A DNA stretch of 64,000 nt from Candidatus Koribacter versatilis Ellin345. Lineage in GTDB: Bacteria; Acidobacteriota; Terriglobia; Terriglobales; Acidobacteriaceae. The stretch spans positions 2,418,001 to 2,482,000 of the forward strand of contig NC_008009.1 of assembly GCF_000014005.1 (NCBI RefSeq), read 5' to 3'. Made by a program: the position numbers and the translations under genes. Of this stretch, positions 1 through 64,000 are shown piece after piece (position 1 is the stretch's first letter; each line of letters begins with the position of its first letter). The notes under the pieces were generated by a model. The model did no database searches. It saw nothing but the letters and a program-made list of their open reading frames with translations, and was not told the DNA's origin.

Positions 1-98
1 GCGAAGGGATAGAAGCGGATGTGCATCACGGGCATCGGCGCCCGCGGACGCAACTCGCGATAGGTTTCCTGGAAGATTTCGTGGATACGGCTGGTCAA
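1..98 (-). CDS. N-terminal fragment, possible SprT-like protein
   Basis: The 5' end of a minus-strand gene runs off the left edge of the window. The frame opens with TTG at 98 after an in-frame TAA and gives 32 residues, beginning LTSRIHEIFQETYREL and ending in a FYPF motif. The fragment resembles from memory the start of SprT/M48-like proteins seen in Acidobacteriota, but no catalytic HExxH is within the window, so the family is only suggested. It lies 25 bp downstream of the three-gene operon at 124-2368, on the same strand, and may be its last member. Confidence 0.35.
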   Translation of the reverse strand, partial: MTSRIHEIFQETYRELRPRAPMPVMHIRFYPF

Positions 99-123
99 AG
101 CAATTTCAGATTAGCACGCGCGG

Positions 124-666
124 CTATTCTTCTTTTTTGAGCTTCTTGTCTTTCGCGAGTGCATTCTGCTCCTGCAAGATGTGGCGGGCGTCGTCAGCGT
201 AATTGTTCAGCGACTCGGTCGCATCCTGTAGCACGAACTTGTATTGTTCTGCGTCCGGCGGGGCCTCAGGGCCATTGGTCTTTTCTGAAATCGCTCGCAA
301 CTCCGCCTGGAATTCGCTGGAGCCCTCGATCACAATTTTCAGCGATTTCCGAATGTCCCATTTGTCGGCGTGGTAGGTTTCCACGTTGTCGCCGATCTCG
401 TCACAGAGGGTTGCGAAGTCTTCCAGGAGATCGTGCAGTTGCTTGCTGCGGTCCTTTGCTTTCGTATCGGCGAGCACCTGCTGGATGCTGGTCAGCCGGG
501 CGCGAGCGAACCCTACATACAACTTCAGGCGTTCGTTCGGCTCTTGAGCAGTATCGCGAAGTTTGTCGGCTTCTTCCGCGTTGAGCGGATCGCGGCCGAT
601 CTTCCGCTGCGCGAGCAGGGGACTACACAGCACCAATCCCAGGAGCAACGCGGCCGCGAGCCTCAT
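124..666 (-). CDS. Secreted helical protein of unknown function
   Basis: A protein of 180 residues. Residues 1-19 form a classical signal peptide with a likely cut after LAQ. The rest is charged and predicted to be almost entirely helical, with no recognised domain and a Lys-rich C-terminus. Its ATG shares one base with the TGA of the preceding gene (TGATG), so the two are translationally coupled. It is the third gene of an operon with another small secreted helical protein and a TPR protein, which suggests an envelope or periplasmic role. I do not recognise the family. Confidence 0.75.
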   Translation of the reverse strand: MRLAAALLLGLVLCSPLLAQRKIGRDPLNAEEADKLRDTAQEPNERLKLYVGFARARLTSIQQVLADTKAKDRSKQLHDLLEDFATLCDEIGDNVETYHADKWDIRKSLKIVIEGSSEFQAELRAISEKTNGPEAPPDAEQYKFVLQDATESLNNYADDARHILQEQNALAKDKKLKKEE

Positions 667-1088
667 CAGTGTTTTCTCTTGAACATCTCTTCGAGCAGAT
701 TGTTCCGTGCCGTGTCCACGGCGTCGATGACCTGCTGTACCGCATCCTGCTGGTCAAAGGGGCGGCTGTTCTTCACATCCACGAGGCGGTTTACGATCTT
801 CCGAAGGTTGATTTCAGTTTCCTTCTCACGCTTGCTTGATTCGATGGCTGCGTCTGATGCCATCTTGGCATAGTCGGCTATCTCTTTCAGGTGGGCAGCA
901 CCCTCGGTGTCTTTACCTTGCTTAAATGCGCTGTCGGCAGCCTTGGCAGCTTGTTCCGCAGCTTCTAGAGCATATTTCGCTTTGTCCGCCCCTGAGGCGG
1001 ATTCGGCTTTTGTTTTGTTTTCAGTTTGTGCAACCGCAAACAACGCGAGGAACACCACGACGACTGCGAGCGCGACACTTCGCATCAT
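666..1088 (-). CDS. Small secreted Ala-rich helical protein of unknown function
   Basis: A protein of 140 residues with an N-terminal hydrophobic signal (about 1-20, AVAQ cut site), then an Ala/Lys-rich helical region (ADKAKYALEAAEQAAKAA) likely to form a coiled or helical bundle. The start overlaps the stop of the upstream TPR gene by 4 bases (ATGA). A second ATG directly follows the first, so the true start could be 1085. There is no recognised domain. Its placement between a TPR protein and a second secreted helical protein argues that the three act together in the periplasm. Confidence 0.75.
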   Translation of the reverse strand: MMRSVALAVVVVFLALFAVAQTENKTKAESASGADKAKYALEAAEQAAKAADSAFKQGKDTEGAAHLKEIADYAKMASDAAIESSKREKETEINLRKIVNRLVDVKNSRPFDQQDAVQQVIDAVDTARNNLLEEMFKRKH

Positions 1089-2368
1089 TTCTTTCTCGAT
1101 TCAGGGTCTATTGCGATAAGACGGTGCCGCGCCTGCCATTCCTGGTCGGGAAATTTGCCATCCGATACCGCCAGGAACTTCTTATAGGCCGCGATTGCGT
1201 CTTTTACTAAGCGGAGATTATCGTAATTCGTCGCACGAAGGAAGTAGGTACCCTGATTTTCCGGATAGAACTTTGCCCGCGCGTCCAACGCCTTGAGCGA
1301 CAGCGCATAATCTTTGTTCTCGGCGGCAGCAAACGCCAGGTCGTTGTACGCCTCTCCCATGTTCGGATTCAGCTTGATAGCAATCAGCGCCTGCTCCTGC
1401 GCCTCCGCGTTCTTATGAAGCCGCAGTAGGGCATTCCCGTACAACTCACGCAGGGCGGCGTCATTCGGCTTCGCCTGCACCAATTGTGCGTAGGCCGCCG
1501 CCGCCTCTTTATACTTCTTGGCCGCAAGATAGAAATCCGCTGCCGACTTCTGGGCTTCCCCGTCATTCGGAAGCAGCTTGAGAGCGGCGTCGTACGCGGC
1601 CGTCGCGTCATCGTCCTTGTTCTCAGCTGCCAGAACCCGCGCCAACTGCAGCTGTGCGTTGCTGTTCGTTGGATCGCCCGCCAGAATCTTCCGCAGCATG
1701 GTCTCGGATTCTGGTAGCCGTTTCGCGTTCAGGTAGATGTTCGCCAGCCCGGTGATTGCCTCTTTTGAGCCAGGATCCAGCGCCAGGACTACCTGATACT
1801 CGCGCTCCGCACCCGCCGTGTCCTTCGCTATTTCATACATCTGCGCCGCGCTCAGATGCGGCTCCGGATCTTTCGACTTGAACTTCGCGGCCTGCTGATA
1901 GGCCTCGGCCGCCCGCTGCGGGGATTCCTTGCTCAGAACGTGCCCCAGCGACAGCCATGCCCGGAAATATCCCTCTTCCGGATGGCTTGTGGGTTTCAGC
2001 GTCGTAGCCACGGCCAGGTATTTCGCCGCGTCTGGATTGCCAAGTTTCGCAAGTGAGATACCGAGATTCAGATTGCTCTCAAAGATGTCCGGCTTGGCGT
2101 CGACTGAATACCGGTATGCCTCGGCTGCCTCTCGGGTCTTGTCTTGGGAGGTGTAAACGTAGCCGAGGTCGAACCACGCCCGGTAGTCCTTGGGCTCCTG
2201 CGAGGTGGCGTCCTTCAGAAGTGTCTCGGCCGCCGCCCAATCCTGCTTGCCGATCGCCGTTTCGGCCTGGTCCACCGGAGACGCTGCAGCCACCTTCGCA
2301 GGCTGACGCGTTTGCGCCGATGCACAGCCAAGCGCCAGAATTGCCACCAGCCACGCACGACGCATCAA
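1085..2368 (-). CDS. Exported tetratricopeptide-repeat protein
   Basis: A protein of 427 residues with an N-terminal export signal (about 1-19). The sequence LALGC could be a poor lipobox, so lipoprotein or ordinary signal-peptidase processing are both possible. From about residue 30 to 400 it is built of roughly ten tandem TPR units, for example AWFDLGYVYTSQDKTREAAE and AYNDLAFAAAENKDYALSL. TPR arrays are protein-protein interaction scaffolds, and no enzyme domain is attached. It is the first gene of a tight three-gene operon (4-base and 1-base overlaps) with two small secreted helical proteins, which are plausible partners. Confidence 0.85.
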   Translation of the reverse strand: MMRRAWLVAILALGCASAQTRQPAKVAAASPVDQAETAIGKQDWAAAETLLKDATSQEPKDYRAWFDLGYVYTSQDKTREAAEAYRYSVDAKPDIFESNLNLGISLAKLGNPDAAKYLAVATTLKPTSHPEEGYFRAWLSLGHVLSKESPQRAAEAYQQAAKFKSKDPEPHLSAAQMYEIAKDTAGAEREYQVVLALDPGSKEAITGLANIYLNAKRLPESETMLRKILAGDPTNSNAQLQLARVLAAENKDDDATAAYDAALKLLPNDGEAQKSAADFYLAAKKYKEAAAAYAQLVQAKPNDAALRELYGNALLRLHKNAEAQEQALIAIKLNPNMGEAYNDLAFAAAENKDYALSLKALDARAKFYPENQGTYFLRATNYDNLRLVKDAIAAYKKFLAVSDGKFPDQEWQARHRLIAIDPESRKK

Positions 2369-2422
2369 CCGAGACGTCCTCCGGGAGCCAAAGCCCGTCG
2401 CTTAGACGTACGGCGGCAGGGT

Positions 2423-5344
2423 TCAGTCATGCGACCCATTTCCGTGGATCGGAAGATATTTCGCCAGCCACTGGCCGGTATACGAGCCTTTGGTCTTCGC
2501 GACCTTTTCCGGTGTTCCGGTTACGACCAGGTTTCCGCCGCGATTTCCGCCCTCCGGCCCTAGGTCGATCACCCAATCCGCCGTCTTCACCACGTCGAGG
2601 TTATGTTCGATCACGATAATCGACCCGCCGGCGTCGATCAGCTTCTTGAACGCCGCCAGAAGTTTGCTCACGTCGTCGAAGTGCAGCCCCGTCGTCGGTT
2701 CATCGAAGATGTAGAGCATCCGTGGATGCCGCCGAATCGGTTTGCCGTCCTCGGTCGTCGCCGGACGGCCGACGTCCCTCATCTTCGGCTGCAGATGCAG
2801 CGCCAGCTTCATGCGCTGCGCCTCGCCACCACTCAACGTGGTTGCCGACTGCCCCAGCCTCAAATATCCCAGCCCCACTTCGTCGAGCACACGCAGCTTG
2901 TCCACGATCTTCGGCGATCCGCTGAAGAACTGCAGCGCCGACTTCACCGTCAGATCCAGCACCTCGTGGATGTTCTTCCCGTGATACCGAATCTCAAGAA
3001 TCTCCGGCTTGTACCGCGTCCCCTTGCACTCCTCGCAGATTAGTTCCACATCGGCGAGGAACTGCATTTCGACCGTCACAGTTCCGTCGCCCTGGCAGTT
3101 TTCGCAACGCCCGCCCGGAATATTGAACGAGAAATGTCCCGCCGCGTAACCGCGCTTCTGCGACTCAGGCAGGGAAGCGAAGTGTTCGCGGATCGCGTCA
3201 AACGCCTTGATGTAGGTGATGGGGTTCGATCGCGGGGTGCGCCCGATCGGCGACTGGTCCACCAGCACAACTTCGTCGATGTACTCGGCGCCTTCGATGC
3301 TCTCGAACCCGCTGAGTTGCAGCCCGGTCACCTGCCGCTTCTCGGTCGCCAGCCCTTGGTACAGGATGTCATGCACCAGAGTAGATTTCCCGCTCCCCGA
3401 CACGCCCGTGATCACCACCATCATCCCCAGCGGAATCTCGACATCGATCCCCTTGAGATTGTGAGCGTAGGCGTTCTTCACCACGATCTTCCGCGAGTTC
3501 GGCTCCCGCCGCTGCGTCGGCATCGGAATATGCAACTCGTCCGCAAGATACCGCCCCGTCAGCGATGCCGAGTTCTTCTTGATCTCGTTGTAGGTCCCCG
3601 CCGCCACCAACTTGCCGCCATTTTCCCCGGCGCCCGGCCCTAGGTCGAGAATGCGGTCGGCCGTCTGCATGATCTCCGGATCATGCTCCACCACCAGGAT
3701 AGTGTTTCCCAGATCGCGCAGGTCATGCAGGATGTGGATCAACCGGTTCGTATCTCGACTGTGCAGCCCGATCGATGGCTCATCCAACACATACAGCGTC
3801 CCCACTAGCCGTGATCCCAGCGAAGTCGCCAATTGAATCCGCTGTGCTTCGCCCCCGCTCAGCGTCGAAGCCAGCCGGTTGAGGCTCAAATACTCCAGTC
3901 CAACTTCGTTCAGGAAGCGCAGCAAGCTCTGGATCTCTTCCAGCAGCTTGCCCGCGATCTCCGTCTCTTCGCGGGTGAGCTGGATCGTCGAAAAGAACTT
4001 CGTTGCCTCCTCGACCGTCATCGCCGTCACTTCGCAGATGTTCTTCCCCGCGACGCGTACATTGCGTGCCTCGGTGCGCAGCCGCGCTCCGCCGCAACTG
4101 GAACACTGCGAATACCCGCGATACCGGCTCAGGAACACCCGCACGTGCAGCTTGTACTTCTTGCGCTCGAGATGATTGAAGAACCCCCGCACCCCGGGAT
4201 ACTTGCCGTCGCCCTCGATCAGCACATCACGTTGCTCTTTGGTCAGCTCGCGCCAGGGCGTATCCAATGGAATACCCACGCTCCGCGCATAACGCTTCAT
4301 CTCCGTCCCCAGCGGACGATACTTCGGCTTCGTCCACGGCTCAATCGCGCCCCCATTCAAGGTCAGCGTTGGATCGGGCACCACCAGGTCCATATCGAAA
4401 TCGATGGTGTTCCCAAACCCCTGGCACTTCGGACACGCCCCATACGGATTGTTGAACGAAAACAGCCGCGGCTCCGGTTCGTCGTACTTCACATGACAGT
4501 TCTTGCACTCAAATCGCTGCGCAAATCGAAGGCGTTCTGGCGCTCCGCCCTCTTCACGCGGCGCGGTTTCAAAAATGACTTCGCCGGCTTCGCGGTACGC
4601 CGACTCAATCGCATCCACAATGCGCGAACGGTTATCCGGAGCCGTCGCAATTCGATCCACCAGCAGATAAACGGGCTTCGAGAAATCGATATCGAGCAGC
4701 GACTCCGGCGTTGAGAATTCGAAAATCTGTCCCGTCTGGAAGAGCCGATTGAATCCCCGCTTGCGTAGCTCGAACAGCCGCTCTTTCGTCAACTCATCCT
4801 GTGCCGGTGCAGTTTGCTTCTTAGGCTTGCGACCTTTCGGCTTCTTTTCCGGTTCGACCGGGGCCGGAGCCTGCACCAGAGGAAAGAGCACATTAAAGCG
4901 CGTCCCCTCCGGCATCGCCAGCAACCGGTCGGCGATCTCGTCGACGGTATCTTTCTTGACCTCGCCGCCGCAGTTGTCGCAGTAGGTCCGGCCCACACGG
5001 GCGAAGAGCAGCCGCAGATAGTCGTAGATCTCCGTCGCCGTCGCCACCGTCGAGCGCGGATTGCGGGTGCTATTTTTCTGCTTGATCGCTACCGCCGGTG
5101 CGATACCGTCAATCAGGTCGGCATCCGGCTTCTCAATGCGCTCCAGGAACTGCCGCGCATACGCCGACAGCGACTCCACATACCGCCTCTGCCCCTCGGC
5201 ATAAATCGTGTCAAAGGCCAGGGAGGACTTGCCCGAGCCAGAAACCCCGGTCACAACCGTGAGCTGGTTGTGCGGAATCTCCACGTCAATGTTCTTTAAA
5301 TTGTGTACCCGCGCACCGCGGACAATAATGCTCTCGTTCGACAT
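2423..5344 (-). CDS. uvrA: Excinuclease ABC subunit A (UvrA)
   Basis: The damage-recognition ATPase of nucleotide excision repair, acting as a dimer with UvrB. Both ABC modules are complete: Walker A GVSGSGKS at about 33-40, a CxxC...CxxC zinc finger (CKNC, CPKC), signature [12 protein letters not shown] and Walker [11 protein letters not shown] in the first half; [10 protein letters not shown], a second zinc finger (CENC, CEEC), [12 protein letters not shown] and FDEPTTGLH in the second. The chosen ATG ([10 protein letters not shown]) matches the family start; a GTG 18 bases upstream is the alternative. Oddities are a Lys-rich insert ([11 protein letters not shown]) in the UvrB-binding region and about 20 extra residues ([15 protein letters not shown]) between the second signature and Walker B. 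No LexA box was seen upstream. Confidence 0.97.
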
Positions 5345-5457
5345 CGGCCCCGTAACAAGCACCCCAATCCGGGCGGAGGAATTTCCGCAGGGCTACAGAA
5401 GGGCTCCGGAGGAGTGCAGAGTCTTTCTATTTTACTAGAGAGTCGCGGATCTTGGCC

Positions 5458-6222
5458 CTACACCCCGCTAAAGTACATCAGCGCGAACAGATATACCCAC
5501 AACACGCCCATGAAGTGCCAGAAGATGCTGGTCGCGTCGATGATCAGCCGATAGTTCTCGGGCGCCCGCCGCACAAAAGACACCACACCCGCATAGGTCA
5601 GTGCCGTAATTCCCGCCAGCAAATGCGCCGCGTGGGCTCCCGTCAGGATGAAGAAGAACGAGCTGCTGATCATCGTCCCCATATACAGGCCGTGATGGTG
5701 CAGCATCCCCCACGCCCGATACTGCCCATACAGGAACCCTCCCGCCAGCATCAGGGTCGCTCCGAGCCAGGGGAATCCAACTTCGCGCCCCAAGCTCACG
5801 CCGGGCACATGCAGTCCAAACAGCGCCACGCGTCGTCGCGCCTGCTTCCGGGCCAATTCCAATGTAAAGCTGCTCAGTGCCAGCAGGATGGTATTCAGGA
5901 ACAGGAGCTTTAAAGGCAGGCTGACTGGGGTCCAGTCCGAAACGTAATTGTTGGTCGCCATGTCATACCGCGTGCCCGACTTCCGCGCCAGCATCAGCGA
6001 ACTGAAGCCGACAAAGAGCATCACGATCGAAGCGAGAACGATATAAACCGCAAGCTTAACGCGGCGCAGGCGCTCCGGATAACTGGGAAAGCGGTCGTCA
6101 TCGCCGCCACCGCGATGCCCATCTCCACCCCAGTCGTAATCTACAGGGATCGGACCACGACCACCGCCATTCGAGGTGATCGGATCGCGAGAGCGGAGTC
6201 CGGAGCCGGGAGGCATATGCAT
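5458..6222 (-). CDS. coxC: Cytochrome c oxidase subunit III-like protein
   Basis: A heme-copper oxidase subunit III family membrane protein of 254 residues. After a Gly/Asp-rich cytoplasmic tail (about 1-50, GGGRGPIPVDYDWGGDGHRGGG) come about five membrane helices. The family signature ends are clear: TGAHAAHLLAG in one helix and IFWHFMGVLWVYLFALMYF at the C-terminus. ATG at 6222 was preferred over a longer frame whose N-terminus is Pro/Arg-rich and unlike the family; ATG at 6216 is equally possible. No subunit I, II or assembly gene lies nearby, so this is an orphan subunit, perhaps for an alternative oxidase encoded elsewhere. Confidence 0.85.
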   Translation of the reverse strand: MHMPPGSGLRSRDPITSNGGGRGPIPVDYDWGGDGHRGGGDDDRFPSYPERLRRVKLAVYIVLASIVMLFVGFSSLMLARKSGTRYDMATNNYVSDWTPVSLPLKLLFLNTILLALSSFTLELARKQARRRVALFGLHVPGVSLGREVGFPWLGATLMLAGGFLYGQYRAWGMLHHHGLYMGTMISSSFFFILTGAHAAHLLAGITALTYAGVVSFVRRAPENYRLIIDATSIFWHFMGVLWVYLFALMYFSGV

Positions 6223-6375
6223 TGGGATGCAATTCCGCGCTGAAGGAAGCCCAATCGGCAGAAGCGGCGGCGAGAGGTTTCGCCGTCCCCCACATCCGAT
6301 AGGCGGGAGGATATCACAGGGTGGTGTGACGTGGGGAGGCGCGGGACGGGCGTCCAAGAAAAATTTACGATTCGC

Positions 6376-7956
6376 CTAATTGAAGTGCTTCGTCTTAGGC
6401 CAAATCTCTTGCAGGTTCCATTTGAACCCGCGGCAGTGATAGATATTCAGCCACTCGTCGGGCCTGGACAGCGGGTACTCGGCCGTCCCAATGATCGAGT
6501 ACGAAGCGCACTTCGTCTGCATGTTGCGCTCGTCATCATCGCCCAGCACGATCAGGCTCTCCCCTGTATACTGCCGCGGCCCCCAGATCCAATAGCTCTG
6601 GTGGTTGCCAATAGACTTTGGCAGCCCGTACTTCGGCCCGAAGAAATCAATCGCGCCCGCGTCACCATAGTTGTTTGCGAAGATCGCAGTCTTGGCCTTT
6701 TCCTCTGGCGAAAGCGTGTTGTAGTACGCGGCCACCTTCTGCACCATCTGCTCCCATCCGAACATGTCGGCATAAAGCTGCGGCAGCTTGCCTTCTCGCT
6801 GGTGCTCGAACTTCTGCTGGTGGATCCCCATCTTCTCCTCGTAGGCGATGAACTTATCCACCGGCAGGATGGGCACGATCATCGGCGCGTAAATCAGGCT
6901 GATCGCCGCGATCAATACCGCCGTCAAGGGCTTTACCCATACCCAACCGCGCTTCTGCGTCGCGGCACCCAGTCCCACAGCGCCCCCCGCGAACACGATC
7001 GGGTACACCGCCGCCACGTAGTACGTCTTTCCGTGCAGCCCCATGATCGCGAGCAGAAAAACCAAAAACGCACAGTTCAGCGTCCGATAGCTGCGGCCTG
7101 CTTTGGTAAATCCGTAGATCACGGAAGCAATCACAAGAATGCCGGCGGCAAAGCCGATCATCTCCAACTGCGCCTTCAGGAATCCCAACGGACCAAGCAC
7201 CACGTCGCGACCACTCTCGCGTACGTTACGCATCAGTTCAAGGAAAGGGAAGTGGTGCTTCCACTGCCATAGGAAATTCGGCAGGCAGATTGCCGCCCCG
7301 AGCAGGCATCCCAGCCAAAACCACTTCTGCTTTAGGCTGCTCCGCAACGGCGTTAACACTACGCCCACGATCAGTCCCACAATCCAGAACGCAATTCCAT
7401 ACTTGTTGAGCAGCGTGATTCCCGTCAGCCCGCCCACCGCCAGCCAGAGCCTCTGGTTTCCGGTATTCACAATCCGCACGACGCAGTAGGCAATCGCGAC
7501 CCATAGCAGCGGATCAAACGCATTCATCGTGAACAGATGTCCGAACGCCAGCCCAATCGGCGCCATCAGCGTGGCCAGCGCTGCCAAAAACATCGCCCAG
7601 CGACGCCCACCCAGCTCCCGTGCCAGCATTCCCGCCAAGAAGATGCTCCCCGCATGCGCCAGCGCCGGCAAAAGCCTCAGCGCATAGAGAGACGTTCCAA
7701 TCGTGTGCTGGAGTAGCCACGCCAGCCAGCCGATCATTGGCGGCTGATCCACGTACCCCCACGCCGGATGCTCCCCGCACGCCAGGTAATACAGCTCATC
7801 GCGGAAATACCCGTAGTTCGGACCCGCGACTGCGTACACCACCAACCGGAGCCCCGCCAGCACGAGCACGAGCGTTATTCCCGACGTCCAGCGCGCTCGG
7901 TTTCTTTCCTCGGCGTGTTGCCTCGTCAAAACAGCAAGCGGCATCCCAGCACTCAT
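6376..7956 (-). CDS. GT39/ArnT-like membrane glycosyltransferase
   Basis: An integral membrane protein of 526 residues with about ten to twelve helices and a C-terminal soluble domain (about 390-526). The first extracytoplasmic loop has the acidic pair typical of the PMT/ArnT superfamily (YFRDELYYLACGEHPAWGYVD). Family members transfer a sugar from a polyprenyl-phosphate carrier to a lipid or protein on the outer face of the inner membrane. The donor and acceptor cannot be read from sequence. It is flanked by unrelated genes with intergenic gaps, so it is probably transcribed alone. Confidence 0.85.
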   Translation of the reverse strand: MSAGMPLAVLTRQHAEERNRARWTSGITLVLVLAGLRLVVYAVAGPNYGYFRDELYYLACGEHPAWGYVDQPPMIGWLAWLLQHTIGTSLYALRLLPALAHAGSIFLAGMLARELGGRRWAMFLAALATLMAPIGLAFGHLFTMNAFDPLLWVAIAYCVVRIVNTGNQRLWLAVGGLTGITLLNKYGIAFWIVGLIVGVVLTPLRSSLKQKWFWLGCLLGAAICLPNFLWQWKHHFPFLELMRNVRESGRDVVLGPLGFLKAQLEMIGFAAGILVIASVIYGFTKAGRSYRTLNCAFLVFLLAIMGLHGKTYYVAAVYPIVFAGGAVGLGAATQKRGWVWVKPLTAVLIAAISLIYAPMIVPILPVDKFIAYEEKMGIHQQKFEHQREGKLPQLYADMFGWEQMVQKVAAYYNTLSPEEKAKTAIFANNYGDAGAIDFFGPKYGLPKSIGNHQSYWIWGPRQYTGESLIVLGDDDERNMQTKCASYSIIGTAEYPLSRPDEWLNIYHCRGFKWNLQEIWPKTKHFN

Positions 7957-7999
7957 GGAGCTTAGTACGCTCTTCGTCCGTGGATAGTTCCTGATTGCG

Positions 8000-8905
8000 C
8001 TACATCAACTTCAGCGATCGCAACCATCGATCAAGCAGGGTGGGCCACGTTCCTAACACGGGATCCTGTGCGGCCAATCCCACGCCGTGTGGGCCTGAGT
8101 TGTACACATGCAGTTCCACAGGAACTCCTGCGTTTTGCAATGCCTGGTAAAACGACGTGCTCGTGCGAACGGGCACCGTGTCGTCATCGGCCGTGTGGAA
8201 AATAAATGTCGGCGGCGTCTTTTTCGAGACTCCCCGCAACGGCGAATACTGAATGAAGTTGGCGCACTTGTCTGACGGAATCTCCAGCACGGAGCAATAG
8301 GAAATCCAATCCCCTTGCTTCAATTCCATCGCATTCAGCCACGGATACACCAGCACCATGAACTTCAGCCGGCTGCTCAGCCGATCAACCGGATCTCGCG
8401 CGCCGGGATCGCCGTCATCGGAGGTAGTGGCCGCCATCGCCGTCAAGTGTCCACCCGCCGAAAATCCAAGCATCCCAATCCGCTCGGGATCGATCCCGAA
8501 CTGCTGCGCACGCGACCGCACCATGCGCACTGCACGTTGTGCGTCTTGCAACGGTGCGGGATAGAGATAGCGCGGCCCCAGCCGATACTTCAATACAAAA
8601 GCTGTGAACCCTCTTGAAGTGAACCAGTCCGCAACCTCACGCCCCTCGTGGATTGACGCCAGCATCTTGTAAGCACCGCCAGGCACCACGATCACCGCCG
8701 GATGGTTCGGCGGCGCATCCCACGGCTCAAACACCGTCAGCGTCGGAATGTCGTCGTCGGTGGCGCTGATCGCGCCGGGCGCCGCGCTATCCCAAAGCCG
8801 AATGGTCTGGATGTGGAGGTATTTGTCGGAGGCCGAATCCGGCTGCGCAAATGCCGCAACGGAAGCCAGGATGAACAGGACAACAAGACCGCTAAGCTTC
8901 AGCAT
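8000..8905 (-). CDS. Secreted alpha/beta hydrolase (acetyl-xylan-esterase-like)
   Basis: A protein of 301 residues; signal peptide about 1-20 (SVAAFAQ). The alpha/beta-hydrolase elements are in order: oxyanion-loop VPGGAY at about 74, nucleophile elbow GFSAGG, acid DDDTVP and catalytic His in SGPHGVG. This pattern is that of the BD-FAE/endo-xylanase-type carbohydrate esterases, so a secreted esterase removing acyl groups from polysaccharide is likely, though the substrate is inferred. ATG at 8905 was chosen because it begins the signal peptide. It follows the CYTH gene by 14 bp and probably shares its transcript. Confidence 0.87.
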   Translation of the reverse strand: MLKLSGLVVLFILASVAAFAQPDSASDKYLHIQTIRLWDSAAPGAISATDDDIPTLTVFEPWDAPPNHPAVIVVPGGAYKMLASIHEGREVADWFTSRGFTAFVLKYRLGPRYLYPAPLQDAQRAVRMVRSRAQQFGIDPERIGMLGFSAGGHLTAMAATTSDDGDPGARDPVDRLSSRLKFMVLVYPWLNAMELKQGDWISYCSVLEIPSDKCANFIQYSPLRGVSKKTPPTFIFHTADDDTVPVRTSTSFYQALQNAGVPVELHVYNSGPHGVGLAAQDPVLGTWPTLLDRWLRSLKLM

Positions 8906-8919
8906 CGAGTGTTCTCCGT

Positions 8920-9480
8920 TTACTTCGTGCCGCACTCCGCAAAGGTCATGTTCGCAGCCTTACGATTTGAACTCCTCACGAACTGCTGAAACAGCTCGGC
9001 ATACGACGACGTAATGTACTGATCCTCCGAAATCCCAAGCAGCTTCGCCACATGGTCGATCCAATCCGGTTCGCCTTCGATTTCACCAAATTCCCCGACC
9101 GGCGTGTGATCGAGCACCACATCGCCTTTCCCGTCAGTCCATTCCGCGCGGAACTTCTCGTACCGGAACGACGGCTTCAATCCCAACGCTTCAAAGATCT
9201 CTTCCAGCTTTTGCCCATCGCCAATTGAGGTCTCAGTCTCTTTGCGCGACTTATGCTTACCGGCTTTGCCCTTCGCCTTGTGCGTCACCTTCCACTTGCC
9301 GCCGAATTCGCGAATGCGCAGCAGTTCGCCACGCCCGCGGAGCTTCGATCCTGGAAAATCGTACAGTGTATTTAGCTCGTGGGTAGACGCAGTTTTCTCG
9401 CGGAATTGGTTGGCGCGGAGACTTTCTTCGAGGGCTTTCCGGTCAGCGATCCGGAACTTGATTTCGACTTCGTTCGCCAT
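8920..9480 (-). CDS. CYTH-domain (class IV adenylate cyclase/thiamine-triphosphatase-like) protein
   Basis: A protein of 186 residues carrying the CYTH signature ExExK at residues 4-8 (EVEIKF), followed by alternating basic and acidic strands (LRIREFGGKWKVTHKAKGK, VVLDHTPVGEFGEIEG) that line the triphosphate tunnel. The family hydrolyses or cyclises organic triphosphates with Mg2+. The motif alone does not separate class IV adenylate cyclase from triphosphatase. The start is set at MANEVEIKF because the motif sits at the extreme N-terminus in the family. Only 4 bp separate it from the upstream small gene. Confidence 0.88.
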   Translation of the reverse strand: MANEVEIKFRIADRKALEESLRANQFREKTASTHELNTLYDFPGSKLRGRGELLRIREFGGKWKVTHKAKGKAGKHKSRKETETSIGDGQKLEEIFEALGLKPSFRYEKFRAEWTDGKGDVVLDHTPVGEFGEIEGEPDWIDHVAKLLGISEDQYITSSYAELFQQFVRSSNRKAANMTFAECGTK

Positions 9481-9484
9481 GCGC

Positions 9485-9760
9485 TCAGTATATCGGTCGC
9501 GGGTCTGCCAGGAACGGCGGCATGGTCTGAGGCCCACAGCCATGGTCGCGGCTGTGCTGGTTCAACGATTCGTGAGCCGCCGAATAAATCTCGTTCCAGT
9601 GCTGAACGCTATTGCGGCGCCGCCTCAGCGAGTCCGGTGAATCGGACGCAAGGCCGAGTATCTCGTGCGCCTTTCGCACAGCGAGTTCCAGCGCCTCCAA
9701 TCGCGACTGGAGACGGTGCCGCACTTCGCAGTGATCGGGTAGAACAGACTCAGTGGGCAC
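9485..9760 (-). CDS. Small hypothetical protein
   Basis: A frame of 91 residues from GTG at 9760, charged and mostly helical in its first half (CEVRHRLQSRLEALELAVRKA) and His/Pro-rich at the end. No family is recognised. Support is positional: it fills the space between the polyprenyl synthase and CYTH genes on the same strand, ending 4 bp before the CYTH start. The start codon is uncertain. Confidence 0.5.
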   Translation of the reverse strand: MPTESVLPDHCEVRHRLQSRLEALELAVRKAHEILGLASDSPDSLRRRRNSVQHWNEIYSAAHESLNQHSRDHGCGPQTMPPFLADPRPIY

Positions 9761-9818
9761 GTGGACAAGCTTAGGATGCCGAACGATGGCGAAAGGTTAG
9801 ATTGCAGAGCAGCTGGCA

Positions 9819-10832
9819 CTACTTGTCGCGCTCAACCACGAATTCCGGCACCCAAATCAGCGCCCGCTTGTATTCGGAGTCGGGGAACTCCTCGATCGCC
9901 GCCTTGGCTTTTACCGCGAATTCATTAGCGCGGAGCAGCGCATTCTCCACAGAATCGTATCGTTTCAGGATCTTCAGAATATCAGCGTGTTGCACGCTCA
10001 CGAAGCCGTTCTCGCGCATTACGGCGACGATCGTGTCCCGCTCTGCCGGCGTGCAATGCTCGAGCGCGTCAATCACCGCCATCGTGACTTTGCCCTCGCG
10101 CAAATCGCTTCCCACCGGCTTTCCGAGAACCTCTTCGCTGGCGGTCAGGTCGAGAACATCATCCACAATCTGGAACGCCATGCCGACACAGTGCCCGTAC
10201 TCACCGAGCTTCTCGATCTGTTCCGCGGTTGCGCCGCCCAGGATCCCGCCCAGTCGCATACACACGGAGAACAGGCAAGCCGTCTTGCGGTCGATCAGGT
10301 CGAAATGTTCCTGCAGCGAAATCAGCTTCCCGAGCTTCTCGATCTGCAGCAACTCGCCTTCGACCATCTTCTGGGTAAGCTCAATGAGCGTGTCGAGGAC
10401 GGCGAAGTTCCGCTCCGCGACTGCCACCTTAAACGCCTGCATGTAGAGCCAATCGCCCGCGAGCACGCACTTGGAATTGCCCCACTGCGTGTTTGCCGAG
10501 GGACGCCCGCGCCGAATCTCAGCATCATCAATAATGTCGTCGTGAACGAGAGTTGCCGTGTGGATGATCTCCACCACCGCCCCAAGCCGCACCGCGCCGA
10601 GGCCGCGATAAGCCATCAGCTTCGCACTCAATAGCAGCAGGGCAGGGCGCAGACGTTTACCGCCGCCATTGCGCAGATACTCACCAATCTCGGTAATCGC
10701 AGCAACGTTCGAAACGGTATCTCGCCCGAACTCGCGCTCAATAGCGAGCAGATCTTCGCTGATCAGCTCGAAGACCTCTTTCACCGATTTGGTCGCTGGA
10801 CTATTCAACCCCAAACTCGCGCCGCTCCCCAC
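9819..10832 (-). CDS. ispB: Long-chain polyprenyl diphosphate synthase
   Basis: A trans-isoprenyl diphosphate synthase of 337 residues that adds IPP units to an allylic diphosphate, giving the side chain of menaquinone or ubiquinone. Both aspartate-rich motifs are present: first DDIIDD (followed by AEIRRGRP) and second DDVLD in FQIVDDVLDLT, with GKRLRP binding IPP near residue 58. The residue five before the first motif is Ala, a small residue that in this family allows long (C35-C50) products. The GTG start shares a base with the yajQ stop (TAGTG). It begins a run continuing to the small gene, CYTH and esterase genes. Confidence 0.92.
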   Translation of the reverse strand: MGSGASLGLNSPATKSVKEVFELISEDLLAIEREFGRDTVSNVAAITEIGEYLRNGGGKRLRPALLLLSAKLMAYRGLGAVRLGAVVEIIHTATLVHDDIIDDAEIRRGRPSANTQWGNSKCVLAGDWLYMQAFKVAVAERNFAVLDTLIELTQKMVEGELLQIEKLGKLISLQEHFDLIDRKTACLFSVCMRLGGILGGATAEQIEKLGEYGHCVGMAFQIVDDVLDLTASEEVLGKPVGSDLREGKVTMAVIDALEHCTPAERDTIVAVMRENGFVSVQHADILKILKRYDSVENALLRANEFAVKAKAAIEEFPDSEYKRALIWVPEFVVERDK

Positions 10833-11326
10833 TAGTTCGACCGATAATTCGTGAACTGCACGTCGATCCCGAAATCTTTGTTCTTAATCAGCGCAATGAT
10901 TTCCTGCAGCGTATCGCGGTCCTTGCTGCTCACTCGCACCGTGTCACCCTGAATGGATGCCTGTGCCTTCTTCTTCGAATCTTTAATTACTCGGACGATT
11001 TCTTTCGCCTTCTCGCCCGGAATCCCCTGCTGCATCGTGATCTTCTGCCGTACCGTCGCGCCCGCCGCGGACTCGATTGTCCCGTACGTCAGACCCTTAA
11101 GCGGGACGTTACGCTTAACCAGCTTGCCTTGCAGAATGTCCGTGACCGCCTTCAGCTTGTACTCATCCGACGAATGCAGTTCGATCGCATCTTTCTCCAG
11201 CTTGATCTCGGACTTCGTATCCTTCAGATCGAAGCGCGTCTGGATCTCTTTCGTCGCCTGCTGAATGGCGTTGGACACCTCTTGCAAGTCAATCTTGCTC
11301 ACAATGTCGAAGGAATTGTCGGCCAT
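10832..11326 (-). CDS. yajQ: YajQ family cyclic-nucleotide-binding protein
   Basis: A protein of 164 residues matching the whole DUF520/YajQ family: N-terminal ADNSFDIVSKIDLQEV, the central DLKDTKSEI and KRNVPLKGLTYG, and C-terminal DVQFTNYRSN. YajQ proteins have two RNP-like folds and bind nucleotides or RNA; a Xanthomonas homologue binds cyclic di-GMP. It overlaps the polyprenyl synthase start by one base, so the two genes are co-translated. Confidence 0.95.
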   Translation of the reverse strand: MADNSFDIVSKIDLQEVSNAIQQATKEIQTRFDLKDTKSEIKLEKDAIELHSSDEYKLKAVTDILQGKLVKRNVPLKGLTYGTIESAAGATVRQKITMQQGIPGEKAKEIVRVIKDSKKKAQASIQGDTVRVSSKDRDTLQEIIALIKNKDFGIDVQFTNYRSN

Positions 11327-11435
11327 AAAACAGTAGTGTACGGCAAAAACGTGTAAACACGAAGGCCACGAGGTTCACGAGCGGTCGAAGTCAACCGACC
11401 CAAATCAACCGTCGTTTCCCTTGTGTCTTTCGTGT

Positions 11436-12239
11436 TTAAAGATTTTGCTTTTGAATTCCGAAGAACCGATAGAAATTCGACGTGGTAGCGCGCCCCAGTT
11501 CCTCCGCCCCGGCGCCCTTCAACTGCGCGATGTACGCCGCCGTCTCCGCAACAAATGCCGGCTCATTCCTTTTGCCCCGGTGGGGTACCGGTGCCAGGTA
11601 CGGCGAATCCGTCTCAATCAACATCGCGTCCAACGGACAAAGCACTGCTGCATCGCGAATGTTCTGCGCTTTGGGAAACGTCACGTTCCCCGCGAACGAG
11701 AGTAGAAATCCGATATCGAGCGACTGCCGGGCTTGTTCGATGGTTCCGGTGAAGCAGTGCATCACGCCGCGACGCCCCACCCAATGCGCCGTAAGAAGCG
11801 CGAACAAATCTTCCCACGCATCGCCATCGCTCTTCTGCGACGGCCGGCAGTGAATCACGATCGGCAAATCAAGGTGCTTCGCCAACTCCAGTTGCTCAAC
11901 GAACACGCGCTGCTGCACATCCCGCGGCGAATGGTCATACCAATAGTCGAGCCCAATCTCGCCCCAGGCGACAACCTTCGGATCCCGTGCCTGTTCCGCC
12001 AGCTTCTGGAGATTCTCCGCCGTAGCCAGCTTCGCCTCATGCGGATGCACCCCAATCGTCGCGTGCATCCAGTCATATTGCTTCGCAAGTTGCAGCGCCT
12101 GATCGGCAGTGTCCGGCCCATCGCCGTTGCCGATGAGCAGCAGGTGCTCCACACCAGCATTGCAAGCGTTCAAAATCACGGCCTCGCGATCTTCCGCAAA
12201 GCGTGGCCCGTCAAGATGGCAATGAGAATCTACGAACAT
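11436..12239 (-). CDS. tatD: TatD family metal-dependent deoxyribonuclease
   Basis: A TIM-barrel metallohydrolase of 267 residues. It shows the family ligands: HxH in DSHCHLDG near the N-terminus, the metal-bridging Glu in WGEIGLDY, His in HCRPSQ, and the late Asp in IETDSPYLAPVPHRG. TatD proteins are 3'-5' exonucleases or DNases in repair and DNA turnover. ATG at 12239 puts the HxH at residue 6, as in the family; a longer frame upstream has no homology and would overlap the preceding gene. Only 5 bp separate it from the small membrane protein gene upstream, in the larC-metG run. Confidence 0.94.
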   Translation of the reverse strand: MFVDSHCHLDGPRFAEDREAVILNACNAGVEHLLLIGNGDGPDTADQALQLAKQYDWMHATIGVHPHEAKLATAENLQKLAEQARDPKVVAWGEIGLDYWYDHSPRDVQQRVFVEQLELAKHLDLPIVIHCRPSQKSDGDAWEDLFALLTAHWVGRRGVMHCFTGTIEQARQSLDIGFLLSFAGNVTFPKAQNIRDAAVLCPLDAMLIETDSPYLAPVPHRGKRNEPAFVAETAAYIAQLKGAGAEELGRATTSNFYRFFGIQKQNL

Positions 12240-12244
12240 GATGT

Positions 12245-12475
12245 CTACGAGCGACGACGCCGCCCGAAGAAAACAACTCCCAGAACGATTGTGAAACCCA
12301 GAGTGATGATTACAAATATCGGGTGGTCGTTGAGCAAACGCTCCGGCGCTGTGGGTCCGGGAGGTTGCCCATAGAGCGAGCCATCCCAAGATCCTCTATC
12401 ACTAAACCAACCGACTATGAACAGCATCGCGAATGCAATGGCAATGCTGAGTGCAATGCGAGCAGCTCTAGGCAT
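12245..12475 (-). CDS. Small two-helix membrane protein
   Basis: A protein of 76 residues with two membrane helices (about 5-24 and 51-70), a short Gly/Pro-rich loop between them and a terminal RRRRS. No family is recognised. It lies between metG (33 bp upstream) and tatD (5 bp downstream) on the same strand, so it is almost certainly in that transcript. Its role is unknown. Confidence 0.68.
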   Translation of the reverse strand: MPRAARIALSIAIAFAMLFIVGWFSDRGSWDGSLYGQPPGPTAPERLLNDHPIFVIITLGFTIVLGVVFFGRRRRS

Positions 12476-12508
12476 GACCTAATGACACCTAGCGTGCACG
12501 ACGTGTTC

Positions 12509-14524
12509 CTATTTCAGCCTCGCTCCCGGCGGCACATCCTCGTGGAATCCGGCCAGCACCGGCGTTCCGCCATCAAGCGATCCCGCCAGCAGCATGCCAT
12601 TCGACTCGAGACCTTTGAGTTTGCGCGGCGCCAGGTTGGCGACGATTACGATCTTCCGCCCGATCAACTTCTCCGGCTCATACGCCAGTGCGATTCCCGC
12701 GATGATCTGGCGCTGCTCAAACCCAAGGTCCACTTCCAGGCGCAGCAGTTTGTCAGCGTTCTTTACTTTCTCAGCGTGTTTGATCACCGCAACCCGCAGG
12801 TCAACCTTCGTGAAGTCATCGATCGTGATCTGCGGCGCAATCGGTGTGAACCCATTGTTCGCCGCCACAGGTGCTTCCACCGCTGGTGCGGGCGCTACCG
12901 CCGGTTGTGCGGTTTCGGGCGTCACTTCGGGTGCGGGCGCTTGGCGCTCCTGTTCCATCTGCTGCATCCTTTCGATGGCCGTCTTATCGGCGCGCGGGAA
13001 GACGCCTTCTACCTTCCCCAGTTTGGTTCCAAGATGTAGCTGGCCCCACTTGATCTCAGCCAGCTTGAATTGCTTGATGTCGCCGAGCCCCAACTGCGAC
13101 CAGATCTTCGCGGTCGAATCCGGAATCACCGGATACGCGAGCGCGGTCACGATGCGCAAAGCCTCGGCTGCGGTGTAGAGCACCGTCGCCAGCCGCGCGC
13201 GGCTCTGCTCATCCTGCTTCTCGGCCAGCGCCCACGGCTCATTCTCCACGATGTACTTATCCACCGCCGCGACCAATCCCCAAGCGGCTTCCAGCGCCTT
13301 CGAGAATTGGTACTGGTCGAACGCAGCGCCAAAGTCTTCAATCGTCTTGGCAGCGATCTTTGCGATTGCATCATCGGCTGCCGTCCTTGTCGCTGCGCTC
13401 GATGGATAAGGCACCTCGCCCTTGAAGTAGCGCGTAATCATCGAAAGCGTACGGCTCGCAAGATTGCCCAGCCCATTTGCCAGGTCAGCGTTGAAGCGCT
13501 GCACCAGCGCGTCAAACGAAAACGATCCATCCTGTCCGAAAACAACTTCGCGCATCAGGAAGTAGCGAAGCGCATCGGCACCAAGCACATCGAGAATCGT
13601 CTCCGTCCGCACGATGTTCCCGCGCGACTTCGACATCTTGCTCTCTTCAAATAACAGCCATCCATGCGCCACGATGCTCTTCGGCAGCGGTAGTCCGGCG
13701 GCCATCAACACCGCGGGCCAGAACACGCAATGGAAACGCACAATCTCTTTGCCCACCATGTGCACATCCGCGGGCCAGAACTTGTCGTAGAGTTTCGTGT
13801 CATCGCTGCCGAATCCTAGCGCCGTGATGTAGTTGCACAGCGCATCAATCCATACATAAATCACGTGCGCCGGATCGTCCGGCACCGGGATGCCCCACTT
13901 GAACGTCGTACGACTGATTGACAAATCTTTCAGCCCGCCGCGCACGAACGAGATCACTTCATTGCGCCGCGCTTCCGGCCGAATGAAATTCGGGTCCGAA
14001 GCGTACAGCTTCAACAACGGCTCTTCCATCGCAGAGAGCTTGAAGAAATAATTCTCCTCGTGCACTGTCTCGGTTGGCCGACCGCATTCCGGACAGGGTG
14101 CGCCGGGCGTGTCGACATCAACATACAACTCGTCGTAAACGCAGTATTGGCCGCTGTATTTGCCCTTATAGATGTAGCCGCGATCCTGCAATCGCTTGAT
14201 CAGCGCCTGCACGCCGCGGATGTGCTCCGGATCGGTGGTGCGAATGAACTTGTCGTAGCTCAGCCCCATGCGGTCCCATAGCCCGCGAAACTCTGCCGAG
14301 ACCTCGTCCACAAATTGCTGGTCCGATTTACCGGACGCCATCGCCGAGCGCTCGATCTTCTGCCCGTGCTCGTCGGTCCCGGTCAAAAAAAACGTATCCA
14401 CGCCGAGCATGCGCTTGCGCCGCGCAATCGCGTCGCAGGCCACCGTGGTGTACGTGTGCCCAATGTGCGGGCGCGCGTTCACGTAGTAAATCGGCGTGGT
14501 GATGTAGAACTTGTCCTTAGACAT
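12509..14524 (-). CDS. metG: Methionyl-tRNA synthetase
   Basis: Class I synthetase of 671 residues that charges tRNA-Met. HIGH is at residues 20-23 (RPHIGHTYTT) and KMSKS at about 295-299. The connective peptide has CPEC but only CVYD in place of the usual first CxxC, so the zinc knuckle is partly lost. From about residue 567 there is a C-terminal EMAPII/Trbp111-type tRNA-binding domain (TIDDFTKVDLRVAVI), joined by an Ala/Pro-rich linker (about 525-560). The start overlaps the larC stop by 8 bases. Confidence 0.96.
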   Translation of the reverse strand: MSKDKFYITTPIYYVNARPHIGHTYTTVACDAIARRKRMLGVDTFFLTGTDEHGQKIERSAMASGKSDQQFVDEVSAEFRGLWDRMGLSYDKFIRTTDPEHIRGVQALIKRLQDRGYIYKGKYSGQYCVYDELYVDVDTPGAPCPECGRPTETVHEENYFFKLSAMEEPLLKLYASDPNFIRPEARRNEVISFVRGGLKDLSISRTTFKWGIPVPDDPAHVIYVWIDALCNYITALGFGSDDTKLYDKFWPADVHMVGKEIVRFHCVFWPAVLMAAGLPLPKSIVAHGWLLFEESKMSKSRGNIVRTETILDVLGADALRYFLMREVVFGQDGSFSFDALVQRFNADLANGLGNLASRTLSMITRYFKGEVPYPSSAATRTAADDAIAKIAAKTIEDFGAAFDQYQFSKALEAAWGLVAAVDKYIVENEPWALAEKQDEQSRARLATVLYTAAEALRIVTALAYPVIPDSTAKIWSQLGLGDIKQFKLAEIKWGQLHLGTKLGKVEGVFPRADKTAIERMQQMEQERQAPAPEVTPETAQPAVAPAPAVEAPVAANNGFTPIAPQITIDDFTKVDLRVAVIKHAEKVKNADKLLRLEVDLGFEQRQIIAGIALAYEPEKLIGRKIVIVANLAPRKLKGLESNGMLLAGSLDGGTPVLAGFHEDVPPGARLK

Positions 14525-15905
14525 TCGTGTGTTCCAGGTAAAGCCTGATAGCTTCCTGCATCACGTGCTTCAGCGGCACATGATGCTGTTCGGCGATTCG
14601 CCGGCAATCTTCATATTCGGGTGCATAGTTACTGATGCTCCCCGTGATCTGCGCGATCTTCATTCGCACTTCGCCCCATTGCGTGCGCACCGTTTCATGA
14701 CGGCGCGGCAGCACGTAGCGCTGCTCGCGGCGGGTGCGTATCCCAATCGTCGAAGTCTCGCGGAACACTAGCCGGGCAATTCGCTCCGCATCCTCAGGCT
14801 TTGCCAGCAACGTCAGCAGCGTTCCCGGGCGGCTCTTCTTCATCTGCACCGGCGTGGCGAAAACATCGAGCGCGCCGGCGGCCAGCGCCTGCTCGGCAAC
14901 GTAGCCAAAAAGCTGCGGATTCAAGTCGTCGATGTTCGCTTCGAGCACAATCACTTCATCCAGCGGAAGATCACCCTTCGATTCTTCCACGGCCGCTGCC
15001 TCGCCCACAGTGATGCGCAGCACATTTGCGTGGGAAGGGAAGTTGCGCGACCCCGCGCCATACCCGCTCTTGGCGATGGTCATCGCCGGCATCTGCCCGA
15101 AGCTGTGCGCCAGCACTTTGACCAGTGCCGCGCCCGTCGGCGTAACCAGTTCTTTCTGGATTTCGCCCGCGTACACCGGCGCGCCCTTGAGCAACTCAAC
15201 GGTTGCAGGTGCCGGTACAGGGAACACGCCATGCGCGCATTTCACCGTGCCGCCGCCCACATTTAGTGGCGATACCACGAAGCGCTCGACATCCAGCGCC
15301 TCGGCGCCCACGGCCGCGCACACGATATCCACGATCGCATCTACCGCGCCCACCTCGTGGAAGTGGATCGTCTCTACCGGTACGTTGTGGATCTTCGCTT
15401 CCGCCGCGCCCAGCGCCTCGAAAACATCCGTCGCCGTCTTCTTCGCGCGCTCGCTGATCGCGCTCCCGGCAATGATCGTCTTGATCTCGCTCAGATGCCG
15501 CCCATGCGCGTGGTCATGCTTATCTTCCTTATCTTCGTGCTCATGCTCGTGCGGGTGCTCGTGGGTGTGCCCGGGCTCATCGTCATGTGCGTGGGAATGC
15601 GCATGTACGGTCCCATCGGCATGATGATGTTCGTGCTGGTGCTCGTGTCCGTGCTGATGCGAGTGCACATGGTGCACCGGTTGCTCGTTTTCCCGCGGAC
15701 GGTCAGGCTCGCCATTCACCACTACATCAACCTTCGTCGATGTGATTCCGCAGCGGTCTACCCGCGCAACTTGCAGCTCCGCCCCAAGATTCAGCCCGCG
15801 CACGGTCTGTCGCAGCAATTCCGCGGAGACCCCGGCATCCACCAGGGCTCCGAGGAACATATCCCCGCTGATCCCGGAAAAACATTCAATGTAAGCGATG
15901 CGCAT
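14517..15905 (-). CDS. larC: LarC-type nickel insertion protein with His-rich insert
   Basis: A protein of 462 residues of the LarC/DUF111 family (start MRIAYIECFSGISGDM), which inserts nickel into the pincer nucleotide cofactor of LarA-type racemases in a CTP-dependent reaction. Family blocks ETIHFHEVGAVDAIVDIVC and VLEANIDDLNPQ are intact. In some species LarC is made by frameshifting between two frames; here it is one continuous frame. Residues 78-137 form an unusually long His/Asp/Glu-rich loop (HSHQHGHEHQHEHHH), probably storing metal. No larA, larB or larE is in the window, so the target enzyme is elsewhere. Confidence 0.93.
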   Translation of the reverse strand: MRIAYIECFSGISGDMFLGALVDAGVSAELLRQTVRGLNLGAELQVARVDRCGITSTKVDVVVNGEPDRPRENEQPVHHVHSHQHGHEHQHEHHHADGTVHAHSHAHDDEPGHTHEHPHEHEHEDKEDKHDHAHGRHLSEIKTIIAGSAISERAKKTATDVFEALGAAEAKIHNVPVETIHFHEVGAVDAIVDIVCAAVGAEALDVERFVVSPLNVGGGTVKCAHGVFPVPAPATVELLKGAPVYAGEIQKELVTPTGAALVKVLAHSFGQMPAMTIAKSGYGAGSRNFPSHANVLRITVGEAAAVEESKGDLPLDEVIVLEANIDDLNPQLFGYVAEQALAAGALDVFATPVQMKKSRPGTLLTLLAKPEDAERIARLVFRETSTIGIRTRREQRYVLPRRHETVRTQWGEVRMKIAQITGSISNYAPEYEDCRRIAEQHHVPLKHVMQEAIRLYLEHTNV

Positions 15906-16105
15906 GATCGAACCACAAGCCAGATTTCTTCAGCAGAGTCGCGGAAGAGGCAGTGAATCCTTCATCCTAGGGCAGCTCGCGCCTTGGGGTCAAACCCCGC
16001 GCTTTGTTAGAATCACTGTTTCTTCAGCAATTTACGTTAACCTACTTTTCTAAGCACGGCTGGTGAAAGGTCGTGACTTTAGTCGTGCCGAAATCGCCGA
16101 ACCGG

Positions 16106-16173
16106 TTTGTATCAGGGCAGCGCTTTAGCGCTGCCGAAAAGCGTCGATAATCTGCAAGGGCTTCAGCCCCTGC
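16106..16173. repeat. Intergenic palindromic repeat, family B (copy 1)
   Basis: This element has a perfect stem GGCAGCGC / GCGCTGCC with a TTTA loop (16116-16135), a spacer, and a second stem GGGC-TTCA-GCCC. The flank TTTGTATCAGGGC is conserved with copies at 25701-25774 and 27657-27742, which are on the opposite strand. It lies in the 296-bp gap between the divergently oriented larC and argS genes. Confidence 0.8.
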
Positions 16174-16201
16174 ACGCACTTAATAGGGGCATCCACTCAA
16201 C

Positions 16202-18145
16202 GTGTATCGGTCTCTCCAGCAGCGCCTCATCTCCGCCATCCAGGCCTTCCTCCGCCAGAAATACGACGTCCATCTTCCCACCCTCGTGGTGGACGCTCCA
16301 CCCAAGGTCGAGATGGGTGAATACGCTCTTCCGTTCTCGTTCGAACTCGCCAAGCGCCTGCGCAAAGCCCCGCGCAAAATAGCCGAAGAAGTCGCAACCG
16401 AACTGCCGCCCATCGAAGGCTTCGAGAAGCCTGAGGTCGCAGGCGCCGGGTACATTAACTTCCGCCTGAAGCGGGGGGATGCAGCCACCGCGTTAGCAAA
16501 AGGAGAATCCACGCCGGTCACCCACGACGGCAAGATTCTGGTCGAGCACACCTCGATCAATCCCAACAAGGCCGCGCACATCGGCCACCTGCGCAACTCC
16601 ATCCTTGGCGACACCTTCGTCCGCCTTTTGCGCGCCGCCGGCCGCACCGTCGACATCCAGAATTACATCGACAACACTGGCGTTCAAGTCGCCGACGTCG
16701 TCGTCGGCTTCACCCATATCGAGAACAAGTCGAAGGCCGAAATCACTGCGCTCACCGAGCAGCCCAAGTTCGACTACTACTGCTGGGACCTCTACGCCCA
16801 CACCTCGCAGTGGTACGAGCAGGCCGCGGAGAACAAGAAGATCCGCCTCGAAGTCCTGCACGCCATCGAGCACGGGGGCAACGAGCTCTCCGAGATCGCT
16901 GAAATCATCTCGCGCGCTGTCCTCCGTCGCCATCTCGAGACCATGGACCGCCTCGGCATTGAATACGATTTCCTGCCGCGCGAGAGTGAAATCCTCCGCC
17001 TCAACTTCTGGGCACTCGCCTTCGAGCAGCTCAAAGAAAAAGGTGTCCTCTACTTCGAAACCGAAGGTAAGAACAAGGGCTGTTGGGTCATGACCCGGCC
17101 AGGCCGCGAACGGGTCGATGGCCAGCCGGACGAGGACGCTAAGGTCATTGTCCGTTCGAACGGGACAGTCGGCTACGTCGGAAAGGACATCGCCTACCAT
17201 CTTTGGAAGTTCGGCCTGCTCGGCCGCGACTTCGGCTACAAAAAGTTCTACCTCTATCCCAACGGCCAGCAGGTCTGGATCAGTTGTGATCCCGCCGAGG
17301 GGGAGAGCGACCACCCCCATTTCGGTGGCGTCAGCGAAATTTACAACGTCATCGATACCCGCCAGTCCGATCCTCAGGAGACGGTCAAGGAAGCCATCCG
17401 ACTCCTCGGCTACAACGACAAAGCCGACCACTACACCCACTTCTCCTACGAGATGGTCGCGCTCACCCCGCGTTGCGCCATCGATCTCGGCTACGACGTC
17501 TCGGAAGATGATCGTGCCAAGTCCTATATAGAAGTCAGTGGCCGCAAAGGTTTCGGAGTCAAAGCCGACGACCTCATCGACAAGCTCATCGACGCCGCGA
17601 CCAAAGAAGTCGATTCCCGCCACCCGGAACTCACCGAGTCCGAGCGCCGCGAAATTGGCACCCAAATCGCCATCGGCGCCCTGCGCTACTTCATGCTCAA
17701 GTACACCAAAGCATCGGTCATCGCCTTCGACTTCAAGGAAGCTCTCGCCTTTGAAGGCGAAACCGGTCCCTACGCGCAGTACGCGGTGGTCCGCGCCACC
17801 AATATTTTTCGCAAAGCCGGCATCGCACCCGGAGATGCACTCGCGTACAACGTCGATTTCACGAAGCACTTTGCCGAGACTGCCGAGATATGGGAAGTCT
17901 GGCTCATGGCAGGGAAGACCTCACAGATTCTCGAGCTCTGCATCTCGCAATCCGAGCCCGCCTACGCCGCCAAGCACGCTTTCCAACTTGCGCAACTGTT
18001 CAACAACTTCTACCACCGCCACCACATCCTCACCGAGGAAGACGAAGGCCGGAAGAAATTCCTGCTCGCCACCGCCGCCGTCATGCGCCGCGAACTAATT
18101 GCCGTCCTCGCTGCCATGGGCATCAGCGTTCCGCCTGTCATGTAA
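16202..18145 (+). CDS. argS: Arginyl-tRNA synthetase
   Basis: Class I synthetase of 647 residues that charges tRNA-Arg. It has the N-terminal Arg-tRNA-synt-N domain, the HIGH motif at about 126-129 (AHIGHLRNSILGDT), and the C-terminal DALR anticodon-binding domain beginning near GETGPYAQYA and including NNFYHRHHIL. As in many ArgRS enzymes there is no canonical KMSKS. The GTG start at 16202 gives MYRSLQQRLISAI, the normal family beginning. It is divergent from larC, with a palindromic repeat between them. Confidence 0.95.
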   Translation: MYRSLQQRLISAIQAFLRQKYDVHLPTLVVDAPPKVEMGEYALPFSFELAKRLRKAPRKIAEEVATELPPIEGFEKPEVAGAGYINFRLKRGDAATALAKGESTPVTHDGKILVEHTSINPNKAAHIGHLRNSILGDTFVRLLRAAGRTVDIQNYIDNTGVQVADVVVGFTHIENKSKAEITALTEQPKFDYYCWDLYAHTSQWYEQAAENKKIRLEVLHAIEHGGNELSEIAEIISRAVLRRHLETMDRLGIEYDFLPRESEILRLNFWALAFEQLKEKGVLYFETEGKNKGCWVMTRPGRERVDGQPDEDAKVIVRSNGTVGYVGKDIAYHLWKFGLLGRDFGYKKFYLYPNGQQVWISCDPAEGESDHPHFGGVSEIYNVIDTRQSDPQETVKEAIRLLGYNDKADHYTHFSYEMVALTPRCAIDLGYDVSEDDRAKSYIEVSGRKGFGVKADDLIDKLIDAATKEVDSRHPELTESERREIGTQIAIGALRYFMLKYTKASVIAFDFKEALAFEGETGPYAQYAVVRATNIFRKAGIAPGDALAYNVDFTKHFAETAEIWEVWLMAGKTSQILELCISQSEPAYAAKHAFQLAQLFNNFYHRHHILTEEDEGRKKFLLATAAVMRRELIAVLAAMGISVPPVM

Positions 18146-18263
18146 GGAGGTTCCGTACCCCCTGTCAGAATTGCTCAGAAGGCCTTAAGACAGCTTCTAC
18201 TTACCTTGTAAGACGTTCACCTAATTCCGCAAGTGCGCCGCAGCAAGAACAATCGTTCGCACC

Positions 18264-18476
18264 ATGATTGCCATGCTGCCCGCCGTCCACAAGTTCATCG
18301 AGGCCCATGACCGCTACCTCGCCCTCGATGAGGCCCGCACTGACTTCCCCAACCCCCGCCAACGTGAGCTCTACCACATTGAAATTATGAAGGCGTACCT
18401 GGAGGTCCAGTATCGCGCCAAGGTGATCGCCGGCATTCAGTACGCCGACGGCATGGATTTCGCCGACCGCCACTAG
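18264..18476 (+). CDS. Small hypothetical protein
   Basis: A 70-residue acidic frame with even, protein-like composition (FIEAHDRYLALDEARTDFPN) and several Tyr residues. It has no signal peptide, membrane helix or known domain. It stands alone between argS and the coiled-coil gene. The second ATG (residue 4) is an alternative start. Confidence 0.45.
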   Translation: MIAMLPAVHKFIEAHDRYLALDEARTDFPNPRQRELYHIEIMKAYLEVQYRAKVIAGIQYADGMDFADRH

Positions 18477-18604
18477 CCACTCTGAACCGCCATTCACCCA
18501 CCAGTACTAAGTTCATAATTCCAGAGTACGAGCCACCTTCTGCCACTAAACTTCCTCTAACAGTTTGCGCACGTCTGAGTCGCTGACTGTTGTCGAAGGT
18601 CTCG

Positions 18605-19723
18605 ATGCCGCTGGCTCGTATTCGCACGCAATTTCCGGAAGAAGTCCAGGAGCTCTGCGAAGCCCTCATGGAAGCGGGCTACGTGGTGGAGACCGTGCGT
18701 CCAAATGAGGTCCGCATCTCTCCCGCCGATCTCGAACTCACCGTCGACAAGCTCCCCGTCATCGAAGCCTGGCGCAATATTCCTGACGCCGACACCGTGT
18801 ACGTCGCGCCAGGAACTCCCGAGAGCCGCGATGTGCGCAGCGGCGCCGGCCGACACATGTCGCGCGAGGCGCGGTTTGCCGGCTTGTTGGCGAACCTCGG
18901 CGAGACCGCTCACGCGCTCTCGCGTTGGTCTGCGCGGCAGTGGCGCGAAGCCCGTGCCCGCGGGCATGAATGGCGCGAACGCCTCACGCCTCCGCGCGAA
19001 TATCACTCTCCGCCGCATCTCGAACCAACAGATCTACCTAGCGAGTCCGTCATCTCTATCGACGCGGTGATCGAGAGGCTTCGTCGCCAGCGCAATTCCC
19101 GCGAGCGGGCAGAGAAGGAACTCGCGGAGCGGGTGCGCAAAGAAGCAGAAAGCCGTCGTCGCACGCGCGAAGCCGCGGAAGCCAAGGCTCTTCTGGAAGA
19201 GCAACAAAAAATCGAACACATGGTGCGGGCCACGGCTGAACTTCGCGAAAAAGTGTTCCGTAAAGAAGACCAGCCGAAGCCAGAGCGTCGCCTGCCGAGA
19301 CCGCGGCGCCTGCTACGTACCCGGCGTGATCGCGCTTTCGTTCGTGCCGGAGTCGCGGCATTTTCTCTGTCTCTCGGCCTTGCGTTGCTGGCCGGAGAAG
19401 CGCTGCACCCGCGCCCTGTCTCCACCGTCGTGCCGACCGTCGCCACGACTACGGCGACTCCGTTCGCGAAGCAGCCTGTCACTGCGCCAACTGCCGCTGA
19501 TACTGCCGCCGCAGCCGAGAAGCCGCCCAGCGCGCTTCCTACTCTCGCCAAGCCAGCCGTGCTCGCCGATCCGGTCATCACCGCGGATGCCAAGCCGCCG
19601 CAATCCAAGCGCGACAACACGATTGCCGACGACGAAGTCGAGGTGATCGTGCGCAAAGCCACCGTGACTCGGCCTCATCCTAAATCCAAGTCCCGCGTCG
19701 CTCACTACTCCGATCTCGACTAA
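18605..19723 (+). CDS. Coiled-coil protein with one membrane segment
   Basis: A protein of 372 residues with four visible parts. Residues 1-70 form a small alpha/beta domain (RIRTQFPEEVQELCEALMEA). About 150-230 is a charged coiled coil (RAEKELAERVRKEAESRRR). A basic stretch and one membrane helix follow near 245-270 (AGVAAFSLSLGLALLAGEAL). An Ala/Pro/Thr-rich tail ends in an acidic then basic tip. The layout suggests an inner-membrane protein with an N-terminal cytoplasmic domain. The family is not recognised. ATG at 18605 is preferred over TTG at 18590. It ends 3 bp from the convergent phosphatase gene. Confidence 0.75.
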   Translation: MPLARIRTQFPEEVQELCEALMEAGYVVETVRPNEVRISPADLELTVDKLPVIEAWRNIPDADTVYVAPGTPESRDVRSGAGRHMSREARFAGLLANLGETAHALSRWSARQWREARARGHEWRERLTPPREYHSPPHLEPTDLPSESVISIDAVIERLRRQRNSRERAEKELAERVRKEAESRRRTREAAEAKALLEEQQKIEHMVRATAELREKVFRKEDQPKPERRLPRPRRLLRTRRDRAFVRAGVAAFSLSLGLALLAGEALHPRPVSTVVPTVATTTATPFAKQPVTAPTAADTAAAAEKPPSALPTLAKPAVLADPVITADAKPPQSKRDNTIADDEVEVIVRKATVTRPHPKSKSRVAHYSDLD

Positions 19724-19726
19724 CCC

Positions 19727-20752
19727 TTACATCACGGCGTGATGCCGCGGTTCGCTCAGCTTGCTGGCGGGAGCGAATTGGATCGCCAGCATCGTCTCGT
19801 CGTCGAAGCGCTCGACGTTTCCGCGGAAGCCATCGAGGCGCTCGCGGCAGTTCTTCACCATCTCGCAGGGCAACTTCGTTCCGTGCGACTGGACGAACTC
19901 GCGCATCTGTTCGACTCCAAATTCTTCGCCCGCTTCGTTCAGCGCCTCGGAAATTCCGTCGGTGTAGAGCACCAGCGTATCGCCTGGTTGCAGGGAAGTC
20001 CGTTGCACGGTGAACTGCTGAGAGCAGAACATGCCAAAGGGCAAGTCGGTGCTCTCGATAACCTCCAAATCCGCTCCCTTCGCTAGTAGTAATGGCAAAT
20101 GACCGGCGTTGGCGACGTCGAGTGCGCCGTCACAATTCACATGGCCGAACACCAGGGTGGCGTACTGGCCGGACATGGCGCTCTCGCAGAAGAGGCGGTT
20201 GGCGCGGGTGAGGAGTTCGCCCACGCAATCGGCGGTTGGGATGAGCGCGCGGAATACCGAGCGGAGGCTGGCGGTAAGCATCGCGGCACCAACGCCTTTG
20301 CCGGCGACGTCGGCCATGATGAAGTACATTCCGCCGTGATCGTCGCCGATGATGTCGAAGTAGTCGCCGCTGACCACACGCGCGGGACGGAAATGGAAGG
20401 CTGTCTCCCAACCAGCTACCGCGGAATCGTCGGGCGGCAGCAGGCCGATCTGCATGCGGGCTGCGAGTTCGAGGTCCTGTTCGAGGCTGCGCTGCTGCGC
20501 GGGTGTGAGGCAGCCGAGGCAGAACGTCACCAACGGGTCAGCCATCACGCGGTCCACTTCGATGGACTCATGACAGTTTTGGCAGACCCCAAAGTTCCCG
20601 GTCTCGAGCTTAGCCAACGCCTGATCCACATCGTGCAAGAGGTGCGTAATCTGCGCCGATTCATGCTTGGTGATCGCGGTCTCGAGATTGTGGCGACGCG
20701 TTACCAGTTGTTCGCGGATCTGGTTGATGTAGGCGGTTTCTGCGGTCGTCAT
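19727..20752 (-). CDS. PP2C-type (RsbU/SpoIIE) phosphatase with TraR/DksA zinc finger
   Basis: A protein of 341 residues. The N-terminus (about 1-95) is a helical hairpin plus a four-Cys zinc finger (C57, C60, C78, C81; CQNC and CLGC) of the DksA/TraR type. From about residue 105 there is an SpoIIE/RsbU serine phosphatase domain with the metal-binding blocks SGDYFDI, MADVAGKG and TDGISEA. Such phosphatases usually dephosphorylate anti-sigma-factor antagonists in partner-switching stress pathways; no partner genes are nearby. The zinc finger may sense redox state or contact RNA polymerase, which is inference. Confidence 0.88.
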   Translation of the reverse strand: MTTAETAYINQIREQLVTRRHNLETAITKHESAQITHLLHDVDQALAKLETGNFGVCQNCHESIEVDRVMADPLVTFCLGCLTPAQQRSLEQDLELAARMQIGLLPPDDSAVAGWETAFHFRPARVVSGDYFDIIGDDHGGMYFIMADVAGKGVGAAMLTASLRSVFRALIPTADCVGELLTRANRLFCESAMSGQYATLVFGHVNCDGALDVANAGHLPLLLAKGADLEVIESTDLPFGMFCSQQFTVQRTSLQPGDTLVLYTDGISEALNEAGEEFGVEQMREFVQSHGTKLPCEMVKNCRERLDGFRGNVERFDDETMLAIQFAPASKLSEPRHHAVM

Positions 20753-20880
20753 TTTCGTCCTCTGTTCGCTAATTAGAACCTCAGGATAGCCTGCGGGATT
20801 CAGTTGATTCTATCCGCAAGTGGGACGAAAAATTCGCTTTGGGGACGAAGGGAGTGGCTCGGTACTCCGACGGACAACAG

Positions 20881-20916
20881 CAGATCCTTCGTCGCTGCGC
20901 GCCTCTGGATGACAAG
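20881..20916. repeat. Degenerate palindromic repeat, family A remnant
   Basis: The segment CAGATCCTTCGTCGCTGCGC followed by GCCTCTGGATGACAAG keeps the outer TCCTTCG and GGATGACA blocks of the family A elements at 24334 and 28513 but has lost the central stem. It lies in the 222-bp gap between two minus-strand genes. Confidence 0.55.
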
Positions 20917-20974
20917 AGAGGGGAGTGTGAGGGAGAGTGCGTGTGGGCTGGCCGCGATGGGTGCGAAAGCTCTT

Positions 20975-21760
20975 TCAACAATTCCATCCTTTGATCTTCG
21001 TTTGGCTGGACTTTCTTAGGTCGCGGAAGATTTCTCCCCATTCTTGATCGTGGCGCTCCTGTGCGGTTTCGTCGTCTTCGATGGTGGAGGGGAGGGGCAT
21101 GGCGGTGCCTTTCCGGAAGGCCGGGGTGTATTTGCGGATGGCGAGGAGCTCTTTCTTTTTTGCGGCGACGGCGAGCTCGTGGATCAGCAGCATCGTGGGA
21201 TCTCGCTTCTTGGGAACGCTGGTCACTGGCTTCTTGGGCGGGATTTTCGCTTTCTCGCGGCGTCGCTTCTTCTTTGCCGACGGGTCGGTTGCGACATCTT
21301 CGGGATTAGTTTGCGCGGGGACGACGGCGAGCTGCGGCGGCTGGTAGGGCATTTCCGCGAGCTCTGCATGCGCTGCGCTGGTCGTGGTTGCCTCTTCTGT
21401 GTCGGGGAGGGAAGCGTCGAGTTCCGGCACATATTCGCTGTAGGTTTTGGGCTTTTCGACGGCGACACCTTTCAAGTTCGACGATGCGGTTTGCAGCGCG
21501 TAGAGGGTGAGGGCGGCTTTTTTGGCGTCGATGCGATCGGAGAGGAGGGCGTTGACGACGTCGCTGAGGGCAAGCTGGATGGTCATGCGGTCCTCGAGGA
21601 CGGGCACCTGGAGCGGGAGTCGGCGTTCGGCGGCGAGACGTTGGCGGCGGACGCGATCGCGGGCAGCGACGTGGAAATAACAGAACGGTTCGTTGCGCAG
21701 GCGTGGCGCGCGGCAGGTATTGCCGTTGGCGAGGACGTGCTGACACTCGTGAAACTTCAT
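20975..21760 (-). CDS. Hypothetical protein with N-terminal Cys/His cluster
   Basis: A protein of 261 residues. The N-terminus has a likely zinc site (C6, C16, C27 and nearby His in FHECQHVLANGNTC and FCYFHVAARD). The middle is helical (MTIQLALSDVVNALLSDRID), then an Ala/Pro/Lys-rich disordered linker (KKKRRREKAKIPPKK) and a Lys-rich C-terminal block. Similar proteins occur in multiple copies in Acidobacteriota from memory, but no function is known to me. DNA or RNA binding is plausible from the basic linker and the metal site. Confidence 0.7.
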   Translation of the reverse strand: MKFHECQHVLANGNTCRAPRLRNEPFCYFHVAARDRVRRQRLAAERRLPLQVPVLEDRMTIQLALSDVVNALLSDRIDAKKAALTLYALQTASSNLKGVAVEKPKTYSEYVPELDASLPDTEEATTTSAAHAELAEMPYQPPQLAVVPAQTNPEDVATDPSAKKKRRREKAKIPPKKPVTSVPKKRDPTMLLIHELAVAAKKKELLAIRKYTPAFRKGTAMPLPSTIEDDETAQERHDQEWGEIFRDLRKSSQTKIKGWNC

Positions 21761-22195
21761 GGTTGATATACCTCTACCCCCTCCCCCACCGCTCTTGTGT
21801 TTTCAGCAGCTTAGGCTGTGGAAAACTTGTAAATTCTTCTTTTTAATGGTGTTTACGGGTAAATTCCTCTCGGGTAAGGAGTTACACCTACCACGGAGGC
21901 ACGGAGACACGGGGGAGTTGGGATTTCAAAGATCTGGTGTTGCGAGGATCAAGGGTAGAGGAATGGGTCGTATTGGGATGTGATTTAGGACAGCGATGGG
22001 TGTGATGGATGTATCAAAAGGATGTGATTACGAGGGGCAAAAACGCGAAAAGAACGGGTTGGGAGCGAGAAAATCGGGTTTCGGACGTGAAATTCCGGGG
22101 TTTTGGGGAGGAAATTTTGGGAGGGGTTGAGAGCTTATTCAACACAGAGGCACAGAAATGCAGAGGGGAATGGAGCGGATTTCTGACGTGAATCG
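21761..22195. other. Non-coding gap with two degenerate 'cacggaggcacgg' tracts
   Basis: No convincing gene is seen in these 435 bp. Two related tracts are present: CCACGGAGGCACGGAGACAC at about 21891 and ACACAGAGGCACAGAAATGC at about 22141. They look like diverged copies of one sequence with a spaced GAGGCAC core. The rest is unusually poor in open frames. Confidence 0.5.
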
Positions 22196-22774
22196 CTAGA
22201 GCGCGGCATCCGGATGCTGTTGCGCCGCGACCTCTTCATCAATCATTTCTTGCCAGAGGCTGATAACTGGATCGTTACGTGTTTCCGGTAGCGCAATGTA
22301 GGGTCGCATTTCCTTCTCGTAACGCGTTCTCAGTTCGGTGGAAGTGATTAGACCTTTGCGCGCTAGAAATTTAATGCCTTCCCGGTCTCTTTCGCTGTTC
22401 CGTCCAACTTTCATAAGCACAAGGTCATGGGGATCGGGAGCGAGAAGGCGGAGATGTTTCAGTGCGCCGGGAAACATTTCGGAAAGGCGATCCTCGTATT
22501 CCTCGGGATAGGCTTCGATGACCGTTACCAACTGAAGATAGATGCGGTGCTTGCGATGCAACGGGGATCCCTTGGCGCCAAGTGCCAGGAATTGATCGAG
22601 CAGGGGAGTCGGGCGGATTGCCAATACGTCAACATCGCTGGTCTCGAGCATGAAGCCATATTGCCGAGTCAGGACAAAGCCACCGATACAGTGGAAATCC
22701 ACCTGTTCAGCAGCGACTGCATCGAGTTCCTTGAGGAAAGGTCCCCAAGGCGCTGGGATCGAAGAGTCAGGCAT
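22196..22774 (-). CDS. Nucleotidyltransferase-like protein (toxin of a TA-like pair)
   Basis: A protein of 192 residues with the start of an MNT nucleotidyltransferase fold: IGGFVLTRQYG followed by TSDVDVLAI, matching the GG...DxD pattern of the DUF6036/AbiEii group. A later FLARKGLITSTELRTRYEKE is typical of the same proteins. It overlaps the stop of the upstream XRE regulator by 8 bases. A nucleotidyltransferase downstream of a DNA-binding antitoxin is the layout of AbiE-like type IV and MNT-type toxin-antitoxin systems. The toxin role is inferred from family and context. Confidence 0.72.
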   Translation of the reverse strand: MPDSSIPAPWGPFLKELDAVAAEQVDFHCIGGFVLTRQYGFMLETSDVDVLAIRPTPLLDQFLALGAKGSPLHRKHRIYLQLVTVIEAYPEEYEDRLSEMFPGALKHLRLLAPDPHDLVLMKVGRNSERDREGIKFLARKGLITSTELRTRYEKEMRPYIALPETRNDPVISLWQEMIDEEVAAQQHPDAAL

Positions 22775-23453
22775 AAGCAAGTTGATTGGCATCGAGATCT
22801 GACAAGACGTGCCAAGCTGCGGCGTCTTCCGGCCTTCTCGCCGCAAGCCATTTGCGTTCCGATTTTGTCATGCTCTCATAGCAATACGTGTCCTGCCTCG
22901 CTAAGACAGAATCGCGAAGTTGGGTTTCTTGCTTGCGCAATAACGCTGCGACGGAAGAGAACTGCGTTTGCATGGCGACCTTCCGGGCGAGCGTGAGGGT
23001 GAAGCCCAGGCGATTCTGGAGATCTCGTACCTTCGCATTATCGCGAAGCCAATGCCAATCCCAATTCGTTTTGCAATAACGAACCACCAACCAAGGCAGT
23101 GCTTCTGCGACGCGCCGTTCGAGGTTGGGTTGAGACAGGGCGCGCATGAGCAACTGCATCGGGTGTAGCGTGGGCTCTCCGACTTTGAGATGCGCAAATC
23201 GCGGATAGTCCAGATTCGCGAGTTCTCGCGCGTAATTCAGTTTAGAAGTTTCGAAATCTTGTCGCATGGGCAGATAACCGGCATCCAGTTCGAACCCCAT
23301 TTGGCGGAATTTTTGTAGATGCTCTGGAGTTAGGACCCGCTCTCCACTTTCCAGTAAGGAGACGAGGGGCTGCGAAACGCCGAGACGGCGCGCCAATTCG
23401 GATTGGTTCCAGCCTTGCTTCTTCCGGATAGTCTTGAGTCCGAGGGAGCTCAT
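22767..23453 (-). CDS. XRE-family regulator (probable antitoxin and autorepressor)
   Basis: A protein of 228 residues. Residues 1-55 form an XRE helix-turn-helix (TIRKKQGWNQSELARRLGVS, then LVSLLESGERVLTP). The remaining ~170 residues are a helical domain with Trp/Arg-rich stretches and no known family. ATG at 23453 has a strong ribosome site (AGGAAGGA). It is the first gene of a two-gene unit with a nucleotidyltransferase. The palindrome lying over its promoter at 23486-23505 suggests it represses its own transcription. Confidence 0.82.
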   Translation of the reverse strand: MSSLGLKTIRKKQGWNQSELARRLGVSQPLVSLLESGERVLTPEHLQKFRQMGFELDAGYLPMRQDFETSKLNYARELANLDYPRFAHLKVGEPTLHPMQLLMRALSQPNLERRVAEALPWLVVRYCKTNWDWHWLRDNAKVRDLQNRLGFTLTLARKVAMQTQFSSVAALLRKQETQLRDSVLARQDTYCYESMTKSERKWLAARRPEDAAAWHVLSDLDANQLAYA

Positions 23454-23484
23454 GCGGTCCTTCCTGAATAAATCAGATGCAACT

Positions 23485-23513
23485 ATATTACAAATAGATG
23501 TAATAAAAATCAA
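23485..23513 (-). promoter_or_regulatory. Promoter and palindromic operator of the XRE/nucleotidyltransferase pair
   Basis: On the minus strand TTGATT (23513-23508) and TAATAT (23490-23485) are spaced by 17 bp, a good sigma-70-type promoter. A perfect 7-bp inverted repeat, TATTACA-N6-TGTAATA (23486-23505), fills the spacer and covers the -10 element. This is the expected site for autorepression by the XRE protein, whose ATG is 32 bp downstream of the -10. Confidence 0.65.
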
Positions 23514-23646
23514 AGGAATATCCCATCTTGTCTGTGACTTAGGCGGTCTTGGGTGAAGAGCATCGAGCGATGGAACAGCCCTCGAATGAATGGCCCTGGG
23601 AGGAGGTACTCACTCTTCGGCGTTGAGTGCTAGCCTAGTTCCCATC

Positions 23647-25713
23647 ATGGCGGGACCTCTTCGCATTGCTGTGGACACGGGTGGGACATTTACCGATTGC
23701 GTTTGGGTGGAGCGCGGGCGGCTGCGGATGTTGAAGGTGTTTTCGACGCCGCATGATCCTTCGGAGGCGATTGCGTCCGCGGTGGCGCAGATTGTGGCGC
23801 GGGTGGGCGCGGGCCCGGATGTGTTGCTGCTGCATGGGACTACCGTGGGGACCAATGCGCTGCTGGAGCGGAAGGGCGCGCGGGTGGCGTTTGTTACGAC
23901 CAGCGGGTTTGAGGACACGCTGGAGATTGGGCGGCAGAATCGTCCGCGGCTGTATGAGTTGTTTGTGAAGAAGACGGCGCCGCTGGTGCCGGAGGGGCTG
24001 CGCTTTGGCGTGCCGGAGCGGGTGGCTCCGGATGGGACAGTGCTGCGCGCGCCTTCGGATGACGATCTGCAGAAGCTGCGGATTTTGATCAGCGAGACGA
24101 AGCCGGAGGCGATTGCGCTGTCGCTGCTGTTCTCGTTTGCGAATCCTGTACATGAGAAGAAAGTTGTAGAGGAGCTGGCGTCGCTGGAGATACCGGTGTC
24201 GGCTTCGCACGTGGTGCTGCCGGAATTTCGCGAGTATGAGCGGGCTAGTACCGTGGTGGTGAATGCTTATTTGCAGCCGCTGATGAGCGGGTATTTGGAG
24301 AGGCTGGCGTGGAAGCTTGACGGTAGTGGAGATGATAGGGGTCCTTCGACTGCGCGTGCTTCGCACGCTTCGCTCAGGATGACAGAAGCAAACACTGCTT
24401 CCCGCGGAAGGGTGTTTGTGATGCAGTCTAGCGGGGGGATTGCGGCACTGGAAGTCGCGCGGCGGGAGCCGGTGCGGACGGTTTTGAGTGGGCCTGCCGG
24501 AGGTGTAGTGGGATGCGCGGCGATGGCGCGAGAGAGCGGGTTCACGCGGGTGATTGGGTTCGATATGGGTGGGACGTCGACCGATGTGTGCCTGGTGGAC
24601 GGCGAGATTCGCACCAGCACTGAGGCGGAGGTGGCGGGGCTGCCGGTGCGGGTGCCGATGCTGGATATCCATACGGTGGGTGCGGGCGGCGGGTCGATTG
24701 CGCGGTTTGATGAAGGCGGGGCGCTGCGGGTGGGGCCGGAGTCGGCGGGCGCGGAGCCGGGACCGATCTGTTATGGGCGCGGAGTGGAGCCGACCGTCAC
24801 GGATGCGAATTTGCTTTTGGGTCGATTGCGAAGCGATCGGTTTTTGGGTGGAGAGTTTGCGCTCGACGTGGAGCGGACTCGGAAGATCGTGAGCGAGTGG
24901 CTGCGGAAGCGTGCGGTGCGGATGACCATGGAGGCATTTGCCGAGGGCGTGGTGCGGGTAGTGAATGCCAACATGGAGCGCGCGCTCAGGGTGGTGTCGG
25001 TGGAGCGGGGATTTGATCCGCGGGAGTTTGCGCTGGTCGCGTTTGGCGGGGCGGGGGCGCTGCATGCGTGCGAGCTGGCGGAAGCGCTGAGTATTCCTAC
25101 GGTGGTGGTGCCGGCGCTGCCGGGGGCGTTGTCAGCACTGGGGATCTTGGTGAGCGATGTGGTGAAGGATTTTTCGCGGACTGTGGTGTGGTCGGTGGGT
25201 AAGGTCGTGCCGCGAGAGAAGTTGGAGCGGGAGTTTCGCACGATGGAGTCGCGGGCGAAGGCGGAGTTTGCGGCGGAGGGGTGGAAGGGGAAGCCGACAA
25301 TTCGGCGGTCGGTGGATGTACGGTATCGAGGGCAGGGGTTCGAGTTGAACATCGCGTATGGAGCGGGGTTTGTGGCGGCGTTTCATGCGGAACATGAGAA
25401 GCGATATGGGTATGGGCATCCGGAGCGGGAGATTGAGATGGTTACGCTGCGGGTGCGGGCGGGGATTGCGGCGCCGAAGGTGAAGCTTGCGATTTCTCCT
25501 TCACTGGAGAGAGGCGCATCTTCGAAAGAGAAGGTGGTGTTAGGCGGGAAGGCGATGACGACGGCGGTGGTGGATCGCGAGGCGATAGGTTCGGGATTTA
25601 AGGGGCCGGCGATTATTACCGAGTACAGCGCTACGACCGTGGTGCCGCCGGGTTGGAGGGGGAAGAAGGATGCGGTGGGGAATCTGGTACTCCAAAGAGC
25701 GCGCAGGGGCTGA
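23647..25713 (+). CDS. Hydantoinase/oxoprolinase subunit A (HyuA-like), with internal repeat element
   Basis: A protein of 688 residues of the HyuA/N-methylhydantoinase A family, ATP-dependent amidohydrolases of 5-membered cyclic amides. Phosphate-binding blocks are intact: IAVDTGGTFTD at the N-terminus, GFDMGGTSTDVCLVDG and SGPAGGVVGCA. No HyuB gene is adjacent, which is unusual because HyuA normally works with HyuB. Residues about 230-248 (DDRGPSTARASHASLRM) are encoded by a palindromic repeat inserted in frame, and the stop codon lies in a second repeat element. ATG at 23647 is set by MAGPLRIAVDTGG. Confidence 0.88.
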   Translation: MAGPLRIAVDTGGTFTDCVWVERGRLRMLKVFSTPHDPSEAIASAVAQIVARVGAGPDVLLLHGTTVGTNALLERKGARVAFVTTSGFEDTLEIGRQNRPRLYELFVKKTAPLVPEGLRFGVPERVAPDGTVLRAPSDDDLQKLRILISETKPEAIALSLLFSFANPVHEKKVVEELASLEIPVSASHVVLPEFREYERASTVVVNAYLQPLMSGYLERLAWKLDGSGDDRGPSTARASHASLRMTEANTASRGRVFVMQSSGGIAALEVARREPVRTVLSGPAGGVVGCAAMARESGFTRVIGFDMGGTSTDVCLVDGEIRTSTEAEVAGLPVRVPMLDIHTVGAGGGSIARFDEGGALRVGPESAGAEPGPICYGRGVEPTVTDANLLLGRLRSDRFLGGEFALDVERTRKIVSEWLRKRAVRMTMEAFAEGVVRVVNANMERALRVVSVERGFDPREFALVAFGGAGALHACELAEALSIPTVVVPALPGALSALGILVSDVVKDFSRTVVWSVGKVVPREKLEREFRTMESRAKAEFAAEGWKGKPTIRRSVDVRYRGQGFELNIAYGAGFVAAFHAEHEKRYGYGHPEREIEMVTLRVRAGIAAPKVKLAISPSLERGASSKEKVVLGGKAMTTAVVDREAIGSGFKGPAIITEYSATTVVPPGWRGKKDAVGNLVLQRARRG
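24334..24388 (+). repeat. Palindromic repeat, family A (copy 1, inside hyuA)
   Basis: The element begins GATAGGGGTCCTTCGACT, has a central stem GCGTGC-TTC-GCACGC, and ends CTTCGCTCAGGATGACAG. It matches the copy at 28513-28566 almost exactly outside the stem. It is within the HyuA reading frame without breaking it. Confidence 0.85.
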
Positions 25714-25774
25714 AGCCCGTCGAAAGGGGCGGGGCTGATTCGGCACGGCTGAAGCCGTGCCCTGATACAAAGCT
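25701..25774 (+). repeat. Palindromic repeat, family B (copy 2)
   Basis: It reads GCGCAGGGGCTGAAGCCC, a spacer, then GGCACGGCTGAAGCCGTGCC followed by CTGATACAAAGCT. The architecture is that of the copies at 16106 and 27657. The TGA stop of hyuA (25711-25713) is the TGA of the first stem loop. Confidence 0.8.
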
Positions 25775-25828
25775 AGAAGCTCTAAGAAAAAAGTCCAGGG
25801 CACAAAGTCCAAATTCCAAAACAAAAAC

Positions 25829-25859
25829 CCCCGCGCTATCGCTTCGCGATAGAACGGGG
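25829..25859. repeat. Strong palindromic hairpin
   Basis: A near-perfect hairpin with outer arms CCCCG/CGGGG and inner arms CTATCGC/GCGATAG around a TTC loop. It lies between the convergent hyuA and M28 peptidase genes, so it may act as a bidirectional terminator, or it may be a further repeat family seen here once. Confidence 0.6.
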
Positions 25860-25874
25860 CACCTATCTACAAAC

Positions 25875-27611
25875 CTACTTTTTCTCGGGCGTCTTTTCTG
25901 GTGTCGCGTCTTTCTTTTGTTCTTCGGCGGCGGCGACTACACCGGGCATTACGTTCTTGAGCGGGGCTTTGCCGGGCTCGTCTAGCTCGGGGTGGGGGAG
26001 CGGTTTGCGCGGGAGCATCTGGTCGCGCATGGCGGTGTTGTAGACGAAGATGGCTTCGACAACGGCGGCTTGCGCGAGGTCGGCGGGTTGGAGACGCTCG
26101 TAGAGATCCATGTTGCTGTGGTGGGTGCGGGAGCTGTAGTCGAGCGGGTCTTGGATGAACTGGAAGCCGGGGATGCCGACCGAGTCAAAGGCTTCGTGGT
26201 CGGTGCCGCCGGTGTTGCGAACGGAGATGGTGTTGACTCCGAGATCAGAGAGAGGCGCGATCCACTCCTTGAAGAGCGGCGCCAGTTGCGCGTTGCCCTG
26301 GAGGTAGATGCCGCGGATTTTGCCGGAACCGTTATCTACGTTGAAGTAGCCGGAAATTTTGGCATGCTCGGGCTTGATCTGGATGGGACCACCGGGCTTG
26401 CGCACGAATTCAGGAAGCGCGAGCTGGTCGGGGGCGGTGGAGAGCGGCGCGAATCCGAAATGGTTTTTGACGTAGCCGTAGGAGCCGAACTCGCCTTCTT
26501 CCTCACCAGTCCAGAGAGCGACGCGGATGGTGCGGCGAGGCTGCACGTGGAGCGCGTTGAGGATTCGCATGACCTCCATAGCGACGACGGTGCCTGCGCC
26601 GTTGTCGGTGGCGCCGGTGCCGGAGGCCCAGGAGTCGAGGTGGCCGCCGACCATCACGACTTGATCTTTAAGAGCGGGATCGGTGCCGGGGATTTCAGCG
26701 ATGGTATCGAAGCCGTGTTCGTGGTCGCCGGTGAACTCGGTGCGAACGTCCATTTCGATGGAGACGGGGACGTTGGCTTTCAAGAGGCGATAGACGCGGC
26801 CGTAGTTTTCGATGGCGGTGACGACGATGGGAAGCTTCTCGGCGTGCTCACGCTGGTAGGTAAACCAGCCCATGCCGGTGCCACCGTCGTCGAAGATGGT
26901 GCCGCCAGAGCCGCCGTTGTCGCGGCCATCGCGGGAAGGGACGACGATGGCGGCGGCGTGCTCATCCGCGAAGAACTTGCCGGCCTTTTCGCGGAAGGTG
27001 AGTTCCTTAATGAAGCCGGCGAGGAAGTCTTCGTGCTGTTCACCGACTCGGACAGGGAAGTCTTCGATCTTCTTGAGGTCGGCATCTTCGTTGCGTTTGG
27101 TGAGCGGCTTCTCGACGGGCTTCACGTCGCGCATGGGGCCGAAGAAGATGATCTTGCCGGTCAGCTTACCTTTGTACTTCTCGAGATCTTTTTCGTCTTT
27201 GGCTTCGATCCAGATGGCCTGGCCGTTGATGGGGCCGCTGGTGGCGGGAGACCACGGGAGCGCTTGCGCGATGAAGACGGCGTTGTCAGGGGCGGACATG
27301 CGCACCCAGGTATTGATCTGGCGCCAGCCCAGTCCGAACTCGCCCCAGTCTTCGAGGTGAGCGTTGCTGCAGCCCATGGAGGTGAACTGGTCGCGCGTCC
27401 ATTCATTGGCGTGCTTGAGATTCGGTGAGCCGGTGAGACGCGGGCCGATACCGTCCATGAGGGCGGAGGCGTATTCCATGATGTGCGAGTGGTCGAATCC
27501 CTCGGAGCGGATGCGTTGGTACATGTTGTAGTCAAGGGCTTCGGGTTTTTGGGCGCAGAGCGGGAATGAAAGTGCAAGGAGACATGTGGCGAGGCATGCG
27601 TACTTCTTCAT
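25875..27611 (-). CDS. Secreted M28 zinc aminopeptidase/carboxypeptidase Q-like
   Basis: A protein of 578 residues with signal peptide about 1-20 (CLLALSFPLCAQ). A PA-type insert lies in the first half. The M28 catalytic domain has the di-zinc ligands in order: His and Asp in GGHLDSW, Asp in ATDNGAG, the Glu pair in WTGEEEGEFGSYG, and His in THHSNMDLYERL. The tail is low-complexity (EQKKDATPEKTPEKK). It should remove amino- or carboxy-terminal residues from peptides outside the cytoplasm. ATG at 27611 starts the signal peptide; the longer frame upstream is made of repeat-element sequence. Confidence 0.92.
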   Translation of the reverse strand: MKKYACLATCLLALSFPLCAQKPEALDYNMYQRIRSEGFDHSHIMEYASALMDGIGPRLTGSPNLKHANEWTRDQFTSMGCSNAHLEDWGEFGLGWRQINTWVRMSAPDNAVFIAQALPWSPATSGPINGQAIWIEAKDEKDLEKYKGKLTGKIIFFGPMRDVKPVEKPLTKRNEDADLKKIEDFPVRVGEQHEDFLAGFIKELTFREKAGKFFADEHAAAIVVPSRDGRDNGGSGGTIFDDGGTGMGWFTYQREHAEKLPIVVTAIENYGRVYRLLKANVPVSIEMDVRTEFTGDHEHGFDTIAEIPGTDPALKDQVVMVGGHLDSWASGTGATDNGAGTVVAMEVMRILNALHVQPRRTIRVALWTGEEEGEFGSYGYVKNHFGFAPLSTAPDQLALPEFVRKPGGPIQIKPEHAKISGYFNVDNGSGKIRGIYLQGNAQLAPLFKEWIAPLSDLGVNTISVRNTGGTDHEAFDSVGIPGFQFIQDPLDYSSRTHHSNMDLYERLQPADLAQAAVVEAIFVYNTAMRDQMLPRKPLPHPELDEPGKAPLKNVMPGVVAAAEEQKKDATPEKTPEKK

Positions 27612-27656
27612 GGAAAACCCCTGTTTGAAGTGAAGAGGCAGAGTAGCAGAAAGGGA

Positions 27657-27742
27657 GGCAGGGGCTAAAGCCCATCTTCGATTTGCGGCGTTTTGGCAGC
27701 GCTGAAGCGCTGCCCTGATACGAGCGCTGCCCTGATACAAAG
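27657..27742 (-). repeat. Palindromic repeat, family B (copy 3)
   Basis: It reads GGCAGGGGCTAAAGCCC, a spacer, then GGCAGCGC-TGAA-GCGCTGCC and CCTGATAC. The GCGCTGCCCTGATAC end is duplicated in tandem (to 27738). It lies upstream of the peptidase gene. Confidence 0.8.
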
Positions 27743-27756
27743 CTGGAGAAAGAAAT

Positions 27757-27776
27757 AGCGCTCCCGTGGGAGCGCT
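27757..27776 (-). terminator. Probable terminator of the csbD gene
   Basis: A perfect 9-bp hairpin AGCGCTCCC-GT-GGGAGCGCT, followed on the minus strand by ATTTCTTTC. It lies 30 bp downstream of the CsbD stop codon. Confidence 0.6.
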
Positions 27777-27806
27777 GATCTTTAGACGATGCGTGTGGGT
27801 TATAGG

Positions 27807-28031
27807 TTAGGCGACGTCGTCGCGGCGTTTCTCGATTTGTTCTTCGCGGTCGAGTTCGTTTTCGGCGCGGACTTCGTCCTTCATCTTGCCGAAGGTGTTC
27901 TGCACCTTGCCCTTGACTTGATCGGCCATGCCTTCGGCCTGGGTTTTGCGATTGCCGGTCATCTCGCCGACTTTTTCTTTCACTTTGCCTTTGACTTCAT
28001 CCATCTTGCCTTCAATACGGTCCTTATCCAT
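27807..28031 (-). CDS. CsbD-family stress protein
   Basis: A hydrophilic helical protein of 74 residues. The family pattern is clear: DKDRIEGKMDEVKGKVKE then GKVQNTFGKMKDE. CsbD proteins are abundant, general-stress-induced cytoplasmic proteins of unknown biochemistry. The ribosome site is strong (GGGAGGA). It follows a 50-residue lmo0937-type membrane protein on the same strand by 85 bp, a frequent pairing in stress regulons. Confidence 0.9.
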   Translation of the reverse strand: MDKDRIEGKMDEVKGKVKEKVGEMTGNRKTQAEGMADQVKGKVQNTFGKMKDEVRAENELDREEQIEKRRDDVA

Positions 28032-28116
28032 GTGTCCTCCCTATCGTGGTAACAGGAAGGCCGGGACCTTCCTGTGGTTGTTTCAGAAATTAGTTTTGAG
28101 CTGTTGGTGTCGTCGT

Positions 28117-28269
28117 TTAGACGACGGTTCTGCGTCCGCTGATGAGCTGGAAGACCAGCGCGATCACGGCCAGGACCAACAGAATGTGAATGAATCCGCC
28201 AAGCGTGTAGCTGCTAACTACGCCGAGCAGCCAAAGCACAAGCAGAACTACAAACAGTGTCCAAAGCAT
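28117..28269 (-). CDS. lmo0937-family small membrane protein
   Basis: A protein of 50 residues (MLWTLFVVLLVLWLLG at the start, LVFQLISGRRTVV at the end). It has two membrane helices separated by SSYTLGGFIH. This is the full length and pattern of the lmo0937 family, small stress-associated membrane proteins without a known activity. The ribosome site GGTGAGG precedes the ATG. It is probably co-regulated with the CsbD gene downstream. Confidence 0.85.
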   Translation of the reverse strand: MLWTLFVVLLVLWLLGVVSSYTLGGFIHILLVLAVIALVFQLISGRRTVV

Positions 28270-28299
28270 TTTCCTCACCCTCGCTGACAGAATTTACGT

Positions 28300-28317
28300 G
28301 TTGACATAGGAGTCAAC
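28300..28317 (-). promoter_or_regulatory. Inverted repeat upstream of the lmo0937/CsbD genes
   Basis: GTTGAC-N6-GTCAAC is a perfect 6-bp inverted repeat. On the minus strand its left arm gives TTGACT, a possible -35 element, 42 bp before the small membrane gene. It may be an operator. The rest of the 339-bp gap to pheA holds only the family A repeat at 28513. Confidence 0.35.
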
Positions 28318-28512
28318 TCCGTGCCTCGTTCATGCTGATATTTGGGTGCGGAATATTGGGTTAAGGTTGGCGGAAAGCCAGCAGGAATGCGGGGTTGAGG
28401 CAGAGTATTTTTAGTTACTTAGAAGCAACCATTGCCAGCAGGTGTTTCGTCGCTGCACTGCTCTGGATGGTGTGGGCTGGAGGCTTGGCAAAAATTTTGG
28501 ATTCGTGGGACT

Positions 28513-28566
28513 GATAGGGGTCCTTCGACTGCGCGCACTGCGTGCGCTTCGCTCAGGATGACAAGC
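28513..28566 (+). repeat. Palindromic repeat, family A (copy 2)
   Basis: It begins GATAGGGGTCCTTCGACT, has a central stem GCGCAC-TGC-GTGCGC, and ends CTTCGCTCAGGATGACAAG. The outer blocks match the copy inside hyuA; the stem has changed on both arms but still pairs. Confidence 0.85.
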
Positions 28567-28608
28567 GTGCTCCAGAGGGGTTGCGTTGTCTTGTATCCTT
28601 GCACGCAA

Positions 28609-29418
28609 ATGAAAATTGCGATCCAGGGCGAGTTGGGGGCGTTTAGTCACGAGGCGTGCCGGAGGAATTTTCCTCGGGCGAAGGTGGTGCCTTGTGCAGT
28701 TTCGTCGGAAGTATTTGAGGCGCTCGAGTCGGGGCGTGTGGATGCGGCCTTGATTCCGATCGAGAACACGCTGGCGGGGCCGGTGGTGGTGCACTACGAC
28801 CTGCTGCTCGAGCATGATTTCTATGTGAACGCGGAGTTCCGGTTGCGGATTGAGCACCAGCTGCTGGCGGTACCGGGGACGAAGTTTGGCGAGATACGCG
28901 AGGTGCTGTCGCACCCGGTGGCGCTGGACCAGTGCCGGAAGTTTTTTGCGAAGAACAAGAAGGTACGGTCAGTGTCGTTTTACGACACGGCGGGCGCGGC
29001 GCGCCATGTGATGGAAGAAGGGAAGCACGAGCAGGCGGCGATTGCGTCGCGGGTGGCCGGCGAGGTGTATGGCGCGGAAGTATTGCAGTCGAACCTGGAA
29101 GATGATGCGCAGAATTTCACGCGGTTCGTTTTGGTGGAACGGCGGGCACGCGCGAACAAGGATGCGAACAAGGTGTCGGTTGCCGTGGGATTGCCGAACA
29201 AGCCTGGGATGCTTTTCAAGGCGTTGAGCGTGTTCGCGCTGCGCGAGATTGATTTGACGAAGATCGAGTCGCGGCCGGTGCGCGGAAGGCCGTGGGAGTA
29301 TGCGTTCTTTCTGGACTTCATGCAGACGGACAAGAAGGCGGCGGAGAATGCGTTGCGGCATTTGGAAGAGATCGCGCAGTTTGTGAAAGTGTTGGGGAGG
29401 TATCGAAGCGCGGAGTAG
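28609..29418 (+). CDS. pheA: Prephenate dehydratase
   Basis: A protein of 270 residues that converts prephenate to phenylpyruvate in phenylalanine synthesis. The N-terminal dehydratase domain starts IAIQGELGAFSHEAC and includes IPIENTLAGPVVVHYD and the catalytic NFTRFVLVER. The C-terminal ACT domain (about 190-262: PNKPGMLFKALSVFALREID, then KIESRPVRGRPWEY) has the ESRP motif that binds phenylalanine for feedback control. There is no chorismate mutase domain. ATG at 28609 is set by the family N-terminus; the longer frame upstream is repeat sequence. A terminator follows at 29461. Confidence 0.95.
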   Translation: MKIAIQGELGAFSHEACRRNFPRAKVVPCAVSSEVFEALESGRVDAALIPIENTLAGPVVVHYDLLLEHDFYVNAEFRLRIEHQLLAVPGTKFGEIREVLSHPVALDQCRKFFAKNKKVRSVSFYDTAGAARHVMEEGKHEQAAIASRVAGEVYGAEVLQSNLEDDAQNFTRFVLVERRARANKDANKVSVAVGLPNKPGMLFKALSVFALREIDLTKIESRPVRGRPWEYAFFLDFMQTDKKAAENALRHLEEIAQFVKVLGRYRSAE

Positions 29419-29460
29419 TTGGGACTCGCGAAGCTAGCGCATCGCGCAGCAAGCCCGGCC

Positions 29461-29483
29461 GCCCGCTGAAGCGGGCTTTTTCC
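29461..29483 (+). terminator. Rho-independent terminator of pheA
   Basis: GCCCGC-TGAA-GCGGGC followed by TTTTT. A second hairpin (CACGACGC-TGGC-GCGTCGTG, 29499-29518) follows, and the block AAGCCCGGCCGCCC occurs both before and after it. Confidence 0.8.
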
Positions 29484-29591
29484 TTCGGTCTGAGCTCTCA
29501 CGACGCTGGCGCGTCGTGCTTAGAAGCCCGGCCGCCCTTCGGGCTGGCAATATCGTGAAGCCTCGGAAGAGATTTTCGAATCAGTGAGGAC

Positions 29592-29978
29592 ATGCCGACG
29601 CATTTGGTGAAGAAGGAAGACCTCCCGTTTGTTGGGAGCTCGCACCGTTTTATTGGAGAGGACCACGATGTGGCCGTCTCTATTTTTTTGCTCGAGGCGA
29701 AGCCGGGGCGCGGCGCGCCGTTGCACGTGCACGAGTATGACGAGGTGCTGACCATTCAGGAAGGAACGGCTCGGATGGTCATCGGCAACGATGTGTTTGA
29801 GGTGAGCGGCGGGTACGTAGCGGTGGTGAAGGCGGGGACGCCGCATGGGTTTGTGAACATTGGGGAAGGTCCGCTCAAGCAGGTGGACGTGCATATGAAT
29901 CCGCGGTTCGAGCAAGTCAATTTGCCGCCGACCGACGTTTCGCAGAGAGCGGGGTTGCCGGTGCCCCAAGGGGTGTGA
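29592..29978 (+). CDS. Single-domain cupin protein
   Basis: A protein of 128 residues with one cupin barrel. Motif 1 is PLHVHEYDEVLTIQEG, supplying two His and a Glu, and motif 2 is KAGTPHGFVN, supplying the last His, so the metal site is complete. Small cupins of this type include isomerases, dioxygenases and sugar- or hormone-binding regulators; nothing here selects one. It appears to be a single-gene unit. Confidence 0.88.
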   Translation: MPTHLVKKEDLPFVGSSHRFIGEDHDVAVSIFLLEAKPGRGAPLHVHEYDEVLTIQEGTARMVIGNDVFEVSGGYVAVVKAGTPHGFVNIGEGPLKQVDVHMNPRFEQVNLPPTDVSQRAGLPVPQGV

Positions 29979-30029
29979 TCTTCCCACGTCTCGAAAGTCG
30001 CGAGACGTGGGGCACCCAAGGTGATTCGA

Positions 30030-30872
30030 CTAACTTCTCCAGGCGCCGACGGTGTCGCCACGTTCGTTGGTGTAGTAGCCCTGGATGGTGTAGAGGTTCG
30101 GATTGTCGGGCGGGCCCCAACCGAGAAGCACCCAAGCTTCGAGGTCGCCATTTTCTTCGCCATCGTCAGCGACCCAACCTTCGCCCGGAACCTTGTCGGT
30201 CGCGGCTTCGGCGAGTTCGTGGGCGTAGACGGCGGTGAAGTCGCCGATGAGGCCGCCACATCCCTGGCACAGAGAAGAAGGAAGAACGGCAAAAGCAACA
30301 GTGGATCCGTTGTAATCGAAGGCATCGTGGAAACCGCAGAAAGATGAGCAGGACTGCGAACCGTCGGAGGTTGTGGCGGTCACGCCATCCGGGAGAATGA
30401 GCATGAAGAGGCTATTGTCGTTCAGCGCGATGGTGCCGGCGTCGAGTAATGACGTGAGGGTGGATTCGGCATCAGTTTCCGAGAAGGTGCTGCCTGAGGA
30501 AAGCGACGGGCCATCAATTGGGCCGAGGTAGTTGCCGGAACCGGTGCCGTAGCCGAGATCTTTGAGCGGGTCGAGATAGCCATTCTCGACGATCGCCTTA
30601 CTGAAACCTTCGAGGAAGGTGCGGTCTCCCCAGAAATTTCCCAGATAAATATTCGTGACTTGCGGGTCGGCGATTTGGCTGCCTGCCACGTTGTGGAAGT
30701 TTTGCGCGCCGCCTGGGCCGGTCGGGGTTGCAAACGGGTTGGAGGTCAGGTCGCGTTCGTCGTCATGGAGGTGCACGGGGCGAACGGAATTGCGGGTGGG
30801 AACGATTTGGAGTACGTGGCGGCGGCCGATTGCGCGGAGTTCCGCCATGCTCTTGGGGTTTCTCGGGGACAT
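30030..30872 (-). CDS. Unrecognised protein with HELAEAATD motif
   Basis: A protein of 280 residues with no signal peptide. The C-terminal half contains YAHELAEAATD, then GWVADDGEENGDLEAW and YTIQGYYTNERGD. This resembles the conserved histidine region of the plant EXORDIUM/phosphate-induced family and of some uncharacterised bacterial secreted proteins, so a metal site is likely. Cys pairs (CSSFC, CQGC) occur in the middle. The start at 30872 has AAGGAG eight bases upstream, better than GTG at 30881. The function is unknown. Confidence 0.65.
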   Translation of the reverse strand: MSPRNPKSMAELRAIGRRHVLQIVPTRNSVRPVHLHDDERDLTSNPFATPTGPGGAQNFHNVAGSQIADPQVTNIYLGNFWGDRTFLEGFSKAIVENGYLDPLKDLGYGTGSGNYLGPIDGPSLSSGSTFSETDAESTLTSLLDAGTIALNDNSLFMLILPDGVTATTSDGSQSCSSFCGFHDAFDYNGSTVAFAVLPSSLCQGCGGLIGDFTAVYAHELAEAATDKVPGEGWVADDGEENGDLEAWVLLGWGPPDNPNLYTIQGYYTNERGDTVGAWRS

Positions 30873-31039
30873 ACGAGGCACTCCTTCGTTGAGACGATGA
30901 TTAGAAGGATGCAGCGAGAGGGCTAGAGGGAGAGACGGTCCAGAAGTTTTATCAATGGAGTGCCTCGACGGCTCTGCGACGAGGTTGGGATGAACGGCGT
31001 CCTCTCCTCTTGACAGTCTAGAGGAATAGGTTCAGGCTA

Positions 31040-31062
31040 CACCACTAGATTAGCTAGAGGTG
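31040..31062 (+). promoter_or_regulatory. Palindromic operator upstream of padR
   Basis: CACC-A-CTAG-ATTAG-CTAG-A-GGTG is an inverted repeat of two 4-bp blocks per arm, ending 6 bp before the padR ATG. PadR repressors bind such dyads over their own promoters, so this is a likely autoregulatory site. Confidence 0.6.
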
Positions 31063-31067
31063 GGGGA

Positions 31068-31397
31068 ATGGCCGAACAGAACCTGGGACTGGTGGCGGGG
31101 ACGCTGGACATGCTGATCCTGAAGACACTGGCGCTGGAGCCGATGCATGGGTATGGGATCGCGCTGCGGATTGAGCAAATGAGCCAGGGTGTATTCAAGG
31201 TGAATGCCGGGTCGTTGCTGCCCGCGCTGGGCAGGCTGGAGCGGCAAGGGGTACTGAAAGCGGAGTGGGGGGCGACGGAGAACAATCGTCGCGCAAAGTA
31301 TTACTCGCTGACGCGCACGGGGAAGACGAAGTTGCAGGCTGAGGCACGGGAGTGGGAGCGGCAGATCTCGGCGATCGCGCGGATCCTGGAGGCATGA
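31068..31397 (+). CDS. PadR-family transcriptional repressor
   Basis: A protein of 109 residues with the PadR winged helix: GTLDMLILKTLALEPMHGYG, then VNAGSLLPALGRLERQGVL and the wing RAKYYSLTRTGK. The C-terminal helix is short, as in the PadR-s1 group. Its TGA lies in the ATGATG start of the downstream permease, a tight translational coupling typical of acidobacterial PadR/ADOP pairs. It presumably senses a compound exported or resisted through the permease. Confidence 0.93.
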   Translation: MAEQNLGLVAGTLDMLILKTLALEPMHGYGIALRIEQMSQGVFKVNAGSLLPALGRLERQGVLKAEWGATENNRRAKYYSLTRTGKTKLQAEAREWERQISAIARILEA

Positions 31398-34045
31398 TGT
31401 TGCGAGCGATTTGGGAGGGCGTGAGGAACGTGGTTCGTCCGCGGGCGGCGCAGAGGGATGCGCAGCAGGAGATCGATGCGTTCTATGAAGCGGCGATCGC
31501 CGATAAAAAAGCGCGCGGCATGACCGAGAACGAGGCGCGGCGGCAGGTGAGACTGGAAAATGGCAGCGCAGACCTTGTGCGCGATGCAGTGTTTGAGTCG
31601 CGATGGGAAGACCGCGTGGAGAGCGTGCGGAGGGACGTCGCGTTCGCAGGGCGAATATTGGCGCGCAATTTTGGGCTGTCGGTAATTGCGGTGGTTACGC
31701 TGGCGCTGGCGATTGGCTCGACAACGGCGGTGTACAGCGTTGTAGAGGGTGTGCTGCTGCGGCCGTTTCCGTTCACACAGCAGGACCGGTTGCTGATGGT
31801 ATGGCAGAAGGGTGAGGACGGAAAGAATTCGAATGTCGGGTTCGCGACGTTCGATGACTGGCGCAAGCTGAACCATTCGTTTTCGTATATGGGAGCGGTG
31901 TCGTTCTGGACGCCGACGCTGGTCTCGGACGCGGGAGCGGAGAATTTATCGGGCTTCCGGGTGAGCGCGGGAATGTTCGACATGCTCGGCGTGCGGATGC
32001 GTGTGGGGCGCGACTTCACGAAAGAGGAGGACATTCGCGGGCAAGGGACGTCGGTGATCCTTGGCTACGCGTTGTGGCAGAGCCGGTTTGGTGGGGACCC
32101 GGCGGTGGTTGGCAAATCGGTGCAATTGGGGTCGAAGGTGTACACCGTGGTGGGAGTGTTGCCGGAGAACATGCCGTCGGTATTCTCGTTCGATCCGCGA
32201 AAGGAAGCGGACATCTATTCACCGCTGGCGTACGACACGTCGCTCGAGTACGCGTGCCGGACGTGCCAACATCTGCGCGTGCTGGGAAGGCTGCGAGACG
32301 GTGTGACCGAGAAGCAGGCACTTGCGGAGATGGACCAGATTTCGAAGAGCCTGGTGCAGCAGTATCCGACGGAGTACGCGGCCTCGGGCGTGTTGTTCAC
32401 GGAATTGCACGAGTACGTGGTGGGCAATGTGCGACCGGTGTTGCTGTTGTTGTTCGGTGCGGTGGCACTGGTGTTGTTGATTGCGTGCGTGAATGTTTCG
32501 AATTTACTGCTGAGCCTGGCGCTGAAGCGGCGGCGGGAATTTGCGCTGCGGGCGTCTCTGGGAGCGGGGTCGAGGCGACTGGTTCGGCAGATGCTAACGG
32601 AGGCGCTGTCGCTGGCGTGCGTCGGAAGCGCACTGGGATTCGGACTGGCGTGGGCAATTTTGCGTGCGGTGCTGAAGGCGGGTGGGACATCGTTGCCGCG
32701 GATGCATGATGTGCATCTCGATGCGGGGGTGTTGGCATTCACCATATTCGTTTGCGTTGCGAGCGCGTTGATCTTTGGATTGTTGCCGGCATTTCACGCG
32801 CGCAAGGCCGATCCGGTAGATGCGTTGAATGAAGGTACGCGGGCGACGACATCGGGTGGGCGACTGCGATTGAAGAATGCGCTGGTGGCGTCGAACGTGG
32901 CGATTTCGTTGGTGCTGCTGATTGCAGCCGGATTGATGACGAAGAGTTTCGTGCGGCTGACGCGGGTGAATCCGGGGCTGTCGTCGAAGGGCGTGCTGAC
33001 GGTTAGAGTGTCGTTGTGGGGGCAGAAATACCAGAAGGACCCGGCGGTGGTGAGTTTCTACGATGAGGTGCTGCGGAGGATCAGCGCGGTGCCGGGCGTG
33101 GAGTCGGTGGGGCTGACGAGCCAGTTGCCACTAGGCGGAAACCTGGACCGTTACGGCGTACATGCGGTGGACAAACCGAGAGCGAACCCGGAGAACGACC
33201 CGAGTGCGGATCGGTATTCGATATCGCCGGAGTATTTCCGCGCTCTGCTGATTCCGCTGCTGCAAGGACGGGAGTTCACGAACGAGGACGATCGCACGGA
33301 GAGTCAGAAGGTGATGGTGATCAGCGAAACGTTCGCGAAGACGGTGTGGCCAGGGGAAGATCCCATCGGCAAGCAATTGCGAGTCGGCGGGATGGATTCG
33401 CCGATCAGGACCGTGGTCGGAGTGGTGGGAGATGTGTTGCACAAGGGACTCGACGCGGAGCACACGATGCAGATGTACATCCCGCATTCGCAGTTCACGG
33501 ACAGCGACGTGGTGCTGGTGGTGCGAGCGAAGGGCGTAGAGCCGGCGGCAATCGGCGGCGACGTGAGACGAGCCATCACGGCGGTGGATGCGCAGCAGCC
33601 GATCGGCGCGGAGATGACGATGGCTGAGGTGGTGCGGGCGTCAGTGGCGAGACAGAGATTTTCCGCGCTGCTGTTTGCGGCGTTTGCGTTGTGCGGTGCG
33701 TTGATGGCGGCAGTGGGAATTTACGGTGTGGTGTCATACGCAGTGGTGCAGAGGACGCAGGAGATTGGGATACGTATTGCGATGGGGGCCCCTGCAGGCA
33801 GCGTGTTTGCGTTGATCCTGAAGAAGGGAATGCAGCCGGCGTTGCTCGGACTGATGGCGGGCTTGCCGGCGGCGTTTGCGATCAGCCAACTGCTGGCGTC
33901 GTTGCTGTTCAAGGTGAAGGCGAACGACGCGGTGACGTATGCGGCGATGACGATCGCGGTGATTGCCGTGGCATTGTTGGCGTGCATCGTGCCAGCTCGA
34001 CGCGCGACTCACGTGAATGCGGTGACGGCGATCCGAACAGAGTAG
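31397..34045 (+). CDS. ADOP-type fused ABC permease (MacB/FtsX family)
   Basis: A protein of 882 residues. An N-terminal cytoplasmic helical part (about 1-80) is followed by two MacB-PCD plus FtsX units. The first membrane helix is near 90-115 (LSVIAVVTLALAIG, then TTAVYSVVEGVLLRPFPF). Further helices are near 350-480 and the last three near 760-880 (AFALCGALMAAVGIYGVVSY). No ATPase domain or ATPase gene is adjacent; members of this acidobacterial family occur without one. It is coupled to padR. Its substrate is unknown. A bidirectional hairpin terminates the operon at 34070. Confidence 0.92.
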   Translation: MLRAIWEGVRNVVRPRAAQRDAQQEIDAFYEAAIADKKARGMTENEARRQVRLENGSADLVRDAVFESRWEDRVESVRRDVAFAGRILARNFGLSVIAVVTLALAIGSTTAVYSVVEGVLLRPFPFTQQDRLLMVWQKGEDGKNSNVGFATFDDWRKLNHSFSYMGAVSFWTPTLVSDAGAENLSGFRVSAGMFDMLGVRMRVGRDFTKEEDIRGQGTSVILGYALWQSRFGGDPAVVGKSVQLGSKVYTVVGVLPENMPSVFSFDPRKEADIYSPLAYDTSLEYACRTCQHLRVLGRLRDGVTEKQALAEMDQISKSLVQQYPTEYAASGVLFTELHEYVVGNVRPVLLLLFGAVALVLLIACVNVSNLLLSLALKRRREFALRASLGAGSRRLVRQMLTEALSLACVGSALGFGLAWAILRAVLKAGGTSLPRMHDVHLDAGVLAFTIFVCVASALIFGLLPAFHARKADPVDALNEGTRATTSGGRLRLKNALVASNVAISLVLLIAAGLMTKSFVRLTRVNPGLSSKGVLTVRVSLWGQKYQKDPAVVSFYDEVLRRISAVPGVESVGLTSQLPLGGNLDRYGVHAVDKPRANPENDPSADRYSISPEYFRALLIPLLQGREFTNEDDRTESQKVMVISETFAKTVWPGEDPIGKQLRVGGMDSPIRTVVGVVGDVLHKGLDAEHTMQMYIPHSQFTDSDVVLVVRAKGVEPAAIGGDVRRAITAVDAQQPIGAEMTMAEVVRASVARQRFSALLFAAFALCGALMAAVGIYGVVSYAVVQRTQEIGIRIAMGAPAGSVFALILKKGMQPALLGLMAGLPAAFAISQLLASLLFKVKANDAVTYAAMTIAVIAVALLACIVPARRATHVNAVTAIRTE

Positions 34046-34069
34046 CTACAGACGTCGCAGAAAGACGAA

Positions 34070-34097
34070 AGGCGCGAGACTTATGCTCGCGCCTGTG
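34070..34097. terminator. Bidirectional terminator
   Basis: AGGCGCGAG-ACTTATG-CTCGCGCCT is a perfect 9-bp stem between the permease and the convergent small secreted protein gene. A similar hairpin is at 37081. Confidence 0.65.
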
Positions 34098-34112
34098 TTG
34101 TCTGCACCGACG

Positions 34113-34469
34113 TCAGTTTCCGGTCGATGCAGCGGCGGTGTTCGCCGCGTTGAACTGAATCGCCTGGTTCCTGAACTGAATGCCTTGCAGGGCATTGCCT
34201 TCGATCTGGAGCGCACCGTCATACGGAGACTGCGCCTGGGTAACGGTGGCAGGTGTGGTGGCGAGGACCTTCTTACCTTTATTGATGGTTGCGGTCGTCG
34301 CGCCGGTACCTTCCCATTGGACTTTGTAGTCGCCGGCGGGAATTTGAGTGCCGTTGACCGTGACGGCCTTCGGGAAGGTGACGCTCTGCGAATTCTTCGA
34401 AGCTGCAAACATCGAAAGCGGCGTCAAGAAAAGGACGAGCGACAGGACGGTAATGAGCTTTGTCTTCAT
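34113..34469 (-). CDS. Small secreted protein, paralogue 1
   Basis: A protein of 118 residues with signal peptide about 1-22 (FLTPLSMFAAS). The mature part is a small beta-rich domain (IPAGDYKVQWEGTGATTATI, GKKVLATTPATV, DGALQIEGNALQGIQF). It is clearly homologous along its full length to the protein at 37123-37476. No enzyme motif is present and the function is unknown. It is divergent from the tail-fibre-like gene at 34804. Confidence 0.82.
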   Translation of the reverse strand: MKTKLITVLSLVLFLTPLSMFAASKNSQSVTFPKAVTVNGTQIPAGDYKVQWEGTGATTATINKGKKVLATTPATVTQAQSPYDGALQIEGNALQGIQFRNQAIQFNAANTAAASTGN

Positions 34470-34803
34470 GTTTCTTCTCCCAACAAAAATTTCCGTGGTC
34501 AATTCGGGGTTACGGCCACGTACTGATTGGACTATTGGGGGCAGCGAAAGATTCGTGTAACAGCCTCTAAATAATCGATTTAATGTATTCGTAATGGGAT
34601 TCTTGGGACAGGGCGCGCGGACGAGGGATGAGCGTTTTGGAGTCTTGAGCCGGCGGCATTTTCCAGTTGTTCGCGCGATGAGGCACTACCTTTTTAAACA
34701 CTATCTCGCTATACTCGGGGCACTTTAGGGCAGGTTTCCAGACCCTGCCAAGTTCCACCAGGTTCCCCCGCAATTCCCCGCAAAATTCGACCTGGAGGAT
34801 CCC
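34470..34803. other. Divergent intergenic region
   Basis: This 334-bp region separates the divergent small secreted gene and the tail-fibre-like gene. A TATACT element near 34709, inside GCTATACTCGGGG, may be the -10 of the plus-strand gene. GACCTGGAGGATCCC at 34789 supplies its ribosome site. No gene or repeat was found. Confidence 0.4.
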
Positions 34804-37044
34804 GTGAGAGCCCTTTCACGTGTGTTGTTCGCTGTGTTGTTATCGTGCGCATTATTTGCGCAAACCTCGAACCAAACTCAAGTTTCGTCGGATGTGGTTC
34901 CGAAGATGATCCGTTTTTCGGGCCAACTGAAAGACGCCAATCGAACGGTAGGAATCACATTCACCCTGCATAAGTCGCAGCAGGACAATGCATCCCTTTG
35001 GACCGAGACGCAGAACGTGAAACTGGACGAGAGTGGAAAATACAGCGTGCTGCTGGGCGCGATGAAACAGCTCCCGGTGGAAGTGTTCACGTCAGGGGAA
35101 GCGCAATGGCTGGGTATCCATGTGGAAGGCCAGGCGGAGCAACGTGTCCTACTGGTGAGCGTGCCGTATGCATTGAAGGCCGCAGAGGCGGAGACGCTCG
35201 CGGGGCACGCGGCCGGTGAATTCGTGACGACCGAGAAACTGACGCAGACATTGCAGCAGGGGGGCGTCGTCGGGAGCAGTGTTGCCAGGTCGAATAGTGG
35301 TGGCGCCGTTGGGAATGTGGTTACGAATCTAGCTACCAACTTCACTGACAACACGACAAACCAGGTCGTCCTCGTGACGCAGAACGGAAGCGGCAACGGG
35401 CTGGTAGCGACGGCCAAGACTGGCAACGCATTGCAGGGAACAACTGCCGGTGCTGCTACCTATGGAGTGCTTGGTACAAATAGCGCGGCGAGTGGAACGG
35501 CGGTGGGAGTGCGCGGTTCTACGAACTCGCCGAGCGGTATTGCGGTCTATGGAACGTCGAACGCGGCCAGCGGCACCGGCACGGGCGTGAAAGGCGTATC
35601 GGCCTCGCCGAGCGGCTATGGTGTGTTTGGACAAAACAGCTCCACGACTGGAACGGCGGTCGGGTTCCGCGGATCTTCGGCGTCGACGGACGGCGTTGCG
35701 ATCTATGGCACAGCGACATCCACTTCCGGAAAGACGAAGGGATTGATTGCTTCGGTGGCGAGTACGGATGGTATCGCGGCACTTTTCCAGAACACTGCGG
35801 CTTCGGGAAAACTGATCAGCGGGCAGTCCGGGCCGTCGAGCACCGAGGTGTTTTGGGTTGATAACGGGGGAAATCTTTCCGGCACTTCGCTCTCCGCAAC
35901 GACTTCGGGCACTGCGATCTATGGCTCAAGCACCGGGTCGGAGGCGATCTACGGCTACAGCACCGCCAGCGTGGGAGTGTACGCAATTGGGTCCACGAGT
36001 GGCGTGTATAGCAGGTCTACGGGCAGTGGTGGCATTGGCGTCGAAGGAGTCGCCGGGACCTCCACGGGGAGCAATGGCGTAATCGGATACGGCGCGACCG
36101 GCGTTGCAGGCTTCGCGACCGTGGACGGAAGCGTGGGCACGTACGGAAATGCCGGCGCGAGCGCTGGAGGGCGCGGGGTGTGGGGGACGGGGGCTACCGG
36201 CGTGCTCGGAAGCACGAGTGTGAGCGGTGGGACCGGTCTTTACGGCGATGGAGGAAGTGGTAGTGGAAGCCAGGGAGTTTATGGGAAAGGTGCAACGGGC
36301 GTGAATGGCGTGTCGCTCGTCACCACCGGTGTTGGCGTGCATGGTAAGGGCAGCATCGGCGTGCAGGGAGAAGGTGATGGAACCGGATTGGATATCGGCG
36401 TCGACGGATTGTCTGCAACGAACGGTGGCGACGGCGTGTTTGCCTATAACGGCGCCGGCGGCGATGGAATCTACGCGGGAAGCGTTACCGGTTACGCCGC
36501 GTGGCTCGATGCGGACGTTCACGTGAACGGAGCGCTGAGCAAGTCGAGCGGATCGTTCAAGATCGATCATCCGCTGGATCCAGCGAACAAGTATCTGTAC
36601 CACTCGTTTGTCGAGTCGCCGGACATGATGAATATCTACAACGGGAACGTGACGACCGACTCGAAGGGAATGGCGGTGGTAAAGCTGCCTGAGTATTTCG
36701 AAGCACTGAACCGCGATTTCCGTTATCAACTGACGGTGATCGGGCAATTCGCGCAGGCGATCGTGGGACGCGAGATTGCAAATGGAGAATTCACGATCAA
36801 AACCGATAAGCCGAATGTGCGGGTTTCATGGCAGGTGACGGGTGTGCGGCAGGATGCGTGGGCGAATGCGCACCGAGTGCCAGTGGAACAGGACAAGCCG
36901 GGAGTGGAGCGCGGGTCGTACCTGCATCCGGAGTTATTCGGGGCGAAGCAGGACAAGAGCGTGTACGCGGCACGGCATCCGGCGGTGGTGCAGCATCAGA
37001 AGGCGGTACAGGAGAAGGTGGCCGCGGCAACGAAGGAACAGTAG
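34804..37044 (+). CDS. Secreted tail-fibre-like repeat protein
   Basis: A protein of 746 residues from GTG with a strong GGAGG site. Residues 1-20 are a signal peptide. About 30-135 is a conserved N-terminal domain (MIRFSGQLKDANRTVGITF; SVPYALKAAEAETLAG). About 190-580 is a long Gly/Ser/Thr array of near-repeats such as GVYGTSN and GVKGVSASPSGYGVFG, predicted to form a beta-solenoid. The last ~170 residues form a conserved terminal domain (HPLDPANKYLYHSFVESPDM; GREIANGEFTI) shared by many environmental bacterial proteins and resembling tail-fibre tips. A surface fibre or adhesin is likely. Confidence 0.85.
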   Translation: MRALSRVLFAVLLSCALFAQTSNQTQVSSDVVPKMIRFSGQLKDANRTVGITFTLHKSQQDNASLWTETQNVKLDESGKYSVLLGAMKQLPVEVFTSGEAQWLGIHVEGQAEQRVLLVSVPYALKAAEAETLAGHAAGEFVTTEKLTQTLQQGGVVGSSVARSNSGGAVGNVVTNLATNFTDNTTNQVVLVTQNGSGNGLVATAKTGNALQGTTAGAATYGVLGTNSAASGTAVGVRGSTNSPSGIAVYGTSNAASGTGTGVKGVSASPSGYGVFGQNSSTTGTAVGFRGSSASTDGVAIYGTATSTSGKTKGLIASVASTDGIAALFQNTAASGKLISGQSGPSSTEVFWVDNGGNLSGTSLSATTSGTAIYGSSTGSEAIYGYSTASVGVYAIGSTSGVYSRSTGSGGIGVEGVAGTSTGSNGVIGYGATGVAGFATVDGSVGTYGNAGASAGGRGVWGTGATGVLGSTSVSGGTGLYGDGGSGSGSQGVYGKGATGVNGVSLVTTGVGVHGKGSIGVQGEGDGTGLDIGVDGLSATNGGDGVFAYNGAGGDGIYAGSVTGYAAWLDADVHVNGALSKSSGSFKIDHPLDPANKYLYHSFVESPDMMNIYNGNVTTDSKGMAVVKLPEYFEALNRDFRYQLTVIGQFAQAIVGREIANGEFTIKTDKPNVRVSWQVTGVRQDAWANAHRVPVEQDKPGVERGSYLHPELFGAKQDKSVYAARHPAVVQHQKAVQEKVAAATKEQ

Positions 37045-37080
37045 CGAAGTCCGGAACTGTTTTATTGTTGGAAAAGATGG

Positions 37081-37112
37081 AATAGGCGCGGGCGATGCTC
37101 GCGCCTATTTGT
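37081..37112. terminator. Bidirectional terminator
   Basis: AATAGGCGCG and CGCGCCTATT form a perfect 10-bp stem, followed by TTTG on the plus strand and preceded by A-rich sequence for the minus strand. It lies between the convergent tail-fibre-like gene and small secreted paralogue 2. Confidence 0.75.
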
Positions 37113-37122
37113 TTTGAGACTT

Positions 37123-37476
37123 CTAATGGCCTGAAGCGGACGCGGCAGAAGAGCCGTTGAATTCGAGGGTGGCGTTCTTGAAGAGGATGCCCTGAAGGGT
37201 GTCTCCGTCAAAGTGCAGCGCGCCGTCGTAATTCGATTTGGTCCCAGTCACGGTTGCGGGTACGGTCGCGAGAACTTTCTTGCCGCGAACGATGTTGGCG
37301 GTGACATTGCCCGTGCCGTCCCACTGAACCTTGTAATCGCCGGCGGGAATGGTGGTGCCGCCGACCGTGATGGTCCGGGAGAACGTAACGGATTGGGAAT
37401 TTTTCGAGGCCGCGAAGAGTGAGAGTGGGGCGAGCAGCAACATCAGCGAGAGCACAGAGATCAACTTCGGTTTCAT
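37123..37476 (-). CDS. Small secreted protein, paralogue 2
   Basis: A protein of 117 residues with signal peptide about 1-22 (LLAPLSLFAAS) and the same beta-rich domain as the protein at 34113-34469: AASKNSQSVTF, IPAGDYKVQWDGTG, GKKVLATVPATV and LQGILFKNATLEF align without gaps. Together the two paralogues flank the tail-fibre-like gene. Function unknown. Confidence 0.82.
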   Translation of the reverse strand: MKPKLISVLSLMLLLAPLSLFAASKNSQSVTFSRTITVGGTTIPAGDYKVQWDGTGNVTANIVRGKKVLATVPATVTGTKSNYDGALHFDGDTLQGILFKNATLEFNGSSAASASGH

Positions 37477-37859
37477 CTTCTTCGACTCCTTTGTGTGTAT
37501 GCGGTGATCGGCCCGCATGGTGATTTGAGAGATGCAGGTCGTGCAACGATTCGTCGGGCGAGGGAAGTTGATGGGATGGGGTTGAGTGCGAGAGGGATGA
37601 ACGTTGGGAAAGTGATCAATAGGGGCGAAAGCGCCTATTTGGAACGAATTTCGTGAGTGCTGAGCAGCCCTCAGGCAAGGCGAGCGATTCCCATCTCGTC
37701 ACTCGCTCCGTCTAACCTTAAACATTCTTGCGTTGGGTGCCGATTGTTCCGGTAGAATCCTCCCGCCGTCCGGAAGGCGGGTCGGAGCGACGTCTGCTGG
37801 AATGGGCTGGAAGAGGACGGGTGGCGTAGAGTACGCTTCGTCCAAGCGGTAGCTTGTTG
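37477..37859. other. Intergenic region upstream of the lon promoter
   Basis: There is no convincing gene in this stretch. Small hairpins are present (CCCGCC-GTCCGGAA-GGCGGG near 37768) but no recognised riboswitch. The lon promoter and operator are listed separately. Confidence 0.45.
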
Positions 37860-37887
37860 TTGGTAAGTGACTGATTGTATTTATAGT
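37860..37887 (+). promoter_or_regulatory. Putative lon promoter
   Basis: TTGGTA (37860-37865) and TATAGT (37882-37887) spaced by 16 bp fit a sigma-70-type promoter. They lie about 68 bp before the lon start, upstream of the HAIR operator. Confidence 0.4.
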
Positions 37888-37926
37888 TATGCGCACTGCA
37901 TCTTTTTGAGCGGTGCCTCATCTAAA

Positions 37927-37947
37927 CTTGAGCATAAGTGACTCAAG
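37927..37947 (+). promoter_or_regulatory. HAIR-type (HspR) operator of lon
   Basis: CTTGAGC-ATAAGTG-ACTCAAG matches the HspR-associated inverted repeat CTTGAGT-N7-ACTCAAG at 13 of 14 arm positions with the exact 7-bp spacer. It overlaps the lon ribosome site AAGGAG and ends 7 bp before the ATG. HspR, a MerR-type repressor, releases such sites on heat shock; lon is a known HspR target in Streptomyces. Confidence 0.78.
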
Positions 37948-37954
37948 GAGCAAT

Positions 37955-40399
37955 ATGGCGAACGAAGCTCACAATATTGAGCATACTGACCCGGAGTTTC
38001 GAGACGATTCCGCAGATGCCCGTACCCTGCCTCTGCTGCCCGTTCGCGACACCGTACTATTTCCCCATGCCGTGCTCCCGCTGACTGTTGGTCGCGAGAG
38101 TTCGGTCCAATTGATTAATTCCCTCGGTGAAGACAAGACGATTGTGGTGGTGGCGCAGCGTGAAGCGCGCGTGGATTCACCGCAGCCAAGCGACCTGTTT
38201 GCCATCGGCTCGCTGGCCGTGGTGCACAAGGTCGTAAAGATGCCGAACCAGAGCCTTTTCGTATTTGCGGAAGGCCTGGAGCGTGTGCGCGTCACTGAGT
38301 ATGTGCAGCTCAATCCTTATATGCGGGCGACGGTGGAGACCGTTCCCGAGGCGTTTCCGCCGAAGAGTGCCGAGATTGAAGCATTGCAGCGCAATGTGCT
38401 GACGCTGTTCCAGCAAATTGTGACCGGATCGCCGACGTTGAGCGATGAGCTTTCGACCGTCGCGATGAACATTGAAGAGCCGGGACGATTGGTGGACTTC
38501 GTGGCATCGTCGTTGCCATCACTCTCCACCAAGGACAAGCAGGAGATTCTCGAGACTGCGGACGTTCAGATCCGGCTCGACAAGATCAATCAGCACCTGG
38601 CGAAAGAACTGGAAGTCCAGCAGCTTCGCAACAAGATCCAGAGCGAAGTGCAGGACCGCGTGCAACAGACGCAGCGTGAGTACTACTTGCGCGAGCAGTT
38701 GAAAGCGATTCAGAAGGAACTGGGCGAGCAGGACGACAGCACTCGGGATGCGGATGAACTGCGTGAGAAGGTCGAAGCCGCCGGCATGCCGGACGATGTG
38801 AAGAAGGAAGCGCTGAAGGAACTCGGCCGGTTGGCGCGGATGTCGCCGATGGCAGCGGATTATTCTGTGACGCGCAACTACATCGAGTGGCTGGCAGTGC
38901 TGCCTTGGCAAAAGTCGAGCGGCGCCGGAGAGATTGATATCCCGAAGGCGAAGGACATTCTCGACGAAGATCACTACGACCTACAGAAAGTGAAAGACCG
39001 CATTCTCGACTACCTTTCGGTACGGCGGTTGAAGCCGAACATGAAGGGGCCGATCCTGTGCTTCAGCGGGCCTCCGGGCGTGGGTAAAACTTCGCTGGGC
39101 AAGTCGATTGCGCGTGCGCTGGGACGCAAGTTCGTACGCATCTCGCTAGGCGGCGTGCACGACGAGGCGGAAATCCGCGGACATCGGCGGACGTATATCG
39201 GCGCGTTGCCGGGACAGATCATGCAGGGCATTCGTCGTGCCGAGACGAACGACCCGGTATTCATGCTCGACGAAATTGATAAGGTCGGGCGCGACTTCCG
39301 CGGCGATCCGTCGGCGGCATTGCTCGAGGCGCTCGATCCGGAGCAGAACAATTCGTTCCGCGACAACTACCTCGATGTGCCGTTCGATCTGAGCAAGGTA
39401 CTGTTCATTACCACGGCGAACCAACTCGATCCGATTCCCGAACCGCTCCGCGACCGCATGGAGATCATCGACCTCCAGGGGTACAGCGAAGAAGAGAAAG
39501 TCCATATCGCGTTCCGTTACCTGATTCCGCGACAGGAAGAAGAGAACGGAATTACGAAGGACATGATCGAATTCAGCGAAGAGGCGGTGCGCCGGATCAT
39601 CCGCCACTACACGCGAGAAGCGGGCGTTCGTAACCTGGAACGGAACATCGGAACGGTGTGCCGGAAGCTGGCCCGACGGATTGCGGAAGGGAAGACTGAG
39701 AAACTGGCGGTCACTCCACAGACGATCACCGAGATGCTGGGCGGCGAGAAGGTCCGCGTGGACACCGAAATCGCAGAGCGCACGAAGCGCGCGGGAGTTG
39801 TGGTTGGACTGGCGTGGACGCCGGCCGGCGGCGACATCCTGTTCGTGGAAGCGACGACGATGAAGGGCAAAGGCGGATTTACGATGACCGGCCAGTTGGG
39901 CGATGTGATGCGTGAATCCATGCAGGCAGCGTTGAGCTGGGTGAAGTCGAACGCGGGGAAACTCGGGATTGATGAAGAGTTCTTCGAGAAGCACGATATC
40001 CATATTCACGTGCCGGCAGGCGCCATTCCGAAAGATGGACCGTCGGCGGGCGTGACGATGGTGACGGCGTTGGTATCTCTGCTGACGGACAAGCCGTTGC
40101 GTCCGTTGACGGCGATGACCGGCGAGATCACGCTGAGTGGCAATGTCCTGCCGATCGGCGGTGTGAAAGAAAAGACGCTCGCCGCGAAACGCGCAGGCGT
40201 GAAGACGATCATCCTGCCATCGGAAAACAAGATGAACATGGATGAAGACCTGACGCCGGAACAACTGCAGGGAATCGAAGTGCACTACGTCAAGACGATT
40301 GATGAGGTGCTGGAGATCGCGCTGCCGTCAAACAAGGCGGAAGAGAAGCAGGATGCACGGACGCGGGCCGAAGTTTTGAACGAAGTGCCTGCGGTGTAA
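37955..40399 (+). CDS. lon: ATP-dependent Lon protease
   Basis: A cytoplasmic AAA+ serine protease of 814 residues that degrades misfolded and regulatory proteins. An N-terminal LON substrate domain begins at LPLLPVRDTVLFPHAVLP. The AAA+ module has Walker A GPPGVGKT at about 372 and Walker B MLDEIDKVG. The protease domain has catalytic Ser697 in KDGPSAGVTM and Lys740 in GGVKEKTLAAKRAG. ATG at 37955 has AAGGAG just upstream. The HAIR operator implies heat-shock control by HspR. A strong terminator follows. Confidence 0.97.
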   Translation: MANEAHNIEHTDPEFRDDSADARTLPLLPVRDTVLFPHAVLPLTVGRESSVQLINSLGEDKTIVVVAQREARVDSPQPSDLFAIGSLAVVHKVVKMPNQSLFVFAEGLERVRVTEYVQLNPYMRATVETVPEAFPPKSAEIEALQRNVLTLFQQIVTGSPTLSDELSTVAMNIEEPGRLVDFVASSLPSLSTKDKQEILETADVQIRLDKINQHLAKELEVQQLRNKIQSEVQDRVQQTQREYYLREQLKAIQKELGEQDDSTRDADELREKVEAAGMPDDVKKEALKELGRLARMSPMAADYSVTRNYIEWLAVLPWQKSSGAGEIDIPKAKDILDEDHYDLQKVKDRILDYLSVRRLKPNMKGPILCFSGPPGVGKTSLGKSIARALGRKFVRISLGGVHDEAEIRGHRRTYIGALPGQIMQGIRRAETNDPVFMLDEIDKVGRDFRGDPSAALLEALDPEQNNSFRDNYLDVPFDLSKVLFITTANQLDPIPEPLRDRMEIIDLQGYSEEEKVHIAFRYLIPRQEEENGITKDMIEFSEEAVRRIIRHYTREAGVRNLERNIGTVCRKLARRIAEGKTEKLAVTPQTITEMLGGEKVRVDTEIAERTKRAGVVVGLAWTPAGGDILFVEATTMKGKGGFTMTGQLGDVMRESMQAALSWVKSNAGKLGIDEEFFEKHDIHIHVPAGAIPKDGPSAGVTMVTALVSLLTDKPLRPLTAMTGEITLSGNVLPIGGVKEKTLAAKRAGVKTIILPSENKMNMDEDLTPEQLQGIEVHYVKTIDEVLEIALPSNKAEEKQDARTRAEVLNEVPAV

Positions 40400-40423
40400 A
40401 ACTTCCTATAGAAGTAGAAGAGA

Positions 40424-40450
40424 GGGCTGCCGAGAGGGCAGCCCTTTTTC
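40424..40450 (+). terminator. Rho-independent terminator of lon
   Basis: GGGCTGCC-GAGAG-GGCAGCCC followed by TTTTTC, 24 bp after the lon stop codon. Confidence 0.9.
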
Positions 40451-40596
40451 TTGTGCGAGTTTAGAGGAAGGGTAAGAAAACAAGATCACCCTGTGGGGGT
40501 AACGAGAGAGGAGCGGGTGCAGTTCGTGCAACTTAGTTTGGGAGATCGCAGAGATAATAGAGCGAGAGCAATCAGACACCGCAAGGGAGCGGCTTC

Positions 40597-41496
40597 ATGA
40601 GCAAATTATGGTTCGTCGTCTCCTTACCCACGCTCGAGAACGACTACCAACAACACCAGGCGAACCAGGCGGAGCGGACTGCCGCGAGACTTGGGCTTCG
40701 CGTGACGGTGATCGAGGCGAAGAACGACTCTATTACGCAGAGCCTGGAATTGCTGCGGTTCATCCAAGCGAAGGCGGAACGCCCGAATGCGATCATAGTT
40801 GAGCCGGCAGGAGGCACGGCCTTTCCGCAAGTGGCGAAGGCGGCCGTAGGCAACGGCATCGGTTGGGTGGTGCTCAATCGCGCAGCCGATTATATTCCGG
40901 AGCTCCGGAGGGGTTCGAATATACCGATATTTCATCTGGGGCCCGACCACGTGGAGATCGGACGGATGCAAGGAATGCAATTGGGTGCATTGCTTCCGAG
41001 GGGCGGGTCGGTACTGTACATCGAGGGACCGGCAACGAGTTCGTCGGCGCGGAAGCGGTACGAGGGCTTGCTGGAGACGATGCCACCCACCGTGCAACTG
41101 TTCCGAATGCGGGCGCACTGGACGGAAGACAGCTCCTACAAACTCGTATCGCGATGGTTAAAGCTTGCGACGTCGCGCGATGCCGGCATCCAGGTGGTGG
41201 CTGCGCAAGACGATTCCATGGCGATTGGGGCGAGGAAAGCTTGCGAAGAGCTGTTCGATGAAGAGGCGAGAGCGGCGTGGCTTGGGCTGCCGTTTCTCGG
41301 GTGCGATGGCGTTGAGGAGACCGGACAGGCGTGGGTGCGCGAAGGAAAGCTGCGGGCGACGGTGATCTCGCCGGCGAGCACGACCCTGGCCATCCAGATG
41401 TTACTGGCGTCGTTGCGGGATGGAGTGGTGCAGCCGGAACATTCGCAGACGAGGCCCTCGTCGTTTCCAGCGGCAGAGAGTTTGAAGCCGGTGTAA
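40597..41496 (+). CDS. Sugar-binding-protein-like (Peripla_BP_4) protein without export signal
   Basis: A protein of 299 residues with the type I periplasmic binding fold: two Rossmann-like lobes, with IIVEPAGGTAFPQVAKAAV, GGSVLYIEGPATSSSARKR and VVAAQDDSMAIGARKA as typical family blocks. Unlike transport binding proteins it starts directly at the first strand (MSKLWFVVSLPTLENDY) with no signal peptide, and no permease, ATPase, kinase or DNA-binding domain is near. It may be a cytosolic ligand-sensing protein. It is a single-gene unit between two terminators. Confidence 0.8.
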   Translation: MSKLWFVVSLPTLENDYQQHQANQAERTAARLGLRVTVIEAKNDSITQSLELLRFIQAKAERPNAIIVEPAGGTAFPQVAKAAVGNGIGWVVLNRAADYIPELRRGSNIPIFHLGPDHVEIGRMQGMQLGALLPRGGSVLYIEGPATSSSARKRYEGLLETMPPTVQLFRMRAHWTEDSSYKLVSRWLKLATSRDAGIQVVAAQDDSMAIGARKACEELFDEEARAAWLGLPFLGCDGVEETGQAWVREGKLRATVISPASTTLAIQMLLASLRDGVVQPEHSQTRPSSFPAAESLKPV

Positions 41497-41517
41497 CGAG
41501 CTCTTCGAACGGAAACA

Positions 41518-41545
41518 GGGCTGCCTCGCCGGGGCAGCCCTTGTT
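41518..41545. terminator. Terminator between convergent genes
   Basis: GGGCTGCC-TCGCCGG-GGCAGCCC followed by TTGTTGTTT. The same stem as the lon terminator is used. It lies between the binding-protein gene and the convergent 985-residue gene. Confidence 0.8.
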
Positions 41546-41560
41546 GTTTACGTTGAAACG

Positions 41561-44518
41561 CTATGGCGTTGCGGGTGCGGCACCGACTTGCGGGAGTGCT
41601 GGTTCACCGATCAGCATCTTCACTCGCGGCGTGCCGCTGAGGTTCGACGTGATTTTCAACGACGAGATACGGGCATTCGCCGGTGGTTGAGTGGAGGCGA
41701 TGAGGCGGTCCCAGAGCGCGAAGGCAACGTTGGTGGCGATCTCGTCGAATTCGGCGAAGGCGGTTCCTAGTTTGCCCATGGCCTTCTGGAAATCCACGGG
41801 CGAGAGTTTGTGGTTGCTGGTCGAACGCAACATCGAGAAGAGTTTTGTGATTCCTGCGGCGAGCGTGTCTTCGTATTGATAGAGCGCGTAGAGGGTGATG
41901 AGGTCGGGCGAACTGAGCGAGATCTGGGTGTGCGGGTCGTTGACGCCGAACGGCGCGGGGCCGAGGGGGAAGGCGCCGGTGAAACTCTTGAGGCCCGGGC
42001 CGAGGTCCGTGTAGAGCTTGTAACCGGAGTCAGAGGCATAGACGCGCGCGATCTGCGCGTTGTGCGGCGTGTTCTGCGGGTCCCACCAGGTTACGAAGAC
42101 GGTTTGACGGGCCGCGGCACGGAGTTGCGCTTCGTTGAGCGTTGCGGAGAAGAAGCGGGTAAGCGCGTCTTCGTTATAGCGAACTTCGTAGTCCACCTGG
42201 ACGTCGCCGAAGTCGTCGTTGTTATTCGTATCTTTTTTTGATTCGAGATAGGGTGCGAGGCCCTGTGCGGTGGCGCCGGCCTGCACGAGATCGAAGGCAG
42301 AGGCAAAGCTGAGGAGATGCGTGAGCCGCGCCAGCGAGGTGTTGGTATGGCTTTCGAGGGTGAGGCTGTAGGAGACGGCGAACTGGCTCACTGTATCGAC
42401 GAGATATTGGTGGTCGTCTTTGCCGAACTGCGGCGGAGTGTCGATGGTGCCGTGCGATTCGCCGAGCAGACGGAGCAGGAAGTTGGAGTGCATCTCCTGC
42501 TGGTTCACGGTGACATCGCGAGCTTCCTTCATGGTGACGTTGGTGAAGACGGTGAGCGCACCGTTGTCTCCGGGCACGATGTTTTGATCGAGCGAAGTCA
42601 GAAGGGTGGTGCAGGACTGGTAATTCCAGTTGAGGTGCCATCCGGCAACGTTGAAGGTGAGGATGTTCTGCTCGGTGAGCGCGCGGTGGAGTTTGCCGCC
42701 GAGGATACGAACGACTCCGGGCTGGTATCCACGGAGGACCTGGGTGAAGTCGCCGACAGCCGCGGCGCAGAGGAGCTTGCGGCCGTTCGCGGTGCCGAGA
42801 TTGAGTTGCACGTCGAGGAGCGCTTCCTGTTCTGCGGTGCGCGAGTAGGCGGCGTGAAGACTGAGCGAGGCGGTCTGCTGGAGCGCCTGAGAGAACTTCT
42901 CGTAGATGGACTGTTCGTGGGCGCTGAAGTTTTGCAGGCCTTTTAGAACTTTGCCGAATCCAGTTTGGTCGAGCTTGTCGATTGTGGTGCCGATGATGCG
43001 TTCGACGAGGCCATTCAGCTTGGTATCTGCGAGGTTCTTGAGATCGGCGAGGCTGCCGATACCGTTGAGCTTCTCCATGAAGCCGTCAATTCCGAAGAGC
43101 GATTTAGCCTGGGTAATCCACTTGCGGATGAGATCGTGGGCGTTGTCCTGGATTAGGGAGAGTGCGTCCTGGACGCGACTGTTGAACACGGCAAGAAGGT
43201 TGGTGATGGGGTTGCCGTTGGCGTCGGAGAGACCGACGGTGCCGAGGATCCAGGAGAGGGGATCGCCGCCGGTGAGTTCCTCGATGATAGGAACGACGGA
43301 GTTGTCCGAGAGTTTGGCCTCGAGATCTTTCAGCGAGGTGAGGTCCTGGAGCTTGGTCAGAAGGTTGGTGAGCGGGACGGCGCCCATGTCGAAATATTTG
43401 TCGAAGAGATTGATGGCCGTGGTGTCGAGGTTGTTGTAGCTCTGGACGATTTTGTGAACGTCGCCGAGCAGGGCGTTGAGTTCGGTCTGACTGAGAAGGT
43501 TGAAAGCTTTGTTGGTCCACTTGGAGAGGAATTGCTCGGAGAGCGTGTCGAGCGTGTTCTTCAGGGTATTGGGGTCGGCGTTGTCGAGAATTTTGTCGGC
43601 CCAGTTGAGCCAGCTCTTGGCGTTGGTGCCGAGCAGTGCACCGAGGAATTCTTTGGCGGTGCCGGGCAGACCACTGGTGTCGGAGGTGATGCCGACATTG
43701 ATGTCGGCGGCGAAGGAAAGTGTGTCGCTGTGTTTCTTCTGCACGACGACACGTGCCCAGTCCGCGACGGGATTGCCGGTGTCAGGATCCGTGACGCCGG
43801 TGACTTCGACGGAGTATCGGCCTGCAATGGCTGCCTGAACGCCGAGCTTGCCGAGGATGCTGAAGTCATAGTGCTCGGAGAGGAGCAGGTTCGCGATGCT
43901 GAAGTCGTGGGTGCCTTTCATCTCGTAGCCGGCAGAGATGTCGGCGGCGAGGTTCACGTAGCCATCGAACTCGTAGTAGATGGATTCGCCCGGTGCGGGG
44001 GGAGCGGAGAGATTCGATGGGGCGCGGAGGTTGGCGAAGAAATCTTTCAGGACATCAGCCAGTATCGTGGCGCGAGGGTAGGCGCGGGAGAACCAAAGTT
44101 CGCCGGAGGCTTCGGCTTCGATGGAGGCGTCGGCACTGAGCACGCCGTAGCTGTAAGAGCCGGCGGCTCCGGCTTTAGCGTGTGCGGCAATGTCGAGGGC
44201 GAGGATGAGGCTGTCGGGATGGTTCTTGAGGAAATCACCGACGCCGTGGGCATCGAGCGAGGCGCCGGGAGAAAAATAGGCGTCTAGAGACGCACTAATG
44301 CCGGCGTCAATGCTGAGGTTCACATTTTGCGATGCACCGAACTTAAACGGCGGCGCGCCTGCCACGCCGAACGAAGCCGTGGCAATCTCGGTGGTATTGC
44401 TAGAGGGATTGATGGGATTGAGCAGCGCCGGAGCACTCTGGTCGAGGCTCAGGTTGATGTTTCCGGAGATGCCATTGCCGAAGGGAAGGTCGTTCTTGCT
44501 AAAGGTCAGGGGAGGCAC
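41561..44518 (-). CDS. Large protein of unknown family (985 residues)
   Basis: No signal peptide, Walker motif or recognised domain is seen. The first ~260 residues are beta-rich and Ala/Ser/Gly-rich (NVNLSIDAGISASLDAYFSP, NLAADISAGYEMKG). The middle (~270-560) is a series of amphipathic helices with hydrophobic heptads (LNWADKILDNADPNTLKNTL). The last ~400 residues are mixed (VFVTWWDPQNTPHNAQIARV). GTG at 44518 (MPPLTFSKNDLPFGNG) is chosen because upstream the frame is Arg/Pro-rich and antisense to the next gene. It lies 119 bp after a SpecificRecomb-family gene and is probably co-transcribed with it. Confidence 0.75.
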   Translation of the reverse strand: MPPLTFSKNDLPFGNGISGNINLSLDQSAPALLNPINPSSNTTEIATASFGVAGAPPFKFGASQNVNLSIDAGISASLDAYFSPGASLDAHGVGDFLKNHPDSLILALDIAAHAKAGAAGSYSYGVLSADASIEAEASGELWFSRAYPRATILADVLKDFFANLRAPSNLSAPPAPGESIYYEFDGYVNLAADISAGYEMKGTHDFSIANLLLSEHYDFSILGKLGVQAAIAGRYSVEVTGVTDPDTGNPVADWARVVVQKKHSDTLSFAADINVGITSDTSGLPGTAKEFLGALLGTNAKSWLNWADKILDNADPNTLKNTLDTLSEQFLSKWTNKAFNLLSQTELNALLGDVHKIVQSYNNLDTTAINLFDKYFDMGAVPLTNLLTKLQDLTSLKDLEAKLSDNSVVPIIEELTGGDPLSWILGTVGLSDANGNPITNLLAVFNSRVQDALSLIQDNAHDLIRKWITQAKSLFGIDGFMEKLNGIGSLADLKNLADTKLNGLVERIIGTTIDKLDQTGFGKVLKGLQNFSAHEQSIYEKFSQALQQTASLSLHAAYSRTAEQEALLDVQLNLGTANGRKLLCAAAVGDFTQVLRGYQPGVVRILGGKLHRALTEQNILTFNVAGWHLNWNYQSCTTLLTSLDQNIVPGDNGALTVFTNVTMKEARDVTVNQQEMHSNFLLRLLGESHGTIDTPPQFGKDDHQYLVDTVSQFAVSYSLTLESHTNTSLARLTHLLSFASAFDLVQAGATAQGLAPYLESKKDTNNNDDFGDVQVDYEVRYNEDALTRFFSATLNEAQLRAAARQTVFVTWWDPQNTPHNAQIARVYASDSGYKLYTDLGPGLKSFTGAFPLGPAPFGVNDPHTQISLSSPDLITLYALYQYEDTLAAGITKLFSMLRSTSNHKLSPVDFQKAMGKLGTAFAEFDEIATNVAFALWDRLIASTQPPANARISSLKITSNLSGTPRVKMLIGEPALPQVGAAPATP

Positions 44519-44637
44519 AGGGTGAATCCTTTCCAGAGGAGTCTTCAGGCGAGCAAGGAAGTGCTTTGTACCACGGTTTCCACGCGACTTGAGGCGTTCT
44601 TTAGGGCAGTGTCCTAAGTCGCGGGAGCTGCGGGCGA

Positions 44638-46758
44638 CTAGGCGATGTGGTCGTCGGGAGCGCCAGCGGCTTTTGTTTTTGGTCCGGAGGTGGGGTTGCC
44701 TCCTGGTGGCGCGGATTCGGAGGAACTGGAGGGTGGGAAGAGGAAGTTCCTCGGCGAGCGGAAGAACGATCTCAAGCTGAAGCGCCAGAGTTTGCGGCGC
44801 TCTTTCTTCGAGACACCGTAGGCGTTCAGTGCGACGGAAGCGGCGGTAAAGAAACTCACCGTAAGGTTCAGTATGAATGTGACGGTGATTCCGTAAAGGG
44901 TGTAAAGGAACCAGCCACGGTAGAGCCAGTCGCGTCCGAAGCTGGCGGCAGCGAGCGCGAGAGTACCGGCCGAGAGGGTTACGTGGCGGACGTCGAGCGG
45001 GACGCCAAGGAAGCGGCCGAGCGCGGGCGTGAAGCCGAGGAGGTAGCCGAGGACGATGCTCGACGCCCATCCGGAGAGATTGACTTCAACATAATTGGCG
45101 AAGCGAGTCATGCGCTCGCGACCGAAGAATCGGCCGAGGGAATGATGCGCGATGGCGCTGGGAATCTGGTTGAAGGTGGCGAAGTTTTCGATCCAACCGC
45201 CCGCGAGCGCGGAGATCCAGAGGATGAGTCCGGTGATGATCGCGAAGACCGCGGTGCCGGAGGCGACGGGATTCAGCGTCTTGTAAACCTCTTCGGCGCT
45301 TGAGACCGTGAGAAATGGACTCGCGTGAAGGCGATACCAGATCCTTTCGAAGATGATGCAGCCGATGCAAACAGCGATGAGGTTGCCAAAGGCTGAAGCT
45401 AGCTGGCTGCGCGTGATCCGGCTTACGAAGTCGGCGATGCGCTGCTTGCGGGCTTCGCCGCGGGTGGTGCGCACGATGCCGGCAAAGGTGGCGGCGGTGA
45501 CGGATGGCTGTTTGGTGGCGAGTGCGAGATGAAATTGTTGGAGCAACAGGAAGCTCACAGCGTAGTTGGTGCCGGCGGTGATGCCTTCCACAAAAGGCGG
45601 AAAGTGTGCGGCGTGAAGGCGCAGCTTAATGGCCGCTGTAAACACCGTGAGCGCGCCACCGCCGATGGATGCGATCCAGAGCTGTTTGTATTCGCGGAGA
45701 GTATTCGCGATGTAGTGTTCGCCGGTCTTGCCGGTACGTTCGACGATCTTGCGCGCGAGCAGGGCAGAGTTTTCGCGGAAGAGACCACTGATGCTGAGGT
45801 CGCTACGGCGGGCGCTCATTACGTCGTCGAGGAGGCGCTTGACGGCTTCGATCTGCTGATGTGGTTCGGCGACGAAGAGGACGTCAGCAATGTGTTCCAT
45901 CCGAACCAGAGCGCGTTCGATGTTGCGCATGTCGAAGACGAGCGCCGTGCTCACGCCGGCGTCTTCCATGCGCTGGTGGATGTATTCGAGTTCGTCGCGG
46001 CAGAACTGCACCTGGTTGCGCCACAAGAGCAGCGCGTTGGGATCGCCCTTGGCAAGTACGACGGCGTTGGCGGTCTGCTGGAGACGGTAGAAGGGAGAGG
46101 CTTCGATGTCGCCAGGGCGGCTGCGGGCGCGAAGTCCGGGCGAAAGTCCCAGGCCCGCGACATGCACGGTGAGCAAACGAAATGCCTGGATCAGTTCGTT
46201 GCGCTGCTTCTGCCAGGCGTCGGAGTCGTTAATCGGGGCAAGCAGACGAGCGATGTGTTGAAACTCTTCGTCCGGCCACGCGAGCAGGCGCCCGATGCTG
46301 TTGGCGTTGGGATAGAGACGCGAGATGAATTTCGAGAAATCGCTCGCATCTCCGGCGAGAGGGAAAACCTTTTCGAGCGAACGGCGAAAGAACTCGGACC
46401 AGAAACTCTGCCGCGGGTGAAGGCCGGCTTCGGCGAAGAGCTCGACCGTGTCTATACCATTGAGGATGTCGCGGATGCCGAACTGAAATTGGGCGCGGAT
46501 CGCCGGCCGGGCGTCCATGAGTTCCAACAAAGAGAGGACCCGTGCTTGGCGAGATGCATCTGAATGTGGTGCGTCGAGCCATTCTTTGATGGTGACGAAG
46601 GCATCGAGGCGAGCAGCGAGGGTAGGGGCGAGGAAAAACTCAGAGAGCCGCTTGCCGAGTCTGACGCCGTCGACGGCGGGGTCGTGAGCGAAATAAAGCT
46701 CGACCTGGGCGATGATGTCGTTTGCGTCTGTCGAGGGAATGGGCGGGCTGGAGGACAT
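44638..46758 (-). CDS. SpecificRecomb (Gcr)-family membrane protein
   Basis: A protein of 706 residues matching the family called 'site-specific recombinase' from the gonococcal Gcr protein. A soluble N-terminal half (about 1-340; LFAEAGLHPRQSFWSEFFRR) is followed by about six to seven membrane helices (IASIGGGALTVFTAAIKL; VFAIITGLILWISALAGGWI; TLYGITVTFILNLTVSFFTA) and a Pro/Ser tail. No recombinase catalytic residues are visible, so the family name is doubtful and a membrane role is more likely. It is the upstream partner of the 985-residue unknown. Confidence 0.82.
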   Translation of the reverse strand: MSSSPPIPSTDANDIIAQVELYFAHDPAVDGVRLGKRLSEFFLAPTLAARLDAFVTIKEWLDAPHSDASRQARVLSLLELMDARPAIRAQFQFGIRDILNGIDTVELFAEAGLHPRQSFWSEFFRRSLEKVFPLAGDASDFSKFISRLYPNANSIGRLLAWPDEEFQHIARLLAPINDSDAWQKQRNELIQAFRLLTVHVAGLGLSPGLRARSRPGDIEASPFYRLQQTANAVVLAKGDPNALLLWRNQVQFCRDELEYIHQRMEDAGVSTALVFDMRNIERALVRMEHIADVLFVAEPHQQIEAVKRLLDDVMSARRSDLSISGLFRENSALLARKIVERTGKTGEHYIANTLREYKQLWIASIGGGALTVFTAAIKLRLHAAHFPPFVEGITAGTNYAVSFLLLQQFHLALATKQPSVTAATFAGIVRTTRGEARKQRIADFVSRITRSQLASAFGNLIAVCIGCIIFERIWYRLHASPFLTVSSAEEVYKTLNPVASGTAVFAIITGLILWISALAGGWIENFATFNQIPSAIAHHSLGRFFGRERMTRFANYVEVNLSGWASSIVLGYLLGFTPALGRFLGVPLDVRHVTLSAGTLALAAASFGRDWLYRGWFLYTLYGITVTFILNLTVSFFTAASVALNAYGVSKKERRKLWRFSLRSFFRSPRNFLFPPSSSSESAPPGGNPTSGPKTKAAGAPDDHIA

Positions 46759-46964
46759 GGCCGTGGGCGCTAGTTTGCAGGAGCGACGGGGATTTCACAA
46801 GCGGGGAGCCGATGTTCGTGGTTAAGCGCGGGCATCGTGAAAGCCAAAAAGAAGGCGCATTTAGAAACGAAGCGAGACTGTCACTTTCTCCAGTTTCGCG
46901 AAGTCAGCCATTGGGACTAAAGTGGCGGGCGTCGACGTGCGCCCCGCCGAACAGGAGCTCAGCC

Positions 46965-48575
46965 ATGAACAAGCGCGTACTGAAAATTGCAGGCATCGTC
47001 GTTGGCGTCATCCTGGTTATTCTGATCGCGATTCCGTTGTTCGTGAATGTCGAGACATTCCGTCCAAAGATTGAAGCGTCGTTGAGCGAAGCGCTCGGCA
47101 GAGAAGTGAAGCTGGGGAAGATGAGCCTCTCCATCTTCAGCGGCAGCCTGAGCGTGGACAACATCTCGATTGCAGACGATCCGGCGTTCAGCAAGGCACC
47201 GTTCGTCAGCGCGAAATCATTGAAGATTGGCGTGGAATTGGGAGCGCTGATCTTCTCCAAGCAGATCAAGGTCACTGGCTTCAAGTTGGAGAAGCCGGAG
47301 ATCATGCTGCTCAGCGCGCCGAACGGGACGTGGAATTTCTCCACGCTGGGGGCAAAGAACGCACCGAAGACAAGCCAGGCTTCGTCGGGCGCGCCGTCGG
47401 ACGTCACGATCGCGCACCTATCGATTGATGACGGCAAACTGACCGTAGCGAAGGCGAATTCGTCGGCGAAGGCACAGGTGTTCGACAAACTGGATGTGAA
47501 GGTCAACGATTTCTCGATGGCCTCACAATTTCCGTTCGAGGTAAGCGTCGACTTGCCGGGCGGCGGCGATGCGAAGATCACGGGAAAGGCCGGGCCGGTC
47601 AACCAGCAGGACGCAGCGAAGACGCCGTTCGATGCGAAGCTCAAGGTCAACAAGCTCGATGTGGCAGCATCGGGATTTGTGGATGCGTCCACAGGTATTG
47701 GCGGGATTGTTGGGCTGGAAGGAACACTGAGTTCCAACGGCACGCAGGCGAAGGGTGCGGGTGAAGTCACGATGGCGAAGGCGAAACTATCGCCAAAGGG
47801 AACACCTGCGCCGAAAGACATCACGCTGAAGTACGCACTCACCGCGGATTTGGAGAAGCAGAGCGGAAACGTATCTCAAGGCGATATCGGGATCGGCAAA
47901 GCTTCAGCGCGGCTAACTGGCGTCTACAGCACTCACGGCGACGTGCAAAGCCTGAACATGAACCTGAATGCGCCAAACATGCCGGTGGATGAGCTCGAAG
48001 CGTTCTTGCCGGCGATGGGTGTAACACTACCCTCGGGGTCGAAGCTGGAGGGCGGAACACTTTCGGCGGATTTGGCAATCAACGGGCCGCTCGACAAGTT
48101 AGTGATCACTGGTCCTGTGAAGCTGAGCAATACGAAGCTGGCCGGATTCAGTGCGACGTCGAAGCTCAGCGCGCTGTCGGCATTTGGCGGCAAAGTTCCG
48201 CAAAGTCCGGATACAACGATCCAGAATGCGAGCTTGAATGCGCGGGTGGCTCCGGAAGCGACCAAGTTGGACGCGATTAACGTGGTGGCGCCGTCGTTGG
48301 GAACGGTAACGGGTGCGGGCACCATCAGTCCGGCGGGAGCATTGGATTTCAAGATGCAAGCTGATATGAAAGCGACGGGAGCGATTGCACAACAGGCAGG
48401 GGTCGGTGGGATGAATGGACCGATTCCGTTCAGCATCCAGGGGACGACTTCGAATCCAACGTTCGTGCCGGACGCGGGCGCGATTGCATCGAGCGTTGCG
48501 AAGAGCGCGATCCAGAAGCAACTGGGGGACAAGTCGGGAATTACGAGCTTGTTCGGCAAGAAGAAATCGAAATAG
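46965..48575 (+). CDS. AsmA-family inner-membrane-anchored protein
   Basis: A protein of 536 residues with an N-terminal membrane anchor (about 7-28, IAGIVVGVILVILIAIPLFV) and a long beta-rich periplasmic part. The start of the mature region, ETFRPKIEASLSEALGREVKLGK in two steps, is the AsmA N-terminal signature; the C-terminal half has the AsmA-2 pattern (GPLDKLVITGPVKLSNTKL, ISPAGALDFKMQADM). AsmA proteins are bridge-like and affect lipid transfer and outer-membrane biogenesis. ATG at 46965 is set by the anchor. It is divergent from the SpecificRecomb gene. Confidence 0.88.
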   Translation: MNKRVLKIAGIVVGVILVILIAIPLFVNVETFRPKIEASLSEALGREVKLGKMSLSIFSGSLSVDNISIADDPAFSKAPFVSAKSLKIGVELGALIFSKQIKVTGFKLEKPEIMLLSAPNGTWNFSTLGAKNAPKTSQASSGAPSDVTIAHLSIDDGKLTVAKANSSAKAQVFDKLDVKVNDFSMASQFPFEVSVDLPGGGDAKITGKAGPVNQQDAAKTPFDAKLKVNKLDVAASGFVDASTGIGGIVGLEGTLSSNGTQAKGAGEVTMAKAKLSPKGTPAPKDITLKYALTADLEKQSGNVSQGDIGIGKASARLTGVYSTHGDVQSLNMNLNAPNMPVDELEAFLPAMGVTLPSGSKLEGGTLSADLAINGPLDKLVITGPVKLSNTKLAGFSATSKLSALSAFGGKVPQSPDTTIQNASLNARVAPEATKLDAINVVAPSLGTVTGAGTISPAGALDFKMQADMKATGAIAQQAGVGGMNGPIPFSIQGTTSNPTFVPDAGAIASSVAKSAIQKQLGDKSGITSLFGKKKSK

Positions 48576-48594
48576 TTGGCGCGGTGTTTCTGAA

Positions 48595-48617
48595 GGGCCG
48601 CTGATGGCAGCCCTTTT
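48595..48617 (+). terminator. Terminator of the asmA-like gene
   Basis: GGGC-C-GC-TGATG-GC-A-GCCC with one internal mismatch, followed by TTTT. Confidence 0.65.
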
Positions 48618-48683
48618 CTATTGCGCCAATTTTGCGACCACTCGCGCGTCAGATAGTATGGCCAGTCACGCTGAGGGTGATCA

Positions 48684-50015
48684 ATGTTCCTACGTATATC
48701 TGGTTTTGTTCTCTTAAGTGCTCTCGCGCTTTCCGCGCAACAATCCCCGCCGAAGAGTGAAGTACAAGACGTGTTTCCAGAGGCCAAGGCGTTGTATGTG
48801 GATCTGCATGAGCACCCTGAACTGTCGTCGCACGAAGAACGTACGGCTTCCGTCCTGGCAGGAAAGCTTCGCGCGCTCGGTTACGAGGTGACGGAGCATG
48901 TGGGCGGAACCGGAATTGTAGCGATTTTGAAGAACGGCGCCGGTCCGACGGTAATGTTGCGCACGGAACTTGACGCGTTGCCGGTGCTGGAGCAGACCGG
49001 CTTACCGTTTGCGAGTAAGGTTCAAGCGAAAGACGGCGCCGGACACGACGTTCCGGTCATGCATGCTTGCGGACACGATCTGCATATGTCGGCGCTCTTC
49101 GGAACAGCGGAGATCATGGCGAAGGCGAAGAACACCTGGCAGGGAACGCTGATGTTGGTCGGACAACCGGCTGAGGAGACAATCAGCGGGGCGAAGCGGA
49201 TGCTGGCAGATGGGCTATTTACTAGATTCCCTAAGCCAGATGTGGCGGTGGCTCTGCATGACGCGAACGAGTATTCGGCAGGGCAGGTGGGGTATGTGCC
49301 GGGTTTCTTCAATGCGTCGGCGGACTCGATTCGGATTACAGTTTACGGACGAGGCGGACACGGCTCACGGCCCGACGTAACGATTGATCCGGTGCTGATC
49401 GCAGCGTCGATCACGGTGAGATTGCAATCAATTGTGGCGCGAGAGATCAAGCCGGGCGTTGCGGCAGTGGTAACGGTCGGCTACATCCATGCCGGCACGA
49501 AGGGAAACATCATTCCTGACGAGGCAGAGATGGGACTCACGCTACGGGCGCGCGATCCGAAGGTGCGCGCGCATCTTGTGGCTGCGGTGGAACGTGTGGC
49601 GAAAGCCGAGGCCGAAGCAGCAGGCGTGGAGACGATGCCCAAGCTCGAGAACTTTGAGTCCACGCCGTCGGTGTACAACGACAAAATGCTCGCAGCACAC
49701 ATCGTTCCGGTGTTGGACGCCGCACTTGGAAAAGGAAACGTCGCGGAGAACGAGCCGATCATGGGTTCAGAAGATTTCGCCGAGTACGTGAACGCGGGCG
49801 TGCCGGGATTTTATTTCCAGATAGGGGCATCGGATCCGGAAAAACTGGCGGCCGCGAAGGCGCAGGGCAAGTTGCCCCCTGGTCCGCACTCGTCGAAGTT
49901 TGCGCCCGTGCTGGATTCATCGTTGAACGCGGGAATCACGGCAGAGGTGGCAGTGTTGCGGAACCTGCTCCAGGGAACACCGGCGGACGTGAAGAACTTC
50001 ACGGAGCACAAGTAA
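48684..50015 (+). CDS. Exported M20D amidohydrolase (hippurate-hydrolase-like)
   Basis: A protein of 443 residues with signal peptide about 1-18 (FVLLSALALSAQ). The M20D pattern is complete: LRTELDALPV, the metal-binding MHACGHDLHMSAL, GQPAEETISGAKRML with the catalytic Glu pair, and the lid domain (ITVYGRGGHGSRPDVTIDP). The late His is in SSKF-type sequence near PGPHSSKFAP. The family hydrolyses N-acyl amino acids and auxin or peptide amides. The signal peptide suggests periplasmic action on external substrates. Its terminator partner and neighbours do not specify a pathway. Confidence 0.92.
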   Translation: MFLRISGFVLLSALALSAQQSPPKSEVQDVFPEAKALYVDLHEHPELSSHEERTASVLAGKLRALGYEVTEHVGGTGIVAILKNGAGPTVMLRTELDALPVLEQTGLPFASKVQAKDGAGHDVPVMHACGHDLHMSALFGTAEIMAKAKNTWQGTLMLVGQPAEETISGAKRMLADGLFTRFPKPDVAVALHDANEYSAGQVGYVPGFFNASADSIRITVYGRGGHGSRPDVTIDPVLIAASITVRLQSIVAREIKPGVAAVVTVGYIHAGTKGNIIPDEAEMGLTLRARDPKVRAHLVAAVERVAKAEAEAAGVETMPKLENFESTPSVYNDKMLAAHIVPVLDAALGKGNVAENEPIMGSEDFAEYVNAGVPGFYFQIGASDPEKLAAAKAQGKLPPGPHSSKFAPVLDSSLNAGITAEVAVLRNLLQGTPADVKNFTEHK

Positions 50016-50042
50016 CCGTTCGGGGACTGCTATCCTGAAGCG

Positions 50043-50729
50043 GTGAAGGTGAAAGTCATCTATTTTGGGATGCTGCGCGAGATCGCGGGATCGCAGCAGG
50101 AACCCATCGAAGTCGCCGAAGGTGCGACCGCGGGAATGTTGTTCGCGCAGGTGCTCGCGAAATATCCGGAGATGGCGCGCTTCGAGAAGTCGCTGGCGAT
50201 CGCGGTGAACCTCGAATATTCGGCACATTCGCAACCTTTGAAAGAAGGCGATGAAGTAGCGCTGATACCGCCGGTGAGCGGTGGGAATTCGTCGCGCTGC
50301 GAAATCGTCCGCGAGCGCATTGCGACGGAAGAAATTGCCCAGGCACTCCGCGTGGGCGAAGACGGCGCGGTGATTGTCTTCGAAGGCGTCGTGCGCAACA
50401 ACACCCGCGGTCGGCGCACGCTCTATCTCGATTACGAAGCCTACGAGGCCATGGCGCTAAAGGAAATGGAAGCGCTCTGCGAGCAGGCTCTGCGCGATTA
50501 CAAGATCCGCGATATTCGGATTGTTCATAGAATCGGGCGGATCGAGATCGGCGAGACGAGCGTGGTGATCGTGGTGGCGTCTGCACATCGCGGGGCGGCC
50601 TTCGATGCCTGTCGGTTCACGATTGATACGCTGAAGAAGAAAGTCCCGATCTGGAAGAAAGAGTATTTCGAGGATGGTGCCGTTTGGGCGGATGGCGAGC
50701 CGTTTCCGCCGGAGGTCCCTAGGGACTGA
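50043..50729 (+). CDS. MoaD-MoaE fusion (molybdopterin synthase)
   Basis: A protein of 228 residues. Residues 1-81 are MoaD (KVIYFGMLREIAGSQQE to LIPPVSGG), and about 85-225 are MoaE (VFEGVVRNNTRGRRTLYLDY; VVASAHRGAAFDACRFTID; PIWKKEYFEDG). MoaE converts precursor Z to molybdopterin using sulphur carried as thiocarboxylate on the C-terminal Gly-Gly of MoaD. Here the Gly-Gly (80-81) is internal, so proteolytic release after Gly81 would be needed, as for the mycobacterial MoaX fusion. The GTG start is at 50043. The vWFA gene follows immediately. Confidence 0.93.
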   Translation: MKVKVIYFGMLREIAGSQQEPIEVAEGATAGMLFAQVLAKYPEMARFEKSLAIAVNLEYSAHSQPLKEGDEVALIPPVSGGNSSRCEIVRERIATEEIAQALRVGEDGAVIVFEGVVRNNTRGRRTLYLDYEAYEAMALKEMEALCEQALRDYKIRDIRIVHRIGRIEIGETSVVIVVASAHRGAAFDACRFTIDTLKKKVPIWKKEYFEDGAVWADGEPFPPEVPRD

Positions 50730-50771
50730 ATGCTCGCGAATCCTGCGCTGGAGCGTCTTACTAAGAACCCG

Positions 50772-51779
50772 ATGCCTCGTATCGCCTTGTTCATCCTGGC
50801 TTGCGCCGTGTTTGTGTCTGCCCAGGAGAATCCTTCGCAGCCGCCCCAGCAGCCGCCAGCCGGAAAGCCCATTCCTAACCATACTGTCCCCAAGCCGCCG
50901 AACGCCGGGCAGAAATCCACCGACGACCAGCCTTCCACGACCTTCAAGGTCAGCGTAAAGCTCGTCAACGTGTACACCACGGTGGTAGACCAGCACGGTG
51001 CGCCAGTAGGGAACTTGACCAAAGACGACTTCAGCATCACCGAGGATGGCAATCCGGAGAAGATTGCGCTTTTTCAGAGGGAATCGGAGCTTCCTCTATC
51101 TATTGTAATTGCAATTGATGCGAGCGGAAGTACAAAGAAAGACTTGAAGTTAGAGACGGACTCCGCGAAGCGCTTCGCGCGCGACATTTTGCGGCCCCAG
51201 GACCGGCTGAGCGTGTATGCCTTCAGCGAGACCGTGGAAGAGATCGTGCCGTTTACTTCGGACTTGCGCCGGATCGACCGCGGAATCTCGGAGATTATCG
51301 CTGGTTCCGCCACCGCGATGTACGACACCATCTTTCTGGCGTCGAAAGCGTTGATGAAGCACGATGGACGGAAGGTGATGGTGCTCATCACCGACGGCGG
51401 CGACACCTTCAGCAGCACCAGTTACGAGCAGGCGGCGCGCGCGGCTACGCAAAGCGAGACATTGTTGTACAGCATTATCGTTGTGCCGGTGGCAAACAGC
51501 GCCGGGCGCGATACGGGCGGGGAACACGCGCTGATCCAGATCTCGCAGGACACCGGCGGGAAGCACTACTACGCGACCGATATGGGCTCACTCGACGTTG
51601 CGTTTAAGCAAATATCCGACGAGTTGCGGACGCAATATTTGATTGGATATTACCCATCGCGGCGTCTGGCATCGTCGGACTTTCGACGGATTGATTTACA
51701 GCTTGCGCCGGGAGTTGCAAACCGGAACCTGCTGCAAGTGCGGCACCGTGTGGGCTATTACACGAGCCCGTTGGAATAA
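50772..51779 (+). CDS. Secreted vWFA-related domain protein
   Basis: A protein of 335 residues with signal peptide about 1-18 (LACAVFVSAQ), a Pro/Gln-rich linker (20-55), a small beta domain (VSVKLVNVYTTVVDQHGAPV) and a vWA domain from about 109. The metal-ion site is complete: DASGS at 116-120 and ITDGGDTFS. This is the acidobacterial VWFA-related protein family, of unknown partner. ATG at 50772 begins the signal peptide; an in-frame ATG directly after the moa stop (50730) would add 14 residues. Confidence 0.88.
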   Translation: MPRIALFILACAVFVSAQENPSQPPQQPPAGKPIPNHTVPKPPNAGQKSTDDQPSTTFKVSVKLVNVYTTVVDQHGAPVGNLTKDDFSITEDGNPEKIALFQRESELPLSIVIAIDASGSTKKDLKLETDSAKRFARDILRPQDRLSVYAFSETVEEIVPFTSDLRRIDRGISEIIAGSATAMYDTIFLASKALMKHDGRKVMVLITDGGDTFSSTSYEQAARAATQSETLLYSIIVVPVANSAGRDTGGEHALIQISQDTGGKHYYATDMGSLDVAFKQISDELRTQYLIGYYPSRRLASSDFRRIDLQLAPGVANRNLLQVRHRVGYYTSPLE

Positions 51780-51841
51780 CTCTCGCTACACAATTCCGAA
51801 GCCAACCCGGCGAACATCTCCGAAAAACTGTACGTTTCATC

Positions 51842-51996
51842 CCAACCCACACGGGGAATCAAGTGTTTAGCCTGTGGGTAGGGTTGGAACGCGACGTGCA
51901 ATGTAGAGGTGTTGCGCCGGATTCAGAAGCTCAGTCATTCCGCGTCGCTGCAGTGCTGAGCCTTTGAACTGACAATATCGTGCAACGTCTTTTTTT
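51842..51996 (+). ncRNA. Candidate structured non-coding RNA
   Basis: This part of the 310-bp gap between the vWFA and Hfq-like genes has three nested pairings. CCAACCCACA pairs with TGTGGG..TTGG (51842-51887). GACGTGCA pairs with TGCAACGTC (51893-51989, one bulge). Inside it, GCTCAG pairs with CTGAGC (51929-51961). TTTTTTT follows the closing stem. No open frame fits. The family is not recognised; a small regulatory RNA is the suggestion, or a long 5' leader of the Hfq-like gene. Confidence 0.35.
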
Positions 51997-51997
51997 C

Positions 51998-52033
51998 GGC
52001 CGTCTCGTGGATTCTTCGGGGCGGCCATTTTTT
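51998..52033 (+). terminator. Rho-independent terminator upstream of the Hfq-like gene
   Basis: GGCCG and CGGCC arms enclose about 19 bases, followed by ATTTTTTATT. It ends 57 bp before the Hfq-like start, so it belongs to an upstream transcript. Confidence 0.6.
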
Positions 52034-52089
52034 ATTCCCACTAAACTGCAATAAGATGCGCGCGAGCAACATGGCATAATGGCTCAACT

Positions 52090-52404
52090 ATGCCGTTCCG
52101 CAATGCAACGCCTGATCACTCGAAGAAGGGCAAGACGCCACCGCCCGAAGAGACCCACGAAGAAGCCGCCTACCTGAAAATGCTGGGCGAAAAGCAGAAG
52201 CCCGTAAAGATCAAGCTGGTGGACGGCGAGATTGTAAAGGGCTGGATTGAGTATTACGACAAGGCGATGGTGCGGCTCACCCGCGAGGGAGCGCCGAACC
52301 TCTTTATCTATAAGCACGACATCCGTTACATTTCGGAAGAGCCGGTGAAGAAGGCGCCGCGAGCCGACGGCGCGAAGCCGGAAGCTGTCCGCGCGGAAGA
52401 GTAA
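52090..52404 (+). CDS. Divergent Hfq-like Sm-fold protein
   Basis: A protein of 104 residues. Residues 25-83 follow the Hfq pattern: an N-terminal helix (EEAAYLKMLGEKQKPV), Sm1 strands (KIKLVDGEIVKGWIEYYDKA) and an Sm2 motif YKHDIRYI at 74-81, close to the YKHAI of Hfq. Both tails are Lys/Pro/Ala-rich. Hfq is the hexameric RNA chaperone for small RNAs; this one is divergent, so its RNA role is inferred from fold. It overlaps the start of the inositol-phosphatase gene by one base. Confidence 0.75.
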   Translation: MPFRNATPDHSKKGKTPPPEETHEEAAYLKMLGEKQKPVKIKLVDGEIVKGWIEYYDKAMVRLTREGAPNLFIYKHDIRYISEEPVKKAPRADGAKPEAVRAEE

Positions 52405-53252
52405 TGGCCGGGCCAACACCCGAATTCCAATTTGTTTCGAAGATCGAGGCGATCGCCCGCGAGGCAGGCGCGCTGCTGCTCGGTTATTTTCATCAGCGAG
52501 TGAAGATCGAGTACAAGGGCGATGTTGACCTTGTCACGGTCGCCGATCGTGCCAGCGAGAAGCTGATTGTCGATCGAGTGCGGGCGACGTGGCCCGGTTA
52601 CGACATCGTGGGCGAAGAGGGAACTCGCGACGAAAGCGGTTCCGACTATCGTTGGTATATCGATCCGCTGGACGGCACCACGAATTTCGCGCACGGCTAT
52701 CCAGTGTTCTGCGTTTCTATGGGGCTGGAACATCGCGGCGAGATGCTCGCGGGAGTTCTCTACGACCCGACTCGTGATGAACTGTTTGCTGCTGAAAAAG
52801 GCAAGGGCGCGTACCTGAATGGGGCGCCGATTCATGTGTCGGCGACGAAGCGGCTCTGCGAGTCGCTATTGGCGACCGGATTCCCGAGCCATAAGCGCCA
52901 TAAGAACCCGAATATCCACTTTTATCACGAGATCACGCTGCACTCGCATGGCGTGCGGAGAGCGGGATCAGCAGCATTAGATCTTGCGAATGTCGCGTGC
53001 GGACGTTATGACGGATTCTGGGAGTTCAACCTCAATCCTTGGGACACCTCGGCAGGAACCCTGCTGGTGACAGAAGCTGGCGGACGTGTCACCCGCTACG
53101 ACGGATCGACCTGGCGTATGGACAGCAAAGAAACGCTGGCGTCGAATGGCCTCATCCACGACGAGATGATGCGCGCATTTGAAGCAATATTTTCGGGAAA
53201 AGAGATGGAGCCGCTGCCTTCGCCGGAAGAGTGGGCGAGGATGCCAAAATAA
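52404..53252 (+). CDS. suhB: Inositol-monophosphatase family phosphatase
   Basis: A protein of 282 residues with all metal-site motifs: VGEEG, WYIDPLDGTTNFAHG, and the late WDTSAGTLLVTEAGG. Such enzymes hydrolyse inositol-1-phosphate and related sugar phosphates with Mg2+; SuhB also binds RNA polymerase in enterobacteria. Its start overlaps the Hfq-like stop by one base (TAATG), so the two are co-translated, which supports a joint RNA-related role. The symbol is by family only. Confidence 0.9.
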   Translation: MAGPTPEFQFVSKIEAIAREAGALLLGYFHQRVKIEYKGDVDLVTVADRASEKLIVDRVRATWPGYDIVGEEGTRDESGSDYRWYIDPLDGTTNFAHGYPVFCVSMGLEHRGEMLAGVLYDPTRDELFAAEKGKGAYLNGAPIHVSATKRLCESLLATGFPSHKRHKNPNIHFYHEITLHSHGVRRAGSAALDLANVACGRYDGFWEFNLNPWDTSAGTLLVTEAGGRVTRYDGSTWRMDSKETLASNGLIHDEMMRAFEAIFSGKEMEPLPSPEEWARMPK

Positions 53253-53286
53253 GCAGCCTCAATGCCTCACTCTTAGCCGTGCAGGA

Positions 53287-53865
53287 TTATGCGGTGGCCG
53301 CCAGAGGATTACCGGGGAAGTCCAGGTTGCGTTCCGGGCGGAGTTGCCGCTCGTTCTCAAGCGTGTGGAGTTGCTGCTGGACGAATGCAGGATCGCCCAG
53401 CGTCTCAATTGCTCGCATTCTCGCTTCCGTCACGGCCTTGCGGGTCGAACCGATCAGCAGGGCGCACTGGTGGTCGGAGTATCCCTCGAGCACGCAAACC
53501 ACATAGATAAAGCGGTCGAAGGTCGGCATTTCGAGCAACGCGCGAAGGAGCGGCGCGCCAGTGGCAAACTCGGCTACCACAGCGTTCGACACATTGTGAT
53601 CGGATTTGTGCGACGCTGGCCGTACGGCGCGGATCGCATTCAGGATCACAGTGCGGCGGGCCCAGGTATCGGCCCAATCTTTGAAAACACGGTTGCCGCC
53701 GCGGGCATCCTGCAGGCCCGTAACGAAGCAGGATTCGGCGACCGCATGGTCACCGGTCAGCAGGAGCGCCAACAAATAGAGGCGATCCATGTTGCTTTCG
53801 AAGATACGGCAAAAATCAGCGCCAGTGGCGTAAGGTGCGGGTCCAACATAGGTTCGTATATTCAC
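53287..53865 (-). CDS. ECF-sigma-like protein
   Basis: A protein of 192 residues whose architecture is that of small sigma-70 proteins: a weak region 2 (ADFCRIFESNMDRLYLLAL) and a region-4-like helix-turn-helix (VCVLEGYSDHQCALLIGSTRKAV). The pattern is divergent, and region 2 lacks a clear -10-binding motif, so it could be a sigma-like regulator. No anti-sigma gene is adjacent. It is convergent with the phosphatase gene. Confidence 0.68.
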   Translation of the reverse strand: MNIRTYVGPAPYATGADFCRIFESNMDRLYLLALLLTGDHAVAESCFVTGLQDARGGNRVFKDWADTWARRTVILNAIRAVRPASHKSDHNVSNAVVAEFATGAPLLRALLEMPTFDRFIYVVCVLEGYSDHQCALLIGSTRKAVTEARMRAIETLGDPAFVQQQLHTLENERQLRPERNLDFPGNPLAATA

Positions 53866-54380
53866 TGATTACCTCTTTTTAACTGTCTGTGAACTGATCG
53901 AATCAGCCTGGTGAAAATCGACATCTGTCTGAGAAAGACGGATGAGCCTCCCGAATATTGTTGAAGATCTGAATTCCTTCGACTTTCCCGCGATTACGAG
54001 ATAAGCGGAGGAACCCTCCGAATTAATAGATAACTTCAGTCTGCCGCCGGTTGCAGGAATTTGCTGACAAAAGTTTTGCTGGCTGCCAGCGGGTTTTTGG
54101 CGCGGATCTCAAATTAAGCGCCCTTTAACCATCGGCAGCTAACTTCAGGGCTTTAGGCCAGCGATGATCCCGACGGTCAAGGCCAATCAAGTTTGTCTAT
54201 TTTGCCGCTTCCGACGACCAGCGAATCAGCCGATGGGACGAACTGCTGACCGCAGGGATTGACGCAAAACGCAAGCGTTTGCTGATAGAGATTCAGATTA
54301 CGCGCAAAAGGGAGCGGCGGGAGGGTTGGACGAAGGTAGCGATCCAGACCTTGGTAGTAGCAGGTTGTGAGTGAGGTGAC
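53866..54380. other. Non-coding region left of the island
   Basis: No gene, tRNA or recognised repeat was found in these 515 bp. The stretch lies between the sigma-like gene and the left attachment site, and presumably contains the promoter of the sigma-like gene. Confidence 0.45.
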
Positions 54381-54428
54381 TTGGCGTCCCCGACGGGATT
54401 CGAACCCGTGTTATCGCCGTGAAAGGGC
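54381..54428 (-). repeat. Left attachment site (attL/attR core, copy 1)
   Basis: These 48 bp are identical to 62984-63031 and correspond to the 3' end of tRNA-Glu (T arm, variable region, anticodon 3' side, acceptor 3' strand and CCA). The D arm and 5' half are absent, so this is a duplicated att core rather than a tRNA gene. Confidence 0.92.
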
Positions 54429-54557
54429 ATTTCAGGCGCGTTTTGCACGGTTTGCATGGGTTCGCCTGAGTGCGAGAAATTCAGTGTTCACGAGCGTTTC
54501 GCTGCGATTGCCATCGCGCAAGAGTTTGCAACACTTGGTTCAGCTTTTCGGTTCCAT

Positions 54558-54577
54558 CGTTACCATAGCGTGACCGC
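54558..54577 (+). repeat. Putative integrase arm-type site, left
   Basis: CGTTACC-ATAG-CGTGACC-GC: two CGTKACC units in direct orientation, 11 bp apart. A copy matching at 18 of 20 bases is at 62893-62912, inside the other end of the island. Confidence 0.5.
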
Positions 54578-54619
54578 GCGGATTGTTTGCGCGCGCCGCT
54601 GGATACTTCTGAAACACTG

Positions 54620-55756
54620 CTAAAACCACTCCTTGGCAATTACGTTCCACCTTGCCGTCCGCAGTCCGTCATCTTTCAGACAGTCTGGTGTACGGTCATC
54701 TGTCGGAGAGACCGCTAGATTAATCCTCGCGAGCAAGCGTTCTCTCTGCACCCCGGAAAGCGAATCCCACCAAAGAGGATTCGCAAAGCAATTTTCGAAG
54801 TACTCGTAGGTGAATCGAATCAGTGCATCCGGCAGCTCTCGCATAGGGAGGCGATCAAGGCTAGCAACGAGCTTTTCGCACGACCTGGCGCTTTTCGAAT
54901 CCCACACAAAAGCGATGACACCCCCAGACGACATTGGCAACACTGTGTAGGTCAGGAGGTCAAGACATTCAGCACTAGACAGCGATTGGAGCGCGTTTGC
55001 CTGAAAGTCGAACTCCGGAAACATCGCTGCACTGACCGCGAGATCCGGGGTTTTGTCGGTAAATACCAAATAACCAGAAAACCGGTCATGGTCCCTTGCC
55101 AAGAGAGCTTTGTCATAATCTGCTATTGCGGACTCCAGATCGCGCAATCCGAGCCTCAACGCTTGCTCCCGGAGGTAGAGGTAACTCTGAACGTTCACCT
55201 GGTGCAAGGCGTCGGAGCCCTTGTCCTGCCTGCGTTGAAGGGGAATGGTGCGGATAGCGTATCGCTTCGCGTAGACCTCTTTTGAAAGTGCGCGATAGGC
55301 GAGCAGAAACAACTGTTCTTTAGTTGCGGTGAAGGGTTTCGTTTCCAGCGCGCGAAAGAGCTCGGCATCGTGATAAGAGCAAAACCCCGAAAACGTTGAC
55401 GCCTTTCGTAGACCGATGAGTCCGTACTCCAACCTTCCGTCCTTCATTGCAAGCCCATAAACGTGGCGATCGACGGCGATGGTGCTCAAGGCACCTTCCA
55501 GTTGAACCGTGTGCGCGCGAACGATTTTGCCGCTGCATGTGACCGGTGAGGCCAGTGGATGCCCACAGTATTTCGCGTCATTCAGCCTGGACGCTTCTTT
55601 GAGAGCACTCCAGGGGGATTCTCGCGGTTGTAGATGCCGTTCGAAATGGCATTTTCCAAATTCGATGCCTGACCGGCACCAGCACGGGTCTGTCTGTTTG
55701 GGCGGATCTTCAGGCAGTTCGAGAGTTTCGAGCGGGGTGCCTGGTATTCTTGCCAT
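54620..55756 (-). CDS. SEC-C zinc protein of the island defence cargo
   Basis: A protein of 378 residues of unknown family. Residues 23-37 form a SEC-C-like zinc motif (DPCWCRSGIEFGKCH: C25, C27, C36, H37). A second cluster, C64-H66, C74SGKIVRAH82 and FCSYHDAELF near 126, looks like a zinc-stabilised, HNH-like fold. The rest is helical. It is the last gene of the cargo, 56 bp after the RloB-like gene on the same strand. The position suggests it is a third component of the ATPase/RloB system. The enzymatic activity is not known. Confidence 0.75.
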   Translation of the reverse strand: MARIPGTPLETLELPEDPPKQTDPCWCRSGIEFGKCHFERHLQPRESPWSALKEASRLNDAKYCGHPLASPVTCSGKIVRAHTVQLEGALSTIAVDRHVYGLAMKDGRLEYGLIGLRKASTFSGFCSYHDAELFRALETKPFTATKEQLFLLAYRALSKEVYAKRYAIRTIPLQRRQDKGSDALHQVNVQSYLYLREQALRLGLRDLESAIADYDKALLARDHDRFSGYLVFTDKTPDLAVSAAMFPEFDFQANALQSLSSAECLDLLTYTVLPMSSGGVIAFVWDSKSARSCEKLVASLDRLPMRELPDALIRFTYEYFENCFANPLWWDSLSGVQRERLLARINLAVSPTDDRTPDCLKDDGLRTARWNVIAKEWF

Positions 55757-55812
55757 TTCTTCATCGTACGACTATGCGGGGCACAGACTCTGCGGGCACA
55801 GCAGTGATGGAT

Positions 55813-56457
55813 TCACCTACTCGCCTGCCGGAGAAAGTTATCCTTCCCGAGTTCCCGAATCCTCTCAGTCAATTTGTAAACCCCCGTCGATGGATTGCCA
55901 TCGGGAGCGCCCTTTTGAATCTGAAGTTTCTCCAGTGTACCTGCCCGCCGTACGGCGTCTTCATAACCGGCTCGAAGCAATTCGAAATTCACTAATTTTT
56001 GGTATTCGGGCATATGCTCGCGGCACAGGCGACCGATCACGTCGCGGTGCTCGTGCCTGAAAAGATCTTGGAAATGAAGGAGTATCCAAAGCTCGAAGTT
56101 TGGATTCGAAAGCGCAACGCGAATTTTGTTGTCCTTTGCTTGCTGCAACGCCTCGGGTAAATGCGGATGTTCGTCAACGTCGAATACACACCAAACCTCA
56201 TCGAATTTCAGATAAGGATCAGCGCGCCTGCGGCTATGCTTTTCCGCTTGCTTCTTCCGGTCCGCCGCATAATCCACAACACTCTTCGGAACCCCGCGAT
56301 CGGGAACGATTTCCACCATGACGAGTTGATTTCTATTTTCACGCAAGTAGTCTTTGAAGTAGGAGGGCTCCGTCAGTTTGCCTTCACAGACGATCAGCAC
56401 CCTACGGCGAGGGTCGAGACGCGGTCCTCCTCTTCGAAGCCCTCCAGCCCTATTCAT
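55813..56457 (-). CDS. RloB-family Toprim-like protein
   Basis: A protein of 214 residues. The Toprim-type acidic residues are visible: E25 in VLIVCEGKLTEPSYF and D93/D95 in VWCVFDVDEHPHL. The RloB hallmark SNPNFELWILLHF is at 117-129. RloB proteins accompany RloA-type ATPases in restriction loci and correspond to AbiLii in phage-abortive AbiL systems. By analogy to OLD nucleases, where ATPase and Toprim are fused, this is the probable nuclease or effector half. Its start overlaps the ATPase stop by 8 bases. Confidence 0.86.
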   Translation of the reverse strand: MNRAGGLRRGGPRLDPRRRVLIVCEGKLTEPSYFKDYLRENRNQLVMVEIVPDRGVPKSVVDYAADRKKQAEKHSRRRADPYLKFDEVWCVFDVDEHPHLPEALQQAKDNKIRVALSNPNFELWILLHFQDLFRHEHRDVIGRLCREHMPEYQKLVNFELLRAGYEDAVRRAGTLEKLQIQKGAPDGNPSTGVYKLTERIRELGKDNFLRQASR

Positions 56458-57715
56458 TGTCTTCTGACGACCCTAAGGGATGAAATTTTGCCGTTCCGAG
56501 AAAAGGAATAGCGCCGAATCTTCCTTGCAAATATCCTCGTTCAAGATTTTCGTTCCTCCTGGGCCTGAAGTCGCTCAACGGGTACAAGTGAGTAGCGCCC
56601 CGCCTGTCCTTTTCGGTGAACCAAACCTGATCTCGTCTCAACACGTCGTTATCCAAGAGGTTGGTGTCATGCGTATTAAAAACGAGCTGAGCACCCTTGG
56701 GGTTTGTTTCAGAATCGTTGAACATCTTGACCAAGTGAAGCGCGAGCAACGGATGTAAGCTTGCATCGAGTTCGTCCACGCAAAGGACACTGCCGTGCTC
56801 AAGCGACTTGATCGCTGGGCCGATAATCTTGAGAAGAGCAGATGTTCCTGAGGATTCCTCTGTGATGGGAAAGACGGCCTCGTTCTCGCCAGCACCATGC
56901 ACCAACATCAATGTGGCTAACTTATCAGGCATCTTGACCGCGGAGGGTAAGAGCTGCTTCACATGGTCGAAGATTTTCTTCGCTTCATCTGGCCACTCCG
57001 ACTCTTCAACGCGATACCCGGTGACGCCCAAATCCGCCGCAGCGAGCAGTTTCAGCAGCAAGTCTCTGTGTGAATCATCTTTGCATAGGGAGACAACACG
57101 ATCATTCGGTGACACCGAGCGCCCCCCAAGAACAAAATCCTGTTCGCAGAACCAATCGAAAATCGGGGTAAGTAACACGTGGTTGTTCTGCGCCGCAGCC
57201 GATAGAAACAAGCTGTTTCGTCGAGTCAAGCTCTCGATCGTGCGGTTCTCTCCATAGAGACTCCGGCCAAATGTAAATTTCCCGTTCTCGCGCTCATACC
57301 ACAGCTGCGATTTTCCTTGCGGAAACGCTTGGAGTGACTCGGAAAGAATTTCTTCGTCGTTGAGCGAAAAGCTATAACGAAACCGAGAACCCGAAACTAA
57401 GAAGTCAACCTCAAAGGCGGATGCACGCGAACGGAACTCGTCCATTCGAAACGGTGGTCGCTCAATCTGATTGGCCGGCGCCCATAGCCGTTGAGAGTCT
57501 CTGACCGAGTCACATACGAACCTCAGGGCCTTCAGCAAGTTGGTTTTTCCTGAAGCGTTCGCGCCATAGATCGCGACAACGGGCAAAAGCGATTGCGAAA
57601 AGTCCTCGACGCGAATCAGGGCGTTGGGGAGATCCTTCAACGCTGAGGCTACAAGGGACAATTCCTGTCGATCTCGGATGGATCTGAAATTCTCTACGCT
57701 GTATCGAATTAGCAT
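56450..57715 (-). CDS. AAA15/21-family ATPase (RloA/AbiLi-like)
   Basis: A protein of 421 residues with an SMC/ABC-type ATPase core. N-terminal signature MLIRYSVENFRSIRDRQELS; Walker A GANASGKT at 51-58; ABC-like signature ESSGT at 287-291; Walker B VLCVDELD at 310-317; H-loop in FNTHDTNLLD at about 346-355. This is the AAA15/AAA21 group that drives OLD, PARIS, AbiL and Rlo defence systems. ATG at 57715 gives the family start; GTG at 57742 is the alternative. It leads the three-gene cargo operon with RloB and SEC-C genes. Confidence 0.88.
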   Translation of the reverse strand: MLIRYSVENFRSIRDRQELSLVASALKDLPNALIRVEDFSQSLLPVVAIYGANASGKTNLLKALRFVCDSVRDSQRLWAPANQIERPPFRMDEFRSRASAFEVDFLVSGSRFRYSFSLNDEEILSESLQAFPQGKSQLWYERENGKFTFGRSLYGENRTIESLTRRNSLFLSAAAQNNHVLLTPIFDWFCEQDFVLGGRSVSPNDRVVSLCKDDSHRDLLLKLLAAADLGVTGYRVEESEWPDEAKKIFDHVKQLLPSAVKMPDKLATLMLVHGAGENEAVFPITEESSGTSALLKIIGPAIKSLEHGSVLCVDELDASLHPLLALHLVKMFNDSETNPKGAQLVFNTHDTNLLDNDVLRRDQVWFTEKDRRGATHLYPLSDFRPRRNENLERGYLQGRFGAIPFLGTAKFHPLGSSEDNE

Positions 57716-58085
57716 TTGCGGAGTCCTGAAAAGAACACTCACTCTACCATTTAGAGCGGAAATTTGCAGAAAAGGAACAAAAAAAACATATTAAGTGCTG
57801 TGAAAGCGCGAGCAAGATTCCGTTCCGGGCGGTCAGTTATGGGAAATCAGGAGATAGCGCGGGAACGCCCACAACGTTCCCGCACTCAGCCGCCGACAAC
57901 GAGAAAACGAACTCGCGGCTGCAAACTCAGCACGCTGGACCATTCCCCTGGCCCGCAAGAGCAGGTGTTGCGAAGGTGGCAACAGCTCTCAGCGGGGCGG
58001 CGGGTGGGCGGAACTCAGTCGAGTGCCCATCCCTGAAAGTGCGACGGCGGTGGAGAGTCCGCCGCCGTCATGGTGAAGCAGCGGA
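57716..58085. other. Promoter region of the cargo operon with two hairpins
   Basis: No gene is convincing here. Two hairpins are: GCGGGAACG-CCCACAA-CGTTCCCGC (57859-57883), and GACGGCGG-N11-CCGCCGTC (58043-58069), the latter probably terminating the minus-strand backbone operon. The region separates the mobile backbone from the cargo, so the cargo has its own promoter here. The first hairpin is 140 bp upstream of the ATPase start. Confidence 0.5.
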
Positions 58086-58553
58086 TTAACGCTCATCACC
58101 CCTGATAGTCTCGAGAGCGCCCAAGACGCGAAGTTGCTGTTCGGTTGCGGCAATTTCCGCGAGTACCTCGGCTTCGGTCATACGCGGCGCCGCGTTGACT
58201 GCGACCTGAACCTGCACCTCGCCCCGGAGTTGCCCGGAGATGCGTGCCAACAATTCCAGCCCTTTTAGCGAACTGTCTATTGCCCGGAGCGCGAGTTTGA
58301 GGTTGCCCTCGTATTCGGCTTGAGCGCGAAGCTGGTGTACGCGACGAACAACCGCCCGAACCTCGTCACGTAGAGTCTGCGCGGAAAGTATCTCGGCATT
58401 TCGCACTAGGGCGATGATGTGTTGCCGATGCCGATTAACGCATGAGGCCGAAAGCCCAAACTGCTCCGCGATGCTTCGCTCGCTCGTCCCCACGACAAGA
58501 GCCCGGTCGATGTGCCGACGCTGCGTATGAACGCAAGCTCTGCAGCGCATCAT
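58086..58553 (-). CDS. Small-terminase-like HTH protein
   Basis: A protein of 155 residues. The N-terminus has a Cys pair (MMRCRACVHTQRRHIDRAL) and a helix-turn-helix (RSIAEQFGLSASCVNRHRQH), and the rest is helical (AQAEYEGNLKLALRAIDSSL; LELLARISGQL). This matches small-terminase-like or HTH proteins common in phages and mobile elements. It may recognise a packaging or replication site. No large terminase is present, so it would act on a helper's machinery. ATG overlaps the upstream stop by 4 bases. Confidence 0.6.
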   Translation of the reverse strand: MMRCRACVHTQRRHIDRALVVGTSERSIAEQFGLSASCVNRHRQHIIALVRNAEILSAQTLRDEVRAVVRRVHQLRAQAEYEGNLKLALRAIDSSLKGLELLARISGQLRGEVQVQVAVNAAPRMTEAEVLAEIAATEQQLRVLGALETIRGDER

Positions 58554-58867
58554 CGGGCAACATCCTCTGCGACTCCGGAATCCGGAGTCGAGTAAGAGCG
58601 CGGCTGCAAAGGTTCTGGGAATACGCGGTCCTGTTCGATGCTGACGCGTTCCGCTGCGATTTCCAGAACTAAATGAGCGCCGACTCGTCGACTAACTAGC
58701 GATCCAATCACGCGAACTGTTTTCCCAAGCCGCACTTTCTGCGCGATGCGGGAAGGCAAGAACACCGGACAAGAGCCTGCCCCCACGCCCACCCATGCGA
58801 TAACGCAGCCATGGCGAAGGCGCCTCAATCCCTTCACGTCTCCACAAAGCTCTACTGAGTTTTTCAT
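58550..58867 (-). CDS. Small OB-fold-like protein
   Basis: A protein of 105 residues with an excellent ribosome site (GGAAGGAGAAA before ATG at 58867). The central strands (GCVIAWVGVGAGSCPVFLPS; VRVIGSLVSRRVGAHLVLEI) have a single-strand DNA-binding OB-like pattern; the assignment is tentative. The C-terminal end overlaps the palindrome at 58571. It could act in element replication. It overlaps the HTH gene downstream by 4 bases. Confidence 0.5.
   Translation of the reverse strand: MKNSVELCGDVKGLRRLRHGCVIAWVGVGAGSCPVFLPSRIAQKVRLGKTVRVIGSLVSRRVGAHLVLEIAAERVSIEQDRVFPEPLQPRSYSTPDSGVAEDVAR
58571..58589. repeat. Palindrome copy 1 in the island
   Basis: GACTCCGGA-A-TCCGGAGTC, a 9-bp inverted repeat with one central base. 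The next bases are GAGT. The same palindrome without the extra base is at 59939-59956. It is inside the 3' end of the OB-like gene. Confidence 0.8.
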
Positions 58868-58921
58868 TTTCTCCTTCCCAAAAAAGGAGCGGGGAGCGCG
58901 CCAGTCCCCCTCCACATTGTG

Positions 58922-59554
58922 TTAGCCCACCTTGATTAAGGGTCTGACTTGAAACTGCCATTGCCTCCCCCAGCCGCCCGGAACACGAAATTCCGGGGAA
59001 TTGAGAGACGCGAAAAGAGGCCCGCCCGGAAAGGCCAACTGCTTTGTGATCTCGTCAACGCTCGCGCCCAAAGCAGCCAACGAATCGCAACTTGATGCGA
59101 TCTCGCCCGCAGCGAGCGCGGCCGCCACGACGTGGGACGTGAGAGCCCGTATCGCTGATTCAGCTGCACTTTTAATCTGCGCGATTCGCTCTTCCCCTTC
59201 CGCTTGATTCGCCGCTGTTCCCACCACCTGGTGGTCCGCCATCACCCGCTGAACGATTGCAGCTGCGCTCTCGAACGAGAGTTGGGCCGCCTCGCGTTCG
59301 CGGTCAATTCGTGCAATTTCCGCAGCGATTCCTTCAAGCGCCTGGTGTATCTTCTCGCGCTCGGGTTCGCTTGCTGCCCCGAGTTCGGTCAACATAGTGC
59401 GCCGACGACTGGCCAGCGCCGCTAAATCGTCTGCAAGGCTCGCGAGCTTCGCGCTGACATTCGCCTCGTTTTGGCGCGCGCGCTCAAGAAGTTCTGTTGC
59501 CTTTAGTGCGAGCCTGCGCAACAACTGGGCTCGCGATTCTGTTTGTTCGGTCAT
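58922..59554 (-). CDS. Coiled-coil protein
   Basis: A protein of 210 residues. Residues about 1-110 are a long charged coiled coil (LLRRLALKATELLERARQNE; IAAEIARIDREREAAQLSFE), and the rest is Ala-rich then a small C-terminal domain (FRVPGGWGRQWQFQVRPLIK). The family is not recognised. A scaffold or partner role in replication or packaging is possible. Start ATG 59554 has an AAGGAGG about 12 bases upstream; ATG at 59629 is a longer alternative. Confidence 0.6.
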   Translation of the reverse strand: MTEQTESRAQLLRRLALKATELLERARQNEANVSAKLASLADDLAALASRRRTMLTELGAASEPEREKIHQALEGIAAEIARIDREREAAQLSFESAAAIVQRVMADHQVVGTAANQAEGEERIAQIKSAAESAIRALTSHVVAAALAAGEIASSCDSLAALGASVDEITKQLAFPGGPLFASLNSPEFRVPGGWGRQWQFQVRPLIKVG

Positions 59555-59580
59555 TGCTGCCTGCCCCTCCTTGGGCTTGT

Positions 59581-59922
59581 TTACTTTTTGAGGTTCGCCA
59601 CGATTCCATGCGCCGGCCGCTGCAAGCATGCTTTCAAAATTCGGCCACTGCCTTTTCCCCCAGTTGCTTTGCCGGACGGACTGGCCGCTTCTACCACATC
59701 GACCATGAGCCCCCGGGTCACGAATATCGCCGCATCGATTTGGCCGGCGATGGCCGCCAAGGTGCCGGGAGTGGATGATCGTGGCTGGATTGAGTTCGCG
59801 CTCGCAACACGTTTGAGCACGACTTGCGAAGTTGCCCGTAGCATTGCGGTGAGTCCATCGAGCGACTCTGCGATTGCATCGAGCGTCGGATGTGTGCTCG
59901 GCAGTGGATCAAGTTTTCGCAT
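59581..59922 (-). CDS. Small hypothetical island protein
   Basis: A protein of 113 residues beginning MRKLDPLPSTHPTLDAIAES, helical in its first half. The strong AAGGAGG site before two adjacent ATGs (59925, 59922) supports it. No family is recognised. It lies between the replication-like gene and the coiled-coil gene, in the same operon. Confidence 0.55.
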   Translation of the reverse strand: MRKLDPLPSTHPTLDAIAESLDGLTAMLRATSQVVLKRVASANSIQPRSSTPGTLAAIAGQIDAAIFVTRGLMVDVVEAASPSGKATGGKGSGRILKACLQRPAHGIVANLKK

Positions 59923-59938
59923 CATTCCTCCTTCGTAT

Positions 59939-59956
59939 GACTCCGGATCCGGAGTC
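59939..59956. repeat. Palindrome copy 2 in the island
   Basis: GACTCCGGATCCGGAGTC is a perfect 18-bp palindrome followed by GAGTT. It lies between two minus-strand genes of the island backbone, 1.37 kb from copy 1. Confidence 0.85.
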
Positions 59957-59963
59957 GAGTTAT

Positions 59964-60719
59964 TCAATTCGCGCGTGCGAAGAGCGCGCGTTCGACTAGT
60001 TGCTCGTCGCGTAGTGGCGTGTCGAGTCCACCCGCGCGGAGTATGCCCACAGTTGCCAGGAGAAAGACATCCATCGGGTCGCGACCGTTTGCACTCGCAG
60101 TCAGCACGAGCGCTGCGATCGCTGTGGTCGCCGCCCACTCCTCTGCATTCATCGCGGCAAAGCCTTCGAGCCAATCCCGCCGCTCCGCGTCAGCGGATGC
60201 GGAACAATTCCTTGTTTCACCTCCTAGCATCGTCCTTACTTCAGTTCTCTTATTGGGTGACATGTCCGTCACCATTGCGGCGACATCTCCGTCACCACTT
60301 CCGGTTAAAGGGGTCACTAGTGACGTGTCGCAAGTGTCACCATCGTCACTAGTGACGCTTTCTGGCAAGAATCGAGCGGGCAGGAGCGGAAAAAGGTATG
60401 CGTTTCCATAGCCTCGGCGAACCTTCCGCACGATGCCCTTTTCCACCAGAGCTGCAACCATCCGAATCGCCTGTCTTCGCGTGCGTCCCAACCTGTCCGC
60501 CACTCGCTGATAGCCGGGATAGGCGACCTTCGAGCGCGGATCGAAATCAACCGCCAGCGCCGTCAAAGCTGCGCGTTGCGCCGCAGACAATGACCCACCA
60601 TCCGCCATCCTGGCCATGTCGCGAATTGCCCTGAGAAATTCGCGCTTCAATTCAAGCTCCCGCGATGTCCACCGCGCTGCGCTCACGTTGTTTGTCCACC
60701 CGTCTCGCGAGTTCGCCAC
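59964..60719 (-). CDS. Winged-helix replication-initiator-like protein
   Basis: A protein of 251 residues. Residues about 45-100 form a winged helix-turn-helix (YPGYQRVADRLGRTRRQAI; IVRKVRRGYGNAYLFPLLPA) of the type in plasmid and phage replication initiators. A Ser/Thr/Asp-rich linker (about 115-165) and a C-terminal helical domain follow. The role in element replication is inferred from fold and place, next to the excisionase-like gene. The GTG start is 4 bp after the preceding stop. Confidence 0.6.
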   Translation of the reverse strand: MANSRDGWTNNVSAARWTSRELELKREFLRAIRDMARMADGGSLSAAQRAALTALAVDFDPRSKVAYPGYQRVADRLGRTRRQAIRMVAALVEKGIVRKVRRGYGNAYLFPLLPARFLPESVTSDDGDTCDTSLVTPLTGSGDGDVAAMVTDMSPNKRTEVRTMLGGETRNCSASADAERRDWLEGFAAMNAEEWAATTAIAALVLTASANGRDPMDVFLLATVGILRAGGLDTPLRDEQLVERALFARAN

Positions 60720-60723
60720 TCGC

Positions 60724-60945
60724 TTAGAGTGCGCTCGTGGCTGGGCGCAGTCCTTCCGTCATGACGCGCCGTATTTCCGCGACGGGGATGAGCAACCGGC
60801 TCGATACCTTCGAACTCGCAACCACGCCGCGATATGCCCACCGTCTCCAGGTCCAAGCGCTGATACCTGTCATCGTCTCCGCCTCGCGAACGCTGGCGAA
60901 CTCGGGCGCAACGCGGGCGACCACTTGCTCTATTGTTTTTGCCAT
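60724..60945 (-). CDS. Excisionase-like MerR-fold HTH protein
   Basis: A protein of 73 residues with one MerR/Xis-type helix-turn-helix (FASVREAETMTGISAWTWRR) and the wing (SSRLLIPVAEIRRVM). Small proteins of this type are recombination directionality factors or AlpA-like regulators on integrative elements. It is divergently oriented from the zinc-finger/integrase genes, as regulators of excision often are. An AGGAG lies 8 bases upstream. Confidence 0.72.
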   Translation of the reverse strand: MAKTIEQVVARVAPEFASVREAETMTGISAWTWRRWAYRGVVASSKVSSRLLIPVAEIRRVMTEGLRPATSAL

Positions 60946-61009
60946 GCCTTTAGCTCCTGTGTTGTGAGTTGCACAGAGTTTGCATCAGCGTGCTACACTG
61001 CGTTACATC

Positions 61010-61777
61010 ATGGGCAAAGCTGCTGTAACACGGCCTGCAAACACTAGCTTGAGCATCGCCAGTGTACCGGTCGTATTCGATGTGCCTGCGCGATTCGTCG
61101 GGATTGACGCCGAGTTCCGACTGAGAAAAGAATCCGCCGTGCTGCGGGGCGACGACCAGCGCGCCCTCAAGGAGCGCAACTGGCGGTCATTGCGCGAGGA
61201 CCTGCTCACGATGGGAATCGGCGATCAGCAGTCCCGTAAAGACGCGGCGAGGCTCCTGCAGGATCTCGGCTATCGTCTCCTGCTGGATGATGATTGTTGG
61301 TTGCGCGAGTGGACGCCGGAGCATGTTACATCTGTGATCCTCAAAACGCTTCGCGAGTGTCGCGCTGATATAGAACTCCTGCTTTTTGGCGACTACGCCC
61401 ATTTGCGCGGAGATGCCGTGGCCCGCGCTCGCCGCTATCTCGCGACTCATCCCTCCCAGTTCAACCCGCGCATGGAACGTATACTCCTGGGTCTCGCCGA
61501 CGGCGTGAACCAGCCCGCGTTTTTCACGTTCGCTTCAGGCAAGCCGGAAACGCACGTCGTGCTCCACCATCCGTTGCGGGCCCTCCTTCTTTTGACCCAT
61601 TTGGAGCGGTCACTTGGCACACGATACTCGCGTTGTGCATGGCGAGATTGCGAGCGCGTTTTTCGAAAACGCACGGCGTCCCAGCTTTGCTGCTGCGCCG
61701 AGCATAGGAATCGCGAGCGTCAGCAGCGGTACCGCGAAAACCAAAACAAATACGATGGAAAGGGAAAACATGCCTAG
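61010..61777 (+). CDS. CGNR-like zinc-finger protein
   Basis: A protein of 255 residues. The C-terminal part (about 205-240; YSRCAWRDCERVFRKRT, QLCCCAEHRNRERQQRYR) has the Cys-Cys...Cys-His pattern of CGNR-type zinc fingers; the N-terminal 200 residues are helical without a known family. It overlaps the integrase start by 8 bases, so it may regulate or assist integration. ATG at 61010 is preferred; TTG/GTG starts lie upstream. Confidence 0.68.
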   Translation: MGKAAVTRPANTSLSIASVPVVFDVPARFVGIDAEFRLRKESAVLRGDDQRALKERNWRSLREDLLTMGIGDQQSRKDAARLLQDLGYRLLLDDDCWLREWTPEHVTSVILKTLRECRADIELLLFGDYAHLRGDAVARARRYLATHPSQFNPRMERILLGLADGVNQPAFFTFASGKPETHVVLHHPLRALLLLTHLERSLGTRYSRCAWRDCERVFRKRTASQLCCCAEHRNRERQQRYRENQNKYDGKGKHA

Positions 61778-62849
61778 AAGAAAAACGCCTGACCGCGACG
61801 GCGTGTACCAGCGCAAGGACCGTCCGGGCCAGTTTTGGGCAAGCTGGACTGATCAAAATGGCAAGCGCCGGCAGCGGCGACTACGCGGCGTCTTCACTCT
61901 GACGCAGGCGAAAGAGTTGCTCGCTGCTGCGCAGCTGCGGGTGGAGCGGATCAAGGTGCTTGGCTTCGCGGAACCCACAAAGGAACGTTTCGAAAAAATC
62001 GAAGCTCGCTTTCTGCTGCACCAACGCGCGCGCCTGACGAAAGCAGGCTACGAACGTGAGCGTGGCGTCGTCGAAACACATCTGCACGATTACTTCGGGC
62101 AGATGCAACTGGCCCTTATCCGACGTGGCGACATCGCAAATTTCGTCACGAAGCGGGCGGCCGAAGTCTCGCCGGCTACGGTCGCGAAAGAGCTTGTGAC
62201 GCTCAAGCATCTCTTCCGTCTTTGCGTCGAATGGGAGTTGCTGGTGCTAAATCCCGCAACCGGTGTCAAGGCCCCGAAGGTTGCGCCTGGCCGTGTGCGC
62301 TGGCTGCAACCCGAAGAGCTGCGCGCCCTGTTGCAAGCCTGCCCTGATTGGTTGCGCCCGATCGCAGGTCTCGCCGCGGCTACAGGGATGCGGCGAAGCG
62401 AGGTGCTCGGCGTGCGATGGTTCGACGTGGACCGCAGGAACGGGTGTCTCACGCTGCGTCAAACCAAGAACAACGAAAGCCGCATCGTGTTTCTCAATCA
62501 ATCTGCGCTGCACGTCATCGACTCGCTTCGAAAGGGGAAGTCAAGCGAGAAGCTCTTCCCGAAGGTCACGCCGGAACAAGTGAGCATGGGATTCCTTCGG
62601 ACCTGCCGTGAGCTTGGTATCGAGGATTTTCGATGGCACGATTTGCGGCACTGCTTCGCCTCACTACTGCGTCAGTCGGGCGCCGACTTGCAGGATGTAG
62701 CCGAGTTGCTTGGTCATAAGGATCTCCGAATGACGAAGCGATACTCCCATCTCTCGCCAGCCCACCTATCAGCGGCGGCCAGGCGATTCGATGCCGTGCT
62801 CGGGGAGCCCTTGTCGCTTGCTGACCCGAGCGGAGGGCGGGGAGCATAG
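61770..62849 (+). CDS. Tyrosine integrase
   Basis: A protein of 359 residues that integrates and excises the island at tRNA-Glu. The N-terminal arm-binding and core-binding SAM-like domains (about 70-165) precede the catalytic domain. Catalytic residues: R208 (TGMRRSEVLG), K233, H290 and R293 (HDLRHCF), H316 (LLGHKDL) and nucleophile Y325 (RYSHLS). All are present, so the enzyme looks active. ATG at 61770 has AAAGGGA just upstream; ATG at 61755 is an alternative. It ends 135 bp from the tRNA, as expected. Confidence 0.95.
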   Translation: MPRRKTPDRDGVYQRKDRPGQFWASWTDQNGKRRQRRLRGVFTLTQAKELLAAAQLRVERIKVLGFAEPTKERFEKIEARFLLHQRARLTKAGYERERGVVETHLHDYFGQMQLALIRRGDIANFVTKRAAEVSPATVAKELVTLKHLFRLCVEWELLVLNPATGVKAPKVAPGRVRWLQPEELRALLQACPDWLRPIAGLAAATGMRRSEVLGVRWFDVDRRNGCLTLRQTKNNESRIVFLNQSALHVIDSLRKGKSSEKLFPKVTPEQVSMGFLRTCRELGIEDFRWHDLRHCFASLLRQSGADLQDVAELLGHKDLRMTKRYSHLSPAHLSAAARRFDAVLGEPLSLADPSGGRGA

Positions 62850-62892
62850 TGAAGCGATCAGGGCTTGGAAAAGGTACATTTCCGGGTCCTAT

Positions 62893-62912
62893 CGTGACCA
62901 TAGCGTTACCGC
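62893..62912 (+). repeat. Putative integrase arm-type site, right
   Basis: CGTGACC-ATAG-CGTTACC-GC, matching the left site at 54558-54577 at 18 of 20 bases. It lies 71 bp inside the right attachment core. Confidence 0.5.
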
Positions 62913-62983
62913 AAGGTGGAAAAGACAGCGAAACTCGCGCGGAGCGGTTGTCTGTAGACCTTTGAATTGGTGCGGGATAAGTT

Positions 62984-63031
62984 TTGGCGTCCCCGACGGG
63001 ATTCGAACCCGTGTTATCGCCGTGAAAGGGC
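62984..63031 (-). repeat. Right attachment site (copy 2, in tRNA-Glu)
   Basis: 48 bp identical to 54381-54428, covering the tRNA 3' half. The tRNA sequence is restored on integration because the element carries the same 3' end. Confidence 0.92.
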
Positions 63032-63062
63032 GGTGTCCTAGGCCGGGCTAGACGACGGGGAC
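62985..63062 (-). tRNA. tRNA-Glu (anticodon TTC)
   Basis: Acceptor stem GTCCCCG/CGGGGAC, D arm GTCTAGCCCGGCCTAGGAC, anticodon loop CTTTCAC (anticodon TTC), T arm CGGGTTCGAATCCCG and encoded CCA. The anticodon stem has one terminal C-A mismatch. The 3' end faces the island and is the integration target. Confidence 0.95.
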
Positions 63063-63138
63063 GCTTACTAGGCAGGAAAAACAGCCGACGCAAATATCGT
63101 AGCAGCCGTAATTCCACTGTGTCAAAGAGCGCGGATGC

Positions 63139-64000
63139 TCACGAAGCCAACGAAGTGTTCGCGATGGTTTCCAAAACCTGCAACGGAGAGCGCTCCGGAG
63201 CGACTAATGCGCGCTGCGGAATGATGAACGTCTGCTCGAGGACGTACTGTCCTGACAGCACCGCGTGCGGGACGCCGTCGGTGTAGACCAGCCAACTGCA
63301 GCCGGGCGAAAAGTCGGTGCGAACCTTCGGCGAGTTCTGCTGGAAATTCGAATTCTCTTTCAGCCAATCGTGAAAGTGCAGCATGAAGCGGTCATAACGC
63401 GAGCGATTAGGAAAGGGCAGTCCGATGACGTGCCCGGCACGTTGCGTGGCGAAAACGAAGCGTTGGGCGAGCGACGGATTGGCAAAGTGCGGGAGCCCTG
63501 CGGGCCGCGCAAGCCCCGGGGCCATGACATGGAATGGTTCCCCGGTGGTCCACACCCGATCCACGATCGGGTTGATATTGGTGAAGACGCGCAGAATGCG
63601 CGCGCCGCGCGTGGGACGTGTAGGGAACGCGTCCACGTGGAGCAGGTCGTTGCGCTTGTGTAGGACGAGGTCGCGGCTCTTTTCTTCGAGCGGACGGAAG
63701 CTGGCGTAGTCGAGCTTGAAGTCGCGCGCGTAGGGCGCGAGAAAGCGCATCACAAAATTAACAACTTCTCTCGAATATCGGCCCATCACCTGCTGCATAC
63801 GTTCGCGGTCGGGCGAATCGTTGGCGATACCGCGAAGAATATTTTTTTCCGGCCGATAAGAAATGTTCTTGTGGAAGCGGGACGCGGCCTGCTTCTGCGA
63901 GAGGAGAAAGTCGCGGTCTTCTGAAGGAAGGTCGAAGGGCACGCCATCGAACAGGAGGATCTTTCCGCTCTCCAGTTCGCTGCACCAGTCGCGCGAGCGG
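63139..64000 (-). CDS. Kdo hydroxylase-like dioxygenase (5' end beyond window)
   Basis: The partial frame continues to the right edge (SRDWCSELESGKILLFDGVP before the GTG-like codon at 63942), so the true start lies outside. It matches the Kdo_hydroxy family: LLSQKQAASRFHKNISYRPE, the metal-binding HxD in LLHVDAFPTRPTRGARILRV, and the distal His in DGVPHAVLSGQYVLEQT. KdoO-type Fe(II)/2-oxoglutarate enzymes hydroxylate Kdo in lipopolysaccharide inner core. It lies immediately beyond the island and tRNA. Confidence 0.85.
   Translation of the reverse strand, partial: RSRDWCSELESGKILLFDGVPFDLPSEDRDFLLSQKQAASRFHKNISYRPEKNILRGIANDSPDRERMQQVMGRYSREVVNFVMRFLAPYARDFKLDYASFRPLEEKSRDLVLHKRNDLLHVDAFPTRPTRGARILRVFTNINPIVDRVWTTGEPFHVMAPGLARPAGLPHFANPSLAQRFVFATQRAGHVIGLPFPNRSRYDRFMLHFHDWLKENSNFQQNSPKVRTDFSPGCSWLVYTDGVPHAVLSGQYVLEQTFIIPQRALVAPERSPLQVLETIANTSLAS

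Follow-up and report, generated by a model that had tools for sequence, protein, structure and literature searches.

The 21-bp element CTTGAGCATAAGTGACTCAAG upstream of lon, in a 64,000-nucleotide stretch of the Candidatus Koribacter versatilis Ellin345 genome (hereafter the window), is a real and strongly conserved predicted HspR operator of the HAIR type, and was rightly read as such in the first-pass annotation. That annotation missed a conserved ECF-type promoter abutting the operator. We consider it probable that the operator lies over the initiation region of this promoter, which would respond to thiol stress. The features are listed in Table 1.

Table 1. Predicted regulatory elements at lon and the gene of the candidate sigma factor
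Feature	Position	Strand	Remarks
-35-like element TGCATCTTT of ECF-type promoter	37897..37905	+	conserved in relatives
-10-like element TCATCTAAA, abuts operator	37918..37926	+	like element before the ECF sigma gene and dnaK
Predicted HspR site, HAIR operator CTTGAGC-N7-ACTCAAG	37927..37947	+	spans predicted transcription start and 5' half of Shine-Dalgarno
lon Shine-Dalgarno AAGGAG	37945..37950	+	AAG in common with operator right arm
lon, endopeptidase La, 814 aa from ATG at 37955	37955..40399	+	TIGR00763
ECF sigma gene, lon-type promoter in front, CHCC zinc anti-sigma behind	G000:C1:3184858-3185445 (L313)		also L308-L318

Between the element and the lon ATG are 7 nt; the gene downstream scores 982 bits against TIGR00763 (cut-off 608). 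The element had been described as CTTGAGC-N7-ACTCAAG with exact spacing and a single mismatch to the HAIR consensus, overlapping the Shine-Dalgarno sequence; its sequence, coordinates, spacing and single mismatch (to CTTGAGT-N7-ACTCAAG) are all confirmed, and AAGGAG indeed runs into the operator right arm. Compared with the Streptomyces coelicolor operator TTGAGY-N7-ACTCAA, as given in the available text of PMC2687793, the site shows 0 mismatches (positions 37928–37946). This sequence occurs nowhere else on the plus strand of the window, and CTTGAGY-N7-ACTCAAG is matched exactly at no other place than lon in the whole genome (a single contig of 5,650,368 bases). Rarity of the palindrome was nevertheless rejected as evidence, since at up to three mismatches the window holds 3 matches versus 2.07 expected and, at up to two mismatches genome-wide, the reversed control is commoner (99+96 versus 21+20 matches). 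By eye, no heat-shock genes were seen among the ORFs surrounding two further places with a one-mismatch HAIR (L002 and L003). We judge the lon site to be real because it is conserved in relatives, which is decisive; rarity alone is weak evidence.

Conservation was assessed in 81 lon loci, consisting of the window and 80 relatives, the best of at least 548 confirmed, a sample skewed to close relatives. For one of them (L107) the automatic choice fell on an incorrect site nearby, so that its distances were not used; the locus is still included in the 81-locus counts and in the dereplicated set. The best upstream HAIR had no mismatch in 21 loci, one in 53, two in 4 and three in 3, so that 74 of the 81 carry a site with at most one mismatch; dinucleotide shuffles of the same loci gave a mean of 0.8 of 81 at up to three mismatches. 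In the 70 loci left after dereplication of this sample, TTGA and CTCA are invariant, and flanking columns past about −36 mostly carry less than 0.1 bit. The right arm of the operator is conserved better than the left in these 70 loci, consistent with its serving both as operator and as Shine-Dalgarno sequence.

A broader sample covered genomes inside and outside the family. Five of 13 family genomes sampled have a lon HAIR at up to three mismatches, and seven of the 12 that have HspR carry only a degenerate lon site (4–5 mismatches). The remaining family genome (G009, loci L172 and L128, rated 100% complete) is without a recognisable HspR and has a degenerate lon site with a promoter core of 8/10, and its dnaK keeps both the ECF core and a TTGACA-type HAIR. 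Outside the family, none of 75 genomes (17 + 58) had a HAIR with up to three mismatches in the 350–400 nt or so scanned upstream of the best-scoring lon copy; these are 75 of 106 genomes, those left out including G089 (too short) and G080. A single three-mismatch match near lon in G056 lies within coding DNA, and two genomes of one genus outside the family (G040 and G064) have a weak dnaK-type site with four mismatches. The second lon of the genome (L279) likewise has no HAIR within 400 nt upstream, its best match having four mismatches and a loose dnaK-type match being coding DNA. Upstream of lon in two genomes of one genus from another family (L180, L181) we noted TTTGACA-N7-ACTCAAC, possibly an independent HAIR-like site.

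In the alignment of the 70 dereplicated loci, a second conserved motif, TG(C/A)ATCTTT ... TCATC(T/C)AAA, stands directly 5' of the lon operator. Its core can be written TG(C/A)ATC-N16/17-CATC. Among the 81 loci (window plus best 80 of 548), 24 have a TG-to-CATC step of 22 nt and 51 one of 23 nt, corresponding to spacers of 16 or 17, and 6 differ. CATC lies 7–12 nt 5' of the HAIR in all 81, L107 being counted at its wrongly picked site, and 75 of the 81 match the core at 13/13 positions, compared with 0.05 of 81 in shuffles. Seven family genomes with a degenerate HAIR (L165–L171), scored without a shuffle control, have a core of 9/10 (TGCGAC ... CATC). In several of these seven, an ATG lies across the degenerate right arm or just past it, as in CACTCAATG, and their lon mRNA may have a very short leader or none. 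Further upstream of lon in the window, a weak sigma-70-like promoter (37860–37887) could give a longer leader. As part of the preferred reading, we propose that the ECF-type promoter is the main promoter of lon. The -10-like element at lon resembles CATNTA of RpoH (sigma-32) promoters; an RpoH promoter at lon was dropped, given that no gene in the genome scores over the TIGR02392 cut-off (one of two sub-threshold hits is by eye a flagellar-type sigma factor) and that an ECF sigma gene has a like promoter.

The motif recurs in front of other genes. Across 19 family genomes it gave 41 matches versus 5 for the reversed control, with at least one match in 15 of the 19, and a stricter pattern gave 15 matches at up to two mismatches in the Koribacter genome versus 5 for the control. 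Among 28 loci inspected, the genes behind the motif include those for thioredoxin reductase (trxB), BshA, BshC, an HtpX-like protease (361 bits, under the cut-off of 369), pirin, a peroxiredoxin, Dps and an ECF sigma factor, with identities confirmed by family matches in a single member apiece, or in two members for the ECF sigma factor. HslV was confirmed behind the motif in the Koribacter genome and recognised by eye in a relative. For about a dozen of the 28, the downstream gene is unclear or unrelated. We predict that the motif genes form a thiol-stress regulon that includes bacillithiol synthesis. At the Koribacter hslV locus (L145, 228908–228936), the start lies 10 nt past an almost perfect match to the ECF-type promoter of lon, and the relative (L291) is alike.

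A query with the ECF protein found matches in 21 of the 21 genomes searched. Upstream of the best ECF sigma copy, the motif is 12/13 or better in every one of 13 family genomes, and eight sister-family genomes have a core of 8–10 at this place. At two loci that were read through, the ECF gene overlaps the one after it, whose product is a zf-HC2 protein (PF13490) with the motif C-x25-HxxxCxxC. The cysteine and HxxxCxxC were found in 11 of the 11 family loci examined, a check separate from L319–L325, which were scored for the promoter core only. A CHCC arrangement is given for RsrA in the available part of PMC4960319. Because the same motif precedes this ECF sigma gene, the lon promoter is most likely read by its product, an autoregulated ECF sigma factor paired with an RsrA-like zinc anti-sigma factor that, judging from the cysteine motif alone, would sense thiol stress. 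It could also be that HspR controls lon while a different regulator binds the motif in front, or a sigma factor not paired with the RsrA-like protein reads it: the sigma factor is assigned by the common motif, further ECF sigma genes are present in the genome, and a distant ECF paralogue in the sister family (L334) likewise has a core of 12/13. We regard this as unlikely, since the motif has promoter spacing, ends at most 60 nt from the start in most of the assignable genes among the 28 loci inspected, and stands directly 5' of the ECF gene with a 13/13 match in 11 of the 13 family genomes.

A candidate for the repressor was found as one of nine MerR_1 matches in the genome. Read from an internal ATG, this hspR candidate scores 104.6 bits against NF047375 (cut-off 105), or 105.2 bits together with its frame neighbours. 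The candidate gene is oriented like dnaK and sits about 6.6 kb downstream of it; between the two is a dnaJ-like gene (identified by eye). By hand count, 97 of 119 genomes have an HspR of at least 90 bits, the next best match scoring 66 bits, and HspR is present in 12 of the 13 family genomes. A HAIR-like site, CTTGACAGTAACTCACTCAAG, lies 93 nt upstream of the dnaK ATG and differs from the published consensus by two mismatches. Its left arm forms the -35 element of a sigma-70 promoter, TTGACA-17-GATAAT. Upstream of the hsp20-clpB operon of the same genome only a weak HAIR-like sequence was seen. HrcA is also present in the genome. With an hspR gene and a further HAIR-like site at dnaK in the genome, and with the lon site kept in close relatives, HspR control of lon as predicted in the first-pass annotation is well supported by sequence. 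That annotation would have been refuted by a genome lacking both hspR and other HAIR sites, which is not the case here.

We collected 30 dnaK loci, 28 of which could be scored for the ECF core. An ECF core of at least 9/10 with CATC 9–10 nt 5' of the HAIR was found in 16 of 17 family loci, compared with 0.14 of 17 in shuffles, and in 0 of 11 loci of the sister family did the core reach 9/10. The core at the Koribacter dnaK is 9/10 (CGCAAC in place of TGCAAC). The dnaK-type HAIR pattern was derived from these dnaK sites themselves, and their best match to the published consensus has 2–5 mismatches in the 26 loci scored. By its sequence, the dnaK region repeats the lon layout, a predicted ECF-type promoter followed by a HAIR.

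HspR most likely blocks initiation from the thiol-stress ECF promoter at lon; this follows from the conserved promoter that abuts the operator and is shared with the sigma/anti-sigma and thiol genes. From the usual promoter geometry, with the -10 taken at 37919–37925, the ECF sigma factor and RNA polymerase would start lon near 37929–37933, and HspR would cover +1 because this start falls inside the operator left arm. In Streptomyces, DnaK holds HspR in its DNA-binding form. In unstressed cells HspR, presumably kept DNA-binding by DnaK, would sit on +1 and block initiation. Heat or misfolded protein would titrate DnaK and free the operator, thiol oxidation would free the ECF sigma factor from its anti-sigma factor, and Lon output would be set by both signals, heat and thiol, meeting at one switch. 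We infer the direction of control, HspR binding, the start point, the identity of the sigma factor and the signal to the anti-sigma factor.

The first-pass annotation had raised interference with translation through the Shine-Dalgarno overlap, and adding the ECF promoter shifts the likely mechanism from this to repression of initiation. In five relatives (L048, L051, L053, L075, L083) the most upstream in-frame ATG, taken from the reading frame and not from annotation, lies 36–88 nt past the operator, and CATC stays 7–9 nt before it. Because these loci keep the CATC distance with a start so far off, the position of the operator is tied to the promoter rather than to the ribosome site, and the overlap with the Shine-Dalgarno sequence seems to be a mere consequence of a short leader. 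The repeat could still act in the mRNA, alone or with HspR, as an RNA thermometer whose heat-melting hairpin hides the Shine-Dalgarno sequence. A transcript with the whole repeat can fold (−14.2 kcal/mol, z −2.37), AAG is common to the right arm and the Shine-Dalgarno sequence, and the HAIR ends 7–8 nt before an ATG in 66 of the 81 lon loci (window plus best 80 of 548). However, of the two variable pairs, the outer is broken in 32 and the inner in 25 of the same 81 loci, and compensatory change is lacking save for an outer pair swapped to G-C in two. Because the inferred start is within the left arm, the transcript would be without most of one repeat half; one beginning at 37931 no longer forms the hairpin, which needs a start upstream. 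Moreover, the five distant-start loci keep the repeat behind the promoter, and the related repeat at dnaK stands 63–132 nt upstream of the coding motif at all but one of 30 loci, the exception being at 372 nt. Direct interference with translation is thus not supported, given the fixed promoter geometry, the distant-start loci and the broken hairpin pairs, and we hold an RNA thermometer to be very unlikely.

It is scarcely credible that another protein of the MerR family binds the palindrome, or that nothing binds it any more and it is a relic: there are eight other MerR_1 matches in the genome and G009 has a degenerate site without a recognisable HspR, but the site matches the published HspR operator exactly, is near-invariant in the 70 dereplicated lon loci and has an hspR gene near dnaK in the same genome. 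Several points count against HspR acting over the ECF promoter at lon, namely the single-protein HspR score just under the cut-off, the degenerate lon site in seven of 12 family genomes with HspR, the weak clpB site, the lack of HAIR enrichment genome-wide at two mismatches and the 9/10 core at the organism's own dnaK.

The Streptomyces HspR/HAIR regulon was reportedly described by Sobczyk in 2002. It resembles the Koribacter system in operator sequence, in having a MerR-type HspR gene and in the targets lon and dnaK. The Koribacter system differs from it in belonging to another phylum, in an operator that abuts a conserved ECF-type promoter and enters the Shine-Dalgarno sequence, in its weak clpB site and in an hspR gene that does not directly follow the dnaJ-like gene. 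According to the available portions of PMC2687793, PMC9775585 and PMC13033682, HspR controls lon, dnaK and clpB in Streptomyces, and HAIR is also described for Helicobacter pylori in the part available of PMC6102357. Another parallel is Mycobacterium tuberculosis clpB, which has a SigH promoter overlapped by the HspR site (PMC4803200, in the text available): in both cases a promoter served by a stress ECF sigma factor carries an HspR operator, by prediction in Koribacter. Koribacter differs in the genes concerned, lon and dnaK, and in its promoter core, TGMATC-N16/17-CATC. In Corynebacterium glutamicum the SigH and HspR networks are linked, as the available section of PMC3489674 has it.

The SigR regulon of Streptomyces, governed by the SigR-RsrA disulfide-stress system, includes protease targets. 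Shared with it are the pairing of an ECF sigma factor with a small CHCC zinc anti-sigma factor, so far as the available SigR-RsrA sources describe that pair, and predicted targets such as trxB, low-molecular-weight thiol synthesis and proteases. Unlike that system, bacillithiol genes (bshA, bshC) take the place of mycothiol genes, the promoter is another one, and redox sensing is inferred only. SigR-RsrA governs thiol synthesis according to the part of PMC4360819 at hand. A literature search covering few subscription papers found no paper on HspR/HAIR control of lon in Acidobacteria or on a Koribacter sigma-factor regulon, and the available text of PMC10490939 holds no mention of HspR.

These comparisons extend HspR control of lon, by sequence, to the phylum Acidobacteria, and predict a concrete regulon of thiol stress and protein quality control for abundant, little-studied soil bacteria. 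We lean, by a modest margin, towards a wider proposal: that the family has an undescribed SigR/RsrA-like thiol-stress regulon (bacillithiol synthesis, thioredoxin reductase, peroxiredoxin, HslV, HtpX, Lon, DnaK) and that its proteostasis branch, lon and dnaK, is gated by an HspR operator set a constant distance past the ECF promoter, so that both genes would fire fully only when thiol oxidation and misfolding coincide. An HspR operator on a stress ECF promoter suggests that such an arrangement is not confined to actinobacteria, and one may ask whether the actinobacterial parallel reflects convergence or common descent.

Elsewhere in the window, the minus strand encodes two small proteins that look secreted and resemble each other, AASKNSQSVTF being present in both, at 34113–34502 and 37123–37518; the pair flanks a 746-aa ORF at 34804–37044.
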